Shown piece by piece: positions 1-58,138 of a DNA stretch of 58,138 nucleotides (position 1 is its first letter; every line of letters starts with the position of its first letter). The notes under the pieces are model-generated. The model searched no databases, was not told the DNA's origin, and saw only the letters and a list, made by a program, of their open reading frames with translations. This DNA is from Orenia metallireducens (lineage in GTDB: Bacteria; Bacillota; Halanaerobiia; Halobacteroidales; Halobacteroidaceae): NCBI RefSeq assembly GCF_001693735.1, contig NZ_LWDV01000006.1:270276-328413 (forward strand), written 5' to 3'. A program made the position numbers and the translations under genes.

Positions 1-107
1 ATTTAATATTGCAATTTAGGAAATTATTTATTTTTTTATAGACAAATACTAATAACAAACCTTTATTTTACTAATTTTCAGTAATCAATTTATCATGTTA
101 CAGGTAT

Positions 108-322
108 TATAGATATGTGATTCTAGAATTTACTTTAATATCACATGGATAGATTGTTATATCTGTTTTCATAAAAATAATAAAAGCTATACCTCATCCC
201 TTAATCCCTTCTCCTACACTAGGAGAAGGAAAAAAAGACTTTAGTTCCCCCCTCTCATAAGGTAGGAGAGGGGGTCAGGGGTGAGGTCTGAAAAGTTTCA
301 CTTTAAATTCACACATCTATAT
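108..322. repeat. MITE-like palindromic repeat, copy 1
   Basis: The core at about 191-287 reads CCTCATCCCTTAATCCC on the left and GGGGTCAGGGGTGAGG on the right, and contains nested hairpins (CTCCTACACTAGGAG; CTCTC/GAGAG). Outer flanks 108-120 (TATAGATATGTGA) and the complement of 309-321 form a weaker outer inverted repeat. A second copy of the GC-rich core lies at 21155-21298. The nested palindromes with no ORF suggest a small non-autonomous or REP-like element. The exact ends of this copy are uncertain. Confidence 0.55.
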
Positions 323-346
323 AGTCATCTAACTTTAGAATCAAAT
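320..346 (+). repeat. Dispersed TATAG-type short repeat, copy 1
   Basis: TATAGTCATCTAACTTTAGA at the right edge of the first MITE-like element. Same family as copies at 8442, 18618, 42587 and 51914. Confidence 0.5.
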
Positions 347-496
347 AAAAAATATTAAAATCTTAATCTATCTTGAAATTATTCCTAAGGATGATATCGA
401 GGTACAGTCAATCTAAGAATTTATAAGGAGCATGACATTAAATTAGTTGAGTTATTCAATAGTAATAAATTAGACAGTTATTATATAAAAATCTCT

Positions 497-1750
497 TTAT
501 TCAACATTCAAATCACAACATAAGACCCTATATCCAGATGGAGTTGAGAACATCATAGAGAGTGTTACACACATGTGGGCACCAGTTATCGATAAATAGG
601 GCTCACTTACCTGCAATTGTTCTGGGTGAAGCACAGCTTTTCTAAGATAATGCCTCCTAAACCAGTCTGCACTATTGGCATCTTCAAGAGGTTTAAAACG
701 TATGTCATTTTTATTGAAGATAGAATCAGCAAGAACTGTATTACCTACTTGTAATCCATCTGTCATTAATAGATAACAGCGCATAACAGTATCATCAGCT
801 AATAAATCTTGGCAGGCATCATCTAAAGCCTTACCTTTAATTAAATTATTTATTGTAATCTCAAATTTTGGGTAATAATGTTGATAAGTACTTTTGCTAT
901 TGGTCTCTTGGACTAAAATATTATTTTTGTAATCTTCAAATATATTATCAAAAGATGGTAGGTTATCTAGAGGCTTGTTTAACTCAGTGGTAGGTCTGGC
1001 AAAAAAATAACCTTGTACAAAATCTACACCGCTCTCCATAGCAATCATTGTCTGCTCTTTACTTTCAATCCCTTCAACCAGAACTAATGCTCCAGTTTGA
1101 TGGAGTAAAGAGACAATCCCCCCTAAGACTTTTCTTATCTTCTTATCTTCTGTAGCACCAACTACCATAGAACGATCTAGTTTTACAATATCAGGATTTA
1201 ATTTCCATATACGATCAAAGTTAGAGTGTCCTGCACCAAAATCATCAATTGCAATTAAACAACCTAATTTTCTATAAAAATCTACCGTCTCTAATAAAAG
1301 ATCATTATCCTCAATAGGATACTCTACAATTTCAATCACTATACGATGAGAGGGAAACCTAGTCTTCTCCAATAACTCTGTAAAAAATCCACCGTAATTC
1401 TTTCCATTAATAATGGTTTGTGGAGAAACATTTAAAAACAACCAATTCAAATCATCTTCTAAACTAGTAAAGTTATGTATATGTAAGAATCTACATAATC
1501 TATCTAATAAGATACTCTGGACTTCTGTATATCTATTATTAAATAATTCAGCTGGGCTAACCCACTTCTCTTTTATAGCCTTAACTCTAACTAAGGCTTC
1601 ATAGCCTACAACCCTCTTATGGGCTAAGCTGAATATTGGCTGAACTGCTGTATGGAGATGATAATCATTAAAAGTTCCTACTAATTGTTTACCTTGATGA
1701 TGAACTAGCTTACTAATATGATCTATACTTATAGTCTTATATTCTCTCAA
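497..1750 (-). CDS. EAL-domain c-di-GMP phosphodiesterase with YkuI-like C-terminal domain
   Basis: Probably hydrolyses cyclic di-GMP to pGpG in the cytoplasm. No membrane segment is visible. The EAL domain covers roughly residues 30-265 and keeps the expected metal and catalytic residues: the EALVR motif, Asn in FLNVSP, Glu in VIEIVE, the two Asp of DDFGAG, Lys in KLDRS, Glu in VEGIE and Gln in VQGYFFARP, so it should be active. The remaining ~150 residues resemble the PAS-like sensory half of Bacillus YkuI (family resemblance, ligand unknown). A GTG lies 9 bases further upstream, but TTG at 1750 sits 5 bases behind the GGTGG ribosome site and is preferred. A strong sigma-A promoter lies just upstream; the gene looks monocistronic. 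Confidence 0.85.
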   Translation of the reverse strand: MREYKTISIDHISKLVHHQGKQLVGTFNDYHLHTAVQPIFSLAHKRVVGYEALVRVKAIKEKWVSPAELFNNRYTEVQSILLDRLCRFLHIHNFTSLEDDLNWLFLNVSPQTIINGKNYGGFFTELLEKTRFPSHRIVIEIVEYPIEDNDLLLETVDFYRKLGCLIAIDDFGAGHSNFDRIWKLNPDIVKLDRSMVVGATEDKKIRKVLGGIVSLLHQTGALVLVEGIESKEQTMIAMESGVDFVQGYFFARPTTELNKPLDNLPSFDNIFEDYKNNILVQETNSKSTYQHYYPKFEITINNLIKGKALDDACQDLLADDTVMRCYLLMTDGLQVGNTVLADSIFNKNDIRFKPLEDANSADWFRRHYLRKAVLHPEQLQVSEPYLSITGAHMCVTLSMMFSTPSGYRVLCCDLNVE

Positions 1751-1782
1751 ATAAACCACCTACTTAATCAATTTATATAATA

Positions 1783-1833
1783 TTTATAGCAGAAACAATA
1801 TTTTATGTCAAGTTAATGTCAACTTTTTGTCAA
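1783..1833 (-). promoter_or_regulatory. Sigma-A promoter with three phased TTGACA boxes upstream of the EAL gene
   Basis: On the minus strand TTGACA (1811-1806) is followed by exactly 17 bases and TATAAA (1788-1783), a near-consensus sigma-A promoter. Two further TTGACA hexamers lie at 1822-1817 and 1833-1828, so the three copies repeat with an 11-bp period. The promoter call is strong. A regulator that binds the repeated hexamers is inference. Confidence 0.75.
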
Positions 1834-1988
1834 CAATGTACTCATTTAGTAATAATTTATATCCAAATAATAAATATTTCTTATCTATTACATAAATGTC
1901 CAATCATAAATTAAAATTTATAATCTTTGTATTTTTTTACTTCGCTAATTTAGATTTTATTATAGGATTGAATAACTATAATTATAGT

Positions 1989-2025
1989 CAAAAAATAAAA
2001 AACACCTATCCTTTTAGATACGTGT
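1989..2025 (-). terminator. Rho-independent terminator behind tRNA-Arg
   Basis: On the minus strand an ACAC-G-TATC / GATA-G-GTGT stem with one internal mismatch is followed by a T-rich tract (TTTTTTATTTTTTG). Confidence 0.65.
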
Positions 2026-2068
2026 AACTTAAATACATTATAAATTTTAATATAGATTAAATAAAAAA

Positions 2069-2145
2069 TGGTGGGACTAGCAGGAATTGAACCTGCGGCC
2101 TACAGATTAGGAGTCTGTCGCTCTATCCTACTGAGCTATAGCCCC
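2069..2145 (-). tRNA. tRNA-Arg (anticodon CCT)
   Basis: Read on the minus strand, the acceptor stem GGGGCTA pairs with TAGTCCC. The anticodon arm is ACAGA-CTCCTAA-TCTGT, giving anticodon CCT for the Arg codon AGG. The T-arm has the usual GGTTCAATTCC core. The CCA end is encoded (2069-2071). A terminator follows. It is a single tRNA with no neighbouring tRNA or rRNA. Confidence 0.95.
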
Positions 2146-2269
2146 ACGGTTATGAGAAGTCCTACAGACTATTTAGCTTATTGAGTTACAGACCACTAAA
2201 TTAGCCTATTAAATAGTATAAACTATTTTTAAATAATTTTCAAGTACTAATTTATGTAAATTAAAACTA

Positions 2270-2302
2270 TAAAGATAGAAGGGGGAGTAGAAACTCGCCC
2301 CT
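2270..2302 (-). terminator. Probable terminator of the hemerythrin chemoreceptor gene
   Basis: On the minus strand GGGGCGAGT and ACTCCCCC form a stem with one mismatch just after the stop codon, followed by the moderately T-rich TTCTATCTTT. Confidence 0.5.
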
Positions 2303-2309
2303 CTGACTA

Positions 2310-3911
2310 TCAATTATTTCTAATATGCTCTCCTACTTCCTGGTCAATTCCTCTAACATGCTGTACCAACCAACGAGTTATAGTCTTGTTAAAGTCCATC
2401 ATAGTAGCCGTATCTATCTGCCCCTTATCAAATCTCTCTTTAAAGTTGACTGCGTCCTCTAAAAACTTATCATGTAACTCTTTATGACTCTCGTAATCAG
2501 GATAACCTGAATCCTGCTGTAATTTCTCTTCATCTTTAAAATGTTTTACTGTATAATCTGCTAAAAAGTTTAATACCTTACCAATCTCTTTCTTTCCTTT
2601 ATTCAATTTATTAGCACTAATTAAATCATTAACTATATTAAAGAGTTGCTTATGCTGTTTATCAATTGCTTCAATCCCAACAGAATAACTATCATCCCAC
2701 TCAATTAATCCCAAGCTAGTATCTTTACTATTAGTCTTGTTGATTAAAGCATTAATCTTCTGGCTCATTTCTGCCAACTCTTCAGAAGAACTTGATACCA
2801 CACTAAAGATTCTAGAGATTATCTGTGATTCCTGCACTAAACGATCACTATTCTCAGCCAAATCTTGAGCTGCATGAGCAGTCTGTTCAATCATCATTGC
2901 CGTCTCTTGACTAGATTCTTCTATCTCAAAAAATACACGGTCTGTCTCTTCAGCAATCCGTTCTCCTTCCTTTGCCTTAAGCTCAACCTTCTCGATGGAG
3001 TTTAGTACCTCTTGTGATTTCAACTGAGTCTCTTTAACGATATTGACAATATCACCAGTAGCACTAGATGTCTCTTCAGATAAATGTCTAATCTCTTCTG
3101 CCACTACGGCAAATCCTTTACCTTGCTCCCCAGCCCTAGCAGCTTCAATAGCAGCATTTAGGGCTAACATATTTGTCTGATTGGCTATATTGGTAATTAG
3201 GCTAATAATTTCACCAATCTGCTTAGAATTCTCATGTAAAGCTTTAATTATCTCTACTGTATTACTTACTGATTCATTAATCTCTTGAATGCTAGTAATC
3301 GTCTTCTCAATATTATCTCTACCCAATTGGGTCTGAGCTGAAGATTCTTCAGCAAAACCTGTTACCTCTTCAGCACTAGCGGAAATCTCTTCTACATTAG
3401 ACATCATATGCTCTACAAGTTGATGGGTCTCATCTATTGTAGCATTCCCCTCTTTAGAAGAAGCAGATAGCTCGTTACTATAAATTGATAAACTATCAAT
3501 CTCCTTTCTAACACCTTGGATAATAGAATTTAACCCCCCATCTAAGGATTTATCCATACTTTCAAATTCATTATATAAGTTACCTATTTCATCATTACCA
3601 CTAACCTTAATATCATCTGAAGAGAAATTATCACTCTTTAGACTTCTTACTAAAGTAGTTATCTTATCTATTCTCTTGACTACAAGTTGCTTTAATAAAA
3701 TCTCAAGTAGAATAAAGATAAGCACATAATCAATAATCCTAGCCAAATATCCTATCTGCTTACCACCATAAATATAGTTACTTACCAAAGCACTAATAAA
3801 TTGTCCAATAGGAATACTTACTAAGATTGCTATAATTATTCCCAAGCCAAACCTTAAGCCTAAACCCAACTTTATCGATGAGTTACTTACACCTTCCTTC
3901 TTATTCTTCAT
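2310..3911 (-). CDS. Methyl-accepting chemotaxis protein with C-terminal bacteriohemerythrin domain
   Basis: A membrane chemoreceptor that probably senses oxygen or a related ligand at its di-iron site. Two membrane segments (about residues 15-40 and 57-80) flank a very short outer loop, so there is no normal periplasmic sensor. A HAMP segment follows, then a long coiled-coil signalling domain with the conserved hairpin tip around [20 protein letters not shown]. The last ~130 residues are hemerythrin, with all expected ligands visible: IDKQH, HFKDEE, SHKELH and QHVRGID. Sensor position is thus at the C-terminus, as in the DcrH type (named from general knowledge). ATG is preceded by AAAGGGGG. 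No che genes are nearby. Confidence 0.9.
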
Positions 3912-4206
3912 TTTATACCCCCTTTATATATCAAATAAGAAATCATTAACCTTAATATAATATTCTACATCTAAACTACAAACCCTATCATCTTATGTTA
4001 ACTTTTGATTACAATATACTTAAAAAATTTATCCAATAAAAATTTTAGCTTATCTAGAGATAATTACAGATATCCAAGTTTAAAGTACAATTATTTAGAT
4101 AAAAACATAAATGACTATATTTATTTATAATACCAAATCAAAGATAAAACTATAATATATATTTTCTCAATTATTTAAAAAAAATTCAAGTACTTCTTCT
4201 CTAAAG
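3912..4206. other. Intergenic region, no gene seen
   Basis: Very AT-rich DNA between the chemoreceptor gene and the terminator of the YkvI-type gene. I found no ribosome site with an ORF and no structured element. Confidence 0.5.
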
Positions 4207-4250
4207 AATAAATAAAAAAGAGATTATCCCTATAAAAGATAACCTCTTTT
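4207..4250 (-). terminator. Rho-independent terminator of the YkvI-type gene
   Basis: On the minus strand AAAAGAGGTTATC pairs with GATAATCTCTTTT (13 bp), followed by TTTTTTATTTATT. Confidence 0.85.
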
Positions 4251-4268
4251 AATAATATATGGTGTTTA

Positions 4269-5411
4269 TTAGTTTTGCCTACCATAGCTTTTGACTAACC
4301 CTATAGTCAGTCCCCCCAACAATAGAAAACCAGCATATCCCACTGCTGGATACAAAAATCTTACTAAAGTTGTAAATCCAAACTGACTAGCAATCAACGC
4401 ACAGATACTTGTTATAATTACATAAAGTTTATAACGTGGTCCATCAGGGTCAGTTAAGCGGGCTACAAATCCATATAGATTTCCTACTGCTGTAGTATAC
4501 ACTTCAGCAATTAATATCCCACTATAAATTAACTGAATCCAAGGGGAGAACCTTCCAGAGACATAGACCATAGGAATCTCATATCTTGCAACTTCAGGCA
4601 GATTCAATAATAAAGCAAGTAGAATAGACATAGCACCAATACCTAAGCCCAATCCTCCAAAGATTGAACCCATCTTTAAACGGTGAGTATCTTTTGCCTC
4701 CCTACCCAAAGGAGCTAGAACAGCTACTGCAATCACCAAGTTATAGGAGGCATAATTAAATGCTGATACAAACCAACTGGAGATAGGAGGTTGACCAGGC
4801 ATAACCTGTTCCAAAGCTCCAATCCCAAAAGGTAAATTTGAAACAATGGTCATAATTGTTACTGCAAATACTCCTATTAACAAGAGTGGAACCACAAAGC
4901 TAATTGCCGAAATTACACCATTTATCCCTAATAAAGTAGTGCCTAAGGAGGTTACTACCATAATTAAATTTCCCCAAAAGGATGGGATAGCAAACTGCTC
5001 TTCAAATATAGAACCTGAACCTGCTACCATTGCTGTCAATGCTCCAAACAAAAAGAAGGTAATTACAGCATCGATAATCAAGCCCAACCATTTACCCCCA
5101 GCCTCTTTGATGACCTCTAAATGTGATCTAGCCTTTAATTCCAACCCCAATTTAAGAATAATATAACCATATAACATAAATATAATAGTAGCCAATATAA
5201 GACCAGCAAAACCACTCAAACCATAATATCCAAAAAACTGCAAGACCTCTTGACCAGAAGCAAAACCTGCACCTACCACCGTCCCAATATAAGTAGCTGC
5301 TATTCTAAAGGTTGAAATTTCTACTTCATTCTCTTTATTTCCTGTTCCCTTCATATTATCTCTAATATTATCTAATAAATCTCTTATATTACTTTTATTA
5401 TTGATCTTCAA
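4269..5411 (-). CDS. YkvI-family membrane protein (putative transporter)
   Basis: An integral inner-membrane protein with about ten hydrophobic segments and the N-terminal signature GTVVGAGFASGQEVLQFFG, typical of the Bacillus YkvI family. That family is distantly related to amino-acid and other secondary transporters of the APC/LeuT type; the substrate is unknown. A GTG at 5420 overlaps the ribosome site AAGGAGGTGATC and cannot serve well as a start. TTG at 5411 lies 8 bases behind GGAGG and is preferred. A longer hydrophilic N-terminus than usual precedes the first membrane segment, so an ATG about 20 codons further in (MKGTGNK) is also possible. A strong terminator follows; the gene is monocistronic. 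Confidence 0.75.
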   Translation of the reverse strand: MKINNKSNIRDLLDNIRDNMKGTGNKENEVEISTFRIAATYIGTVVGAGFASGQEVLQFFGYYGLSGFAGLILATIIFMLYGYIILKLGLELKARSHLEVIKEAGGKWLGLIIDAVITFFLFGALTAMVAGSGSIFEEQFAIPSFWGNLIMVVTSLGTTLLGINGVISAISFVVPLLLIGVFAVTIMTIVSNLPFGIGALEQVMPGQPPISSWFVSAFNYASYNLVIAVAVLAPLGREAKDTHRLKMGSIFGGLGLGIGAMSILLALLLNLPEVARYEIPMVYVSGRFSPWIQLIYSGILIAEVYTTAVGNLYGFVARLTDPDGPRYKLYVIITSICALIASQFGFTTLVRFLYPAVGYAGFLLLGGLTIGLVKSYGRQN

Positions 5412-5901
5412 AAAGATCACCTCCTTATATTTATATTAATCTAAACTAAAATTATTTATACTCTTTCTTAACATCTTATAACTGTTCCTAAGCTTGTTTA
5501 CTCCTCAAATTCTCCAAGTCTATTAGCTAATAATAATTACTATTAATAATAAATAGCTGGTATTTTTAGACAGAGAGCAATTTTGATATAACATCAATAT
5601 TATCCTGTAATTATAAATAGAAGATATAAATCAAAGTACTTGGAGGTGTATTATCATAATTAATTTATTATATAATTCCACTGAAGGTAAAGAAGATTCT
5701 ACAGAAGTATTATCTCTAGCATCAAATCCTTTTAATAACTTTATAGATTTTAAAGATAATTATGGAGAAGATTATAATAACTCAGCTATAAAGAAAACAT
5801 CAACAGATTTTAATGAAGAGAATATAAATCTGAAGACCCAAAATGATTATTTAACTATTTCTTTGAAGGATAACAATACAAATACAGAGGAGGATAAACT
5901 C
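5412..5901. other. Intergenic region with an open frame that lacks a standard start codon
   Basis: On the plus strand the frame of the small gene at 5902 is open from 5617, with coding-like composition (residues such as STEGKEDSTEVLSLASNPF). It has no ATG, GTG or TTG until 5863. A good ribosome site (TGGAGGTG, 5641-5648) is followed by ATT, ATC and ATA codons. Either this is a decayed gene, or translation starts at a non-standard codon. Confidence 0.4.
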
Positions 5902-6060
5902 ATGAAAAAAAGATTAAGACAGCCAGACTATCAGTGTACATTTCACATTGATAATAATTTAAAAAATAACACTAAAACTGACCAACTTCAGAATAATATC
6001 TTAGGAGTTCATCTTCCCAAAAGTCATAGAGATAAAAAATCCTTACTATTATTAAAATAA
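5902..6060 (+). CDS. Small protein of unknown function (52 aa)
   Basis: I do not recognise this protein. ATG at 5902 lies 8 bases behind an excellent ribosome site, GAGGAGG, which makes translation of at least this part likely. The product is basic and hydrophilic (MKKRLRQPDYQC at the N-terminus, KSHRDKKS near the C-terminus) with one Cys and no membrane segment. The same frame is open for another ~95 codons upstream, so it may be the tail of a longer protein. A strong bidirectional terminator follows. It stands alone on the plus strand between convergent and divergent minus-strand genes. Confidence 0.5.
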   Translation: MKKRLRQPDYQCTFHIDNNLKNNTKTDQLQNNILGVHLPKSHRDKKSLLLLK

Positions 6061-6079
6061 AGCTATAGCAGGATAACAT

Positions 6080-6121
6080 AAAAAAACTCCAACATGGGAC
6101 ATTCCATGTTGGAGTTTTTTA
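6080..6121. terminator. Bidirectional terminator
   Basis: A 12-bp perfect stem ACTCCAACATGG / CCATGTTGGAGT with A6 before and T6 after, serving both the small plus-strand gene and the convergent TPR gene. Confidence 0.9.
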
Positions 6122-6123
6122 TG

Positions 6124-6882
6124 TTATTCTTTATTTTCAATCAATTTATTTATCCTTGCTAAATTGCCCTCAGCTTTAGAATAACTAGAGTTTACTAGTA
6201 ATGCTTTCTCATAAGCTTTTTTAGCCAATTCTAATTTCCCAGCATTCTCATAAGCAATTCCTAAGTTATTATATAAATAAGGAATTGGAGGATTTAGATC
6301 TGCTCCTTGCTTCAAAACAGGAATAGCTTCTTTATATTTTCCTAATTGAATATAAGCAAGACCTAAGTTATTTAAAGCATAATAATTCTTAGGAGATAAC
6401 TGAACTGCCTGCTTATAATTTTCAATAGCTTCTTTTATATTTCCTTGATTCATATAAGCTCTTCCTAATATATTATAAGCATCATCTTGGTTTGGCTCTA
6501 CAACTACTGCCTTTTTAAGAATATCTATTGCTTCCTCTAGTTTATTCTGCTTTAAATAATTTCTTGCTAAATTAACCATAACCCGATAATGCTTAGGATC
6601 AATTTCATGTGCCTCCTTCAATTGTGTTTCAGCAAATTCCAGTTTATTTAAACGGTAATAAGTTAAACCCAAGATATAATGGGGATACATTAACTCAGGA
6701 TTATTAACAATAGCCTCTACCAATTCTGGCACCGCTTCTTGATATTTACCTTGTCGATAATAATCTAATCCCTTTTGATAATGATTGACGTTACTTTCAC
6801 TATTAGCAAAGATAATTCCAGTAGATACTATGACTAAAATAAGGATCAATATAAGAATAGTATTAGCAAATCTAGTCTTCAT
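6124..6882 (-). CDS. TPR-repeat protein with N-terminal signal or anchor
   Basis: The N-terminus has a basic start and a hydrophobic stretch (TILILILILVIVSTGIIFA) that should export or anchor the protein. After it come about six tetratricopeptide repeats from residue ~30 to 245, with the canonical spacing of W/L-G-Y-A-F-A-P positions (for example YNILGRAYMNQGNIKEAIEN). TPR arrays act as protein-protein scaffolds; the partner is unknown. Located outside the cytoplasmic membrane, it could help assemble envelope or pilus complexes, but nothing adjacent shows this. It is a single gene; a poor ribosome site precedes the ATG. Confidence 0.8.
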   Translation of the reverse strand: MKTRFANTILILILILVIVSTGIIFANSESNVNHYQKGLDYYRQGKYQEAVPELVEAIVNNPELMYPHYILGLTYYRLNKLEFAETQLKEAHEIDPKHYRVMVNLARNYLKQNKLEEAIDILKKAVVVEPNQDDAYNILGRAYMNQGNIKEAIENYKQAVQLSPKNYYALNNLGLAYIQLGKYKEAIPVLKQGADLNPPIPYLYNNLGIAYENAGKLELAKKAYEKALLVNSSYSKAEGNLARINKLIENKE

Positions 6883-7304
6883 ATACTTAGTTCACCATCC
6901 AATCTTTTTTATTTTTCATTAATAACTATTCTAGTTTAATAGAAAACTTCCTGCAAATAGGCTTAACAAAACTAGACTATCACAAATATAGTAGAAGTAC
7001 TATTAGCTAATATAAGTTTGTAATTCTACAGTAAGATTTAAATATGTCTTTATATAGAGGCAGTTTTTAATTTTCTTCCCGATCTAAACCCCAGACCGCT
7101 TCGTGTAAATACCGTCACTCTCCATCTTAAGAAAGGAATTTTCTAAAAATAGAAAATGTAGCAATATAACTCATAAAGGTTTATTTTAAATTAGCAGATC
7201 TATAATTAAAAAATAACATGATATGCAGGTTTAAACCGCTAATATTATTCTAAATAATGAATTTGAATATATATAATGGGATAATATATTTAGGAAGAAA
7301 GGAA
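6883..7304. other. Intergenic region with a small GC-rich patch
   Basis: Mostly AT-rich, but about 7076-7125 is clearly richer in GC (CCCGATCTAAACCCC, AGACCGCTTCGTG). No ORF or tRNA fold fits. It may be a structured leader or a remnant; see findings. Confidence 0.4.
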
Positions 7305-7625
7305 GTGAGAATAATTTCAAAATTAGAAGATTTATTCAAGAACATAAAGGAGAAAAATGCCAATGACCTCTGCTTTGAAGTCAGACATAAAGTCTTAGAG
7401 ATACCCCGTGACCTCTATTTTCAGACTATACCCAAATATGATAATCCTCTCTCTGAAGAAGCAGTCCAATATATAGTTGAAGAGTATTTAGATTGGAAGG
7501 ATGACCATGGACTAGTAGGAATGATTAGAGTCAATGATAATAAAGAGAGAGGTTTAGTAGAGCTAGATGCTGCTGTTAGATATGTAGTCAATTGTGAAGA
7601 TAGTGTTTGCAAAGATTGTCAATAA
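7305..7625 (+). CDS. Hypothetical protein (106 aa)
   Basis: Not recognised. A soluble, acidic protein with mixed alpha/beta character and a C-terminal cluster of cysteines (VNCEDSVCKDC), possibly a metal site. GTG at 7305 is preceded by AGGAAGAAAGGAA and is favoured over an ATG at 7257, which has no ribosome site. A perfect hairpin terminator follows immediately. Codon composition is like that of the neighbours. Confidence 0.6.
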   Translation: MRIISKLEDLFKNIKEKNANDLCFEVRHKVLEIPRDLYFQTIPKYDNPLSEEAVQYIVEEYLDWKDDHGLVGMIRVNDNKERGLVELDAAVRYVVNCEDSVCKDCQ

Positions 7626-7655
7626 GCTCTACTTTTATTGTAGAGCTTATTCTCT
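7621..7655. terminator. Terminator hairpin
   Basis: Perfect 12-bp stem AATAAGCTCTAC / GTAGAGCTTATT followed by TCTCTTTT; it starts within the stop codon of the plus-strand gene and lies between convergent genes. Confidence 0.75.
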
Positions 7656-7665
7656 TTTATAATAA

Positions 7666-8325
7666 TTAACTGATTCCTACTTCATCTAATACTTTTCTTA
7701 ATTTTTCCATAGAATCATAATGGAACCATTGATTAAAAGATGGATGGGGAATTTCACTGATGATTCTTCTTTCTGCTATACTAACTTCTAACTCTTTACT
7801 TAAATTTAAGTAAGCCTCTGCAAAGCGACCGCATGGAACTAAATATTTTATACTATTACTCTTCTCTAAAGCCAAGAGCAGACGCTGCTTAAAATCCTCC
7901 AATAACATACTCTTAACCCTATTCCAATCTTTGTTCTTATGCTGTTTAGTTTTATAATTTACTCGAAGCTTCTCTAAAATATCAATCACCTGCTCATCAT
8001 TACTGCTTAATTTATATGCTTTTAATCCTCTTTTTTGCATAGGAGCAGAGCTTACATTTAAGATACTAAAGTTAGTCAAATTGGGATAATCATCACTATA
8101 CTTATCTACTTGGCTGACAATTTTGCCAAAAGAATCATTAAACTCTTGACCATAAATAAATTTAGTCATATCTACCCCTGAACTTCCTGCTACAGGATAA
8201 CCATACTTCATCTCTTGAGTATGGGGTGATTCTAGGATAAATAAAATTTTAGAATTTTGATTTATTACATCCTCAACCTTATATCTCTTTAAATAATTCT
8301 CAATTATCTCAGATAGTTTATCCAT
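7666..8325 (-). CDS. Uracil-DNA glycosylase-like superfamily protein
   Basis: A cytoplasmic protein with the marks of the UDG-like fold: an early strand and loop ILFILESPHTQE followed by G-P/A-G-x-S-G (residues ~30-55 of this start), and a late IPHPSFNQW that matches the HPS motif of UDG families. Members remove uracil or act on nucleotides, but this one is too divergent to assign a substrate. An upstream TTG would give 12 more residues; ATG at 8325 is chosen because TGGAGG lies 7 bases ahead. It sits behind nrdR without a shared ribosome coupling, separated by a terminator-like hairpin. Confidence 0.65.
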   Translation of the reverse strand: MDKLSEIIENYLKRYKVEDVINQNSKILFILESPHTQEMKYGYPVAGSSGVDMTKFIYGQEFNDSFGKIVSQVDKYSDDYPNLTNFSILNVSSAPMQKRGLKAYKLSSNDEQVIDILEKLRVNYKTKQHKNKDWNRVKSMLLEDFKQRLLLALEKSNSIKYLVPCGRFAEAYLNLSKELEVSIAERRIISEIPHPSFNQWFHYDSMEKLRKVLDEVGIS

Positions 8326-8441
8326 TGTTATCCTCCAGTCCTGATTTATAAAATAATCCAATTATAATTTCTAGATTAATAGCTAACTATATTTTTTCTA
8401 GTCACTAATTAACCGTTATTTTTATTCACTTTGCTTAAGAT

Positions 8442-8470
8442 GAGTTTAATTTTAAAGTTAGGTAGCTATA
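8442..8470 (-). repeat. Dispersed TATAG-type short repeat, copy 2
   Basis: On the minus strand TATAGCTACCTAACTTTAAA, part of a five-copy family (others at 320, 18618, 42587 and 51942). Confidence 0.45.
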
Positions 8471-8528
8471 TTTATATAATTTTCTAGATTTATAGTTTTT
8501 ATCCTAATAATTTTAATATAGATAAGAC

Positions 8529-8553
8529 AAAAACGAGGATAATACCCCGTTTA
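8529..8553 (-). terminator. Terminator of nrdR
   Basis: Minus-strand stem AACGGGG / CCTCGTT (one G-T pair) followed by TTTTTGTCTT. Confidence 0.65.
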
Positions 8554-8603
8554 TAGTTGATTTATTAAAAATTTATATACTTAACTATAAGTTAATCAGA
8601 AGG

Positions 8604-9056
8604 CTATTCTCCTAATAATTTATCCAATTCCATTCTAAAGGTCTCAATATCCTTAAATTGTCTATATACTGAAGCAAAGCGAACATATGCTACTTCATCT
8701 AATTTACTTAGATAGTTCATTACTAGCTCTCCTATAACAGTAGTCTCTATCTCATCTTCCATCTGATTTCTAATCTGTTGTTCTACAGAATTGACTATAC
8801 CTTCTAATTGATCTCTAGAAATAGGTCTCTTTTCGCAAGACTTTAATAAACCATTTAGGAGTTTGTTACGATCAAATCTCTCTCTACCCCCATTACGCTT
8901 AACTACCATAATTGGCAATTCATCTATTCTTTCATAAGTTGTAAAGCGCTTACCACACTCTAAACATTCTCTTCTTCGTCTAATTGTTGTACTCTCTTCT
9001 GTTGATCTTGAATCTACTACTTTGCTTTCAAGATATGTACAGTATGGACATCGCAT
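8604..9056 (-). CDS. nrdR: Transcriptional repressor NrdR
   Basis: Represses ribonucleotide reductase operons in response to ATP/dATP. The N-terminal zinc ribbon has Cys3, Cys6, Cys31 and Cys34 ([14 protein letters not shown]). The ATP-cone domain occupies about residues 49-139 and begins [16 protein letters not shown]. The length of 150 aa is standard. AAAGGGG precedes the ATG. In Clostridia nrdR often follows sigE-sigG-ylmC, and it does so here on the sigG side of the split cluster. No nrd genes are in the window. Confidence 0.97.
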
Positions 9057-9215
9057 GGTCGTTCCCCTTTCTTAAACTTAATGACTTCTAAACACAATAT
9101 CTTGTATACATTCAAATAATACCATACTGCATATTATATGTCCAATTTTTATATAATAAATTTTGAATTTATGATAAATTTCTATTAAAATCTTAGATAA
9201 ATTTAGTTACTTTCT

Positions 9216-9244
9216 AATCCCCTTGATTGTTAATCAAGGGGATT
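9216..9244. repeat. Perfect inverted repeat (hairpin) behind the 47-aa ORF
   Basis: AATCCCCTTGATT and its exact complement AATCAAGGGGATT separated by GTT. It resembles a terminator stem but has no clear T-tract on either side. Confidence 0.5.
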
Positions 9245-9249
9245 TAGAG

Positions 9250-9393
9250 TTATTTTTCATTCTTTAATACCATCAATTTTATTCTCTTTCCTTGATTATC
9301 TTCATTAATAGCTATTTCCATATTCTCTAATTTATCTAGCTCATCCTCATTTAATTCTGCTAATCTACCAGCAAATTTATCCTTCAAAGACAT
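9250..9393 (-). CDS. Small hypothetical protein (47 aa)
   Basis: ATG at 9393 lies 8 bases behind AAAGGAGG, one of the best ribosome sites in the window. The product (starting MSLKDKFAGRLAELNEDELD) is highly charged and looks like one or two amphipathic helices; it has no signal or membrane segment. It lies between ymxH and nrdR in the sporulation-linked gene string, so it may be a small sporulation or regulatory protein, but function is unknown. An inverted repeat follows the stop. Confidence 0.7.
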   Translation of the reverse strand: MSLKDKFAGRLAELNEDELDKLENMEIAINEDNQGKRIKLMVLKNEK

Positions 9394-9480
9394 ACCTAAT
9401 AACCTCCTTTGTTAAATTTTAAATTATAATTCATTTTATAATTATTTTTCCTAACCTTTAACCTTTATATTCTAAGTTTA

Positions 9481-9512
9481 TAAATAATAAAAACCTCCAG
9501 AAACTCTGAAGG
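9481..9512 (-). terminator. Terminator of the ymxH/ylmC gene
   Basis: Minus-strand stem CCTTCAGA / TCTGGAGG with loop GTT, followed by TTTTTATTATTT. Confidence 0.75.
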
Positions 9513-9597
9513 CTTTATTGGATCTAGATAAATAATAGCTTATCTAAGTAACCCGACCTTGCTCCTAAACTTTATCTATATTTATTCTACACATAAA

Positions 9598-9867
9598 TTA
9601 CTCTTCATTCATCATATGATTATTTATCTTACTTACATCAACTAATATTACATCATGACCGATTCTACTTATTTCATCCCAGGCTATGTATATATCCTCC
9701 TTTGCTCCAAAAATTTTAAAACCTTTCTCTTCCTTAGGGACAGATATTCCTTTGATTCTCCCTTCGACCAAATCAATATCTATATCTGTTATAACCCCCA
9801 ATCTTCTTCCGTTGTTAACATCAATGACCTCTTTATTTTTTAATTCTGAAGTTTTAATTATAACCAT
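9598..9867 (-). CDS. ymxH: YlmC/YmxH-family PRC-barrel sporulation protein
   Basis: A small one-domain PRC-barrel protein. The family is widespread in spore formers and usually adjoins sigG or nrdR, as here; its molecular role is not settled. The barrel shows in TSELKNKEVIDVNNGRRLG near the N-terminus and IYIAWDEISRIGHDVILVDV near the C-terminus. The start needs care: ATG lies only two bases behind GAAAGG, whereas family members typically begin a few residues before SEL, at what would be an ATA codon at ideal spacing. I keep the ATG. It is the third gene after sigG and spoIIR, with its own terminator. Confidence 0.85.
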   Translation of the reverse strand: MVIIKTSELKNKEVIDVNNGRRLGVITDIDIDLVEGRIKGISVPKEEKGFKIFGAKEDIYIAWDEISRIGHDVILVDVSKINNHMMNEE

Positions 9868-9996
9868 CCCCTTTCAAATTAATAAATAGCTCTCAGCTCA
9901 AATCTCTTTATAAATATTATATGTATAAAACATAAGTTTGTTACTATATCTCAAATAATAATAAGATTCTATACCTTATTATTAACTATATATCAT

Positions 9997-10025
9997 AAAA
10001 TAGGTAGCGAGATTATCGCTACCTA
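9997..10025 (-). terminator. Terminator of spoIIR
   Basis: Stem TAGGTAGCGA / TCGCTACCTA; on the minus strand it is followed by TTTTATGATA. Confidence 0.65.
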
Positions 10026-10047
10026 ACTATAAGAAATTTTCTAAAAT

Positions 10048-10755
10048 TTATTTTTTACCTTCCTCAGTAGAAAAGAATATTTTATTCAAGCCTGGAAAAG
10101 GTGTCTCTAAAATATGAAATAATTTTAATTTAGATTTTACAAATGTAGGATTCTCTTCTAGAAACTCAACAAATTTAAATTTAAACTCCACATCCATATC
10201 TTCCGTAGCTATATACTCCTCATTAGCAGCTAATTCTTTTAAATCATCTTCAGATAATTTATCCATAGAATCTACAAAACATAGAGGTGGGAATAAAACA
10301 CACCACCAATTTTCTCCAGCGCCTTTTCCTAAAGATATCTTTAAAGCTTCATATTCGCCTGCTGCTAAAGTTTTATCCCCATAACTTCTAGTTGGAAATT
10401 GAAATTTACCTAATTCTAAATGTACTTTATAATCTTTATTATATTCTGCTAACTTATCTTCAACTATATCTTTTATATAGGATAAATTTTCTTCAACAAC
10501 AGCCTTAGCCTGAAAAGGATTGTTCAAAGAAGCAAAGAGTTTAGAAGTTCTTTTAATAATTTCATCTCTAATGTCTCTTTTTATTCTCTGATCTTCTAGA
10601 GTATTACTATTAGCAACAATATGTAATCTTAATAAATCATCAGTTCCATATGTAAAGGCACCTTTATCTTCCAATACTATACTGCTCTTTACTTGTAGGA
10701 TAAATAAAGAAATTATTACTATGACTATTAAGACTACAAACCTAACCCGTTTCAT
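10048..10755 (-). CDS. spoIIR: Stage II sporulation protein R
   Basis: The forespore-made signal protein that crosses to the intermembrane space and triggers SpoIIGA to cleave pro-sigma-E. An N-terminal hydrophobic segment (VRFVVLIVIVIISLFILQV) exports it. The body matches the family: LRLHIVANSNTLEDQRIK (~45-60), and GENWWCVLFPPLCF with its tryptophans and cysteines (~165-180). A TTG at 10770 overlaps the ribosome site GAGGAGG; ATG at 10755 is correctly spaced (6 bases) and leaves an 11-base gap after sigG. Co-transcription with sigG would place it under forespore control, fitting its role. Its substrate partners sigE and spoIIGA are in this window at 22-23.7 kb. Confidence 0.93.
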   Translation of the reverse strand: MKRVRFVVLIVIVIISLFILQVKSSIVLEDKGAFTYGTDDLLRLHIVANSNTLEDQRIKRDIRDEIIKRTSKLFASLNNPFQAKAVVEENLSYIKDIVEDKLAEYNKDYKVHLELGKFQFPTRSYGDKTLAAGEYEALKISLGKGAGENWWCVLFPPLCFVDSMDKLSEDDLKELAANEEYIATEDMDVEFKFKFVEFLEENPTFVKSKLKLFHILETPFPGLNKIFFSTEEGKK

Positions 10756-10766
10756 ACTAATCCTCC

Positions 10767-11546
10767 TCAATCTTCCTTAACATACTTCTTTAAATTATCT
10801 AAAGCTGCTTTTTCTAATCTGGATACTTGAGCTTGAGAAATTCCTATATTTCCCGCTACTTCCATCTGGGTCTTTCCTTCATAGAACCTTAATACTAAAA
10901 TTAGCTTTTCTCTATCATCTAATTTTCTTAATGCTTCACGAACAGCAATAGCTTCTAACCAATTATCATCTTCCTTCTTATTATCACTGATTTGATCCAT
11001 TACATAAATTGGGTCTCCACCATCATGGTAGATTGGTTCAAAAAGCGAAATAGGATCTTGAATTGCATCCAAAGCATAAACTATATCTTCTCTTGAAATA
11101 CCCAATTCCTCAGCAATTTCACTTAAATTAGGTTCCTTTGATTTTTTATTCTCTATGCTCTCTTTCATTTGTAATGCTTTATATGCAGTATCTCTTAAAG
11201 AGCGACTAACTCGAATCGGATTATTATCACGAAGATGGCGCTTAATTTCTCCTATAATCATTGGAACTGCATAGGTAGAGAATCTGACATTCTTACTTAA
11301 ATCAAAGTTATCAATTGCTTTCATCAACCCAATACAGCCAACTTGAAAGAGATCGTCAATTGGTTCTCCTCGATTATTGAATCTCTGTAATACACTCAAG
11401 ACTAAGCGTAAATTACCACCAACGATTGTATTTCTAGCAAATTTGTCCCCCTCTTGCATCTTTTTAAATAGTTTTCTCATCTCTTTATTAGTTAAAACCG
11501 GTAGTTCCGAGGTATTAACTCCACAAATCTCAACTTTTTTTCCCAT
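10767..11546 (-). CDS. sigG: RNA polymerase sporulation sigma factor SigG
   Basis: The late forespore sigma factor. The N-terminus KVEICGVNTSELPVL is characteristic of SigG (in Bacillus it binds anti-sigma factors such as CsfB/Gin and SpoIIAB). Regions 2 (NLRLVLSVLQRFNNRGEP, DDLFQVGCIGLMKAIDNFD), 3 and 4 (EGKTQMEVAGNIGISQAQVSRLEKAA) are intact. Length 259 aa is normal. GTGGAGGGG precedes the ATG. In many Clostridia sigG follows sigE directly; here ~10 kb of B12-uptake and other genes lie between them. Confidence 0.97.
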   Translation of the reverse strand: MGKKVEICGVNTSELPVLTNKEMRKLFKKMQEGDKFARNTIVGGNLRLVLSVLQRFNNRGEPIDDLFQVGCIGLMKAIDNFDLSKNVRFSTYAVPMIIGEIKRHLRDNNPIRVSRSLRDTAYKALQMKESIENKKSKEPNLSEIAEELGISREDIVYALDAIQDPISLFEPIYHDGGDPIYVMDQISDNKKEDDNWLEAIAVREALRKLDDREKLILVLRFYEGKTQMEVAGNIGISQAQVSRLEKAALDNLKKYVKED

Positions 11547-11886
11547 CTACTCCCCTCCACTTATTGCCAAGTTGAAGTTTCCATTAACATTATTCCTTGT
11601 AAATAGGATATCTATACATTTATTTTTTATTCTCTTTCTCTATTAAAGCTCTTTTGGAAATGATTTCACTGCCAACCTACTTAGACTTAACTCTAATTGA
11701 ATCATATTAACTAACAATGTAGAGAAGACTTTAATAATATCTAAAATATATTGTTCATTTATCATTATCTTTATACATACTTTAGAATCTAATTATATTT
11801 ATAAGATACAATTCAAAAATAAATTAACACATAGCTTTACAATGACATATATTATAATAAAGTAATTAATTAGAAAGGAGGTCACT
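11547..11886. other. Divergent intergenic region between sigG and the LysM gene
   Basis: No gene seen. It should carry the promoters of both flanking transcripts; only the LysM-side candidate is specific enough to list. Confidence 0.5.
11829..11860 (+). promoter_or_regulatory. Candidate mother-cell (SigE/SigK-like) promoter of the LysM gene
   Basis: CATATATTA (11846-11854) fits the SigK/SigE -10 pattern CATAnnnTA, with AC 15 bases upstream. An overlapping TATAAT (11852-11857) could instead serve sigma-A, but no -35 box matches well. Tentative. Confidence 0.35.
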
Positions 11887-12414
11887 ATGCCTAATAGTTT
11901 AGAACTAGTAGAAAGACTATTAAAGAATGAAACAGCTAATCGTACTTTATACAATCAATTAATAGACTCCTTAGATGATCCTCGTTATATTAGAGTAGCA
12001 GAGAACCTAGAAACGTTACAAACTAGACAGATTAGTATGTTAAATAGGTTGCTTAGTGTACTAGAGGAGGAGGCACCACCACCACCTCGAGACCGTTATT
12101 ATGCAGAACATATACTACAACCTGGAGAGACATTAAGAGTTTTAGCAATCAAATATAATACCACTGTATCTAGGATTAGAGCACTTAACCCAGGATTAGG
12201 TGATAACCCTCAAGCAGGTCAAGTAATCACCTTGCCAATTGAAATTCCAAAACCACCACCTAGACATATCGAATATTATGTGCGTCCTGGAGACAGCTTA
12301 TACACAATCTCCCAAAGATATAATACTGATATAGATACACTTGTTAGATTGAACAATATCGCTGACCCTGAGGTAATATTCCCAGGTAGAATTTTAATTA
12401 TTCCTAGAACATAA
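11887..12414 (+). CDS. Protein with two LysM domains, probably spore- or wall-associated
   Basis: The first ~60 residues form charged helices. A proline-rich linker (EEEAPPPPRD) follows, then LysM 1 (about residues 74-120, HILQPGETLRVLAIKYNTTV) and LysM 2 (about 128-174, YYVRPGDSLYTISQRYNTDI). LysM binds N-acetylglucosamine polymers such as peptidoglycan. There is no signal peptide, which is unusual for a wall protein but normal for spore coat or cortex-associated LysM proteins made in the mother cell. The candidate SigK-like promoter fits this. AAAGGAGG ribosome site; strong terminator behind. The N-terminal helical part is unassigned. Confidence 0.8.
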   Translation: MPNSLELVERLLKNETANRTLYNQLIDSLDDPRYIRVAENLETLQTRQISMLNRLLSVLEEEAPPPPRDRYYAEHILQPGETLRVLAIKYNTTVSRIRALNPGLGDNPQAGQVITLPIEIPKPPPRHIEYYVRPGDSLYTISQRYNTDIDTLVRLNNIADPEVIFPGRILIIPRT

Positions 12415-12457
12415 ATACAACAAAAATTTAATTTTAGCCATAATTACACTAATCAAA

Positions 12458-12498
12458 AGAAAAGGCTTAGGACCATCTGGTCCTAAGCCTTTTCTTTT
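12458..12498 (+). terminator. Terminator of the LysM gene
   Basis: Long stem AAAAGGCTTAGGACCA / TGGTCCTAAGCCTTTT followed by CTTTT. Confidence 0.9.
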
Positions 12499-12674
12499 AA
12501 AAATATTAGTTATTTGCTTATATAACTATATTATTCTTCATCTAATTATGTATTAATATAAAATTTTTAGCAGGATTTTGTCCAATTATAGAAGAATAAA
12601 TTAATTAGATTAAAAATTAACTATTATAGCTGATAATCTTTATATATTACTCCAAAGTAAAGGTGGTGAATAAT

Positions 12675-13079
12675 ATGGCAACTTTCAGAAAAAGGCTTGA
12701 AGATGAGAGAAAGAAGAGAGGATTGACCCAGAGGGGACTAGCCTTAGAATTAAAGATACCAGTATCTGAAGTAGTATTTTATGAATTAGGTGATAAAAAA
12801 CCCGATATAGATACTCTAAATAAGTTAGCTGATTTATTTAGTGTATCTGTCGATTATCTATTATGTAGAACTAATCAACGCCAAGATGCCAACCTTCATG
12901 TCAAAGAGGTCTTATCAAAGGATCCAGTATTACATGAATTTTGGGAGGAAATTTCTCGTAGAGAGGATTTACAATTATTATTTAAACAGACAGAGAACTT
13001 AAATGAGAAATCAATATATAGAGTAATAGAGATAATTAAAACTATTGAAGATGAGGAGAGAATAGCATATGGGGGCTAA
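12675..13079 (+). CDS. XRE-family helix-turn-helix regulator
   Basis: The N-terminal HTH_3 domain (about residues 5-60) runs RKRLEDERKKRGLTQRGLAL to DTLNKLADLFSVSVDYLL, so it should bind DNA as a dimer. The C-terminal half is helical and charged (LQLLFKQTENLNEKS) and may bind its partner. A GTG start at 12663 overlaps the ribosome site AAAGGTGG; ATG at 12675 is 8 bases behind it and is chosen. It overlaps the ImmA/IrrE-like gene by 11 bases, the arrangement of XRE-ImmA pairs in which the protease cleaves the repressor on stress. Confidence 0.88.
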   Translation: MATFRKRLEDERKKRGLTQRGLALELKIPVSEVVFYELGDKKPDIDTLNKLADLFSVSVDYLLCRTNQRQDANLHVKEVLSKDPVLHEFWEEISRREDLQLLFKQTENLNEKSIYRVIEIIKTIEDEERIAYGG

Positions 13080-13413
13080 GAATATTAACTCCTTTCTCAA
13101 AAACTTACAGAATAATTCACAAAAATTTTATGAATTAGCTCATCATTATGATATCTATCCAAGGATAACCAACCTTACTCCACAACTATGGGGTTTTGTG
13201 TATAAATCAAGCCACGGTAATTATTACATAATTATCAATAAGAATTTAAGCTTTGAATTACAGCAAAAGATATTTATTCATGAGATAAAACATATCCGTG
13301 ATGATATGCCTAAACACCCTTATTTTATTGGTCTAAATATGCAACACCTAGACTTTGAAAAAAAAGCTGATACATTTTCTAAAAATATGATAAATATTTT
13401 TGATAATAAATAA
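13069..13413 (+). CDS. ImmA/IrrE-type metallopeptidase
   Basis: A small zinc peptidase with the motif HEIKHI at residues 71-76 (two His ligands and catalytic Glu); a further ligand is probably in the acidic FEKKADTF near residue 98. In known pairs (ImmR-ImmA, DdrO-IrrE) the peptidase inactivates the XRE repressor encoded beside it. The overlap with the upstream XRE gene points to the same pairing. At 114 aa it is minimal for the family, with no extra domains. No integrase or phage genes are nearby, so it is either chromosomal or an element remnant. A perfect terminator palindrome follows. Confidence 0.82.
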   Translation: MGAKNINSFLKNLQNNSQKFYELAHHYDIYPRITNLTPQLWGFVYKSSHGNYYIIINKNLSFELQQKIFIHEIKHIRDDMPKHPYFIGLNMQHLDFEKKADTFSKNMINIFDNK

Positions 13414-13420
13414 GTTAAAT

Positions 13421-13460
13421 AATAAAGAGCCTACAAAAATATTTTTGTAGGCTCTTTATT
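13421..13460. terminator. Bidirectional terminator, perfect 40-bp palindrome
   Basis: AATAAAGAGCCTACAAAAAT followed at once by its exact reverse complement. It lies between the convergent ImmA-like gene and tonB and can act for both. Confidence 0.9.
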
Positions 13461-13537
13461 ATTGGTATTTAATTTTAGATGAAATTTAGTGGGTATATTG
13501 TATCAGTTCTTATAATAAAACAAGATATACAAAGCAG

Positions 13538-14587
13538 TTAATCTAGTCGGAAACTAATTGGTATCATTACCCAAGAGTAAATCCCCATATTATCCTTCTT
13601 AGTAGGATTAAACTCCCATTTCTTTACCACTTCTTTAGCAGCAACATCAAACTCTGTATACCCCGAGGATTTAGCCAGTTGAACCTCTTCTACTCTCCCT
13701 TTATCATCTATTAATATCTTTAATAAGACCCTACCTTCAATTCCTCTTCTTCTTAGCTTCTTTGGATAACTAGGTCGATTATATTTACTAATTGTTGGAG
13801 CACTAACTCCATTATCAGCTTTCTTATCAGTTAAGTCTATAATAATTTTCTCAGCTTTATTTGTCACTTTGCTATCAATAACTTCTTCAATATCTTCTTG
13901 CATAGTAGAGTTATTTACTTCTCTTTTCTTATTAATCAATCTCTCTTTTTCAATTCCTTCTTGATCTTTCTTAGCTTCTCTATCTTCTATCAGTTCTTTC
14001 TCCTCTTCTATCTCTACTTTCTTTTTAGTTTTATCTATATCATTTTCCACTTTTGCAACCTCTTCCACTCTACTTTCCTCTAAGACCTTTTTAGTTACCT
14101 TATTCTTTACTTCTAGTTTTTCAGTATGATTTATCTTATCCTCTCTCTTTAATACTTGAGTATTATCCACTAAACTCTTCTTAGACTTAGTTTTTAATAC
14201 AGCTTCCTTTAACATCTCTTTCTTTTTAATATTCAACTTAGGTTCTTCTTTCTTAGAAGTACTGATGTCTTCTTTTGGATAAACCTCTTGACTGACTTTC
14301 TTACCAAACTCTTTTACTTCAACCTTCTTCCTGATTACCTCTTCATTTGATTGAGATCTCTCTACTTTATTAACTTCACTAATTGAGTTTGACTGATTAA
14401 CTTCTGAATAAATAGCAACCTCAATTATCGGTGATTCTTTATTTAACTTCTTACCTTCTACATAAGCTAACTCTCCTAAGTATAGCTTATTAACTAAATA
14501 CCCAAGTAATAAATGAACTATTAAAGATAATACAAATGCTACCTTTAAAAGGCTACTACCTTTGTTTAGCTTACTTAATAGCTTCAC
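13538..14587 (-). CDS. tonB: Energy transducer TonB
   Basis: Couples the proton-motive force of ExbB-ExbD to outer-membrane receptors. One N-terminal membrane anchor (VAFVLSLIVHLLLGYLV, residues ~16-35) is followed by a ~200-residue span dense in Lys and Glu, in place of the usual Pro-rich rod. The C-terminal TonB domain (last ~85 residues) includes RRRGIEGRVLLKILIDDKG and the closing YSWVMIPISFRL. GTG start, 6 bases behind GGAGG. It lies 56 bases behind btuB, so the B12 riboswitch controls it too. exbB and exbD are not in the window. The long charged rod may suit the periplasm width of this diderm. Confidence 0.92.
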   Translation of the reverse strand: MKLLSKLNKGSSLLKVAFVLSLIVHLLLGYLVNKLYLGELAYVEGKKLNKESPIIEVAIYSEVNQSNSISEVNKVERSQSNEEVIRKKVEVKEFGKKVSQEVYPKEDISTSKKEEPKLNIKKKEMLKEAVLKTKSKKSLVDNTQVLKREDKINHTEKLEVKNKVTKKVLEESRVEEVAKVENDIDKTKKKVEIEEEKELIEDREAKKDQEGIEKERLINKKREVNNSTMQEDIEEVIDSKVTNKAEKIIIDLTDKKADNGVSAPTISKYNRPSYPKKLRRRGIEGRVLLKILIDDKGRVEEVQLAKSSGYTEFDVAAKEVVKKWEFNPTKKDNMGIYSWVMIPISFRLD

Positions 14588-14643
14588 AATAAACCTCCAA
14601 ATCTAAATTAAAGGTAGGTGATATCACCTACCTTTAGCAATCT

Positions 14644-16464
14644 TTAAAACTTAGTACTTACTTTTAAGATATAGTTACGTTCTGGCATTGGGTAACCATT
14701 ATTAATCTGATATTCCTTATCAAATAGGTTATTAAGCTCTAATGATAATTCTATATCTTTTTTAATTTTTTTATTTAACTTTGCATCTACTATAAAATAA
14801 CTTGGTAAATCATCAGAACGACCAGCTACTAATTTACCATTTAAAGAACCACTAATCTCTTCTGTATTATAATTCAATCCTAAATTCAAGTTATGATAAT
14901 CCCTATAGGTTAATCTTTCATCTGTTTCCTTATCTCTTGCATCTAAATAAGTATAATTTAAATCAGTGGATGTTTTCTTAGTTAAGTATTTAACTAAAAT
15001 TACTTCTACTCCTGATATTTCAGCTGAATCAATATTCACTGCAGTACTATAACCCTTATCTCCATCAAAATAATTACCATTTATCATATCTTCTACATCT
15101 CTTTTGAATAAATTTAGTTCTACTTTAGCACTTGTATCTAAATATTTCATTCCTACTTCATAATTTTTACTGGTTTCTGGATTTAAATCTGGATTTCCAT
15201 ACCATGCCCATAAACTATCTGGATAACTTCCATATAATTCATCGAAAGTAGGAGCACGATACGCTTTTCCTACTGAAGCATGTAAATTTAATTTAGAATT
15301 AATAGTATATACTGTCCCTAACCGAGGACTAAATTCAGCATCATATTCCTCATGATTATCATAACGACCACTAACTATTATCTTTAATGGTTGAATTAAT
15401 TTCCACTCATCTTGAATAAATAAAGCCTTATTTAAAGAATCTTGTTCTCCAGCCTTAATATCAGTACTTTCAACATTTTCTCTTACTAGTTCTCCACCAT
15501 AACTTATCTTATGAAAATTATAGTATATAGCTTGATTAAAATCTATACCTATTTTATCAACTTCATGTTCTGAATGAGTAGACCATTTTGAATCATCATA
15601 AATTCTTTCATGGTCAGTATAGTAGAAGGCTACTTTACTATCCTTATTTTCTGTCTTTCTATCCCATTGTAGATTAAAATTCATATCCTCATCATCTTGA
15701 TATGCAGTAAAACTTGGGTAAGTTTTAGATCCTGGTACTCCTTTATCTGAATCAATATATTGTAAAAATAGTAATAAATCTGAATACTCATTTAAATTAT
15801 AATTAAATTTAGTAAAGATACTCTCTTGATCTAATGTACTATTTTCACGGTGACCATCTGATGTTTTCTTGGAGACAGATATATTATAATTTAACCTCCC
15901 AGACTGCCCTCGATGAATTAAGTCATATGTTTGTGTATCAAAAGAACCATAACCTAATTTAGTGATAGTTTCAGGCTCCTGACTACCACTTTTAGTTATA
16001 ATATTAACTACTCCTCCTACAGCATTAGCTCCATATAAAGCAGAAGCGCCCCCTCTTACAACCTCAATCCTTTCTATCTGCTCAATAGATAACTGACCTA
16101 AATCAAAATTTCCACTTTGATGATTATTTATCTCTATTCCATCAATTAAAATTAACACTTGCTTACTACTTGAACCACGAATACTAATTGTTTTTGAACC
16201 TGCAATAGTACCATTATCTTTAATATTTACCCCTGCTACATCTCTTAATAAATCAGCTACATTTTCGCCATTCTTCTGCTCAATCTCATCTTCATCAATC
16301 ACTTCTACACTTACTGGAGCCTCTGAAAGATTCTCCTCATATTTAGAAGCAGTTACTACAATCTCATCTAATGTAAAACTTATCTCAGTCTCTTCTGCCA
16401 TAACATTAAATCCTAACAAATTAAATACTAATAAGAAAACTATACTTAATAAAAACTTCTTCAT
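14644..16464 (-). CDS. btuB: TonB-dependent outer-membrane receptor, BtuB type (vitamin B12)
   Basis: A signal peptide (residues 1-23, ending VMAEE) leads to a Ton box LDEIVVTASK (~33-42), close to that of Escherichia BtuB. The plug domain (about 45-165) contains ISIRGSSSKQVLILIDGIE and VVRGGASALYGANAVGG. A 22-strand-type beta barrel follows and ends with phenylalanine (KVSTKF), the usual outer-membrane assembly signal. Specificity for cobalamin is inferred from the cobalamin riboswitch upstream and the btuFCD genes. This gene is direct evidence for an outer membrane in the organism. ATG behind GTGGAGG. Confidence 0.93.
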   Translation of the reverse strand: MKKFLLSIVFLLVFNLLGFNVMAEETEISFTLDEIVVTASKYEENLSEAPVSVEVIDEDEIEQKNGENVADLLRDVAGVNIKDNGTIAGSKTISIRGSSSKQVLILIDGIEINNHQSGNFDLGQLSIEQIERIEVVRGGASALYGANAVGGVVNIITKSGSQEPETITKLGYGSFDTQTYDLIHRGQSGRLNYNISVSKKTSDGHRENSTLDQESIFTKFNYNLNEYSDLLLFLQYIDSDKGVPGSKTYPSFTAYQDDEDMNFNLQWDRKTENKDSKVAFYYTDHERIYDDSKWSTHSEHEVDKIGIDFNQAIYYNFHKISYGGELVRENVESTDIKAGEQDSLNKALFIQDEWKLIQPLKIIVSGRYDNHEEYDAEFSPRLGTVYTINSKLNLHASVGKAYRAPTFDELYGSYPDSLWAWYGNPDLNPETSKNYEVGMKYLDTSAKVELNLFKRDVEDMINGNYFDGDKGYSTAVNIDSAEISGVEVILVKYLTKKTSTDLNYTYLDARDKETDERLTYRDYHNLNLGLNYNTEEISGSLNGKLVAGRSDDLPSYFIVDAKLNKKIKKDIELSLELNNLFDKEYQINNGYPMPERNYILKVSTKF

Positions 16465-16571
16465 TATTCCTTACCTCCACTTTTAGTTAATTGATACTAC
16501 AATTAATTAATCTGTTTTGAGCCATGAAATACTCAGCATCACCTATCTCCCTAAGACAATAATCTCTCCTC

Positions 16572-16610
16572 AAAAATAAAAAATCCACAATCATGGAAAA
16601 GATTGTAGAT
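16572..16610 (-). terminator. Attenuator of the btuB cobalamin riboswitch
   Basis: Stem TCTACAATC / GATTGTGGA followed by TTTTTTATTTTTG, between the riboswitch and btuB. It is presumably formed when B12 is bound, stopping transcription. Confidence 0.8.
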
Positions 16611-16695
16611 AATTCAGATATATTCAAGATAAGCCCAATAAATATTAATCAAATCATCTACCAATCTTATTCCCGAAAATCAGTAAACTGATAAA

Positions 16696-16824
16696 TTAGG
16701 CAGGTCTCCTGACTTACAGCATAAATTTATCCACTAAGTCGCTGCGCTGCTTACAGTGGCGGGTCCGCTCAGGATTCTCACCTGATTCCCTATTCTCCCT
16801 TAGCGATGACTAAGAGCACCTAAT
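16696..16824 (-). promoter_or_regulatory. Cobalamin riboswitch upstream of btuB-tonB
   Basis: On the minus strand the B12 box GCCACTG (complement of 16754-16760) lies in the usual setting (GAATCAGGTGAGAATCCTG, GACCCGCCACTGTAAGC). The closing P1 arms are TAGGTGCTC on the 5' side and AGACCTGCCTA on the 3' side. At ~129 nt it is compact compared with the one before btuF. It also lies about 20 bases behind the MscS-like gene. Confidence 0.95.
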
Positions 16825-16846
16825 TTAATCTTATTAAATTTTTAGT

Positions 16847-17749
16847 CTATTCCTTATTCTCAATATGTCTCCCCTCTTCACTTCTACGATATACTCTACT
16901 TGTTGGATAAGCAAGCTCAATATTAGGCTCTTGACTGAACTTTTCAAGGATACTCTCAGATATATTATTCTCTAAAACCCTCCGCTTTCTTACAGAGGTC
17001 AAATAACGTAGAGTAATCTGTACCCCACTTCCTTTGATATCTACATAAGTAATTGGAGTAAACTTACCGTACTTAATCATATAGTTCTTGCTCATTTCAT
17101 AAATCCTCTTTTTTGCCCTTGCTTCTATCTCTTCCTCACTCTGCTCATATCCTGTCTCTAAGACAATCTTCTTAGCTCTCTTCCAGTCACTCTCGAAACT
17201 GACTAAAAACCTAATCTCATTCCAGATACAACCAAAGCCACGAGTATAGTTGAATACAGGGATGTTAAAGATAGTACTATTAGGGATATGAACTAACCTT
17301 CCTGTGCTTTGATCAGCCTCTACCCAATTACCCACCTCCAATAAAGTAGTATAAAAGACTCGAATATCAATCACATCCCCTTGTACCTGATTCCACTCTA
17401 TCCTGTCACCTAATCCAAAGGGACGCCTTAAGAGAATCAATGCCCACCCTGCAATATTTAACCAGACTTGGTGTAAAGCCAAGGCTAGACCAGCAGATAA
17501 GAACCCTAAATATGTAGTCAAGGTAGAAGGTCTCTCTAACCAGATTAAGAAAATAAATATTAGAATTATAAAGAAGGAAGAATAATAGGTTATTCTTCTA
17601 GCTTGATGCCTTCTCTTAAAATCCTCAATCTTAGAATTAATAAATCTTATAATTCCAAAACCTATTAAATATGTAATAATTATTGCTCCTAAAGATAATA
17701 ACAGCTTCTGAATGACAGGATCATGAATATCAAAAGAAGTAAAATCCAA
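16847..17749 (-). CDS. MscS-family mechanosensitive channel
   Basis: Three hydrophobic segments in the first ~110 residues, the third a glycine/alanine-rich pore helix (FLSAGLALALHQVWLNIAGW), then the beta domain (FGLGDRIEWNQVQGDVIDIR) and C-terminal alpha/beta region. These are the marks of small-conductance mechanosensitive channels that relieve osmotic pressure. TTG start 7-8 bases behind GAGAGGTG. It follows btuD by 61 bases with no terminator seen, so it may be read through from the B12 operon. Why a B12-controlled transcript should contain a channel is unclear; it may have a separate promoter. Confidence 0.85.
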   Translation of the reverse strand: MDFTSFDIHDPVIQKLLLSLGAIIITYLIGFGIIRFINSKIEDFKRRHQARRITYYSSFFIILIFIFLIWLERPSTLTTYLGFLSAGLALALHQVWLNIAGWALILLRRPFGLGDRIEWNQVQGDVIDIRVFYTTLLEVGNWVEADQSTGRLVHIPNSTIFNIPVFNYTRGFGCIWNEIRFLVSFESDWKRAKKIVLETGYEQSEEEIEARAKKRIYEMSKNYMIKYGKFTPITYVDIKGSGVQITLRYLTSVRKRRVLENNISESILEKFSQEPNIELAYPTSRVYRRSEEGRHIENKE

Positions 17750-17810
17750 AATAAAACACCTCTCATTATTTATTGTATCAGTTAGCAGTAATGAGTAAGG
17801 TAACAGCTAA

Positions 17811-18584
17811 TTACTTACTACTCACTAACTTCAGATAAGGTCGACTACTACTGTTATCAATTTTAACATCACATCCATAAACATCTTTGATATTATCTAA
17901 AGTTATTACTTCACTTGGACTACCTACAGTATTTATCTTACCCTGATTTAACAATAATAAGCGGTCACAATATTGGCTTGCTAGATTAAGATCATGTAAG
18001 ACTACTACAATAGTAGTACCTTCTTTTCTGAGCTTAACTAATAATTCAAAGATCTCTATCTGATAATTAATATCTAAAGCTGAAGTAGGCTCATCTAACA
18101 ATAATAACTCTGCTTCTTGAACCAAAGCCCTAGCCAATAATACCCGCTGTCGTTCACCACCACTGATACTATTAATAGATTTATCTACTAGATCAATTGT
18201 ATTGGTTAATCTTAAGGCTCTCTCTATTACTCTTTTATCTACTTGAGTTATACCTTGCCAATTTCTTAAATAAGGATGGCGCCCCATTTCTACAATATCC
18301 TTTACAGAGAAATCAAAGTTAACCTCTGTACTTTGTGGAAGTACAGCCAATACTTTAGCTAATTCTTTACGTCTATACTGGTTTAGCTCTTTTCCTAGCA
18401 GGAATATCTCTCCACCCTCCTTTTTAATAATATTAGACAATAATTTCAATAAAGTAGATTTACCTGAGCCATTAGGACCGATAATTCCAAATAATTCTCC
18501 TCTTTCTACTGTAAAACTAACATCTTTTATTAGCTTAGCTTCACCATAAGAGAAGCTTAAATTATTTACTTTTAATATATTCAT
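17811..18584 (-). CDS. btuD: Cobalamin ABC transporter ATP-binding protein
   Basis: The cytoplasmic ATPase of a BtuCD-F/FecCDE-type importer. Walker A is GPNGSGKST (residues ~35-43), the ABC signature SGGERQRVLLARAL (~140) and Walker B LLLLDEPTSALD, followed by the switch His in VLHDLNLASQ. Assignment to B12 rather than siderophore rests on the cobalamin riboswitch and neighbouring btuF and btuC. A 194-base gap with dispersed-repeat sequence separates it from btuC, unusual inside such an operon. Confidence 0.9.
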   Translation of the reverse strand: MNILKVNNLSFSYGEAKLIKDVSFTVERGELFGIIGPNGSGKSTLLKLLSNIIKKEGGEIFLLGKELNQYRRKELAKVLAVLPQSTEVNFDFSVKDIVEMGRHPYLRNWQGITQVDKRVIERALRLTNTIDLVDKSINSISGGERQRVLLARALVQEAELLLLDEPTSALDINYQIEIFELLVKLRKEGTTIVVVLHDLNLASQYCDRLLLLNQGKINTVGSPSEVITLDNIKDVYGCDVKIDNSSSRPYLKLVSSK

Positions 18585-18617
18585 AATTAAACCACCTAAA
18601 CATTCTTATATTATAAA

Positions 18618-18720
18618 TATAGCCATCCAACTTTAGAATTAGATTTAACGGATATAAAGTGACAAGTTAACTTATTTACTGGTTACTCGTCACTTATCAC
18701 TAGTTACTGAAGTCTCCTAA
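18618..18720 (+). repeat. Dispersed short repeat copy 3 and degenerate AGTRAC array between btuC and btuD
   Basis: TATAGCCATCCAACTTTAGA (from 18618) belongs to the TATAG-type family. It is followed by an AGTGACAAGTTAA segment, also seen after the copy at 42587, and by loose copies of GTTACT/GTCACT-like units (18660-18710). It fills most of the gap between btuC and btuD. Confidence 0.45.
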
Positions 18721-18778
18721 TATATAACATCATATTTAAATTTGATTCCAGAATTACAAATTAATATCTAAAAATTAT

Positions 18779-19774
18779 TTAAAACCTAACCTTCTTCTTA
18801 TGTAGTAGATAAATAAAGAAAGGTGCCCCACATAATGCTGTAATAATCCCCACAGGCAATTCAGTTGGTGCTAAAATTGTTCTAGCTATTGTATCTGTTA
18901 CTATTAAGAGGATAGCACCTCCTAAAGCCGAAGCAGGTAATAATATTCTATGATCAGGTCCCAAGACTAATCTCAATACATGTGGAACAACTAAACCAAC
19001 AAAACCAATTATCCCACTGACCGATACTGCCATAGAGGCTAATAATGAACCTGCTACTAATAACAATAAATTAACCTTCTCTACCTCTACTCCCAAATAG
19101 TAAGCTGTCTCCTCACCCAACAGAAGTATATTCAAATCATCTGCTAAGAAATATACCATAAGAAATCCTATCATAATACCTGGTAAGATCATCTTTACCT
19201 CTTGCCAAGTACTATTTGCTAAACTTCCCATCATCCAATAAAAGACCTTCTGTAAATTCCCACTATCTAAAATCATCAGCAAAGAAACCAATGATGATAA
19301 GAAGAAACTGATTGCTATACCTGATAATAGTAATATTGAAGTGGGTACTTTACCCTTTGTTTTGGCCAAATTATAAACAAGAAAGGTTGTAATAAAGGCT
19401 CCTAAGAAGGCAAAACAGGCAAGACTACTAATCCCCCTCCAATAATATATCAGTCCAAAATTAATAGCTACACTAGCTCCTAAAGATGCCCCTGATGAAA
19501 TCCCAATAATATAGGGATCAGCCATTACATTCTTAAATATCCCTTGAAATACTACTCCAGAAGTAGAAAGAGCACTCCCCACTAGAGCAGCTAACAAAAT
19601 TCTTGGCAGACGAATCTTATAAAAAATCATCTGATGAATAGTTGTTAAATCTCCTTTGATTCCAGCAATAATAGGGATCTTAACTGTTCCTAAACTAAGA
19701 GCAATAATAATACCTATAGTTAATAGAATAAATAGTATTATAATTATTAGTATATCCTTTAATTTAATCTCCAT
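18779..19774 (-). CDS. btuC: Cobalamin ABC transporter permease (FecCD family)
   Basis: The inner-membrane channel of the B12 importer. About ten membrane helices are visible in 331 residues, with the family signature RLPRILLAALVGSALSTSGV near residue 55 and the coupling-helix area GFVGLVVPHVLRLVLGPDHR near 255-275, which contacts the ATPase. It starts 2 bases after the btuF stop, so the two are translated together. The riboswitch upstream of btuF controls both. Confidence 0.93.
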   Translation of the reverse strand: MEIKLKDILIIIILFILLTIGIIIALSLGTVKIPIIAGIKGDLTTIHQMIFYKIRLPRILLAALVGSALSTSGVVFQGIFKNVMADPYIIGISSGASLGASVAINFGLIYYWRGISSLACFAFLGAFITTFLVYNLAKTKGKVPTSILLLSGIAISFFLSSLVSLLMILDSGNLQKVFYWMMGSLANSTWQEVKMILPGIMIGFLMVYFLADDLNILLLGEETAYYLGVEVEKVNLLLLVAGSLLASMAVSVSGIIGFVGLVVPHVLRLVLGPDHRILLPASALGGAILLIVTDTIARTILAPTELPVGIITALCGAPFFIYLLHKKKVRF

Positions 19775-19776
19775 CT

Positions 19777-20694
19777 CTAATTCCCCAAATCTATTTCAGG
19801 ATGTATAGCTTGAACAAAGAGCCTTAAAGCCTTAATTATTCTAGGACCTGGGCGATTGATAATATCTGCATCAAAGATATAGACTCTATCATCTTTAATT
19901 GCTTTAATATGCTGATAATTGGCTCTAGCCTTAATCTTAGCAGGAGTCATCCTCTCCTTCCAACTATCATAAGTAGCAATATATACATCAGGATTTTCAA
20001 CTAGTAACTGTTCCATACTATATTGTGGCCAAGCACCATCTGCTTTAGTACCGATATTGTAGCCTCCCGCCTTCTCAATTAAATCATTGATAAAGGTAGT
20101 CTGCCCTACTGTATACAAGGGATTTTTCCAAACCTCATAAAAGACCTTTACTGAACCTTCAGTACTAACTACTCTCTCTACCTTTTTAGTAATATAGTTC
20201 AGCTCTGCCCTCAATCTCTCTGTTACTTCTCTACCTCTACTACTCTCTCCTGTAAGCTTAGCTATCTTATCAATCACAGTTATCGTCTCTTCAATATTAG
20301 TTGGATTAAAACCAACTATAGTTATTCCTAAATCCTCTAATCTTCTGATAGTATCTTTAGGTACAATTCCTCCTGCTATTACTAAATCAGGATTTAAAGC
20401 AATAATAGATTCTAGATTATTAGCTCCTACTTTAGTCTTAGACTTTGCCTCTGTTGGGTAATCACAAAAATCTGTCACCCCCACAATTCTCTCTTCTAAA
20501 TTCAGCTCATATAATACCTCTGTAATACTAGGAGCTAAGGAAATAATCCTCTGTGGCTCTTTTTCTATAACAATTACCTTTCCTAAATCGTCAACCAATC
20601 TAACCTTTGAGTTAGCTTCTGCTTCTCCATATCTACTAAATAATAGTACTAAAATAAATACTGTTAACAATAACCTATCCATTCTCTTTAACAT
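19777..20694 (-). CDS. btuF: Periplasmic cobalamin-binding protein
   Basis: The helical-backbone substrate-binding protein of the importer. A signal peptide (residues ~5-26) has no lipobox Cys, so the mature protein should be free in a periplasm rather than a lipoprotein, consistent with a diderm cell. Family landmarks are PQRIISLAPSITEVLYEL, VGVTDFCDYP and a C-terminal YIFDADIINRPGPRI. It is the first gene after the larger cobalamin riboswitch. ATG is 5 bases behind GGGAGG. Confidence 0.9.
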   Translation of the reverse strand: MLKRMDRLLLTVFILVLLFSRYGEAEANSKVRLVDDLGKVIVIEKEPQRIISLAPSITEVLYELNLEERIVGVTDFCDYPTEAKSKTKVGANNLESIIALNPDLVIAGGIVPKDTIRRLEDLGITIVGFNPTNIEETITVIDKIAKLTGESSRGREVTERLRAELNYITKKVERVVSTEGSVKVFYEVWKNPLYTVGQTTFINDLIEKAGGYNIGTKADGAWPQYSMEQLLVENPDVYIATYDSWKERMTPAKIKARANYQHIKAIKDDRVYIFDADIINRPGPRIIKALRLFVQAIHPEIDLGN

Positions 20695-20756
20695 TGTATC
20701 CTCCCTACCAAACTGTCGCCTAACAATCTAAAATCATCTCAATTTAAATTTCAACC

Positions 20757-20790
20757 AAAATAAAAAATCCTAACTGTAGGCATAGTTAGG
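20757..20790 (-). terminator. Attenuator of the btuF cobalamin riboswitch
   Basis: Stem CCTAACT / AGTTAGG with an 8-base loop, followed on the minus strand by ATTTTTTATTTT, between the riboswitch and btuF. Confidence 0.8.
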
Positions 20791-20837
20791 GTATATCATT
20801 CCCTATCTTGTCCCCGAAGATAGCTCTCTTACTCCTT

Positions 20838-21042
20838 ATTAGGCAGGTCTCCTGACTTATAGCTAATTAGCACTAAATTCTCTAGACTCAAAGTCTAGTA
20901 GTCTATTTTAGTCTAATTTAAAATCGATAGTTATCCAATATCTATTGCCAACTATCCAGCTGCTACTTACAGTGGCGGGCCCGCTCAGGATTCACACCTG
21001 ATTCCCTATTCTCCCTTAACCATAGCTAAAGGCACCTAATAA
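20838..21042 (-). promoter_or_regulatory. Cobalamin riboswitch upstream of btuFCD
   Basis: The B12 box GCCACTG (complement of 20970-20976) is set in GGGCCCGCCACTGTAAGTAG. The conserved 5' part reads TTAGGTGCC and GGGAATCAGGTGTGAATCCT, the 3' closing part AGGAGACCTGCCTAA. It is ~75 nt longer than the copy before btuB because of an expanded peripheral arm around 20870-20955. Confidence 0.95.
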
Positions 21043-21154
21043 ATCTATTCTGTTATAAATATCTTTATGTTGATATTATTCTATAATACTTACATCTTCT
21101 CCTCTTTATTTGAGGAAATTAGCTGTTAAAATCATTAAAGCATCTGATTATGGA

Positions 21155-21298
21155 GATATTGCGACACTTTTAAATCCTACCCCCTAACCCCTTCTCCTTA
21201 ACTAATGAGAGGGGGAAAATACTATATTTTCTTTTATTCCCTCTCCTAAGAATGGAGAGGGTAGGGTGAGGTGTGAATTCTAAAAGTGTCGTAATATC
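21155..21298. repeat. MITE-like palindromic element, copy 2, with terminal inverted repeats
   Basis: The ends GATATTGCGACACTTTTAA and the complement of the right end GATATTACGACACTTTTAG form 19-bp terminal inverted repeats with two mismatches. Inside is a GC-rich palindrome (CCTACCCCCTAACCCC ... GGGTAGGGTGAGG) shared with the element at 108-322. No ORF inside. It fills most of the gap between the btuF riboswitch and the 82-aa gene. Confidence 0.65.
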
Positions 21299-21357
21299 TA
21301 TTCATTCTGCCAATTCTTATACTAACAAAAGATATATCTCTAAATAATAATGTCAAA

Positions 21358-21388
21358 AAATAAAAAACAACTGCAACTGCAGTTGTTA
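21358..21388 (-). terminator. Terminator of the 82-aa gene
   Basis: Stem AACAACTGC / GCAGTTGTT overlapping the stop codon, followed by TTTTTATTTTTTG on the minus strand. Confidence 0.85.
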
Positions 21389-21634
21389 ATAAACCAATCT
21401 CAATCTTACTTCATTCTGATTATCTATTCTATTATTTGCTTGAAGCTCTCTCTTCTCTTTAACCTTTAATCCTTCAGTCCAGCTAGAATCTAATTCATCA
21501 AAAATCTCTTTAGGAATCAAATAAGTATCACCTTCAAGATTAAAGATCAAATATTGATCATTATCCTCTAATCTAGTAGCACTATTTTCAATTAAGTAAT
21601 TATAAATTCTCTCATACCTAGCCTTTTCAGTCAT
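21386..21634 (-). CDS. Hypothetical protein (82 aa)
   Basis: Not recognised. A soluble small protein with predicted mixed helix and strand (YLIFNLEGDTYLIPKEIFDE in the middle) and a basic C-terminal third. No ribosome site is evident before the ATG, which is odd for this genome, but the frame is closed by a strong terminator that overlaps the stop codon, which supports a real transcript. It is not linked to the B12 genes by spacing. Confidence 0.55.
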   Translation of the reverse strand: MTEKARYERIYNYLIENSATRLEDNDQYLIFNLEGDTYLIPKEIFDELDSSWTEGLKVKEKRELQANNRIDNQNEVRLRLVY

Positions 21635-22031
21635 ATAGATTTGTGAATCTAAAATGAAATTTATCCAAAATAGTATCTAAAACATATAACTTTTGTCTAT
21701 AACTTAATCTAACTATAAAATTTTTATAGAAACATTTATACTGGAAAATTTCAGTCTAAGTTCACGAGACTATATTATAAATTAATTTATCAGCCATCCC
21801 AAAAAACTCCTTCATTAATTCAGTTGTAGTAAATATCTCTCCTCTAGATATTTTCACTATATTCTCCTCCTCATTTAATATCAGCCAACTTGCTAAAAAT
21901 AATCATAATATATACTTTATATTCTTAACCTAATCTTTAAAATAATACTATATAGATATCATAAAAGATCTTCAATTGAAATTTATTTAAATACTTTTAA
22001 GCTTATTAAGAATAATTTCTGACACCATAAC
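21635..22031. other. Intergenic region downstream of sigE
   Basis: AT-rich; contains only a possible 31-codon ORF (listed separately). No terminator was clear behind sigE. Confidence 0.45.
21762..21857 (-). CDS. Possible small protein (31 aa)
   Basis: GTG at 21857 lies 6-7 bases behind GAGGAGGAG, a strong ribosome site. The 31-residue product starts MKISRGEIFTTTELMKEF and contains an amphipathic helix. It may be a genuine micro-protein or the leftover start of a longer gene. Not recognised. Confidence 0.35.
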   Translation of the reverse strand: MKISRGEIFTTTELMKEFFGMADKLIYNIVS

Positions 22032-22769
22032 TTACTTCATTTTATCAATTTCAATTTGAAGCTTCTCAATTATTCTCTTCTCCAATCTAGATATATAGGA
22101 TTGAGAAATTCCCAATATATCTGCAACCTCTTTTTGAGTTAACTCCTGTTTATTCTTCTGTAATCCAAAACGTAATATCATAATCTTCTTCTCTCTATTT
22201 GTTAAGTTTTCCATTGCTTCTATAAGTAATTCTTTATCTACCTCTTCTTCGATATATTTATAGATTAAATCAATCTCAGTTCCTAAAACATCAGATAGTT
22301 TCAGCTCATTACCATCCCAATCGACATTTAAAGGTTCATCAAAGGATATCTCTGAACGTTTTTTATTATTCTTCCTTAAATACATTAGGATTTCATTTTC
22401 AATACAACGAGAAGCATAAGTAGCCAACTTAATATTCTTACTTACATCAAAGGTGTTGACAGCCTTAATCAGTCCAATAGTACCAATAGAGACCAAGTCC
22501 TCAATATCAATGCCTGTATTATCAAACTTACGGGCTATATAGACTACTAAACGGAGATTTCTTTCAATCAATACACTTCTAACAGCTTGATCACCTTTCT
22601 CTAACTTATTTAATAAATATTCCTCCTCCTTATTAGATAGTGGTGGTGGTAAGGCCTCACTATTTCCAACATAAAATACATTCTTAGCGCTATAAAGACC
22701 TAATATCTGTAACATTTTAATAACATAAAGTCTAAGTTTAAGCTTCAAATTAATCATCACCGAACGCAA
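22032..22769 (-). CDS. sigE: RNA polymerase sporulation sigma factor SigE (pro-sigma-E)
   Basis: The early mother-cell sigma factor, made as a precursor. The first ~28 residues are the basic, hydrophobic pro-sequence ([18 protein letters not shown]) that holds it at the membrane and is removed by SpoIIGA. Regions 2 ([31 protein letters not shown]) and 4 ([20 protein letters not shown]) are intact. TTG start 8 bases behind GGAGG. It follows spoIIGA by 21 bases, forming the usual spoIIG operon. Confidence 0.97.
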
Positions 22770-22790
22770 AAAAATCCCCTCCCTTATTTT

Positions 22791-23693
22791 TTATGCTCGA
22801 AGTACCTCCGGATTTAATAATGCTTGGTAGTTATCATCTTTATCTAACCTCTTATCCTGTAAAGCAATTATTACTCTTTTAGTTGTAAAAATCTCGTCCT
22901 TTGTAGTAATCGTAACCATATCAGGTCTAAAACCAATTAACATTCCATTATCCTTTCCTAAAGAGTAAAAAGGTATCAACCTGAACCTACTAGTCCAGTC
23001 ATTATCAGTCATCTCATTTAATAATCTACCAGTGTCATCCCTATATTTATAGAAAGCTTCCTTTACTTTATCTGGCAATATCTCCTCCAAAGCACCTACC
23101 TCTACTACTATAACAGGTACTTTAGTTAAAGGATCTTGTAATTGATTTCCTGTATCGACCAACGCCTTCAACTTAACTAACTTATCATCAAAACTGATTA
23201 TAACTGGAATACAGAATATATCTGGTATTAACTTATATTGAATAAACATCCAGCCAAATTTTCCTATTATAATGACCAGCACTGAACCTAAAATGATAAT
23301 CCATAAATTATCTGGAGAAATGTTCAAAACTTGTGCCAAACTATCTAGTGGTGTCCCTCCTGTCAGATTATAAAGAGCAAATATTGCTCCAGCTGTTACA
23401 AAGGTTATTAAATAAAAATAACCAACAACCTTAAAGAAGTACTTACGAGATAATGGAGCAAAAGCAACTAATATCATTACTATAGAGATTAAGAAATGAA
23501 AATAAATCTGATTCAAAAATCTGAATTGGGGTAAAATAATTATAATTGTATAAACTGTTCCCAGCAGTGAGGTTAAAAATAACCTCCAAATTTTATAATT
23601 TAAATCTGACAATTTAGCTGCTGCCCATAAAATCAAATAATTCATCACTAAATTAATAAATGAAAAAAGATCTAAATAAACTACTAACTTCAT
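22791..23693 (-). CDS. spoIIGA: Sigma-E processing peptidase SpoIIGA
   Basis: The membrane aspartic protease that activates pro-sigma-E in the mother cell after the SpoIIR signal. The N-terminal half has about five membrane segments. The C-terminal protease half carries the DTGN motif at residues 180-183 (VDTGNQLQDPLT), where Asp is the catalytic residue; the protein probably works as a dimer. Length 300 aa is typical. The ribosome site AGGTGG lies 9 bases ahead of the ATG. A Spo0A-type box and a TATAAT lie upstream, after the ftsZ terminator. Confidence 0.95.
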   Translation of the reverse strand: MKLVVYLDLFSFINLVMNYLILWAAAKLSDLNYKIWRLFLTSLLGTVYTIIIILPQFRFLNQIYFHFLISIVMILVAFAPLSRKYFFKVVGYFYLITFVTAGAIFALYNLTGGTPLDSLAQVLNISPDNLWIIILGSVLVIIIGKFGWMFIQYKLIPDIFCIPVIISFDDKLVKLKALVDTGNQLQDPLTKVPVIVVEVGALEEILPDKVKEAFYKYRDDTGRLLNEMTDNDWTSRFRLIPFYSLGKDNGMLIGFRPDMVTITTKDEIFTTKRVIIALQDKRLDKDDNYQALLNPEVLRA

Positions 23694-23770
23694 TTAGTCA
23701 TACCACCTGCTTCACTCCCTTATTAAAAAGTATATTACTAGTATTTCAAAATATAACTAAAAAATTTGAA

Positions 23771-23814
23771 TTATAATATATAATTAAATCCTTTTTACTA
23801 ATTTTATGTCGAAA
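23771..23814 (-). promoter_or_regulatory. Putative Spo0A box and -10 element of the spoIIGA-sigE operon
   Basis: TGTCGAA at 23808-23814 (TTCGACA on the minus strand) matches the Spo0A box. TATAAT on the minus strand at 23776-23771 lies 31 bases further on, a layout like the Spo0A-activated spoIIG promoter of Bacillus. No good -35 box is seen, as expected for such promoters. Confidence 0.55.
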
Positions 23815-23848
23815 TAAAAAATCTCGATACCCTAGGGGTATCGAGATT
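23815..23848 (-). terminator. Terminator of ftsZ
   Basis: Perfect stem AATCTCGATACCC / GGGTATCGAGATT, followed on the minus strand by TTTTTATTTCG. It separates the dcw cluster from spoIIGA-sigE. Confidence 0.9.
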
Positions 23849-23851
23849 GAA

Positions 23852-24958
23852 TTAAAATTTTCTATTTCTCCTTAAAAAAGCTGGAATATCTAAGTCATCA
23901 TTAGAAAAAGATTTAATATCTAAGTCCTCATCTCTTCTAACACGATCTTTTTCTCTTGTTTTCTGCTTCTCTTCCTTCTGTTTGGATTCTTTTTTACTAA
24001 TTCCTTCTTGGTCAAAACCAGTAGCAATTACAGTTACCTTGACTTCGTTCTCTAAGTTCTCATCTACAACTGTACCCAAAATAATATTTGCTTCAGGATC
24101 AGCCACTTCAGAGATAACATTAGCTGCTTCATTAGTTTCATGCAATCCTAAATCCTTGCCACCAGTAATATTAAGTAATATTCCCTTTGCACCTTCAATA
24201 GATGCTTCTAATAATGGAGAAGCAATAGCAGCTTTAGCAGCCTCTGCTGCTCTATTCTCACCACTAGCCCTTCCAATTCCCATTAAAGCAGAACCAGCAT
24301 CAGTCATAATAGTCTTCACATCAGCAAAATCAAGATTAATTAAACCTGTAATTGTAATTAAATCAGAGATACCTTGCACACCTTGTCTTAAAACATCATC
24401 AGCAGTTTTAAATGCATCAATTAAAGTTGTCTGTTTCTCTACAACCTCTAATAACCTATCATTAGGAATGATAATTAAAGTATCTACTTTCTCCTTTAGA
24501 TTTTCGATTCCAGATTGTGCTTTTTGCATACGTTGACGCCCTTCAACGGTAAATGGCTTAGTAACAACACCTACAGTTAAAGCCCCTGATTCTTTAGCAA
24601 TCTCTGCTACAACAGGGGCAGCACCAGTTCCCGTTCCGCCGCCCATACCAGCAGTAATAAATACCATATCAGCTCCACTTAAAGCCTCAGCAATCATCTC
24701 ACGACTCTCTTGAGCTGCTTCTTGTCCAATTTCAGGGTTAGCTCCTGCACCTAAACCATTTGTCAATTTTTCACCAATCTTTAAAGTAACTTCTGCCCTT
24801 GATGCTACTAAAGCCTGCCCATCAGTATTTACTGCAATAAACTCTACACCTTTTAAGCTAGACTCAATCATACGGTTAACAGCATTGTTACCACCACCGC
24901 CTACACCGACTACTTTTATATTAGCGAAATTCTCCATTTCAGCTCCAAACTCAAACAT
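23852..24958 (-). CDS. ftsZ: Cell division GTPase FtsZ
   Basis: Forms the cytokinetic ring. The GTP-binding signature GGGTGTG is at residues 106-112, and the T7 loop ([11 protein letters not shown], ~210) supplies catalytic residues across the subunit interface. A charged linker of ~45 residues leads to the conserved C-terminal tail [13 protein letters not shown], which binds FtsA. 368 aa is normal. Start ATG behind GGGAGGAG; the 26-base gap to ftsA shows co-transcription. It is the last gene of the dcw cluster. Confidence 0.98.
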
Positions 24959-24983
24959 TAATACTCCTCCCTTGCTAAGCTAA

Positions 24984-26285
24984 TTAGAATATATTCTTAA
25001 ACCATTTTCCTACTGTGTCAAATAAATTTTTGATTAATAACTCTTCATTCATATCTTGTTCTGAATACTCTTCATAGTTCTCAGATCCGTAATGAACCAA
25101 ACCTACACCAGTAGAGAAGATAGCCCCATTATCTTCAGAAAATTGGGTATATCCTTCTCCAATATCATAAATAGACCCATCTAAATATTCTAATATACTA
25201 TTTATATTATCAGGTACTCCTACTCTTACGGGCATTCTTAATTTTCTAGAAGCAAATTCAGGAATCCCCTTTAATAAAGATCCACCACCAGTAACAACCA
25301 TTACTGAAGGTGTTAACCCATTATAACCAGCTTTAATAATCTCTTGGTGAACTAAACTAAATATCTCATCAACTCTAAATTGAATAATTTCACATAGCAA
25401 TTCACGAGAAAATATCCGAGTCTGATTACTACAGCTATCTACTAATTCAATCTCATCACCTTCATCAACAAACTCTGAACTTGCACAGCCATATTGAACC
25501 TTTATCCTTTCAGCATCAGCAATAGATGTTGTCATAATGACATTCCGTCTCATCCATTCTGCAATATCCTTGGTAACATGGTCACCTCCTACTGGTAAAC
25601 TAGATGTATACCAGACACTTCCTCCTTTGAAGATAGCTATGTCAGTAGTTCCACCGCCCATATCTACTAGAACACCACTATCCTTATCACTCTCTGTTAA
25701 TACTGCTTTACTTGCAGCCAGTGGCTGTAATACGATTCCTGCAACATCAAGCCCTACCTTATGAATACTCTTAATCAAGTTTTGAATAGAAGTTGCAGAA
25801 CCAGTGATAATATGAGTTTCCGCCTCTAATCTAACTCCCGACATCCCTAAAGGATACTTAATATCTTTACAACCATCTACAATAAACTCTCGAGGTAACA
25901 CATGAATAATTTCACGTTCTGGGGGAATAGAAATAATTTTAGTAGCCTCAATAACTCTTTCAATATCATGTCTAGTAATCTCCTTATTTTCCCCTGTAAC
26001 AGCTACTACCCCATGACTGTTTGTAGAAGAAATATGAGAACCAGCAATTCCAACAAAGGCTGACTCTATCTCTACTCCAGCCATTCTTTCTGCTTTCGTT
26101 ACTGCTTTTTGTATAGAAGATACAGTATCATCTATATCAACAACCATCCCTTTTTTTAAACCAGTAGAAGGGCTGGTACCTATTCCAATTATATCGGCAC
26201 TCTTATTTTCATTTATTTCGGCAATAATAGTACACACTTTAGTAGTCCCTACATCAATACCTGCAATTATATTTCTGCGTGCCAC
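24984..26285 (-). CDS. ftsA: Cell division protein FtsA
   Basis: An actin-like ATPase that tethers FtsZ to the membrane. The ATP-binding phosphate loops IAGIDVGTTKVCTII (~8) and GVLVDMGGGTTDIAIF (~205) and the late VVTGGGSLLKGIPEF are visible. The C-terminal amphipathic membrane-targeting helix is LFDTVGKWFKNIF. GTG start 8 bases behind AAGGGGGGG. 433 aa, normal. Confidence 0.97.
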   Translation of the reverse strand: MARRNIIAGIDVGTTKVCTIIAEINENKSADIIGIGTSPSTGLKKGMVVDIDDTVSSIQKAVTKAERMAGVEIESAFVGIAGSHISSTNSHGVVAVTGENKEITRHDIERVIEATKIISIPPEREIIHVLPREFIVDGCKDIKYPLGMSGVRLEAETHIITGSATSIQNLIKSIHKVGLDVAGIVLQPLAASKAVLTESDKDSGVLVDMGGGTTDIAIFKGGSVWYTSSLPVGGDHVTKDIAEWMRRNVIMTTSIADAERIKVQYGCASSEFVDEGDEIELVDSCSNQTRIFSRELLCEIIQFRVDEIFSLVHQEIIKAGYNGLTPSVMVVTGGGSLLKGIPEFASRKLRMPVRVGVPDNINSILEYLDGSIYDIGEGYTQFSEDNGAIFSTGVGLVHYGSENYEEYSEQDMNEELLIKNLFDTVGKWFKNIF

Positions 26286-26591
26286 TAAAAGCCCCCCCTT
26301 TCTATAATAAACAGATTTTATATCTCAAATAAATAAACTTCATACCTTAAAAAAGCTAAACGTCCTTTTTAAACTTAAATTCAACAAATATATTCAATTC
26401 CCTCTTTTTAAAACTATATTTTCTAAAAAAACTATTATAGATTTCATTAAAAATTAATCTTTATAATAGGTTTTAATGATAATACAATAAAAATTAATAA
26501 ATATTTCACTTTTAAATTTCTCAATATAGAGCACTCTGTTAACAAAGTCATCAAACCAAAATTTAACATTAAAATTTTAACAGATTATCTC
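26286..26591. other. Intergenic region between ftsQ and ftsA
   Basis: A 306-base AT-rich gap inside the dcw cluster. No gene or hairpin with T-tract was seen, so an internal promoter for ftsA-ftsZ is likely but not pinpointed. Confidence 0.45.
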
Positions 26592-27299
26592 TCATTTTGC
26601 AAGGCGAACAATCACATTATTTCCATATCTTAAGTCTATATATTTAATTTTTCGCCCTTTAGATTTAATATCATTATATACTGAGGTAAATATTTTAGCC
26701 TTAGCTTTATTATCAAAATTACTACTTAATTTTACTATTCCACCGTCTACTAAGAATAATTGAATTCCATCTTCTTTGGAAATATTTAGCTCAGAGATCC
26801 CTTTTAGGACTTGATTTGATAACAAACCTAAATAATTAATAGCCTTTTCAAGCTCACTATTAATCTTAACCTTCTCTCCATCATTAATAATTTCAACACC
26901 AGTAACCAAAGGCAGATTCCAATAAGCTAAGTTTTTAGTTGTAGCTATAACTTGACCCTTCTTATCAATGATTTGATAAGAAGAGTGAATGCCTACTATT
27001 GCTATGGGACGCCTTTCATTAATCTCTATAATCAACTTCTGTGGCAAATCTCTACTAATAGCCACCCCTTTAATCTGGGGTAATTCAAGTAATTTATTAG
27101 CTAATTTCTGACGGTCAACATTAAAAATATTAATCTCTTCTAAATTACAATATTTGATTATATAATCATCAGATAACAGCTTATTTCCTTCTATCTCTAT
27201 ATCCTGTACTTGAAAGTACTTAGAATTAATTAAACTTACTAGTCCTAGTATCAATAGTAACCCTATAGTAATCAAATAAATAGTCTTATGCTTGTCCAA
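26592..27299 (-). CDS. ftsQ: Cell division protein FtsQ/DivIB
   Basis: A bitopic divisome protein. A short cytoplasmic N-terminus leads to one membrane helix (IYLITIGLLLILGLVSLI, residues 8-25), then the POTRA domain (KYFQVQDIEIEGNKLLSDD onwards, ~28-97) and the FtsQ beta domain. It forms the FtsQLB-type complex with FtsL/DivIC that activates FtsWI. TTG start behind GAGGTGG. 235 aa is within the family range. It is separated from ddl by ~330 bases, unusual in a dcw cluster. Confidence 0.92.
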   Translation of the reverse strand: MDKHKTIYLITIGLLLILGLVSLINSKYFQVQDIEIEGNKLLSDDYIIKYCNLEEINIFNVDRQKLANKLLELPQIKGVAISRDLPQKLIIEINERRPIAIVGIHSSYQIIDKKGQVIATTKNLAYWNLPLVTGVEIINDGEKVKINSELEKAINYLGLLSNQVLKGISELNISKEDGIQLFLVDGGIVKLSSNFDNKAKAKIFTSVYNDIKSKGRKIKYIDLRYGNNVIVRLAK

Positions 27300-27600
27300 A
27301 ATACCACCTCACTTTATTCAAAGAGCAGTTAAAAATATACAATATATTATCAATAATTCCCCTTTTAAATTTATTATAAATAGCTTCTTTTCATCTTTAA
27401 ACTCTTTACTTTAATGAAGCTCACTTATGTATATAGATACATCTCTGTTAAGTTCTAGCGATAACCTCTTATTGAAATCTACCTATACTTTGGATAGACA
27501 CAGAGACATACCCCTACACAAAATTAAAATCTATTGTAACAAGTGATAAATAACTAATGATATTAAAAATTCTTACCCTCTACTAAGTCGAATATACTAT
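27300..27600. other. Intergenic region between ddl and ftsQ
   Basis: AT-rich gap with no ORF. With the terminator behind ddl, it implies a fresh promoter for ftsQ, which I could not locate with confidence. Confidence 0.45.
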
Positions 27601-27636
27601 AAAAGAAAACTAAGGGTTAGATTTAACTAACCCTTA
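27601..27636 (-). terminator. Terminator of ddl
   Basis: Stem TAAGGGTTAG / CTAACCCTTA overlapping the ddl stop codon, followed on the minus strand by TTTTCTTTT. It marks an operon break within the dcw cluster. Confidence 0.75.
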
Positions 27637-28578
27637 ATTTTTATTCTCTAGAGAATATTCCAATATCTTAACTACCAGTTGATCAAAATCTATTCCAACA
27701 ACTTCAGCTGCTTGGGGTAAAAGACTTGTTTCAGTCATACCAGGAATAGTATTAACCTCTAAAACATAAGCCTCTTCAGCAGAATTAATCCTAAGGTCAA
27801 CCCTACCCATACCTCGACATTTTAAAGCTTGATAAGCTTTTAATGCCAAAGACTCTGCTTTTTTATAAACTTCATCTGGTAACTCAGCTGGTATGATAAA
27901 ATCTGTCATTCCTTTGGTATACTTAGACTTAAAGTCATAAACACCCTCTTTTGGTCTAATTTCAATAATAGGTAAGACCTGTGGAGATTTGTTCCCTAGC
28001 AGTCCAATAGTTATCTCCTTACCTGGAATAAATTCCTCTACCAATAATTCTTGATCATATTTTAAAGCCTCTTTAATAGCTCCTATCAACTCATCCTTAT
28101 TCTTTACTATCGATAAACCAAGACTTGAACCTTCTAAGGCGGGCTTAACCACTATAGGTAATCCTAAATTATCAATCAAATTCTTCTCTATCTCTTCAAA
28201 TTTTCCTTCTATTTTATCTGCTTTTAAAACTGCAAACTTTGGAGTATCAATATTTAAGTTATTAAAGATTCTCTTTGACATAACTTTATCCATTGCTAAA
28301 GCACTAGATAAGACTCCAGAACCAGTATAGGGAATACCCTCCAATTCTAGCAACCCTTGAATAGTTCCATCTTCACCAAAGCGTCCATGTAAAGCAATAA
28401 AAGCAATATCAATATCTTCTTGATATAAGCTCTTATGTAAATCATTAGCTGGATCAATATCTACAGTAGTATACCCTTGTCTATTTAATGCATCTAAGAT
28501 AGCTTTACCAGTCTTTAAAGAAATCTCCCTCTCAGCAGATTTTCCACCTCTAATAACTCCAATCTTCTTATCCTTCAA
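27634..28578 (-). CDS. ddl: D-alanine--D-alanine ligase
   Basis: Joins two D-Ala with ATP to make the dipeptide used by MurF. ATP-grasp landmarks: GGKSAEREISLKTG near the N-terminus, LHGRFGEDGTIQGLLE (~80), VKPALEGSSLGLSIV (~160), and the metal-binding VLEVNTIPGMTETSLLPQ near the C-terminus. A frame-open ATG at 28623 would overlap murA by 29 bases; TTG at 28578 is 9 bases behind AAAGGGGG and gives the typical family N-terminus (KDKKIGVIRGG), leaving 314 residues. Confidence 0.95.
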   Translation of the reverse strand: MKDKKIGVIRGGKSAEREISLKTGKAILDALNRQGYTTVDIDPANDLHKSLYQEDIDIAFIALHGRFGEDGTIQGLLELEGIPYTGSGVLSSALAMDKVMSKRIFNNLNIDTPKFAVLKADKIEGKFEEIEKNLIDNLGLPIVVKPALEGSSLGLSIVKNKDELIGAIKEALKYDQELLVEEFIPGKEITIGLLGNKSPQVLPIIEIRPKEGVYDFKSKYTKGMTDFIIPAELPDEVYKKAESLALKAYQALKCRGMGRVDLRINSAEEAYVLEVNTIPGMTETSLLPQAAEVVGIDFDQLVVKILEYSLENKN

Positions 28579-28594
28579 TATTATCTTCCCCCTT

Positions 28595-29848
28595 TCAGCC
28601 TTCTTCACGGCGTATTTTAGCACCTAAATTAGTTAATTTATCTGTTAAAAATTCATATCCTCGATCTATATGGTAAATATTCTCTACTCTTGTTTCACCT
28701 TCTGCTATTAAACCAGCTAAAACCAAGGCTGCTCCTGCTCTTAAATCTGTTGCCTCTACGGTGGTTCCTGAAAGTTTCTTTACACCTTTGACGATAGCTG
28801 AATTTCCTTCTATTTTAATATCTGCTCCCATTCTACGCAACTCATCAGCATGCTTTAAACGGTTTTCAAAGATTGTCTCAGTCACTATACTAGCACCTTC
28901 AGCTATTGATAAAAAGGTCATAAATTGGGATTGCATATCTGTAGCAAAACCTGGGTATGGTAAGGTCTTAACATTTACCCCTTGCCACTTATCTTGACCA
29001 ATTACTTGAATTTGATCACCATCTACATTAAGTTTTACTCCTGCTTCAACTAGCTTAGCTATTACAGCTTCAATATGTTCAGGAATTACATCTTTAACTA
29101 AAACATCACCTTTAGTAATTGCAGATGCTACTAAAAAAGTTCCCGTTTCTATACGATCTGGAATGACTTGATAATCAACAGGATGTAATTTCTTGACACC
29201 TTGTATTTTGATTACATCAGTTCCAGCACCACGTACACTTGCACCTAACTGATTAAGAAAGTTCTGTAAATCTACAATCTCAGGCTCTCTAGCTGAATTA
29301 TAAATTACTGTCTTACCTTCAGCTAAAACTGCTGCCATCATAATATTCTCAGTTGCCCCTACACTAGGGAAATCAAGATGAATCTCTGCACCAGTTAACT
29401 TCTCTGCCTTCCCTTCTAAATAACCATGCCCTTGCTTAAATTCTACTCCTAAAGCCTTCAATCCTTTTATATGCAAATCAATAGGTCGAGTTCCAATACT
29501 GCATCCTCCAGGTTGGGAAATTTTAAACTCCCCAAATCTCCCTACTAAAGGACCCATTAAAAAGACTGTAGCCCTCATCTTTCTCATCAGTTCTTCTGGG
29601 ATCTCACAGGAGTTTAAACCTTCAGTATCAACAATTAACTTATCCTCCTCTGATTTAGCTTTGGCACCCAAAGTCTCTAAAACTTCTTTCATAACTCTAA
29701 CGTCACGTAATTTTGGCACTCTACCTATAACACATTCTCCATCTGCCAAAACAGTTCCAGCCAAAATCGGCAAAACCGCATTTTTAGCACCACTAATAGT
29801 TACTTCACCTTGAAGCTTATGACCACCATCGATTATGAATCTACCCAT
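28595..29848 (-). CDS. murA: UDP-N-acetylglucosamine 1-carboxyvinyltransferase
   Basis: Transfers enolpyruvate from PEP to UDP-GlcNAc, the first committed step of peptidoglycan synthesis. The N-terminal GAKNAVLPILAGTVLADGE contains Lys22-Asn23. The catalytic and fosfomycin-target Cys is Cys116 in QPGGCSIGTRPIDLH. 417 aa is standard. ATG behind TAGGAGGTG. It stands between murB and ddl, and co-transcription is clear from short gaps. Confidence 0.97.
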   Translation of the reverse strand: MGRFIIDGGHKLQGEVTISGAKNAVLPILAGTVLADGECVIGRVPKLRDVRVMKEVLETLGAKAKSEEDKLIVDTEGLNSCEIPEELMRKMRATVFLMGPLVGRFGEFKISQPGGCSIGTRPIDLHIKGLKALGVEFKQGHGYLEGKAEKLTGAEIHLDFPSVGATENIMMAAVLAEGKTVIYNSAREPEIVDLQNFLNQLGASVRGAGTDVIKIQGVKKLHPVDYQVIPDRIETGTFLVASAITKGDVLVKDVIPEHIEAVIAKLVEAGVKLNVDGDQIQVIGQDKWQGVNVKTLPYPGFATDMQSQFMTFLSIAEGASIVTETIFENRLKHADELRRMGADIKIEGNSAIVKGVKKLSGTTVEATDLRAGAALVLAGLIAEGETRVENIYHIDRGYEFLTDKLTNLGAKIRREEG

Positions 29849-29865
29849 TCTTTCACCTCCTATTT

Positions 29866-30771
29866 TTAACTTAAAAAGATGATCTCTCTTTTTAAATTTA
29901 CTCCAAACTTACTTAATACAAGATCTTCAACTTTACCTATCAACTCTAAAACTTCTTCTGCCGTAGCTGCTCCTAAATTAATTATAAAATTAGCATGTTG
30001 GGTAGATATTTGAGCATCACCAACCCTTAAACCTTTTCCCCCTGCCTGATCAATCAATCTTCCAGCTGAATCATTAGGAGGGTTTTTAAAGATACAACCT
30101 GCATTTGGCCATCTTAAAGGTTGACTTCTCTTTCTCTTTGATAAAAGTTCTCTACCCTCTTTAATTATCTCTTTAAAGTCTTTTGGAATCAATTCTAACT
30201 CTGCTTCTATTATAATCTCTTTACTATTTTGAAAGGGGCTATTTCTATAGCTAAAGTCTAACTCTTTACTGTCATAGAGTTTTATCTCTCCTGTTGTTAA
30301 TAGAGTCTTTACTTTAACTACTAAATCACCTATAGAACGTAAATCTCCTATACCAGCATTCATCACAATTGCCCCACCTAATGTTGCTGGTAAACCCATA
30401 GCAAACTCTAAGCCACTTAATCCTTTTTTAGCAGCTTTGCTAGATAATAATGGAAGACTCAAACCAGCACTAGCAATTAGTCTATTCCCAACAAACTCTA
30501 GCTTAACATTATTTTGTGGCAATTTAATGACAACATCAGATAATCCTTTATCACTAACCAATAAATTGCTCCCATTACCTATTAAATAATAATTAATATT
30601 ATTATGATAAAGATATTTAATCAATTTTTCTAAATCTTTAACTCCCTTAGGAATAACCAATAGCTCAGCAGGTCCCCCAATTTTGAAAGAAGTATGCTTC
30701 TTTAATGGTTCATCAAAGAGAATATCACCCTCAATCAAATAACTAATCTTTTCCTTATGTATTTCTTCCAA
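29866..30771 (-). CDS. murB: UDP-N-acetylenolpyruvoylglucosamine reductase
   Basis: An FAD enzyme that reduces the MurA product with NADPH to UDP-MurNAc. FAD contacts are YYLIGNGSNLLVSDKGL and GLEFAMGLPATLGGAIVMNAG. The position usually held by the proton-donor Ser is Cys226 in NAGCIFKNP (the Ser/Cys swap occurs in some MurB groups). The C-terminus has QHANFIINLGAATAEEV. GTG at 30780 overlaps the ribosome site; TTG at 30771 is 5 bases behind GGTGG and preferred. murC, which often lies between murG and murB, is missing. Confidence 0.95.
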   Translation of the reverse strand: MEEIHKEKISYLIEGDILFDEPLKKHTSFKIGGPAELLVIPKGVKDLEKLIKYLYHNNINYYLIGNGSNLLVSDKGLSDVVIKLPQNNVKLEFVGNRLIASAGLSLPLLSSKAAKKGLSGLEFAMGLPATLGGAIVMNAGIGDLRSIGDLVVKVKTLLTTGEIKLYDSKELDFSYRNSPFQNSKEIIIEAELELIPKDFKEIIKEGRELLSKRKRSQPLRWPNAGCIFKNPPNDSAGRLIDQAGGKGLRVGDAQISTQHANFIINLGAATAEEVLELIGKVEDLVLSKFGVNLKREIIFLS

Positions 30772-31010
30772 TATAACCACCCCAATTTTATCGACAACTA
30801 GACTATCTCAAAAATAAATCCCAAAATACAGAATCTTAGAGAAGCTCATCTCAAAGGTAAATACACCCTATAATATGCAAGTTGAAAACAATCTGTTAAT
30901 AGAATTCACTAATTAGTAACCACTTAATGTCAATCAATACTAGTAATAATCAACCTTCCATAACTAAGTTGAAACTTGTCCAACTTATATTTAATTTATA
31001 GGGTGCAATA

Positions 31011-32120
31011 TTACACCCTTATTAAATCTTTAATTAGATTAATTAATTTCTCTATGGCCTGTGGTTGACCTAATTCTCCACTGGCTTTAGCCATTTTAAT
31101 TAATTTTTCTTCATGAGTGAATAAATCGCTAATAAGCTCATTTAAGATTTCAGTTGTCAACTTATCATCTAAAATAACCTTAGCTGCACCCTTTTTCTCT
31201 AAAGATTGAGCATTATGTAGCTGATGATTCTCAGAAGCATAGGGATATGGAATCAAAATAGCAGGAATACCACAAGCTGTAATCTCTGCCAAACCTGTTG
31301 CACCAGCACGGGATATTACAAGATTAGCAACAGCTAATGCTGCAGCCATGTTATATAAATAGGGCTTAACCATAATGTTCCCTCTTTCTACATCATTTAT
31401 TCCCATCTCCTTAGCTTTCTCTATTACAAAATCAAAATCCTGCTTACCTGTAATATGTAAAAGCTGTAGATTTGACCTTTTAATCTTAGGATATAACCCT
31501 ATAACAGCCTGATTAATACTTCTCGCCCCTCTACTACCTCCAAAAACTAAGATAATTTTCTTACCTTCTGCTATCCCTAACTCGGCTAAAGCCTCATTTC
31601 TATCCTTCTTTAAAATCTCTGGTCTAATTGGATTACCTGTTAAGATAGTCTTCTCTTTAGATTTAAAGTATTTTTGAGCATCAATATTGCTTAAAGCAAT
31701 TTTATCTACAAATCTTGATAATAATTTATTAGTTATCCCTGGATAAGCATTCTGTTCATGAATTAAAGTAGGAACCTTCGATAATGCTGCCGCTAATACT
31801 ATAGGTCCACAGACATATCCACCTGTCCCAATAACTATATCAGGCTTAAATTCCTTAACAATCTTTCTAGCTTCAATTAAGCCTACCCCTGTCTTCAATA
31901 TCGATTTGAATAATTTAAGGGATAATTTTCTAGGTAGACCCTGTACAGAGATAGTCTTTAAGTCATAACCTGCTTTAGGGATAATATCTGCTTCTAAACC
32001 TCTCTCAGTCCCTACAAAGATAATCTCTAAATCATCAAACTCTTCTTCTAATCCACGTGCAATTGCTAAACCAGGATAAATATGTCCTCCTGTTCCACCA
32101 CCAGAAATTAAAACTTTCAT
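31011..32120 (-). CDS. murG: UDP-GlcNAc:lipid I N-acetylglucosaminyltransferase
   Basis: Makes lipid II on the inner face of the membrane. Family motifs: SGGGTGGHIYPGLAIARGL at the N-terminus, VIGTGGYVCGPIVLAA (~95), LIHEQNAYPGITNKLL (~125), and VISRAGATGLAEITACG with LIPYPYASENHQ in the UDP-binding domain. 369 aa. ATG behind GAGGTG; 13 bases after ftsW. A 230-base gap follows before murB. Confidence 0.97.
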   Translation of the reverse strand: MKVLISGGGTGGHIYPGLAIARGLEEEFDDLEIIFVGTERGLEADIIPKAGYDLKTISVQGLPRKLSLKLFKSILKTGVGLIEARKIVKEFKPDIVIGTGGYVCGPIVLAAALSKVPTLIHEQNAYPGITNKLLSRFVDKIALSNIDAQKYFKSKEKTILTGNPIRPEILKKDRNEALAELGIAEGKKIILVFGGSRGARSINQAVIGLYPKIKRSNLQLLHITGKQDFDFVIEKAKEMGINDVERGNIMVKPYLYNMAAALAVANLVISRAGATGLAEITACGIPAILIPYPYASENHQLHNAQSLEKKGAAKVILDDKLTTEILNELISDLFTHEEKLIKMAKASGELGQPQAIEKLINLIKDLIRV

Positions 32121-32133
32121 ATATTAGTCACCT

Positions 32134-33231
32134 CTAATTTATAGTAAATCGTGATACATTCAATAAAATACCCACACCAGCTAGCATAAATACCAAAGAA
32201 GAACCTCCATAACTGATAAAGGGTAAGGTGATTCCAGTAACTGGCATAGAGCCACTTACCACAGCTAAATTAACCATAGCCTGTAAAGTAATCATAGTTG
32301 TAATTCCTACAGATATTAAACATCCAAATAAATCTTCAGCCTGTAGGGCAATCTGTAATCCCCTCCAAGCAAAGACAAAATAAAGTAGAATAACTGTAGA
32401 TGTCCCTACAAAACCTAACTCCTCCCCTAAAACAGAGAAGATAAAGTCCGTTCCTGGTTCTGGTAAATAGAAGAATTTCTGTCTACTGCGCCCTAACCCC
32501 AATCCAAATAATCCTCCTGAACCCAAAGCATATAAAGACTGAATAATATGAAATCCTGAACCTAAAGGGTCTTTCCAAGGATCTAGAAAAGAGAGTAATC
32601 TCTTTAATCGATAGGGAGCTGTAATAATCATATAAAATACCGCAGGAATAGATAAAGAACCTAAGCCTATTAAATGTGACCATCTAGCTCCAGAGGCCAA
32701 GAGCATAACAAATACCGTCCCTCCAATAGTAACAGCAGTTCCCAAATCAGGCTCCATTAAAATCAATCCAAAGACAACTCCTAGAACGAGCAAGGCTGGT
32801 ACTAGCCCCTTCCAAAAATCTTTAACCTCTTTATTCTTCAAAGCCAAAAAACGTGACATATAAATTACCATAGATACTTTAGCAATCTCTGAAACCTGTA
32901 AAGGGGGTAAAGGTCCTAAATCAATCCAACGACTTGACCCCTTTACACTCTTTCCTATACCTGGAATTAAAACTAAAATTAGAAGTACAATACTACCTAA
33001 TAAAATTTTAGGGGCCCATTTAATATACTGATGATAATCAAATCTCATAAAGAAAATCATTACACCAATTCCAATAATAGACCACATTAACTGCCTCTTT
33101 AAAAAGTAAAAACTATCATTGTATTTTTGAGAAGATGAAATTGATGTAGAACTAAAGACCATTACCACTCCTATACATAATAAAGTTATTATTACAAAAA
33201 AGACTATAAAATCAGGAGCTTTTTTATACAT
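32134..33231 (-). CDS. ftsW: Peptidoglycan polymerase FtsW (SEDS family)
   Basis: An integral membrane glycosyltransferase with ten predicted helices that polymerises lipid II together with its class B PBP partner. Signatures include KGSSRWIDLGPLPPLQVSE (~95-115), LMEPDLGTAVTIGGT, QSLYALGSGGLFGLGLG, and the C-terminal GITLPFISYGGSSLV. Position between murD and murG is the standard FtsW/SpoVE place; a sporulation-specific SpoVE role cannot be separated from sequence alone. Confidence 0.93.
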   Translation of the reverse strand: MYKKAPDFIVFFVIITLLCIGVVMVFSSTSISSSQKYNDSFYFLKRQLMWSIIGIGVMIFFMRFDYHQYIKWAPKILLGSIVLLILVLIPGIGKSVKGSSRWIDLGPLPPLQVSEIAKVSMVIYMSRFLALKNKEVKDFWKGLVPALLVLGVVFGLILMEPDLGTAVTIGGTVFVMLLASGARWSHLIGLGSLSIPAVFYMIITAPYRLKRLLSFLDPWKDPLGSGFHIIQSLYALGSGGLFGLGLGRSRQKFFYLPEPGTDFIFSVLGEELGFVGTSTVILLYFVFAWRGLQIALQAEDLFGCLISVGITTMITLQAMVNLAVVSGSMPVTGITLPFISYGGSSLVFMLAGVGILLNVSRFTIN

Positions 33232-33275
33232 AATATTTCCTCCCTAAAAATAGTATACAGCTGGCAATTTAACTA

Positions 33276-34658
33276 TTAGCTATCAACTGCAAACTGCATA
33301 CTGTCAACTTTCTTAACTGCTTCTTTAAATTCTCTTCCTCTTTCCTCATAATTATTGAACATATCCCAACTAGCACAAGCTGGTGATAATAAGACAATCC
33401 CTTCACCACAAGCTACTTCTGTAGCTACTTTAACAGATTCTTGAATACTTTTAACATGGTAAATAGAGTCATATCCTACCTTATTAAGACTAGCTTCAAT
33501 TTTACCTGCAGTCTCTCCTAATAAGACTGCACCTTTTACCTTCTCTTTAATCACCTTGGCAAAATCATCAAATTCAGATCCTTTATCCTTCCCACCTGCA
33601 ATAATAACTATCGGTGGATCAAAGGTCTCTATCGCTTTAGTAGAAGCAACAGGATTTGTTCCTTTAGAATCATTGATATATCTAACACCATTGATAGTAG
33701 CTACCTCTTCAATCCTATGTTCAACTCCTGAAAAATCTTTTAATACATTTACCAATATATCTTTATTAATTCCCATTAATAGCGAAGCAGCTATTGCTCC
33801 CAATGCATTTTCCAAGTTATGAGGACCTTTAATTCCAATCTCCTTTATATCAATAATCTCTTCTTCTTTTTCTAATAGATTGGCTACTATCTGATTGTCT
33901 TTTAAATAGACCCCATCTGCTAACTCTTCTTGCTGACTGAAGAATACCACTTCTCCCTGGCTATTGTCAGCAAAATCTCTAACTATAGGATCATCATAAT
34001 TTAAAATAATATAATCACCTTTAGTTTGGTTCATAAGCAACTTTCTTTTGGCCTCAATATATACCTCAAAGCTACCATGGCGATCTAAATGATCTGGTGT
34101 AATATTTAAAAACAGACTGATATCTGGTCTAAAATCCTTAATCTCTTCTAATTGAAAAGAGCTAATCTCTGCTATTACAACATCTTCTTTCTCTAATTTA
34201 GGGACATCCTGAATTAATGCACGCCCTATATTTCCACCAACAACAGTCTTTCTTCCAGTAGCTTTAAAGATCTCTCCAATTAAAGTAGTTGTTGTAGTCT
34301 TACCATTAGTTCCTGTAATTGCAATTATAGGAGCTTTACAAAAGTGATAAGCAAGCTCTACTTCACTAATTATCTTAATTCCAGATTTTCTTGCCTCTTG
34401 TAACAGGGGAATATCTGTTGGCACTCCAGGACTGATAATAATTAAATCAGATTTTAAAATCAAATCTAAAGTATGTCCACCTAAATCAAAGTTAACTTCA
34501 CACCCCTTTAAAGCATTAATCTCTTCCTTTAATTGAGATTCTTTCTTGGTATCAGTAACTATAATTTTAGCACCCTGTTTATCTAAAAACTTAACGGTCT
34601 CTACACCAGTTCTTTTCCCTAATCCCACAACTGTTATTAGCTTATCTTTTAATTCCAT
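33276..34658 (-). CDS. murD: UDP-N-acetylmuramoylalanine--D-glutamate ligase
   Basis: Adds D-Glu to UDP-MurNAc-L-Ala. ATP loop AITGTNGKTTTTTLIGEIF (~115), NITPDHLDRHGSFEVYIEAK and NDSKGTNPVASTKAIETF are clear family motifs. The open frame extends 25 codons further upstream, but ATG at 34658 is correctly placed behind AAGGAAG and gives the normal MurD N-terminus, leaving 460 residues. The last ~9 residues (DSMQFAVDS) are not MurD-like and are encoded within a short intergenic-type repeat, so the C-terminus has been extended. Confidence 0.95.
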   Translation of the reverse strand: MELKDKLITVVGLGKRTGVETVKFLDKQGAKIIVTDTKKESQLKEEINALKGCEVNFDLGGHTLDLILKSDLIIISPGVPTDIPLLQEARKSGIKIISEVELAYHFCKAPIIAITGTNGKTTTTTLIGEIFKATGRKTVVGGNIGRALIQDVPKLEKEDVVIAEISSFQLEEIKDFRPDISLFLNITPDHLDRHGSFEVYIEAKRKLLMNQTKGDYIILNYDDPIVRDFADNSQGEVVFFSQQEELADGVYLKDNQIVANLLEKEEEIIDIKEIGIKGPHNLENALGAIAASLLMGINKDILVNVLKDFSGVEHRIEEVATINGVRYINDSKGTNPVASTKAIETFDPPIVIIAGGKDKGSEFDDFAKVIKEKVKGAVLLGETAGKIEASLNKVGYDSIYHVKSIQESVKVATEVACGEGIVLLSPACASWDMFNNYEERGREFKEAVKKVDSMQFAVDS

Positions 34659-34672
34659 ATTATCTTCCTTTC

Positions 34673-35653
34673 TTAACTCAACTTGGCAAAACCTAATAAT
34701 CCTACTAATGATAATATAATTGCTATAATCCAAAACCTGACAACAACCTTAGATTCTGCCCACCCACTCTTTTCAAAGTGATGATGAATAGGTGTCATCT
34801 TAAAGACTCTTCTACCTTCTTTATATAACCGGCGGGTGATTTTAAAATAAGCCACCTGTATCATTACAGAAGTAGCTTCAATTACATAAACTCCACCGAT
34901 AATAAATAAGAAAAGCTCGGTCTTAGTTAAAACCGATAAAGCAGCTAATGCTCCTCCTAAAGCTAATGAACCTGTATCACCCATAAATACTTGAGCAGGA
35001 TGGCTATTAAACCAAGAAAATCCCAAACAAGCTCCTGCAATAGCTGTAGAGAAGATAGCTAAATCTGTAGCACCAAATTGATATAGAATATAGGCATAGG
35101 TAATCGTAACTATAATAGTAACACCTGCTGCTAAACCATCTAAACCATCTGTTAGATTTACAGCATTAGAAGCTCCTACTAAGACAAGAATAACAAAAGG
35201 AATAAATAGTTTACCTAAATCAATACTTTTATGTAGATAAGGAATTAAGATATCAGTTCCTAGCTCTAACCTAGTTAGAACAAAGAAAGCTAATATTCCA
35301 GCAATTATAATCTGCCCCAATAGCTTTTGTTTACTAGTTAACCCTTCATTCTGTTTTTTTATTATCTTAATAGAATCATCTAATAAACCTACCAAACCAT
35401 AACCAAGTAATACAAATAAGGCCAAGACTACCTCTTGACTTATCTTAGCCATAGCTAAAGTAGCTGCCACTACAGCTAAGATGATTATAATTCCACCCAT
35501 AGTAGGAGTACCTGCTTTTTTCTGATGGCTTTGGGGACCAACCTTTCTAATACTCTGCCCAAATTTCATTATCCTTAACCAGTTTATTAAAAATGGTCCA
35601 GTTAATAATGTAATAACCAAAGATATAGTCGCTGCAAATATTAAGTCAATCAT
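34673..35653 (-). CDS. mraY: Phospho-N-acetylmuramoyl-pentapeptide transferase
   Basis: Transfers phospho-MurNAc-pentapeptide to undecaprenyl phosphate, giving lipid I in the inner membrane. Ten membrane segments. Catalytic and Mg-binding motifs are visible: LLGYGLVGLLDDSIKI (first Asp pair), SNAVNLTDGLDGLAAG, GDTGSLALGGALAAL, and TPIHHHFEKSGW. A GTG three codons upstream overlaps the AGGGAG ribosome site, so ATG at 35653 is used. Confidence 0.97.
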   Translation of the reverse strand: MIDLIFAATISLVITLLTGPFLINWLRIMKFGQSIRKVGPQSHQKKAGTPTMGGIIIILAVVAATLAMAKISQEVVLALFVLLGYGLVGLLDDSIKIIKKQNEGLTSKQKLLGQIIIAGILAFFVLTRLELGTDILIPYLHKSIDLGKLFIPFVILVLVGASNAVNLTDGLDGLAAGVTIIVTITYAYILYQFGATDLAIFSTAIAGACLGFSWFNSHPAQVFMGDTGSLALGGALAALSVLTKTELFLFIIGGVYVIEATSVMIQVAYFKITRRLYKEGRRVFKMTPIHHHFEKSGWAESKVVVRFWIIAIILSLVGLLGFAKLS

Positions 35654-35665
35654 TACTCTCACTCC

Positions 35666-37045
35666 CTAATCCTCTAATAAGGCCTGTGAAACCTCTTCAA
35701 GTTTCATCCCTCTTGAAGCTTTTACTAAAATTGTATCATTAGCAGTTATAATATCCAATAATTTTTTAATTAATTTCTCTTTATCTTGATAAATATAAAT
35801 AGATGAAGTATTCATTCCACCATCTTTGGCACCTTTTCCAATATAAGCAGCCAATTCCCCATAAGTAAAGAGATAATCTACCCCTCTTTTAGCAAGAATT
35901 ATACCTATATTTTGATGCTCTGTTATAGCTATCTCTCCTAATTCTAACATATCACCCAAAACTGCTATTCTTCTACCTTCTCCAATATCAACTAAAGTAT
36001 CTATAGCTCCTCTCATCGATGCTGGGTTGGCATTGTAGGTATCATTAATGATCTTAACACCATCTTTAGTGGTTAAAATCTGATTTCTCATCTTGGTTAA
36101 TTTAAAGCTACTTAACCCATCTATTATCTCCTTTAAAGAAATATCTAAAGATAAACCTACTGCTACAGCAGCTAAGGCATTGTAGACATTATACCTTCCT
36201 GGAACAGGTAAAGTAACAGTCTCTTTATAGCAATTATCTCTTATAACTAGTTCAAAGGAGATAGTATCATTTTGCAAACTCTTTATCTCAGTGGCTCTTA
36301 CTTTATTATACTCCTTTAATCCATAGTTAATAACCTCTGCCTGGGTTAATCTATCCATATCCCTAACCTTGTCATCATCACCATTTAAAATAGCTACTCC
36401 ATCTTCCTTTAAAGTAGCTATTAACTCCGACTTAGCTTTGGCAATATTATCAATACTCTTTAATATTTCAATATGAGCAACACCAACATTTGTAATTACC
36501 CCAATATCAGGTTCAGCTATCTTAGCAAGAAGACTTATCTCACCTAAAGCCCTCATTCCCATCTCTACTACAACAGCTTCATAACTACTATCTAAACGAA
36601 AAAGAGTCAAAGGTAGCCCAATTTCATTATTAAAGTTACCAGCTGTCTTTAAGGTCTTATACCTCATCCCTAAGACTGCAGAAATCATATCCTTAGTTGT
36701 AGTCTTACCTGTACTACCAGTAACTGCAACTACAGTAACATCAAATTTATTTCGATAATAATGGGCTAAATCCTGTAATGCTTTTGTGGTATCTTCTACC
36801 TTGATTAAAGTATCTTCAATATTAGAATCAATATCTTCTGAAACTATCGCTACACTTGCCCCTTTATTAAAAGCATCTATTACAAAATTATGCCCATCAA
36901 AATTTTCACCTTTAATTGCTATAAATAAATCACCTTGCTTAATATTACGAGAATCTATAGAGATGTTATCTATTTTTATTTCTTTATCTCCCATGATTTC
37001 TCCTGAAATAGCCTTAGCTATCTCCTCTAAACAGAGAGTCTCCAC
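35666..37045 (-). CDS. murF: UDP-N-acetylmuramoyl-tripeptide--D-alanyl-D-alanine ligase
   Basis: Completes the pentapeptide by adding D-Ala-D-Ala. The ATP loop VVAVTGSTGKTTTKDMI (~105), the NFNNEIGLPLTLF motif, and INDTYNANPASMRGAIDTL (~335) are characteristic. GTG start 7 bases behind GAGG; 459 aa. Between murE and mraY, as in most dcw clusters. Confidence 0.97.
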   Translation of the reverse strand: METLCLEEIAKAISGEIMGDKEIKIDNISIDSRNIKQGDLFIAIKGENFDGHNFVIDAFNKGASVAIVSEDIDSNIEDTLIKVEDTTKALQDLAHYYRNKFDVTVVAVTGSTGKTTTKDMISAVLGMRYKTLKTAGNFNNEIGLPLTLFRLDSSYEAVVVEMGMRALGEISLLAKIAEPDIGVITNVGVAHIEILKSIDNIAKAKSELIATLKEDGVAILNGDDDKVRDMDRLTQAEVINYGLKEYNKVRATEIKSLQNDTISFELVIRDNCYKETVTLPVPGRYNVYNALAAVAVGLSLDISLKEIIDGLSSFKLTKMRNQILTTKDGVKIINDTYNANPASMRGAIDTLVDIGEGRRIAVLGDMLELGEIAITEHQNIGIILAKRGVDYLFTYGELAAYIGKGAKDGGMNTSSIYIYQDKEKLIKKLLDIITANDTILVKASRGMKLEEVSQALLED

Positions 37046-37102
37046 CCTATCACCTCATTTATTGTCATTGGTGTACAGTATTTGATAATTAATAATTGAT
37101 AA

Positions 37103-38575
37103 TTAATTACCAGACGATATTCCCCTAAGTGCTTCTCTAGCTACCTCTCTATCATCAAAATCAATTGTCTTATCCTTAAGTATCTGATAAGTCTCATGCC
37201 CTTTACCCACGATAATTACTATATCATCGCTTTTAGCAAGCTTAATAGCCTCTTTAATAGCAGTTGCTCTATCTTCAATTATAATATACTCTTCCCCTTC
37301 TATCTTATCTTCCTTTTTAATCCCTAGCAGAATATCCTCAATAATAGTCATTGGATCTTCACTGCGTGGATTATCAGAGGTTACAATAGCAAAGTCACCT
37401 AAAGTTACTCCAATTCTGCCCATAATAGGTCTTTTGGTTCTGTCACGATCCCCACCACAACCAAAGACTACTATCTTACGACCTTTAGTAAATTCACTGG
37501 CTGTATTCAATACATTCTCCATACCATCAGGTGTATGAGCATAATCTACTATCACACCAAATTCCTGACCTTCATCTATCACTTGAAATCTACCTGGAAC
37601 TCCTTCAATCTTTTCAATCCCCTTCTTAATATCTGCTAAGCTAAACCCTAAGCTATATACTGTTCCAATAGCAGCTAAGGAGTTATAAACATTAAAACGT
37701 CCTGTCAAGTTTAATTTAATTGCCAACTCCTCTTGATTGGCTTTTAGAGTATAACTTACACCTTTTTGGGTTACTTCAATATCCTCTGCCTTAAGGTCAG
37801 ATTCAGAGTTGATGCTATAACTAATCACTTCACCTATAGCCTCTTTGATAATAGCTTCACTTTTTACATCATCTATATTGATTATAGAAGGCTTATCATT
37901 CATCTTAAATAACTTTATCTTAGCTGCTAGATAATCCTCAAAAGATTCATGGAAGTCTAAATGGTCTTGACTGAGATTAGTAAAGACTTGGCGGTCAAAA
38001 TCAACTCCCAGTACTCTATCTAACTCTAATGCATGTGAAGAAACCTCCATCACCACATGAGTTACTCCATCTTCTAACATCTGAGCAAAAATCCTCTGTA
38101 AATCTACAGATTCAGGTGTTGTTCTACTAGCATCCTCCTCTTTATCACCTATCTTAGTCTTAATAGTACCAATTAACCCTGTCTTAATACCTAATTCTTT
38201 TAACATAGCTTCAATTAAATAAGTAGTTGTAGTCTTCCCATTAGTACCTGTTACCCCAATTACTGTTAGGCCTTTAGATGGATATCCATAGAACTTAGCA
38301 CTTAATTGGGCTAAAGCCTTTCTTGAATCCTCTACTTTAATTACCGGAGTCTCATTGACCTCAATATCCTTTTCAGCAATAATAGCCTTTGCCCCATTCT
38401 CAATTGCATTAGCAATAAATTTATGTCCATCAGACTTAAATCCAGTAATAGCTACAAATAAATAACCTTCCTTCACCTTTCTAGAATCATAAGTTATTCC
38501 TGCAATATCTATATCTAAATCTTGATTAAGCTCTTCATGCTCTAATACTTTAAGTAATTCCTGTAGTTTAAGCAT
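37103..38575 (-). CDS. murE: UDP-MurNAc-L-Ala-D-Glu--meso-diaminopimelate ligase
   Basis: Adds the third amino acid to the stem peptide. ATP loop TVIGVTGTNGKTTTTYLIE (~110); the specificity motif is DNPR (VTSDNPRSEDPMT, ~405), which selects meso-diaminopimelate rather than lysine, so the wall is DAP-type. ATG at 38575 lies 6 bases behind GGGAGG; an upstream ATG includes the ribosome site. A ~55-base gap with AT-rich repeats (TGATAATTAATAATTGATAA) separates it from murF. Confidence 0.96.
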   Translation of the reverse strand: MLKLQELLKVLEHEELNQDLDIDIAGITYDSRKVKEGYLFVAITGFKSDGHKFIANAIENGAKAIIAEKDIEVNETPVIKVEDSRKALAQLSAKFYGYPSKGLTVIGVTGTNGKTTTTYLIEAMLKELGIKTGLIGTIKTKIGDKEEDASRTTPESVDLQRIFAQMLEDGVTHVVMEVSSHALELDRVLGVDFDRQVFTNLSQDHLDFHESFEDYLAAKIKLFKMNDKPSIINIDDVKSEAIIKEAIGEVISYSINSESDLKAEDIEVTQKGVSYTLKANQEELAIKLNLTGRFNVYNSLAAIGTVYSLGFSLADIKKGIEKIEGVPGRFQVIDEGQEFGVIVDYAHTPDGMENVLNTASEFTKGRKIVVFGCGGDRDRTKRPIMGRIGVTLGDFAIVTSDNPRSEDPMTIIEDILLGIKKEDKIEGEEYIIIEDRATAIKEAIKLAKSDDIVIIVGKGHETYQILKDKTIDFDDREVAREALRGISSGN

Positions 38576-38708
38576 TTTAAACCTCCCCATATAAATTTAC
38601 AATTGATAACACATAATGTATAATTAAAAAACTATATAAGCATTTAAGAAGATTTCATATAGCTAAAACAAATTTGATTTTTTACTTGAGTTACTTTATA
38701 TTGTAAAT

Positions 38709-40790
38709 TTACTTTAACCATACTGTAATATAATCTCCAGAGTTAACAGTTTTCCCTGCTACTGGCTGCTGCTTTGTAATCTCACCAGAGCCTTGCCATT
38801 TTAACCTCAAACCTAAATCACTCATTATATTGGCTGCTTCTCTAACTCTCATCCCCTTTAAATCTGGTACAGTTACTTTATATCTATTCTTGTTCTTTTC
38901 AGCACCATTAAAGAATAATATAACTGTACTTCCTTCATTAACAACTACTTCAGGATTGGGTACTTGGTCAATAATAATATCTCCTTCTCCCTCTAGCTTT
39001 ACTTTTAATCCCTCCTTAGCTAATAGTTCCTCAGCTATACTTAAAGATAAATTCTTAACATTAGGAACTTTTACTCTTTTGATACGTTCTTTCTCATCTT
39101 CCTCTTCTTTCTTCTCTTCTTTTGGTGGTATTTCTAAATACCTTACAGCATCTTTAATAACATTATGGAAGATAGGAACTGCTACTTGGGATGCATAATG
39201 GGGCTCACTGGTTAAGCCATAAACTACAACTAAAGCGACTAATTCTGGTTTATCTGCTGGAAGCATTCCTATAAAGGAGACATTATATTTACGTTGCCCA
39301 TAATATTTGGCTGTCCCTGTCTTACCACCTATCTCATACCCATCTAATTTCGTTGCCTGTCCAGAACCATTTTCAACAACACCAACTAGAAGTTCCCTTA
39401 CAGTTTTAGCAGTTTCTTCAGAGATGACCTTTCTAATAGGCTCTGGCTCTATCTTCTTAATTAATTTACCATTTGTACTCCTAATCTCTTTAACTAAATG
39501 GGGCTTTAATAATTGACCACCATTTGCTACTGCTGATACTGCAGTTATTAACTGAATTGGGGTAACTGAAACCCCATGGCCAAAAGCTATAGTAGCTAAC
39601 TCTACTGGTCCAATTTGAGGCAATGTATACATTAATCCTTTAGCTTCACCTGGGAATTGAATATCTGTCTTATCACCAAATCCAAAGGCTTCAATATATT
39701 TATAAAAGGTCTCTTTTCCTAAGCGTTGCCCTATCTGAACAAAACCAGGGTTACAAGAGTTCTGTACAACCTCAGCAAAGGTCTGACTACCATGCCCTCC
39801 ACTCTTCCAGCAATGTATAATCTGACCTGCTACCTCTATGTGTCCTGGATCAAAAAATTTGTCATTAGGATGAACTACACCCTCTTCTAAACCAGCAGAA
39901 GTAGTAATAATCTTGAAAGTAGAACCTGGTTCGTAAGTATCAGAAACGGCACGATTTCTCCATAAACCTGGAGAATACTCAGCAAAATTATTAGGATCAT
40001 AAGCTGGACGATTTGCCAAAGCCAAAATCTCACCAGTATTAGGATCCATCATCACAATAGTAGCTGCCTCAGCAGTATGCTCTGTTAATGCCTTATCTAA
40101 TTCCCGCTCTGCTATATATTGGAGTACATTATCTATTGTTAAATAGATATTATTCCCATCATCAGGAGCTTTATAATCTTTAATCCCTTCTGGAATTTTA
40201 CGACCAACTGCATCACTTTCAATCGAGATTCTTCCTGGATTCCCTTTAAGCTGATTATCATAAGATAGCTCTAGTCCCTGTAACCCCTGATTATCAACCC
40301 CTGAAAATCCTAATAAATGTGAAGCCAGCATTCCTTTAGGATAGAAACGTTTAGTCTCCTCAGTAAAGGTTATTCCTGGTAAGTTCAACTCTCTAATTGC
40401 TTTAGCCTGTTTATCATCTATCTTACGAGAAACATATACAGCAGCAGCATTCTTAGTTATCCTCTTATAAATCTCCTCTTGGTCTTTCTCCAAAATTTCG
40501 GACAACTTTCTTGCTGTCTCTTCTGGCTTCTTAATCTCTTTTGGTATTGCTACTACAGTATCGGCACTAGCACTAACGGCTAATTCTACTCCATTTTTAT
40601 CATAGATCATTCCCCGCTTAGGCTCAACCTTTAACTCCCTTAACCGCTGTCCTAAAGCCTTCTCTTGATAGAGCTTATTACTTATAATCTGTATCCATGA
40701 AAACCTGCCTATTAAAAATAGCATTACAGCCATCAAAATTATAAATAAAAAATTAATCCTCTTCTTAGTCTCTAATCTTAAATTTCTCAA
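38709..40790 (-). CDS. Class B penicillin-binding protein with two PASTA domains (SpoVD/PBP2B type)
   Basis: A D,D-transpeptidase that crosslinks septal or spore peptidoglycan with FtsW. One N-terminal membrane helix (~13-33), a PBP dimerisation domain with the conserved EPKRGMIYDKNGVELA (~56-72), then the transpeptidase: active Ser290 in STFK (290-293), SCN (345-347), KTG (490-492). Two C-terminal PASTA domains cover about 573-632 and 638-693. PASTA number fits PBP2B better than single-PASTA SpoVD, but only one such gene is in the cluster. TTG start 7 bases behind AAGGGGG. Confidence 0.93.
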   Translation of the reverse strand: MRNLRLETKKRINFLFIILMAVMLFLIGRFSWIQIISNKLYQEKALGQRLRELKVEPKRGMIYDKNGVELAVSASADTVVAIPKEIKKPEETARKLSEILEKDQEEIYKRITKNAAAVYVSRKIDDKQAKAIRELNLPGITFTEETKRFYPKGMLASHLLGFSGVDNQGLQGLELSYDNQLKGNPGRISIESDAVGRKIPEGIKDYKAPDDGNNIYLTIDNVLQYIAERELDKALTEHTAEAATIVMMDPNTGEILALANRPAYDPNNFAEYSPGLWRNRAVSDTYEPGSTFKIITTSAGLEEGVVHPNDKFFDPGHIEVAGQIIHCWKSGGHGSQTFAEVVQNSCNPGFVQIGQRLGKETFYKYIEAFGFGDKTDIQFPGEAKGLMYTLPQIGPVELATIAFGHGVSVTPIQLITAVSAVANGGQLLKPHLVKEIRSTNGKLIKKIEPEPIRKVISEETAKTVRELLVGVVENGSGQATKLDGYEIGGKTGTAKYYGQRKYNVSFIGMLPADKPELVALVVVYGLTSEPHYASQVAVPIFHNVIKDAVRYLEIPPKEEKKEEEDEKERIKRVKVPNVKNLSLSIAEELLAKEGLKVKLEGEGDIIIDQVPNPEVVVNEGSTVILFFNGAEKNKNRYKVTVPDLKGMRVREAANIMSDLGLRLKWQGSGEITKQQPVAGKTVNSGDYITVWLK

Positions 40791-40900
40791 CCCACTACCC
40801 CCTTATCCAATTATCATGGGAGGATTTTGTACAGATTTTAGTTTCTATTAGTACCCCTATAAGATATATACTTTCTCATCTATTAATTTATAAATAAAGA

Positions 40901-41410
40901 TTACTCATCCAAAGTTCCTGCCTGAACCTGAGATATATTATTAAACCAAGCAAATATTCTATCCTTAATACTCTTCTTTTTAGTAGCGTCTATTTCTTTA
41001 CCTGTATTCTTAGCTAGATTGATATCTTGACTTTTATTATCTTCAGGCTCTGCCATAACAATATAATTTATCTCAGCAGGTTCGGCCATTCCCAACTCAT
41101 TCTTAGCAATCTCTTCAATTCTTTCTAAAGATTTTAAGCTAGATATCTCTAATTGTAAATAAGCCTTTTTTGTCTTTAATTCATCCCTCTGTTCCTTTAA
41201 CTTTTCAATCTGAAAATTCAGTCTAGATATTTGGACATACTGATTGATATATATAATAAAGACTATCCCTACTAAAAAGAGCAAAAAGCTATAAAAGAAC
41301 ATCAATTTAAAGGTATCATTATCCTGCTTTTGCCTAACTTTATGTTGAGTATTCCGTCTAATACCACCTTGGTGATGATCAAGATATTCTCTTCTAGGTC
41401 TCTTTACCAA
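40901..41410 (-). CDS. ftsL: FtsL/DivIC-like septum formation protein
   Basis: A small bitopic divisome protein. A basic cytoplasmic N-terminus (~45 residues with several His/Arg), one membrane helix (MFFYSFLLFLVGIVFIIYI, ~54-72), then a periplasmic leucine-zipper-like coiled coil (LNFQIEKLKEQRDELKTKK) ending with the IAKNELGMAEP motif typical of FtsL. The tail after ~125 is a polar extension. It lies between rsmH and the PBP gene, the standard FtsL slot. TTG start; ribosome site AAGGTTGG is somewhat far. Confidence 0.87.
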   Translation of the reverse strand: MVKRPRREYLDHHQGGIRRNTQHKVRQKQDNDTFKLMFFYSFLLFLVGIVFIIYINQYVQISRLNFQIEKLKEQRDELKTKKAYLQLEISSLKSLERIEEIAKNELGMAEPAEINYIVMAEPEDNKSQDINLAKNTGKEIDATKKKSIKDRIFAWFNNISQVQAGTLDE

Positions 41411-41442
41411 CTTTATTCACCAACCTTCTATTTTAGAACAAT

Positions 41443-42378
41443 TTATCGCTTCTCTGCTACCCTTAATTTAGCACTTCTAGACCTTGGATTCTGACTGATT
41501 TCTTCTTGGCTTGGTACAATTGGACTTCTAGTTATAATCTTGATCTCTTGTCTAGTGTCACAAGTACACACTGGAAACTTCGGTGGGCATGTACACTTCT
41601 TAGCCAACTCTTTATAGGTATGTTTAACTATTCTATCTTCTAAGGAATGGAAGGTAATAATACTGACTCTCCCTTTTTTATTTAATCTAGATACAGCATC
41701 CTTAATTGCATCTTCAATAATACCCAATTCGTTATTGACAGCTATCCGCAATGCTTGGAAAGTTCTCCGAGCTGGGTGGGGCCCTTCCCGTCTTGCTCCC
41801 GCTGGAATAGCAGCCTTAATCACATCTACAAGTTGGAAGGTAGTCTCTATCTTCTGTTTTTGACGATAATCAATAATAAACTCAGCAATTCTACTCGCCC
41901 ATCGTTCTTCACCATATTCAGTAATAATCTCTGATAATGCATCCTGAGAAAGACTGTTAAGCAAATCCGCTGCTGTTTTCCCTCTATCAGGATTCATCCT
42001 CATATCAAGGGGAGCATCATAGTTATAACTAAATCCTCGCTTAGGAGTATCAAGCTGATAAGATGATACCCCTAAATCAAAGACAAATCCATCTACCTTC
42101 TCTATCCCTAAATCATCTAGTATATAAGTTAAATTCCGATAATTATCTTTAACTAAATCTATCTGAGCCTCATACTTACTAAGCCTCTCTTGAGCAGCTT
42201 CAATTGCTGCACTATCTTGATCAATTCCAATCAACCTACCCTTAGCACCAATTCTTTTGACTATCTCTTCAGAATGACCAGCCCCTCCTAAGGTACAGTC
42301 AACATAAATCCCGCCTTCTTTACAGTTTAAATAATCTATAGTCTCTTTTAATAATACTGTTACATGTTCAAACTCCAT
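41443..42378 (-). CDS. rsmH: 16S rRNA (cytosine(1402)-N(4))-methyltransferase
   Basis: Methylates C1402 in the ribosomal decoding site using [16 protein letters not shown] and the SAM loop [15 protein letters not shown] at the N-terminus, [14 protein letters not shown] (~100), [15 protein letters not shown], and the C-terminal cysteine group [15 protein letters not shown] are family marks. 311 aa. It is the first gene of the dcw cluster here; mraZ, normally just before it, is absent. Confidence 0.97.
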
Positions 42379-42716
42379 ATCCCTATCACCCGTTTCCTTA
42401 TAAGTATTATATAGATTTATTATTTGAAGAAGTATTAAAAAGTATGAATTAAATAATTGACCTGTTAAAATAATGGCTTATTAAACTAAATTTAATGAAT
42501 ATCATATTTGAACCTTAAATTAGTAGGTTTAGTTATTCCCGATCTATTGATTTATATAGCAAAAATTCAGATCTATAATTAATGTATATAGTCATCTATC
42601 TTTAGAATGAAATTTAATTAAAGTTAAATGACCGTAATTAGTGACAAGCTAAAATACGAGCATTATAAACTTTCTTTTAGGATTGATCATCTATAGATTA
42701 AGTGGAGGCTAAATCT
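42379..42716. other. Intergenic region upstream of rsmH, no mraZ
   Basis: This is the place where mraZ normally sits. It holds no ORF, only AT-rich DNA and repeat copy 4 at 42587-42613, followed by an AGTGACAAGCTAA segment shared with the btuC-btuD gap. Confidence 0.55.
42587..42613 (+). repeat. Dispersed TATAG-type short repeat, copy 4
   Basis: TATAGTCATCTATCTTTAGA, near identical to the copy at 320-346. Confidence 0.5.
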
Positions 42717-43505
42717 TTATATTTTAAAATTAGGTTCTTCAAAATATTCTCTTATAATATCTTCAACCTGATCTATCTGCTGATGGCTTCCAGAAACAGC
42801 TAACCAACAACTTCCCTCAGCACCACAAATTCCACCACTAGCTACTAACTCAACTTCTGCTCCTGTCATTATATTTATAGCTTCTTGCTCTGTTATTATC
42901 TCTCCGCTAACTGACCACATCCTTGGTCCTATAGTATTTGAAGAATTCAGCTTCTGAGATATCCTATTAATATCTCCTAAAATCCTCTTTTCCAATCCAA
43001 CTGGTAAATATAATTTAACTCGTCTTCCTACTACAGCCTGCATTGCAGCCCCAATAGTCCCCCCTTTAGGGTGTCCGATATATATTCCTGCTTGTTGATT
43101 CTCTAAATTAAGAGCATTAGCCCCTTTTATAATAATATCTCCTTCTCTTAAATCATCAACAACGTCAAAGATGGTCTTTCTCTTCAGCCATCTCCCCTTA
43201 TCAATTACAACATCTCCAAGAAATTCACCTTTGTCCTCTGCCCCATCTTCGGTACTCCTTCTATAATTAGGTGGTAATGTAACCCCTCTAAAGAATCTTT
43301 TTTTAGAAAAATCCTCTAATTGCTTAACTTTCTCAAGCAGCTCTTCTGCAACATAAGCATTTGTAGTTCCAGCAATAATTACAATAGTTTTATTCTTTAA
43401 AGCATCTTCTATTTCTGGAAGAGAAGCTATTGACTTTGCTATTAGCCGCTTACCTAATGCAGGAGTTACTAAAAATTGTTTAGTAATTACTTTATCTTCA
43501 TTCAA
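42717..43505 (-). CDS. Conserved hypothetical protein (262 aa)
   Basis: I do not recognise a named family. A soluble protein with glycine-rich, Rossmann-like stretches: KNKTIVIIAGTTNAYVAEEL (~38-56), a central DDLREGDIIIKGANALN (~118-135), AGIYIGHPKGGTIGAAMQAV (~138-157), and a C-terminal small domain with ASGGICGAEGSCWLAVSG (~222-240) containing two Cys and looking like an ACT-like or regulatory half. The sequence is compact and well conserved in feel, suggesting an enzyme. TTG start 8 bases behind AGAGGA. It precedes the dcw cluster but is separated from rsmH by ~340 bases. Confidence 0.75.
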   Translation of the reverse strand: MNEDKVITKQFLVTPALGKRLIAKSIASLPEIEDALKNKTIVIIAGTTNAYVAEELLEKVKQLEDFSKKRFFRGVTLPPNYRRSTEDGAEDKGEFLGDVVIDKGRWLKRKTIFDVVDDLREGDIIIKGANALNLENQQAGIYIGHPKGGTIGAAMQAVVGRRVKLYLPVGLEKRILGDINRISQKLNSSNTIGPRMWSVSGEIITEQEAINIMTGAEVELVASGGICGAEGSCWLAVSGSHQQIDQVEDIIREYFEEPNFKI

Positions 43506-43943
43506 TTTTATTATCCTCTTTTCATCTTAAGATTTTAAAGCTACTACAAGTATATTTCTAGCTTAACCATATATCCGCTAACGTTATCTTTCCAAATTCC
43601 AAACTATAATTTTTATTTCTAATCATATATATTTGACCCAATCAATCTAAAAGATCTACAGAGTTCCATACTACTTATATCTTTTAAAATAACCTTTATA
43701 TTTGAATAGATTGTCTACAAAGAATATCTAACCCCAAAAACAAAAAATACCCGCAATTTATAATAATTCTATACTCACCACTAATCTCCTTTTCACAAAT
43801 GGAATAAAATGGACTATAGGGAATAATACACTGAATCTAATAAGATTATACTGAAACTAAATTTGAAAAATCTGTAACCAAAATCCTCGCTCTCTCATAA
43901 TGTAAATAGTAAGTTAACCCTACATAAAGAAGGAGGTTATAAT
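43506..43943. other. Divergent intergenic region
   Basis: Should contain promoters for the unknown 262-aa gene (left) and for the 39-aa peptide (right). TTCACA at about 43790 followed 17 bases later by TATAGG is a weak sigma-A candidate for the peptide. No other gene is seen. Confidence 0.4.
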
Positions 43944-44063
43944 ATGAAGATTGATTTTCTATTCGCGTGGTCTAAAAATGAACATGATGATATGAAAGCT
44001 GTCGGTGGAGGCTTCAAGCTACCTGCACCCTTTAAATGGTTCAAATCACTCTTTAAAAAATAG
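43944..44063 (+). CDS. Small cationic peptide (39 aa), possible double-glycine precursor
   Basis: ATG lies 7 bases behind AAGGAGG, one of the strongest ribosome sites in the window. The peptide begins MKIDFLFAWSKNEHDDM, followed by AVGGG and then the strongly basic, aromatic FKLPAPFKWFKSLFKK. The tail would form a cationic amphipathic helix after the prolines, as in membrane-active peptides, and the GG could mark a leader cleavage site. No transporter with a leader peptidase is adjacent, so secretion is unproven. It could instead be a small membrane-associated regulator. It is alone on the plus strand with no terminator seen. Confidence 0.6.
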   Translation: MKIDFLFAWSKNEHDDMKAVGGGFKLPAPFKWFKSLFKK

Positions 44064-44078
44064 TTATTAGTTATCAAA

Positions 44079-44672
44079 CTAAATTAAAAGTGGAACTAAA
44101 ATTGGAACAAATGCAGATAGTACCGCACCACTAATAAAGGCAACTATTACAATCTCAGTATCATCTACACTCTTAGTGATTAATGGTAGGGTTGTATCCA
44201 TTGTTGTAGCCCCTCCAGGAGCAATGACCGTAATCTTAGTCCCCAATTTGGCTAGCAGAGGTATTAAAAATAATGCAAATAACTCCCTAAATACATTGGT
44301 TAAGAATGCCAAAGTGCCAATATCGGTACTATAAGTTTTAGCCAATATAACCCCTGAAAGGCTATACCAGCCAAATCCAGCACCAATAGCTGCCGACTCA
44401 TTGACTGGTAATTTAACTAAAAGACCAAAGAAAATTGCTCCTGTTATACTCCCTATCGCTATTAAGATAGGGACCAATATTATCTTAAAACCCAATCTCT
44501 TTAAATCAGTTATTATCTCTTTATTCCTTCCAATATCTATACCTACTCCTAATAATAAGATAGATAAAGAGATTGTAGAGATTAAGTCTAAGTAGCTCAT
44601 AAATAAAGTAGGAATAACAAAGTAACCAGATACTACACCCAATATTATAATAACAATTATAGCAATTAGCAT
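44079..44672 (-). CDS. LysO-type exporter, C-terminal part (separate gene)
   Basis: An integral membrane protein with ~6 helices matching the C-terminal domain of the lysine exporter LysO (YbjE, DUF340), including the conserved AAIGAGFGWYSLSGVILAK (~90-110) and VIAPGGATTMDTTLPLI (~150-167). In Escherichia the N- and C-terminal parts form one ~315-aa protein; here they are two genes, 2 bases apart, summing to 287 aa. Export of lysine or a related amino acid is inferred from the family. ATG behind AAAGGGGAGG. Confidence 0.82.
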   Translation of the reverse strand: MLIAIIVIIILGVVSGYFVIPTLFMSYLDLISTISLSILLLGVGIDIGRNKEIITDLKRLGFKIILVPILIAIGSITGAIFFGLLVKLPVNESAAIGAGFGWYSLSGVILAKTYSTDIGTLAFLTNVFRELFALFLIPLLAKLGTKITVIAPGGATTMDTTLPLITKSVDDTEIVIVAFISGAVLSAFVPILVPLLI

Positions 44673-44674
44673 TC

Positions 44675-44947
44675 TTAATCCTCCCCTTTAAATTTGGCTT
44701 CAAATAAGACTAATAAGATTATACTGCCAAGTACACTTCCCAGGGATAAAACTATTGCTTTAAATCCTAAAGTTTTAAGATTACTTACTACCTCTGAACT
44801 GCTACCAATTTTAATCCCCATAGTAAATAATAATAAAAATAATCCACCTATAGTCAACTTATCTGTAAAACTATATAAATTCTCTGGTAATAATCCTTTA
44901 TAACCAATTATCATCCCTATCACCAAAGATATAACTATCAAGCCCAT
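44675..44947 (-). CDS. LysO-type exporter, N-terminal part (separate gene)
   Basis: About three membrane helices, with the family features VIGMIIGYKGLLPENL and FLLLFTMGIKIGSS. It is the upstream partner of the C-terminal part, with which it should form the complete transporter. Start at ATG 44947, 7 bases behind GAGGAGG; an upstream in-frame start includes the ribosome site. The 90-aa size is typical of such split N-terminal subunits in Clostridia-like genomes. Confidence 0.8.
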   Translation of the reverse strand: MGLIVISLVIGMIIGYKGLLPENLYSFTDKLTIGGLFLLLFTMGIKIGSSSEVVSNLKTLGFKAIVLSLGSVLGSIILLVLFEAKFKGED

Positions 44948-45103
44948 ACCCTTTCCTCCTCTAAGCTCTGTCAAGCAATTACTAAAGAATATTAAGTTAT
45001 TTCAACCATTAACAAATACTAATCATAGATTCTGATGCTCAGATATAATTATAACATACTTTTTGACAACCTTGCCACTAAATATAAGGGATGATTATTT
45101 CAA

Positions 45104-45152
45104 ATAAAAAATAAATAAGGCTTGTCACTTAAATAAGTAATAAGCCTTATTA
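45104..45152 (-). terminator. Terminator of the pil operon
   Basis: Stem AATAAGGCTT / AAGCCTTATT with an inner ACTT/AAGT stem, followed on the minus strand by TATTTTTTATTTG, just behind pilQ. Confidence 0.85.
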
Positions 45153-45165
45153 GCCAATATAATAT

Positions 45166-46725
45166 CTACTCTTCCACTGCTACAGGAAGAACCAACTCAA
45201 CTTCATCTTTACTTTGTAGAGCAGCTAATCCATTTATTCTCTTAAGATCATCTATAGAAACATCATACTTCTTGGCTATATTATTAATAGAATCAGTGAC
45301 ACTAACTTGATAATAACGATTCTTAGGCACAGGAATCAATAACTCTTGACCTACTTTCAACTTCTCTGGTGTATCTATATTATTATAGACCATAATCTCA
45401 GCAAAGGATATATTAAATAACTTCCCTATACTCCAGAAAGTATCAAATTTTCTTACTTTATATCTAAATGGCTTAATATTTTCTCCCCATAATTTATTTT
45501 GATTCCTATCTTCAGTCTCTATAATCTTAGGTGTAATGAAGATGACCAACTCTCTTTTTTGATTGTCTACTCTTCGTTTACTAAATAACTTTCCTAAAAG
45601 AGGAACATCACCTAACACTGGTACCTTAGATAGCTTTTCAATCTGTTTATCAGAGATTAGTCCTCCAATGGCAATGGTTTTACCATTTTGAACCATTATA
45701 TTTGTTGTAACATTCTTAGTATTAATTACTGGCATATTATCGACATAATCATTGACTTCACTTACTTCTTGGTTAATGGCAAGAGTAACAGCACCATTAT
45801 TGACCCTTGGAGTCAGCTTCAAAATCGTACCTACAGTTCTAAACTCAACCTCTCTAGTCGTTTCATCATCATCTTTTGTCTCTCTAATCACAGGTATCTC
45901 TTGTCCTATATTAATTATAGCTTCTTTTCCATCAACAGTTGCTAAATGGGGGTTAGCCAAAGTAACACTATCACCAGTTTCATTCAAAGCAGCTAAAATA
46001 CTCTGATATTCTACCCCTACATCACCAATTTCAAATATATTTGCTACTTTAACAGAACCAGCACTATCAGCATAATCCCAGACAATTGGTGCTCCATTTG
46101 CAGTAGTTTCTCTGGCAAAACTCCAATCTATCCCCATATTATCTAACTTATCACGAGAGATATCCTCTATTCTAGCCTCTATTATTACTTGTTTATTTGG
46201 TTTATCAAGCCTTTCAATTACCTTCTTTATCTCCTTTATCTCATCCTCATAGGCTGTGATTACGACACTTTTAGTCCTATCATCAACCTTTACTGCATCT
46301 TCCTTAAGCAATATACTTAAACTATTCTTCACTTCTTTAGGATTAGCATTGTCCAATTTAAATACCTCGGTAATTTTCTTATCAAAATTTGCCCTTAAGC
46401 GCTCTGGACTACCAACTAATATTGTATTACCTACAATTCGATAATCTAAGGCATTAGTCTTAGTTAGTAGCTCTATAGACTCTATAAAGGATATATCTTT
46501 AAGATTAACTGTAACTGTTCCTTGTACTGCATTATCTGTAATTACATTCATATCAGCTACATCTGCTAAAGCTCTAAAAGCATCCCTTAAATCAACACCT
46601 TTAAAACTTAAGTTAATCTTATCTTCTGCTGCCAATACTGGATAGCTAATCAATAAATTCATTAAAAGAATAAAATAAATTATACTTACAATTCTTCTTT
46701 GCTTTTTAATTATCATCACCCCCAA
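45166..46725 (-). CDS. pilQ: Type IV pilus secretin PilQ with two C-terminal LysM domains
   Basis: Forms the outer-membrane pore for the pilus. A signal peptide (~residues 12-33) leads to an STN-type domain (INLSFKGVDLRDAFRALA, ~38-90), an N1/NolW domain (VFKLDNANPKEVKNSLS, ~120-185), and the secretin domain (~185-410) with VPVLGDVPLLGKLFSKR near its end. Two LysM domains follow (~427-470 and ~474-517), where ordinary PilQ has none. AMIN domains, normally at the N-terminus, are absent, so the LysM pair may anchor the ring to peptidoglycan. Start is unclear: TTG 46725 has no ribosome site; ATG 46716 is too close to GGGGGTGAT. Overlaps pilP by 20 bases. Confidence 0.9.
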   Translation of the reverse strand: MGVMIIKKQRRIVSIIYFILLMNLLISYPVLAAEDKINLSFKGVDLRDAFRALADVADMNVITDNAVQGTVTVNLKDISFIESIELLTKTNALDYRIVGNTILVGSPERLRANFDKKITEVFKLDNANPKEVKNSLSILLKEDAVKVDDRTKSVVITAYEDEIKEIKKVIERLDKPNKQVIIEARIEDISRDKLDNMGIDWSFARETTANGAPIVWDYADSAGSVKVANIFEIGDVGVEYQSILAALNETGDSVTLANPHLATVDGKEAIINIGQEIPVIRETKDDDETTREVEFRTVGTILKLTPRVNNGAVTLAINQEVSEVNDYVDNMPVINTKNVTTNIMVQNGKTIAIGGLISDKQIEKLSKVPVLGDVPLLGKLFSKRRVDNQKRELVIFITPKIIETEDRNQNKLWGENIKPFRYKVRKFDTFWSIGKLFNISFAEIMVYNNIDTPEKLKVGQELLIPVPKNRYYQVSVTDSINNIAKKYDVSIDDLKRINGLAALQSKDEVELVLPVAVEE

Positions 46726-47338
46726 GAGTATAGATGTAGTATCCCCCTTTACTTTCCATTACTACTTCATCATCTTTTATCTCTTTTATTCTCAAACCAG
46801 CAAACTCTTCTCCAGCCTTCATAATCTGAATAATCGAGTCCTTCTTACCAAATTTTATAATAGCCACCTTGCTAATCTCACTATTTAACATCCCTAATAG
46901 TTCTATCTCCCTTGCTAGAGGATTAACCTTATTCTCTTTAACTTTGGGATTATTGCTTGTGTTATTATTCTTAGGTTGTTTAGCTATTTGAGATTTAACC
47001 AATTTATTCAGATTGACCTTCTCTACTTTCTTTAATAAGGTTTGAAAAGGGTCTTTAGTAGAATATTCTTTAATCGTTGAAGTCTCTTTACTAACCTCAG
47101 TTTCACTACCTTCTTCTGAAATAATCTCTCTATTCTCAACGACCTTTTTGGAAGTCTGGATTATATTATCTAAGTTATTACTAAATTGAACAAATTGTTG
47201 ATTATTTTTAGAAAAACTAACTATTTTATAAACCAACATCCCACTACTAGATAAGAATAATAAAAATACTAACCACAGAATTAATAAACGATTCTCTAGA
47301 AAATCTAAGATTTTATGATTATTTATAACCAGTTTCAC
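46706..47338 (-). CDS. pilP: Pilus assembly protein, PilP-like
   Basis: Inferred from place and architecture. One N-terminal membrane helix (ILWLVFLLFLSSSGMLVYKI), a long low-complexity linker (Ser/Thr/Lys/Asn-rich), then a ~65-residue C-terminal beta domain (LGMLNSEISKVAIIKFG to YYIYTLGG) like the PilP/GspC homology region that binds the secretin. PilP is usually a lipoprotein, but this one has a membrane anchor, as in GspC. The DPFQTLL motif before the linker is also PilP-like. GTG start; overlaps pilO by 4 bases. Confidence 0.75.
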   Translation of the reverse strand: MKLVINNHKILDFLENRLLILWLVFLLFLSSSGMLVYKIVSFSKNNQQFVQFSNNLDNIIQTSKKVVENREIISEEGSETEVSKETSTIKEYSTKDPFQTLLKKVEKVNLNKLVKSQIAKQPKNNNTSNNPKVKENKVNPLAREIELLGMLNSEISKVAIIKFGKKDSIIQIMKAGEEFAGLRIKEIKDDEVVMESKGGYYIYTLGGDDN

Positions 47339-47898
47339 TGTATATCACCCTTCCTATCTAGCGCATAACTTAACAAGGTTATTTTAGCCTCTAAATAATC
47401 TGCTTTATTAGAAGTCTTAACATTTAAATTCTCTATCCTTGTTAAATAATTTAAATACTTCACATCCTCTATATAATTTACAATCTGATTATAAGTTCCT
47501 CTTAATCTAACCTCTGCTGGTATTTTTAGGTAGATATCCTCTTGGATTATCTCTTTAGGTTCAATACTTAATATCTTAACATTCCTTTTCATAGCCAAAT
47601 TATTTAAATCAAGTAATAGATCACTCTCTTTACCCTTCTCTAAAAAGTTTTTCTGCCTACTCTCTAATTCCTTTAATAAACCTTTGTATTCTTCTTTTAA
47701 AAGCTGATTTTTAGATAACCTAGTATTCATAATCCTTAATTTATTAATAGACGTTTCGAGTTTATCTTTATTTTCATTTATCTTCTTAACCTGTGAGCTG
47801 AATAAGTAATAAACTCCCCCTATTACAATTATTAATATAAGTAAACTTATCATAAACTTCTCTCGGGGTTGTAATCTATCAAATCTCAGTATCATCAC
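47335..47898 (-). CDS. pilO: Pilus assembly protein PilO
   Basis: An inner-membrane alignment protein of the type IV pilus. One membrane helix near the N-terminus (FMISLLILIIVIGGVYYLF), a coiled coil (~35-85, KINENKDKLETSINKLR), and a C-terminal ferredoxin-like domain (YLKIPAEVRLRGTYNQIVNY, typical of PilO). It pairs with PilN in the periplasm. The start is ambiguous: GTG-ATG immediately follow GAGGGG, so spacing is poor. Overlaps both neighbours. Confidence 0.87.
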   Translation of the reverse strand: MMILRFDRLQPREKFMISLLILIIVIGGVYYLFSSQVKKINENKDKLETSINKLRIMNTRLSKNQLLKEEYKGLLKELESRQKNFLEKGKESDLLLDLNNLAMKRNVKILSIEPKEIIQEDIYLKIPAEVRLRGTYNQIVNYIEDVKYLNYLTRIENLNVKTSNKADYLEAKITLLSYALDRKGDIQ

Positions 47899-48484
47899 CC
47901 CTCTTCTCTAAATCAGCTAATTCTAGCTTCTGATTTATCTCTCCAGTAATCTTATAATAAAAGCCTTCAGCTGGCTGATAATCTTTAGAATAACGTATCT
48001 CTTCTTGATTAATAATATTTAACTTAATATTTAAGAAGACTTCTGAATCTCTCAAATTATCTACCATTAATTTTAAATCATCACCATTAATCGTATAGCC
48101 TTCAATAGTAAGTTCTTTATGCTCTTTTATACTTAATCTCACTAACCAGCTATTATCAGGAACAATACCCCTTAACTTATTTAATATAATAGACCAATAA
48201 ATATTCTTACCTACAACCTTATCTCTTCTTGCCAAACTCTTTGCTAACTTCTCTTTTTGAATTTCAATCTTTTTTAAATCTTTAGTTTCAGCACTAATCT
48301 CAAATATCTTCTCTTCTACTATATCTATCTTATTTTCAATAGCTTTATTTTGTAGTCTTTTATCTATATAAAAGGTTGTTATCGATAATAATACTGTTAA
48401 GAAGCTAAAAAGAATTATTAATACCATCAACTTTTCATTAAAACTTCTTGGTCTTGGATAATCTGGAGGTAATAAATTTATCAT
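47879..48484 (-). CDS. pilN: Pilus assembly protein PilN
   Basis: Begins MINLLPPDYPRPRSF, carrying the conserved NLLP motif that docks into PilM in the cytoplasm. One membrane helix (LMVLIILFSFLTVLLSITTFY, ~19-40), a coiled coil, then a PilN-type periplasmic domain (VRLSIKEHKELTIEGYTING). ATG behind GAGGGAGG; overlaps pilM by 47 bases and pilO by 20, giving tight translational coupling. Confidence 0.9.
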   Translation of the reverse strand: MINLLPPDYPRPRSFNEKLMVLIILFSFLTVLLSITTFYIDKRLQNKAIENKIDIVEEKIFEISAETKDLKKIEIQKEKLAKSLARRDKVVGKNIYWSIILNKLRGIVPDNSWLVRLSIKEHKELTIEGYTINGDDLKLMVDNLRDSEVFLNIKLNIINQEEIRYSKDYQPAEGFYYKITGEINQKLELADLEKRGDDTEI

Positions 48485-49529
48485 TTTTTCCCTCCTCCCT
48501 TAATGCAAGTCCAACACTTACTCCTAATAACTGTGCCACCTCTGATAAATATTTATCACTAGCCAACTCTGACCTTAAGCGGTAGGATAGATTTAGCTTC
48601 TCTACCCTTACCCCAAACTCTTTGGTTAAATATCTATCAAATCCCATCAAATTTGCTCCTCCACCTGTGAGAACTACCTTATCAATATCAACACCCTTAT
48701 ATTTAACTTGAAAATAATCTAAGGAACGGTATATAGATGTAATTAAATTCCTTACAATTAGATTAGTATCATTGTTATTAAACAAATTATTTCTCTTCTT
48801 ATAATCCTCAGCCTCTTCAAAAGAGTAATTATGGGTTTCAGAGATATCCTCAGTTATACTCTCTCCACCTAATCCAATAGTCCTAGTAAATAATAATTTA
48901 CCTTCATTTAAAATAGATATATCTGTAGTTTTAATTCCAATATCTATAACCCCAATAGTTCTAGCCATATATAATTTATCAATAGTTCTAGCCATAGCTA
49001 TCGGTTCTATCTCTATAGCTACCGGTTCTAATCCTAAAGATTCAAATAGACGTAAATATTTATTGATTAAATCCTTCTTTACTGCAATTAATAAGACCTG
49101 ATATCCTCTACCTTCCTTTCTCTCTAAGATTTCATAATCTAAAACTGCATCTTCAATTTGGATTGGTAGCTTCTCACTAGCTTCCCATTTGACTGCTTGA
49201 TTAAGCTCTTCTTCAGACATATTAGGAATATCAACCATCCTACTGATTACCTGCTCTCCACTGATCGCCGCTACCACTTTTTTAGCTTGAAATTCCTTCT
49301 CTTTTAAAACCTTACCCAATTTCTCTTCTAACTTGATTATATTATTTAAATCACCATTTTTAACAGTATCATCTGGTACAGGGATAATAGCTAAATTATT
49401 CAAAACTATATTACCCCAACTACTATAAACCTCTGTTAACTTAATAGTTTCATCACCAATATCCAAACCAATTAAATTTTTATCCTTGAATAATTTAAAC
49501 CTCTTCTTTAGTGAATTAAATATCCCCAT
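48438..49529 (-). CDS. pilM: Pilus assembly ATPase-fold protein PilM
   Basis: A cytoplasmic actin/FtsA-like protein that binds PilN. Nucleotide-binding loops LIGLDIGDETIKLTEV (~19), GVIDIGIKTTDISIL (~190), and the late KVVLTGGGANLMGFDRYL are visible. The central PSWEASEKLPIQ-like segment reads NQAVKWEASEKLPIQIEDA. 363 aa. ATG behind GTGAGGTG. It is the first intact gene after the broken pilX-like gene. Confidence 0.93.
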   Translation of the reverse strand: MGIFNSLKKRFKLFKDKNLIGLDIGDETIKLTEVYSSWGNIVLNNLAIIPVPDDTVKNGDLNNIIKLEEKLGKVLKEKEFQAKKVVAAISGEQVISRMVDIPNMSEEELNQAVKWEASEKLPIQIEDAVLDYEILERKEGRGYQVLLIAVKKDLINKYLRLFESLGLEPVAIEIEPIAMARTIDKLYMARTIGVIDIGIKTTDISILNEGKLLFTRTIGLGGESITEDISETHNYSFEEAEDYKKRNNLFNNNDTNLIVRNLITSIYRSLDYFQVKYKGVDIDKVVLTGGGANLMGFDRYLTKEFGVRVEKLNLSYRLRSELASDKYLSEVAQLLGVSVGLALREEGKNDKFITSRLSKTKKF

Positions 49530-49554
49530 TATTTCACCTCACTTTAATTAACAC

Positions 49555-51703
49555 TTAGTTTCCCTGCATTAAACGCGGGTCACCATCTACTAGCTTTATC
49601 ATAAAATCTTTGACTGGATTATCATCATTATCACCTAATAGCTTGTCATCTGCTTGATACTTGATTATAATATTGTCATTGAAATCTATTCCATTACAGG
49701 TTAATCCTAATGTTCTAGTATCAACCTGCTCAATATCGGTTATAATCTCCTCTCCATTATACTCAACAATTGGAGTTTCAAATTTAAAGTACTTCTTTAA
49801 GTTAGTTAACTTGTATTCTGTTAAGATAGCTAATTGTTCATCAAACTCAAAATTAATCTTTTTATCTTCTACTTTTACTTCAACCTTCTTCATAGCAGGT
49901 TCTGCTCCAGCCAAGCTTACTTCAAAAAACTTAGCTTTATTATTAGTTCCCCAGCTTCTAAAGCCTATATATCTACCAGGTAAAGCATCAGCTACATTAC
50001 CTCTATTATTATCCCTATCTTTGAAATATTTCCAATTCATCTTTTTCCCCTTAAAAGTAAGTCCGTTATATTCTACTCTCATAGTATTACCAAAATAAAC
50101 CTCATTTGATTCATTACCATATTCATCTACAACTTTTATTCTGACAATCAAGTCATCAGCATAACCATCAAAATCATCATCTGGTTGAGTTTGAACCTTA
50201 ATAATCGTCTTATACCTCCCATTCCAATCTGCAAAGTCATCCATCTTAAAGTTGTCATTCTCTAGCTCATAGCGTGTATAGGTTCCATTTCCAGTATAAG
50301 TTGTAGTCTCTTGATATAAGCCATCTACTAATTTAGTGCCAACTTCCTTATCATCTTCCCAATCATGTTTCCCCTGATAAGCCCTTCTAAATAATAAGCC
50401 TGCCGCTCCAGGGTCAAATTAAAATAAATAGCCATAATCCTCTTTCTGCTCATGATCATATATTCCCCGCAATACAACACCATATTGGCAAGTAGTCTTA
50501 TGCTACTTACCAAAGAGGTAGCATAAATAATCTTTACACCAGACATACTTCCTTTTACCGTTATATTCCCACCAGAAATAATATTTCCTGCAATGTTACC
50601 AGCTAATAGTAGAATATCAGCACTATTCGAATAGATACTGCCATTAAGATCCCCTTCTGGACTAAAAGTCTCACTCCCAGCATAGTATATTATTAAATTA
50701 TCTTTGTTATCAAATTGCCCTATTACACCACTATCATTAATATCAAGTTGATTTTCAAGATAAACCTTCACTACCCTCATGGTATTTGCTCCAACTTTTT
50801 TTTCTAGCTTTATTCTCCCATTGTCATGAACTACCAAATTATTCACCAAGATTGCTCTTCCTTCTTCTCCAACTTTTACTATCAACTCTCCATTGTCATT
50901 AACCACTATTTGATTATAAGAACTGTCATTACTAATCACTGCTTGTTGATTATCGCTAAGGGTTAAATCCTTATTTTCTCCTAATCCTTCTGGCATTTGA
51001 GGAAAAGCAGGCATGATATAACTAGAAGGAATGATTGTTTTAACTTCTCCCTTTATACTATTATTTTCTAAAAGAGCCTTAATAAAGCTATCTGCAGTCC
51101 CTTCTCCTACATAAGAATCTCCACCTACCTTAATCCCACTTCCAATCGTTAAATTATCCTTATTAGCAATAGTATTAAATTTAAAGCCACTATCAATCTC
51201 AACATTTTCTTTTAAATTAAGACCATGTAAAGCAATTATAGCTTGGCCAAAATCAATCCCTGGTATATATCTTTTTGGAATCATCTCAACCATAACCTGG
51301 CTTGTCTGTTCTCCAGCCCTTCCTTCTGCAGTTATCCGCAAATCTTTTCTAAAATAACTACCATCACCATTAATAAATTTCTTAACTATTTTAGCATTAA
51401 CCCGATATTCTTTATCAGTATCTCTTCCAAAACTATGCCATTGACTCCATCTACCATCATCAATATTATCAAAATAGTTTTCAATTGTAGAAACGTTTTC
51501 CTTTTCAACCCAATCTCTCATTGAAATAGCTACAGAATGAGCAATATAATAGGCCTCTGTCCTAGCTGAATCATTAACAGTTTGTCTAATATGTGATACT
51601 GTCATTGAAGTTAAAACAGTAGCAAAAACAGTTAACGCCATTAAAACTGACATGACTAAAAAAGTGCAGACCCTTCTTCTAAACTATATAATTTATCAAT
51701 AAT
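49555..51703 (-). pseudogene. PilX-like minor pilus component, broken by two frameshifts and a stop codon
   Basis: The 5' fragment reads LYSLEEGSALF in one frame, then hits TAG. Adding one T to the T6 run (plus strand A6 at 51658-51663) restores EEGSALFLVMSVLMAL and the rest of a PilX-type N-terminus (membrane helix, then TVSHIRQTVNDSARTEAYYI). The middle fragment (50331-51653) continues through a long beta-rich section. Near 50430-50510 the coding frame shifts: the other frame gives GVVLRGIYDHEQKEDYGYLF, a TAA stop (50421-50419), then FDPGAAGLLFRRAYQGKHDW and on to the 3' fragment, which ends at 49555. The last ~45 residues of the middle fragment are out of frame. The start would be ATT, behind a good GGAGG. 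Either a recent pseudogene or several sequencing errors. Confidence 0.75.
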
Positions 51704-51768
51704 ACCTTTTACCTCCTATATAGATGTATAATTTTAAAATTAGTAAAAATCTTAAGAAAATTTTTTTC

Positions 51769-51903
51769 CACAGATCTACACAGCGCCCTGAATGAAGTGT
51801 TCTTTACTTCATAAAGAAGTACTCTTGGGGTAATTTTCCTGGATTAGTTCAAAACCTTTTTAAACAATAAATTTTTTCTCTTTATCTGTGTTAATCTGTG
51901 GCT
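51769..51903. repeat. MITE-like element with CCACAGAT inverted ends
   Basis: CCACAGATCTACACAG on the left and CTGTGTTAATCTGTGG on the right form inverted ends. Inside is CTTCATAAAGAAG-like hairpin sequence and no ORF. It lies between pilD and the pilX-like gene; a copy of the TATAG-type repeat adjoins on the right (51914-51942). Confidence 0.5.
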
Positions 51904-51913
51904 AATAATATTT

Positions 51914-51942
51914 TGACTTCACTTTAAAGTTGGGTTACTATA
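51914..51942 (-). repeat. Dispersed TATAG-type short repeat, copy 5
   Basis: On the minus strand TATAGTAACCCAACTTTAAA, at the right edge of the CCACAGAT element and touching the 3' end of pilD. Confidence 0.45.
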
Positions 51943-52692
51943 CTACAAAAATAAACCTATATACCAATTGATAATATCTTCTCCCCACAATATCATCAAT
52001 AAAGCTGCCATTGCAATAAATGGACCAAAAGGGATTCTATCCTTTCTCCCCTTAATACCTGTTATCATCAATCCAACACCTATCACTGAACCTATAAATG
52101 CTCCAAGAAAGATAGTAGCTACAGCATACTTCACTCCAATAAAAGCACCTATCATCGCTATCAGTTTTACATCTCCTACACCCATACCACCTTTGCTAAT
52201 AATTACTATCAACAATAAGATAGCTGCTGGTATTAAAAGGCCTAAGAGTGCAGAATAAAGGGTCTGATATTCAAAGAAAAGGGCGAAAATGAAACCTAGT
52301 ACAATTCCAAAATAATTAAGGTAATCAGGAATAATCATATACTTTAAATCAATCAGACTAGATACTATTAATAGGCAGGCTAAGACTACGTAGATTAATA
52401 ATTCAATACTTAGTTTATATTTCCAGTATAGAGCAAAAAAAATTATTCCTGTCAATATCTCAACTAGAGGATATTGATAAGAAATATTCTCACTGCAATA
52501 GCGGCATTTTCCTTTATTAAAGAGAAAACTGAATATAGGTATTAAATCAAAAGCCTTTAAATTAGTCTGACAATTTGGACAATGTGATGGTGGAAAAACA
52601 ATTGACTCTTCTCTAGGTAATCGGTAGATTACTACATTTAAAAAACTTCCTATGATTAATCCATAAATAAATACTATACTTGCTATGAACAT
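51943..52692 (-). CDS. pilD: Prepilin peptidase / N-methyltransferase
   Basis: Cleaves the leader of prepilins after Gly and methylates the new N-terminus. Seven to eight membrane segments. The N-terminal cytoplasmic domain has the four zinc cysteines (CPNC ... CRYC, ~residues 38-70). The two catalytic aspartates lie in LIDLKYMIIPD (~115) and GVGDVKL (~175). ATG at 52692 preferred over the GTG nine bases upstream; both have weak ribosome sites. Its substrate, the prepilin, is encoded just upstream. Confidence 0.93.
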   Translation of the reverse strand: MFIASIVFIYGLIIGSFLNVVIYRLPREESIVFPPSHCPNCQTNLKAFDLIPIFSFLFNKGKCRYCSENISYQYPLVEILTGIIFFALYWKYKLSIELLIYVVLACLLIVSSLIDLKYMIIPDYLNYFGIVLGFIFALFFEYQTLYSALLGLLIPAAILLLIVIISKGGMGVGDVKLIAMIGAFIGVKYAVATIFLGAFIGSVIGVGLMITGIKGRKDRIPFGPFIAMAALLMILWGEDIINWYIGLFL

Positions 52693-52789
52693 TGTTATCA
52701 CTCATTTCTATAGTAATTATTATTTAAGACCCTACTTTTTAATAGAAGGTCAGATTTTATAATTATACAATATTATAAATTATTCTTCT

Positions 52790-53293
52790 TTATTCTCCAC
52801 TTCCACTAAGCTTTATAGTACCAGCTTCTTCATTAGAAGCGGTACTTGATGTTGTACTTACAGCTTTATCTCCAACATAATATTTAGTAGTGCTTTTTGC
52901 AGTAATTTCAAATATATACTGATATGTATCATTAGTAGTATTATTAGTATACGAATAAGTAGCTTGAGTTGCTACTGGATTAGTACCAGTTATAAGTTCT
53001 TTTAAATCTTCAACAGTATCTGACATTCCAACCTTTGTTAGCTCAATATCTAAATCAGTATAATTAGTAACTTCAGGGTACTTATCTTCCTGTGCAAAAT
53101 ACATTTCCATGGCAGTTCTCAAAGTACCACCTACAGTAGTTATTTTAGCCTCTTTAGCTTTAGTTTTTGCACCACTCAATTTGGGAATAGCAATCCCTGC
53201 CAAAATACCTAAGATAGCAATAACAATCATTAATTCAATTAAAGTAAAACCTTCCTCACTACTGTTCATCATTCTTCTTATCTTACTAACCAT
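52790..53293 (-). CDS. pilA: Major-type prepilin (PilA/GspG-like)
   Basis: A class III signal sequence: a short charged leader MVSKIRRMMNSSEEG, cleaved after Gly15, then FTLIELMIVIAILGILAGIA with Glu at +5 of the mature protein, the pilin polymerisation helix. The helix continues as KTKAKEAKITTVGGTLRTAM; a ~100-residue Thr/Ser-rich globular head follows. No Cys pair is seen, so there is no disulfide-bonded D-region. ATG behind AAGGAG. It is the only prepilin in the cluster with an intact signal. Confidence 0.93.
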   Translation of the reverse strand: MVSKIRRMMNSSEEGFTLIELMIVIAILGILAGIAIPKLSGAKTKAKEAKITTVGGTLRTAMEMYFAQEDKYPEVTNYTDLDIELTKVGMSDTVEDLKELITGTNPVATQATYSYTNNTTNDTYQYIFEITAKSTTKYYVGDKAVSTTSSTASNEEAGTIKLSGSGE

Positions 53294-53466
53294 TTATTTC
53301 ACTCCTTATTTCTATGATATTATCCTTCCAAAAAGATAATCGTAAAAACATTAAAGCTGACCTCCTAGATAGAAATAAGCTACTTTGCTTATCAAAAGTC
53401 GGTAGTCAGAAATAATTTAATAAACTACTTCTCATTTCTAATCCTTCATAATTTATTCTCAATTAA

Positions 53467-54672
53467 CTAAATCCCATCTAACATATTAAACATTGGTAAC
53501 ATAATCGATAAGACAATTCCTCCTACCACTATTCCTAACCCTACAATGAGCAAGGGCTCAATTAAGGAGACCATTCCATTTACTTTATTCTCCACCTCTT
53601 TCTCATAAAATCCAGATACTCTCAATAACATCTCATCTAATCTACCAGTCTCTTCACCAATCTTGACCATCTGAAGTAACATTTTGGGGAATATCCTTCC
53701 ATGCCTTAAAGGTAAAACCATACTCTCTCCTTCAGTGATAGCCTTTTTGGCCTCTAAAATATTCTCTGCCACTACCCTATTAGTCATAATCTTGGCAACT
53801 ATATCAAGGCTCTCAATAATAGGGACACCACTACTGATTAAGACACTTAAGGTTTTGCTAAAACGGGCAGTTGCTAATTTAGTACTTAAATCTCCAATTA
53901 AAGGAACCTTTAATAATAATTTATCAATATTACGCCTTCCTTGTTCTATTCTGTAGTAAGAGTAGATAGCACCTACACCTACACCAAGTATAGCTAACAC
54001 AAACCACCAATAAGAAGATAAAAAATCACTTGAAGCAAGCACAAATTCCGTAATAGCAGGTAACTCCATATCCATTCCTGCAAACATATCAACAAAGGTT
54101 GGTAATACACCTACAGTCAGAAATATAACTACAAAGACAGATACAATACTGATAATTATAGGATAAACCAATGCAGAGGTAACCTTCTGTTTCATTTCAT
54201 TCTCATTCTCCAAGTGAGCTGCCACCTCTTCTAAAGACTCATCAAGTAACCCTCCTGCCTCTCCAGCAGCTACCATACTAATAAATAGCCTAGGAAAGAC
54301 CTTCTTCTCTTCTTCTAAAGCCTTTGATAATGCCATCCCACCCTCTACCTTCTCCTTGATAGATAAAATTGTCTCTTTTAACTTTAGATTAGTGCTTTGG
54401 CTAAGTAAAATATCCAAAGACCTAACCAATGATATACCTGCATTAATCATAGTAGAAAATTGGCGACAAAAGACAGCTAAATCCTTAAGAGTAACCCTTG
54501 TAAAGGCTTTAAAATTGATATGTATATTCCTGTCTTCATATTTTTTAATACTAATTATATAATATCCTTTGTCCCTTAATCTTTTGGCTACTATTTGCTC
54601 ATTATCTGCATCCATTAATCCCTCTAAACTACTACCTTCAGTATTTCTTGCTTTATAAACAAATTCCGCCAT
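53467..54672 (-). CDS. pilC: Type IV pilus inner-membrane platform protein PilC
   Basis: The platform on which pilins are assembled. Two repeated GspF domains (about residues 67-190 and 270-393), each with the FCRQFSTMINAGISLVRSL-type start; three membrane helices near 165, 215 and 375. MAEFVYKARNTEGSSLEG is the usual N-terminus. 401 aa. ATG behind GGGAGG. It lies between pilT and pilA. Confidence 0.95.
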   Translation of the reverse strand: MAEFVYKARNTEGSSLEGLMDADNEQIVAKRLRDKGYYIISIKKYEDRNIHINFKAFTRVTLKDLAVFCRQFSTMINAGISLVRSLDILLSQSTNLKLKETILSIKEKVEGGMALSKALEEEKKVFPRLFISMVAAGEAGGLLDESLEEVAAHLENENEMKQKVTSALVYPIIISIVSVFVVIFLTVGVLPTFVDMFAGMDMELPAITEFVLASSDFLSSYWWFVLAILGVGVGAIYSYYRIEQGRRNIDKLLLKVPLIGDLSTKLATARFSKTLSVLISSGVPIIESLDIVAKIMTNRVVAENILEAKKAITEGESMVLPLRHGRIFPKMLLQMVKIGEETGRLDEMLLRVSGFYEKEVENKVNGMVSLIEPLLIVGLGIVVGGIVLSIMLPMFNMLDGI

Positions 54673-54792
54673 TGATTGCCCTCCCTTCTAAGAAGATAAC
54701 AAAATTTATTTTACCTTAATTTTAATCATTTTGTATAATATGGTATTTGCAAACGTGTAATTCACTATAATTAATGTGAACTCCTGCAAATA

Positions 54793-55851
54793 TTAGATTA
54801 AATTTTTTATATAATTAATATTATTGGCTCTATTTAAAATATCATCCCAGTTCACCTTATTCTCTTGATAGAGTTTCTTCAATGAATAGTCCATCGTATG
54901 CATTCCAGAATTCCTACTTGTTTGCATTACCGATTCAATCTGGTGAACCTTGCCTTCTCTAATCAGATTCCTAACTGCATTATTTACGATTAACAGTTCA
55001 GTAGCCAAAACCCTATTTAGACCGTTAGAGGTAGGAATTAATTGTTGAGATAATATCCCTTGTAATATCAATCCTAGTTGGGTTCTAACCTGTTGTTGAT
55101 GATGAGGAGGAAAGACATTGATAACTCTCTCGATACTCTCTGCAGCTCCATTTGTATGTAAGGTTCCTAAGACTAAGTGTCCTGTTTCTGCTGCTGTAAT
55201 TGCTGTAGAAATAGTATCTAAATCTCTCATCTCACCTACTAAAATAATATCAGGGTCTTGCCTTAATGCTGAACGTAATCCATTAGCAAAACTTAATGTA
55301 TCAGAACCTATTTCCCTTTGATTGATAATGGACTTATCATAGCGATGAACATATTCAATTGGATCTTCAAGGGTAATAATATGTCTATCTACTTTATGAT
55401 TAATAAAATTAATAATTGAAGCCAAAGTAGTTAATTTACCACTTCCAGTGGGACCAGTAACTAAGAACAACCCCCTTGGCCTTAAAGCAATCTCTTTTAA
55501 TTTTTGGGGTAATCCCAATTCGTTTAAAGGTGGAATTTTATGGGGAATTATTCTTAAAACTCCACCAGCACTACCCCTTTGGTGAAAAGCATTAACCCTG
55601 AAACGATGATCAAAACCATCACAATCTAAATGAAAAGCAAAATCGACCTCTCCCCTTTCCTTAAATATCTTCTTGTGATGTTCTTGCATCATTCCCAAAA
55701 GTAAGTTAGCCATCTTGTCTGGAGTTATTACTTCATTACCAATAGCCTTTAACTTACTATTAATTCTAGCCATAGCCTGAATACCAACAGCTAAGTGAAT
55801 ATCTAAAGCTCCCAATTTGACACCTTCTTTTAATAAATTCTCTAATCTCAT
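54793..55851 (-). CDS. pilT: Pilus retraction ATPase PilT with altered Walker A
   Basis: A hexameric ATPase that withdraws pili (twitching motility). The Asp-box, Walker B (DPDIILVGEMRD, ~199-210), and His-box (TGHLVLGTLHT) are present. Walker A reads GPTGSGKLTT: the Ser/Thr that binds Mg2+ after the Lys is Leu140 (TTA, 55432-55434). One base change from TCA (Ser) would explain it. All else looks intact, including the C-terminal region. The change should weaken ATP hydrolysis. ATG behind AAAGGAAG; it starts 14 bases after pilB. Confidence 0.92.
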   Translation of the reverse strand: MRLENLLKEGVKLGALDIHLAVGIQAMARINSKLKAIGNEVITPDKMANLLLGMMQEHHKKIFKERGEVDFAFHLDCDGFDHRFRVNAFHQRGSAGGVLRIIPHKIPPLNELGLPQKLKEIALRPRGLFLVTGPTGSGKLTTLASIINFINHKVDRHIITLEDPIEYVHRYDKSIINQREIGSDTLSFANGLRSALRQDPDIILVGEMRDLDTISTAITAAETGHLVLGTLHTNGAAESIERVINVFPPHHQQQVRTQLGLILQGILSQQLIPTSNGLNRVLATELLIVNNAVRNLIREGKVHQIESVMQTSRNSGMHTMDYSLKKLYQENKVNWDDILNRANNINYIKNLI

Positions 55852-55865
55852 AATTAGTACTTCCT

Positions 55866-57581
55866 TTACCCAATGAATTCAGGCTTTCCTAGTTGTACTT
55901 TAGTAACTCTCATTATCTCTTCTAATGTAGTAATACCTTTATTAACTTTATGCAAACCAGAGGCTTCTAGAGTAATCATCCCATTTTCTATTGCCCTTTC
56001 AGCAATATCCTCTGTTGAAGCCCCTTGTACTATCATTCTTTTTAGAATATTATCAATCTCTAAAATCTCATGAACAGCAGCTCGTCCTCTATAACCTGTA
56101 TCATTACACTCCCTACAACCTTTTCCATGATAAAAATTAATTCTATCTTTCCCTTTACCTAAATACCTTTCTAAATCCTTGTCTACTAATTTTTCTCGAG
56201 ACTTGACCTTACAATGTGGACATATTTTTCTTACTAGGCGCTGTGCTACAACTCCTACAACCGAAGATGACACTAAAAAAGGCTCTACTCCCATATCTAT
56301 TAACCTTGATAAAGCACCAGCAGCTTCATTAGTATGTAGAGTACTTAAGACTAAATGTCCAGTCAAAGCTGCGTTAATAGCAATCTTTGCTGTTTCTCTA
56401 TCACGAATCTCACCTATTAACACTATATCAGGATCTTGACGCAAAATAGCACGTAAAGCACTAGCAAAGGTCATTCCTGCTTTATCATTGGTCTGTACTT
56501 GATTAATTCCTTCTAATCTATATTCAACTGGATTCTCAACTGTAATAATATTTTCATGCTCATTATCCAGTGAATTTAATGCTGAATAAAGAGTAGTTGT
56601 TTTACCACTACCTGTAGGACCAGTGATTAGTATCATTCCATGAGGATAATTTATCATCTCTTTAAAAACTCTCAAATGTTCAGGTAAAAAACCTAAATCC
56701 TCTAAATTCAACATAAGATTACTTTTATCTAATATTCTCATAACTACTTTTTCTCCCCTAACAGTAGGTAAAGTGGATACACGCAAATCTATCTCTTTAC
56801 CATGAATAACCATTTGAATTCTACCATCTTGAGGAATTCGCCTTTCGGCTATATCTAAATCAGACATAATCTTTATTCTAGATACTAAAGCAGCTAGAAC
56901 ATTTTTGGGAATATTTATCCCATTATGTAAAAGACCATCTACTCTATATCTAACCTGTACATCGTTATCTTTTGGTTCTATATGGATATCACTTGCTCTT
57001 AACCTGACACCATCAGCTATGATATTATTCACTAGTTTCACAATAGGAGCATCATCTACCATTTCTCTTAATTCATCTTCTTTGATATCTTCTTCTTCTG
57101 CACTCTTCCATTCTGCATCAATATCATCTAGAAATTCGTTTAATATATCATTATTTCCAAAATATTTTTCTAAGACATGATTAATTTCAGTCTTAGTAGC
57201 AATAACAGGGATAACCTCACAATTAGTCTTGATTCTAATATCATCTATTGCTAGTACATCTAGCGGATCTTCCATAGCTACAGTTAAAATATTTCCTCTC
57301 TTTTTAATAGGTATAGCATGATGTCTTTGAGCTAGAGTTGATGGTATAATTTTGATTATATCTGAATCAATAACAAATTTGTTCAAATCTACTTGTGGAA
57401 TCCCTAACTGAAATTCTAATGCCTCTACTAAGTCCTGTTCACTGACTAAACCTAGCTCTTGTAAAACTCCACCTAACCGTTTATCACTCCCCTTTTGAAT
57501 CCTTAAAGCCTTATATAATTCTTCTTCTGTAATAAATCCTGCTTCAACTAAAATATCTCCTAACTTCTTCTTCTTAATCAC
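55866..57581 (-). CDS. pilB: Pilus extension ATPase PilB
   Basis: Powers pilus assembly. An MshEN domain at ~1-145 (possible c-di-GMP binding, known for some relatives), then the ATPase with intact Walker A GPTGSGKTTT (~325), Walker B DPDIVLIGEIRD, and the zinc motif CPHC ... CREC (~460-500). A frame-open ATG at 57599 would precede the ribosome site; GTG at 57581 is 7 bases behind CGGAGG and is chosen, giving 571 aa. First gene of the pil operon. The MshEN domain could link pilus extension to the EAL protein, but this is inference. Confidence 0.94.
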   Translation of the reverse strand: MIKKKKLGDILVEAGFITEEELYKALRIQKGSDKRLGGVLQELGLVSEQDLVEALEFQLGIPQVDLNKFVIDSDIIKIIPSTLAQRHHAIPIKKRGNILTVAMEDPLDVLAIDDIRIKTNCEVIPVIATKTEINHVLEKYFGNNDILNEFLDDIDAEWKSAEEEDIKEDELREMVDDAPIVKLVNNIIADGVRLRASDIHIEPKDNDVQVRYRVDGLLHNGINIPKNVLAALVSRIKIMSDLDIAERRIPQDGRIQMVIHGKEIDLRVSTLPTVRGEKVVMRILDKSNLMLNLEDLGFLPEHLRVFKEMINYPHGMILITGPTGSGKTTTLYSALNSLDNEHENIITVENPVEYRLEGINQVQTNDKAGMTFASALRAILRQDPDIVLIGEIRDRETAKIAINAALTGHLVLSTLHTNEAAGALSRLIDMGVEPFLVSSSVVGVVAQRLVRKICPHCKVKSREKLVDKDLERYLGKGKDRINFYHGKGCRECNDTGYRGRAAVHEILEIDNILKRMIVQGASTEDIAERAIENGMITLEASGLHKVNKGITTLEEIMRVTKVQLGKPEFIG

Positions 57582-58097
57582 CTTATATCCTCCGATCATT
57601 ATAAATAATTGTCTGCTTTATTTGGATTGCTTAAAGTCATAATGTTTATAATAAAAAAACCCACAAGAATACTTAAAATAAGAGTATTACTTAATGGATA
57701 TACTTATAAAATTATTAACTTATGATAATTATAACTCCATAAAAATTATCCATTTATTTATATCTTATACGGTAAAGATAAAGAATTTATAGGCTCTTCA
57801 GCTACCTTTATAAAAATAATTTGTAAAAGTAAAAAACATTTTCAATTCGCAAAAATTAGTGTACATTGTTCATTGTTGAATTAATTTATGTTTTAAAATA
57901 ATTTAATATAACATTATTTTCTTTATTAATAATCTTATTTTTATTATAAATAATTGTTTTTAATAAAAAAGTATCTAATTATTATTGTTACCACTATAAA
58001 ACAACTTTTAAAAAGCTCTTATTAATAATATATTCTATATTTAGTATTTTATTCCTCCGAGAAATAAATTTTTATGATAATAAATTAAATAATTTGT
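57582..58097. other. Intergenic region upstream of pilB
   Basis: Extremely AT-rich DNA with no gene seen on either strand. It should contain the pil operon promoter, which I could not identify with confidence. Confidence 0.5.
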
Positions 58098-58138
58098 ACA
58101 AAAAATAAAAAAACCTCTTTTTACAAAGAGAGGTTAAA
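58098..58138 (-). terminator. Terminator of a minus-strand gene beyond the window
   Basis: Stem AACCTCT / AGAGGTT with inner CTTT/AAAG pairing, followed on the minus strand by TTTTTTTATTTTTTG. The gene itself lies to the right, outside the window. Confidence 0.7.

Follow-up and report, generated by a model that had tools for sequence, protein, structure and literature searches.

The window, by which we mean the whole stretch of 58,138 nucleotides analysed here, carries a type IVa pilus operon of Orenia metallireducens in which pilT adjoins pilB and pilC (Table 1). The genes for the major pilin, the prepilin peptidase, PilB, PilC and PilM to PilQ are intact, and the reading frame of pilT is open and uninterrupted. 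The pilT product scored 461.3 bits against the PilT/PilU model TIGR01420, above the curated cutoff of 319.1, and the PDB PilT structure 2gsz aligned with it over positions 3 to 342, i.e. nearly its full length (E = 1.6e-106).

Table 1. Features of the type IVa pilus operon, with their positions in the window.
Feature	Position	Strand	Description	Basis
pilM-pilN-pilO-pilP-pilQ	45166..49529	minus	Alignment complex and secretin, intact	
Minor-pilin cassette remnant	49555..51700	minus	Single fused remnant	Comparison with congeners
pilD	51943..52701	minus	Prepilin peptidase, intact	
pilA	52790..53293	minus	Major pilin, intact	
pilC	53467..54672	minus	Platform protein, intact	
pilT	54793..55851	minus	Retraction ATPase of the PilT/PilU family, 352 aa, only copy in the genome	
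Q251H	55099..55101	minus	Gln in 27/27 relatives	Alignment
H171Y	55339..55341	minus	Just after the ASP box; His in 27/27 relatives	Alignment
Leu140 codon (TTA)	55432..55434	minus	Walker A Ser/Thr position	Sequence and alignment to relatives
T21A and P26A	55774..55791	minus	Replaced residues present in 27/27 and 26/27 relatives	Alignment
Leu16 codon (TTA)	55804..55806	minus	Replaces Ser of 27/27 relatives outside the genus and of both congeners	Alignment
pilB	55866..57599	minus	Extension ATPase, Walker A GPTGSGKTTT, intact	

The preliminary description of this DNA reported a Leu in the Walker A motif of PilT and an ordinary motif in PilB of the same operon. Re-reading of the sequence confirmed both: PilT has GPTGSGKLTT, with TTA as the codon of Leu140, and PilB has the canonical form. 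PilT is thus without a complete GxxxxGK[S/T] motif (it reads GPTGSGKL). As judged from the translation and the 2gsz alignment, the other motifs are all kept, namely the ASP box EDPIE(YV) with its Glu, the catalytic Glu after Walker B (GEMRD) and the HIS box GHLVLGTLH (TGHLVLGTLHTN in translation). As a rule in P-loop NTPases, the Ser or Thr that follows the Walker A Lys is a ligand of Mg2+ (PMC9599734), and in PilT-type ATPases the Glu of the ASP box also holds Mg2+ (PMC5424180). Leu140 deprives PilT of a hydroxyl that helps to hold Mg2+ beside ATP, and poor binding or hydrolysis of Mg-ATP would be expected; since the ASP-box Glu is intact, residual PilT activity may persist.

The comparison with the PilT of relatives, proposed in the same description, gave Ser or Thr at position 140 in all 29 PilT read from related genomes (Ser in 28, Thr in one) and Leu in none. 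Outside the genus the count was 26 Ser and one Thr among 27, and both congeners have Ser, which rejects a Leu variant shared by the genus. In the nearest congener, whose PilT is 84% identical, the codon is TCA, a single C>T transition away from the TTA of the window.

We also scanned 84,980 species genomes with a degenerate pattern consisting of GPTGSGK, a codon whose second base is T (which gives Leu, Phe, Ile, Met or Val) and Thr-Thr. The scan covered such middle-T codons in a GPTG[S-like]GK..TT context, in a set that may not contain the species of the window. Seven stretches were found, and none of them was an intact PilT with a hydrophobic residue at the Walker A Ser/Thr position. Three were Lon-like proteases, two were GspE/PilB-like proteins with Val or Ile after the P-loop Lys (L038 and L039), one was a degenerate relative of PilT (L037) and one was spurious (L041). 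A wider family of Leu-type PilT proteins was rejected, since this pattern found no member of it in the 84,980 genomes. In the genome of the window the pattern had exactly one match. The matching pattern with Ser or Thr occurred in 219 of the 299 genomes of the phylum, a count that includes PilB and GspE besides PilT, so that the backbone of the pattern is common. The degenerate PilT relative, from Armatimonadetes, has Val in its P-loop and an open frame, is devoid of the ASP-box and Walker B Glu, and is likely a pseudo-ATPase. The Lon-like proteases come from three Chloroflexi genomes (L035, L036 and L040) and read GPTGTGKLTT, with Leu at the Mg-ligand position; as all three keep this motif, Leu is not absolutely excluded from a retained P-loop protein.

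The rest of PilT had been described as intact. This holds for the frame and the main motifs but not for the conserved sites. In an alignment of nine genomes, eight substitutions in the window (S16L, T21A, S140L, H171Y, Q251H, V266I, D276N and I333V) hit columns at which the remaining eight genomes do not vary. They make up 8 of its 17 private PilT changes. The sister species has 0 such changes among 19 (Fisher p = 0.0008), and five further pil genes of the window's genome (pilB, pilC, pilD, pilM and pilQ) together have 13 among 127 private changes (p = 0.0006); the test rests on small counts. When 27 PilT sequences from outside the genus were used instead, S16, T21, S140, H171, Q251 and I333 were still conserved sites, and P26A was added to the list. 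S16L and S140L arose by the identical step, TCA to TTA. A branch dN/dS test gave an omega of 0.057 for pilT with no overall acceleration (LRT p = 0.38), and relaxation along the whole pilT branch was rejected on these grounds. Any relaxation, if real, must therefore be recent; a rough, back-of-envelope estimate places it in about the last 3% of the branch. The omega values of the other pil genes on this branch, pilA aside, ranged from 0.06 to 0.21. Leu140 is most simply explained as belonging to a group of several decay mutations, without invoking a motor of a new type.

When the complete 3.47-Mb genome was searched for a second PilT or PilU, none was found, the other four matches being long proteins of the PilB/GspE type; takeover by a second PilT/PilU was rejected for this reason. 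In Vibrio cholerae, PilT with a dead Walker A motif (K136A) still allows retraction when PilU is present; when PilU is missing, the cells show hyperpiliation and only rare retraction (PMC6821130). With no PilU in the present genome, the expected state is one of no or poor retraction: nothing else would be there to drive it, and any pili still made would be static. The Walker A change in this sole PilT is probably crippling, judging from the sequence. The poor use of ATP and poor retraction predicted earlier fared well in this respect, given that a Mg-ligand Ser is lost, PilT is the only copy, PilU is absent and further conserved sites are damaged, all of which favours loss or weakening. The same description had also offered a PilT with a non-catalytic role, and nothing we found spoke positively for it. 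A structural function, for instance as a brake or platform, would fit the open frame and the main motifs kept, and the dead V. cholerae PilT does support PilU-driven retraction; here, however, there is neither a PilU nor a second PilT to be supported, and the additional conserved-site changes resemble relaxed constraint and not a new conserved state. We consider such a role very unlikely.

The second lesion of the operon concerns the minor pilins. In both congeners the interval from pilM to pilD holds three minor-pilin genes, and the operon of the window lacks the minor pilins of a functional type IVa pilus. What is left is a PilX-like gene whose frame shifts within a stretch of T close to its start (near position 51655), joined near position 50500 to the C-terminal part of a PilW-like gene; in the PilW-like piece, TAA stands in frame at a codon that encodes Gln in both congeners, and the middle, PilV-like gene has been deleted from the cassette. 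Neither the PilV-like nor the PilW-like gene has a second copy in the genome, in which only distant pseudopilins matched, and weakly; small pseudopilins encoded in other clusters might substitute for the lost minor pilins. Just upstream of the remnant, between it and pilD, lies a dispersed intergenic repeat (positions 51740-51925), partial copies of which recur elsewhere in the genome, at 17 places, and whose ends look like imperfect inverted repeats. The destruction of this cassette, which belongs to the same operon as pilT, went unmentioned in the preliminary description. It also bears on the outcome proposed there, pilus extension with no retraction: this is possible but incomplete as an account, since the minor pilins that prime or stabilise pili are destroyed as well.

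Both lesions could in principle stem from an error of sequencing or assembly, with TCA misread as TTA in pilT and further errors in the minor-pilin region. The genome is indeed a draft in 12 contigs, the codon differs from that of the congener by a single base, and the T-run frameshift, if considered by itself, might reflect slippage or an error. One miscall, however, cannot produce the seven to eight additional uncommon substitutions of pilT, nor the neighbouring deletion, which spans more than a single gene, and the nonsense codon distinct from it, all amid surrounding genes whose frames are intact. The seven to eight independent substitutions in pilT in particular make a sequencing error now unlikely, and we give this possibility hardly any credence. 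No second assembly of the species was found.

Two relatives place these lesions in a wider frame. A genome of the same order (G010, L069 9056-19554) has a syntenic operon that cleanly lacks pilT at its usual place between pilB and pilC. A genome of the same family (G007, L068 1013-4994) has pilB, pilT and pilC each split into two frames by frameshifts or stops, which reflects either decay or a poor assembly. Together they indicate that loss of PilT is recurrent in the group. The second genome, in which all three genes are broken, also favours general decay of the operon, in which type IV pili would no longer be used and the remaining genes would merely not have been hit yet; other pilus-like systems of the present genome could make the operon redundant. 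Further pilus- or secretion-like clusters are found at four places in this genome (L060, L062, L063 and L064), each without PilT; L060 holds a complete set of PilB, PilC, pilins, PilM, PilN, PilO, PilP and secretin, and L064 holds a minor-pilin set beside aroC/aroK. General decay is at odds with the state of the other genes: no frameshift or stop was seen in pilB, pilC, pilD, pilM and pilQ, and by a rough estimate about 24 extra conserved-site changes over background would be expected in these five genes if they had been relaxed for as long as pilT, whereas 13 were seen in all. We regard general decay as somewhat unlikely.

The reading we favour, and consider likely, is an early stage of selective loss, in which the retraction motor and the genes of the pilus tip would be without function and the genes for extension and the scaffold would be kept. 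It draws on Leu140 and its rarity, on the single PilT, on an excess of changes at conserved sites that is confined to pilT and on the destroyed minor pilins. It is supported as well by the retraction deficiency of the V. cholerae K136A strain without PilU, by the role of the Ser/Thr in holding Mg2+ and by the same-order operon without pilT. The open PilT frame and the low omega of the whole branch, which bespeaks a mostly constrained history, count against it. Most likely, then, the pilus-building machinery has been kept and the ability to retract lost; our best reading of the outcome is a type IV pilus system that is extension-only or idle, the loss being young.

Selective loss includes a special case, compensation, in which the minor pilins were lost first and piliation fell; loss of PilT would then have been favoured, as pili with poor caps would no longer be retracted and a static, useful pilus would be left. 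In Kingella kingae, inactivation of pilT in a fimT-pilVWXE deletion raises surface piliation (PMC12607826), as compensation would have it, and PilB, PilC, PilD and PilM to PilQ are intact and less relaxed than pilT here. The same pairing of losses is met in Francisella tularensis type B, where pilT, pilE and pilV are pseudogenes and pilA is kept (PMC2941502). In Myxococcus xanthus, however, mutants in pilX1, pilV1 or pilW1 do not regain pili when pilT is deleted (PMC8833165), and the order of events is not readable from one genome. Furthermore, the same-order operon lost pilT and yet kept its small minor-pilin genes, so that the two losses are not strictly coupled. Compensation is in our opinion unlikely. 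Slightly fainter is the prospect of a natural static type IVa pilus, in which loss of the tip module is stabilised by loss of the retraction motor and an extension-only pilus is made with no minor pilins supplied by its own operon.

If selective loss is correct, the operon would offer a clean natural case in which the genes for retraction and for the tip go and the extension machine stays, a pairing with a laboratory counterpart in Kingella and a natural one in Francisella tularensis type B, and it could be used to ask whether PilT loss buffers the loss of minor pilins. Loss of the PilT gene in itself is of a kind already known from other bacteria. The F. tularensis type B locus resembles that of the window in the natural joint loss of pilT and of minor-pilin genes (pilE and pilV in that case) with pilA kept; it differs in that its pilT has a stop codon and its lineage is unrelated, the pilT of the window having a missense change in the P-loop and an open frame. 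The same-order genome likewise keeps pilB, pilC, pilA, pilD and pilM to pilQ without a working PilT, but its pilT was deleted outright and its small minor-pilin genes remain. The Chloroflexi Lon-like proteases share the Leu after the P-loop Lys; they belong to an unrelated protein family, in which Leu is present in all three found. Compared with the PilT of type IVa pili (TIGR01420; PDB 2gsz, 6ojx and 3jvu), the protein of the window is a full-length member with the pilB-pilT-pilC synteny, the ASP box, the Walker B Glu and the HIS box, and it differs in the Leu at the Walker A Ser/Thr position and in seven other substitutions at positions that do not vary among eight relatives.
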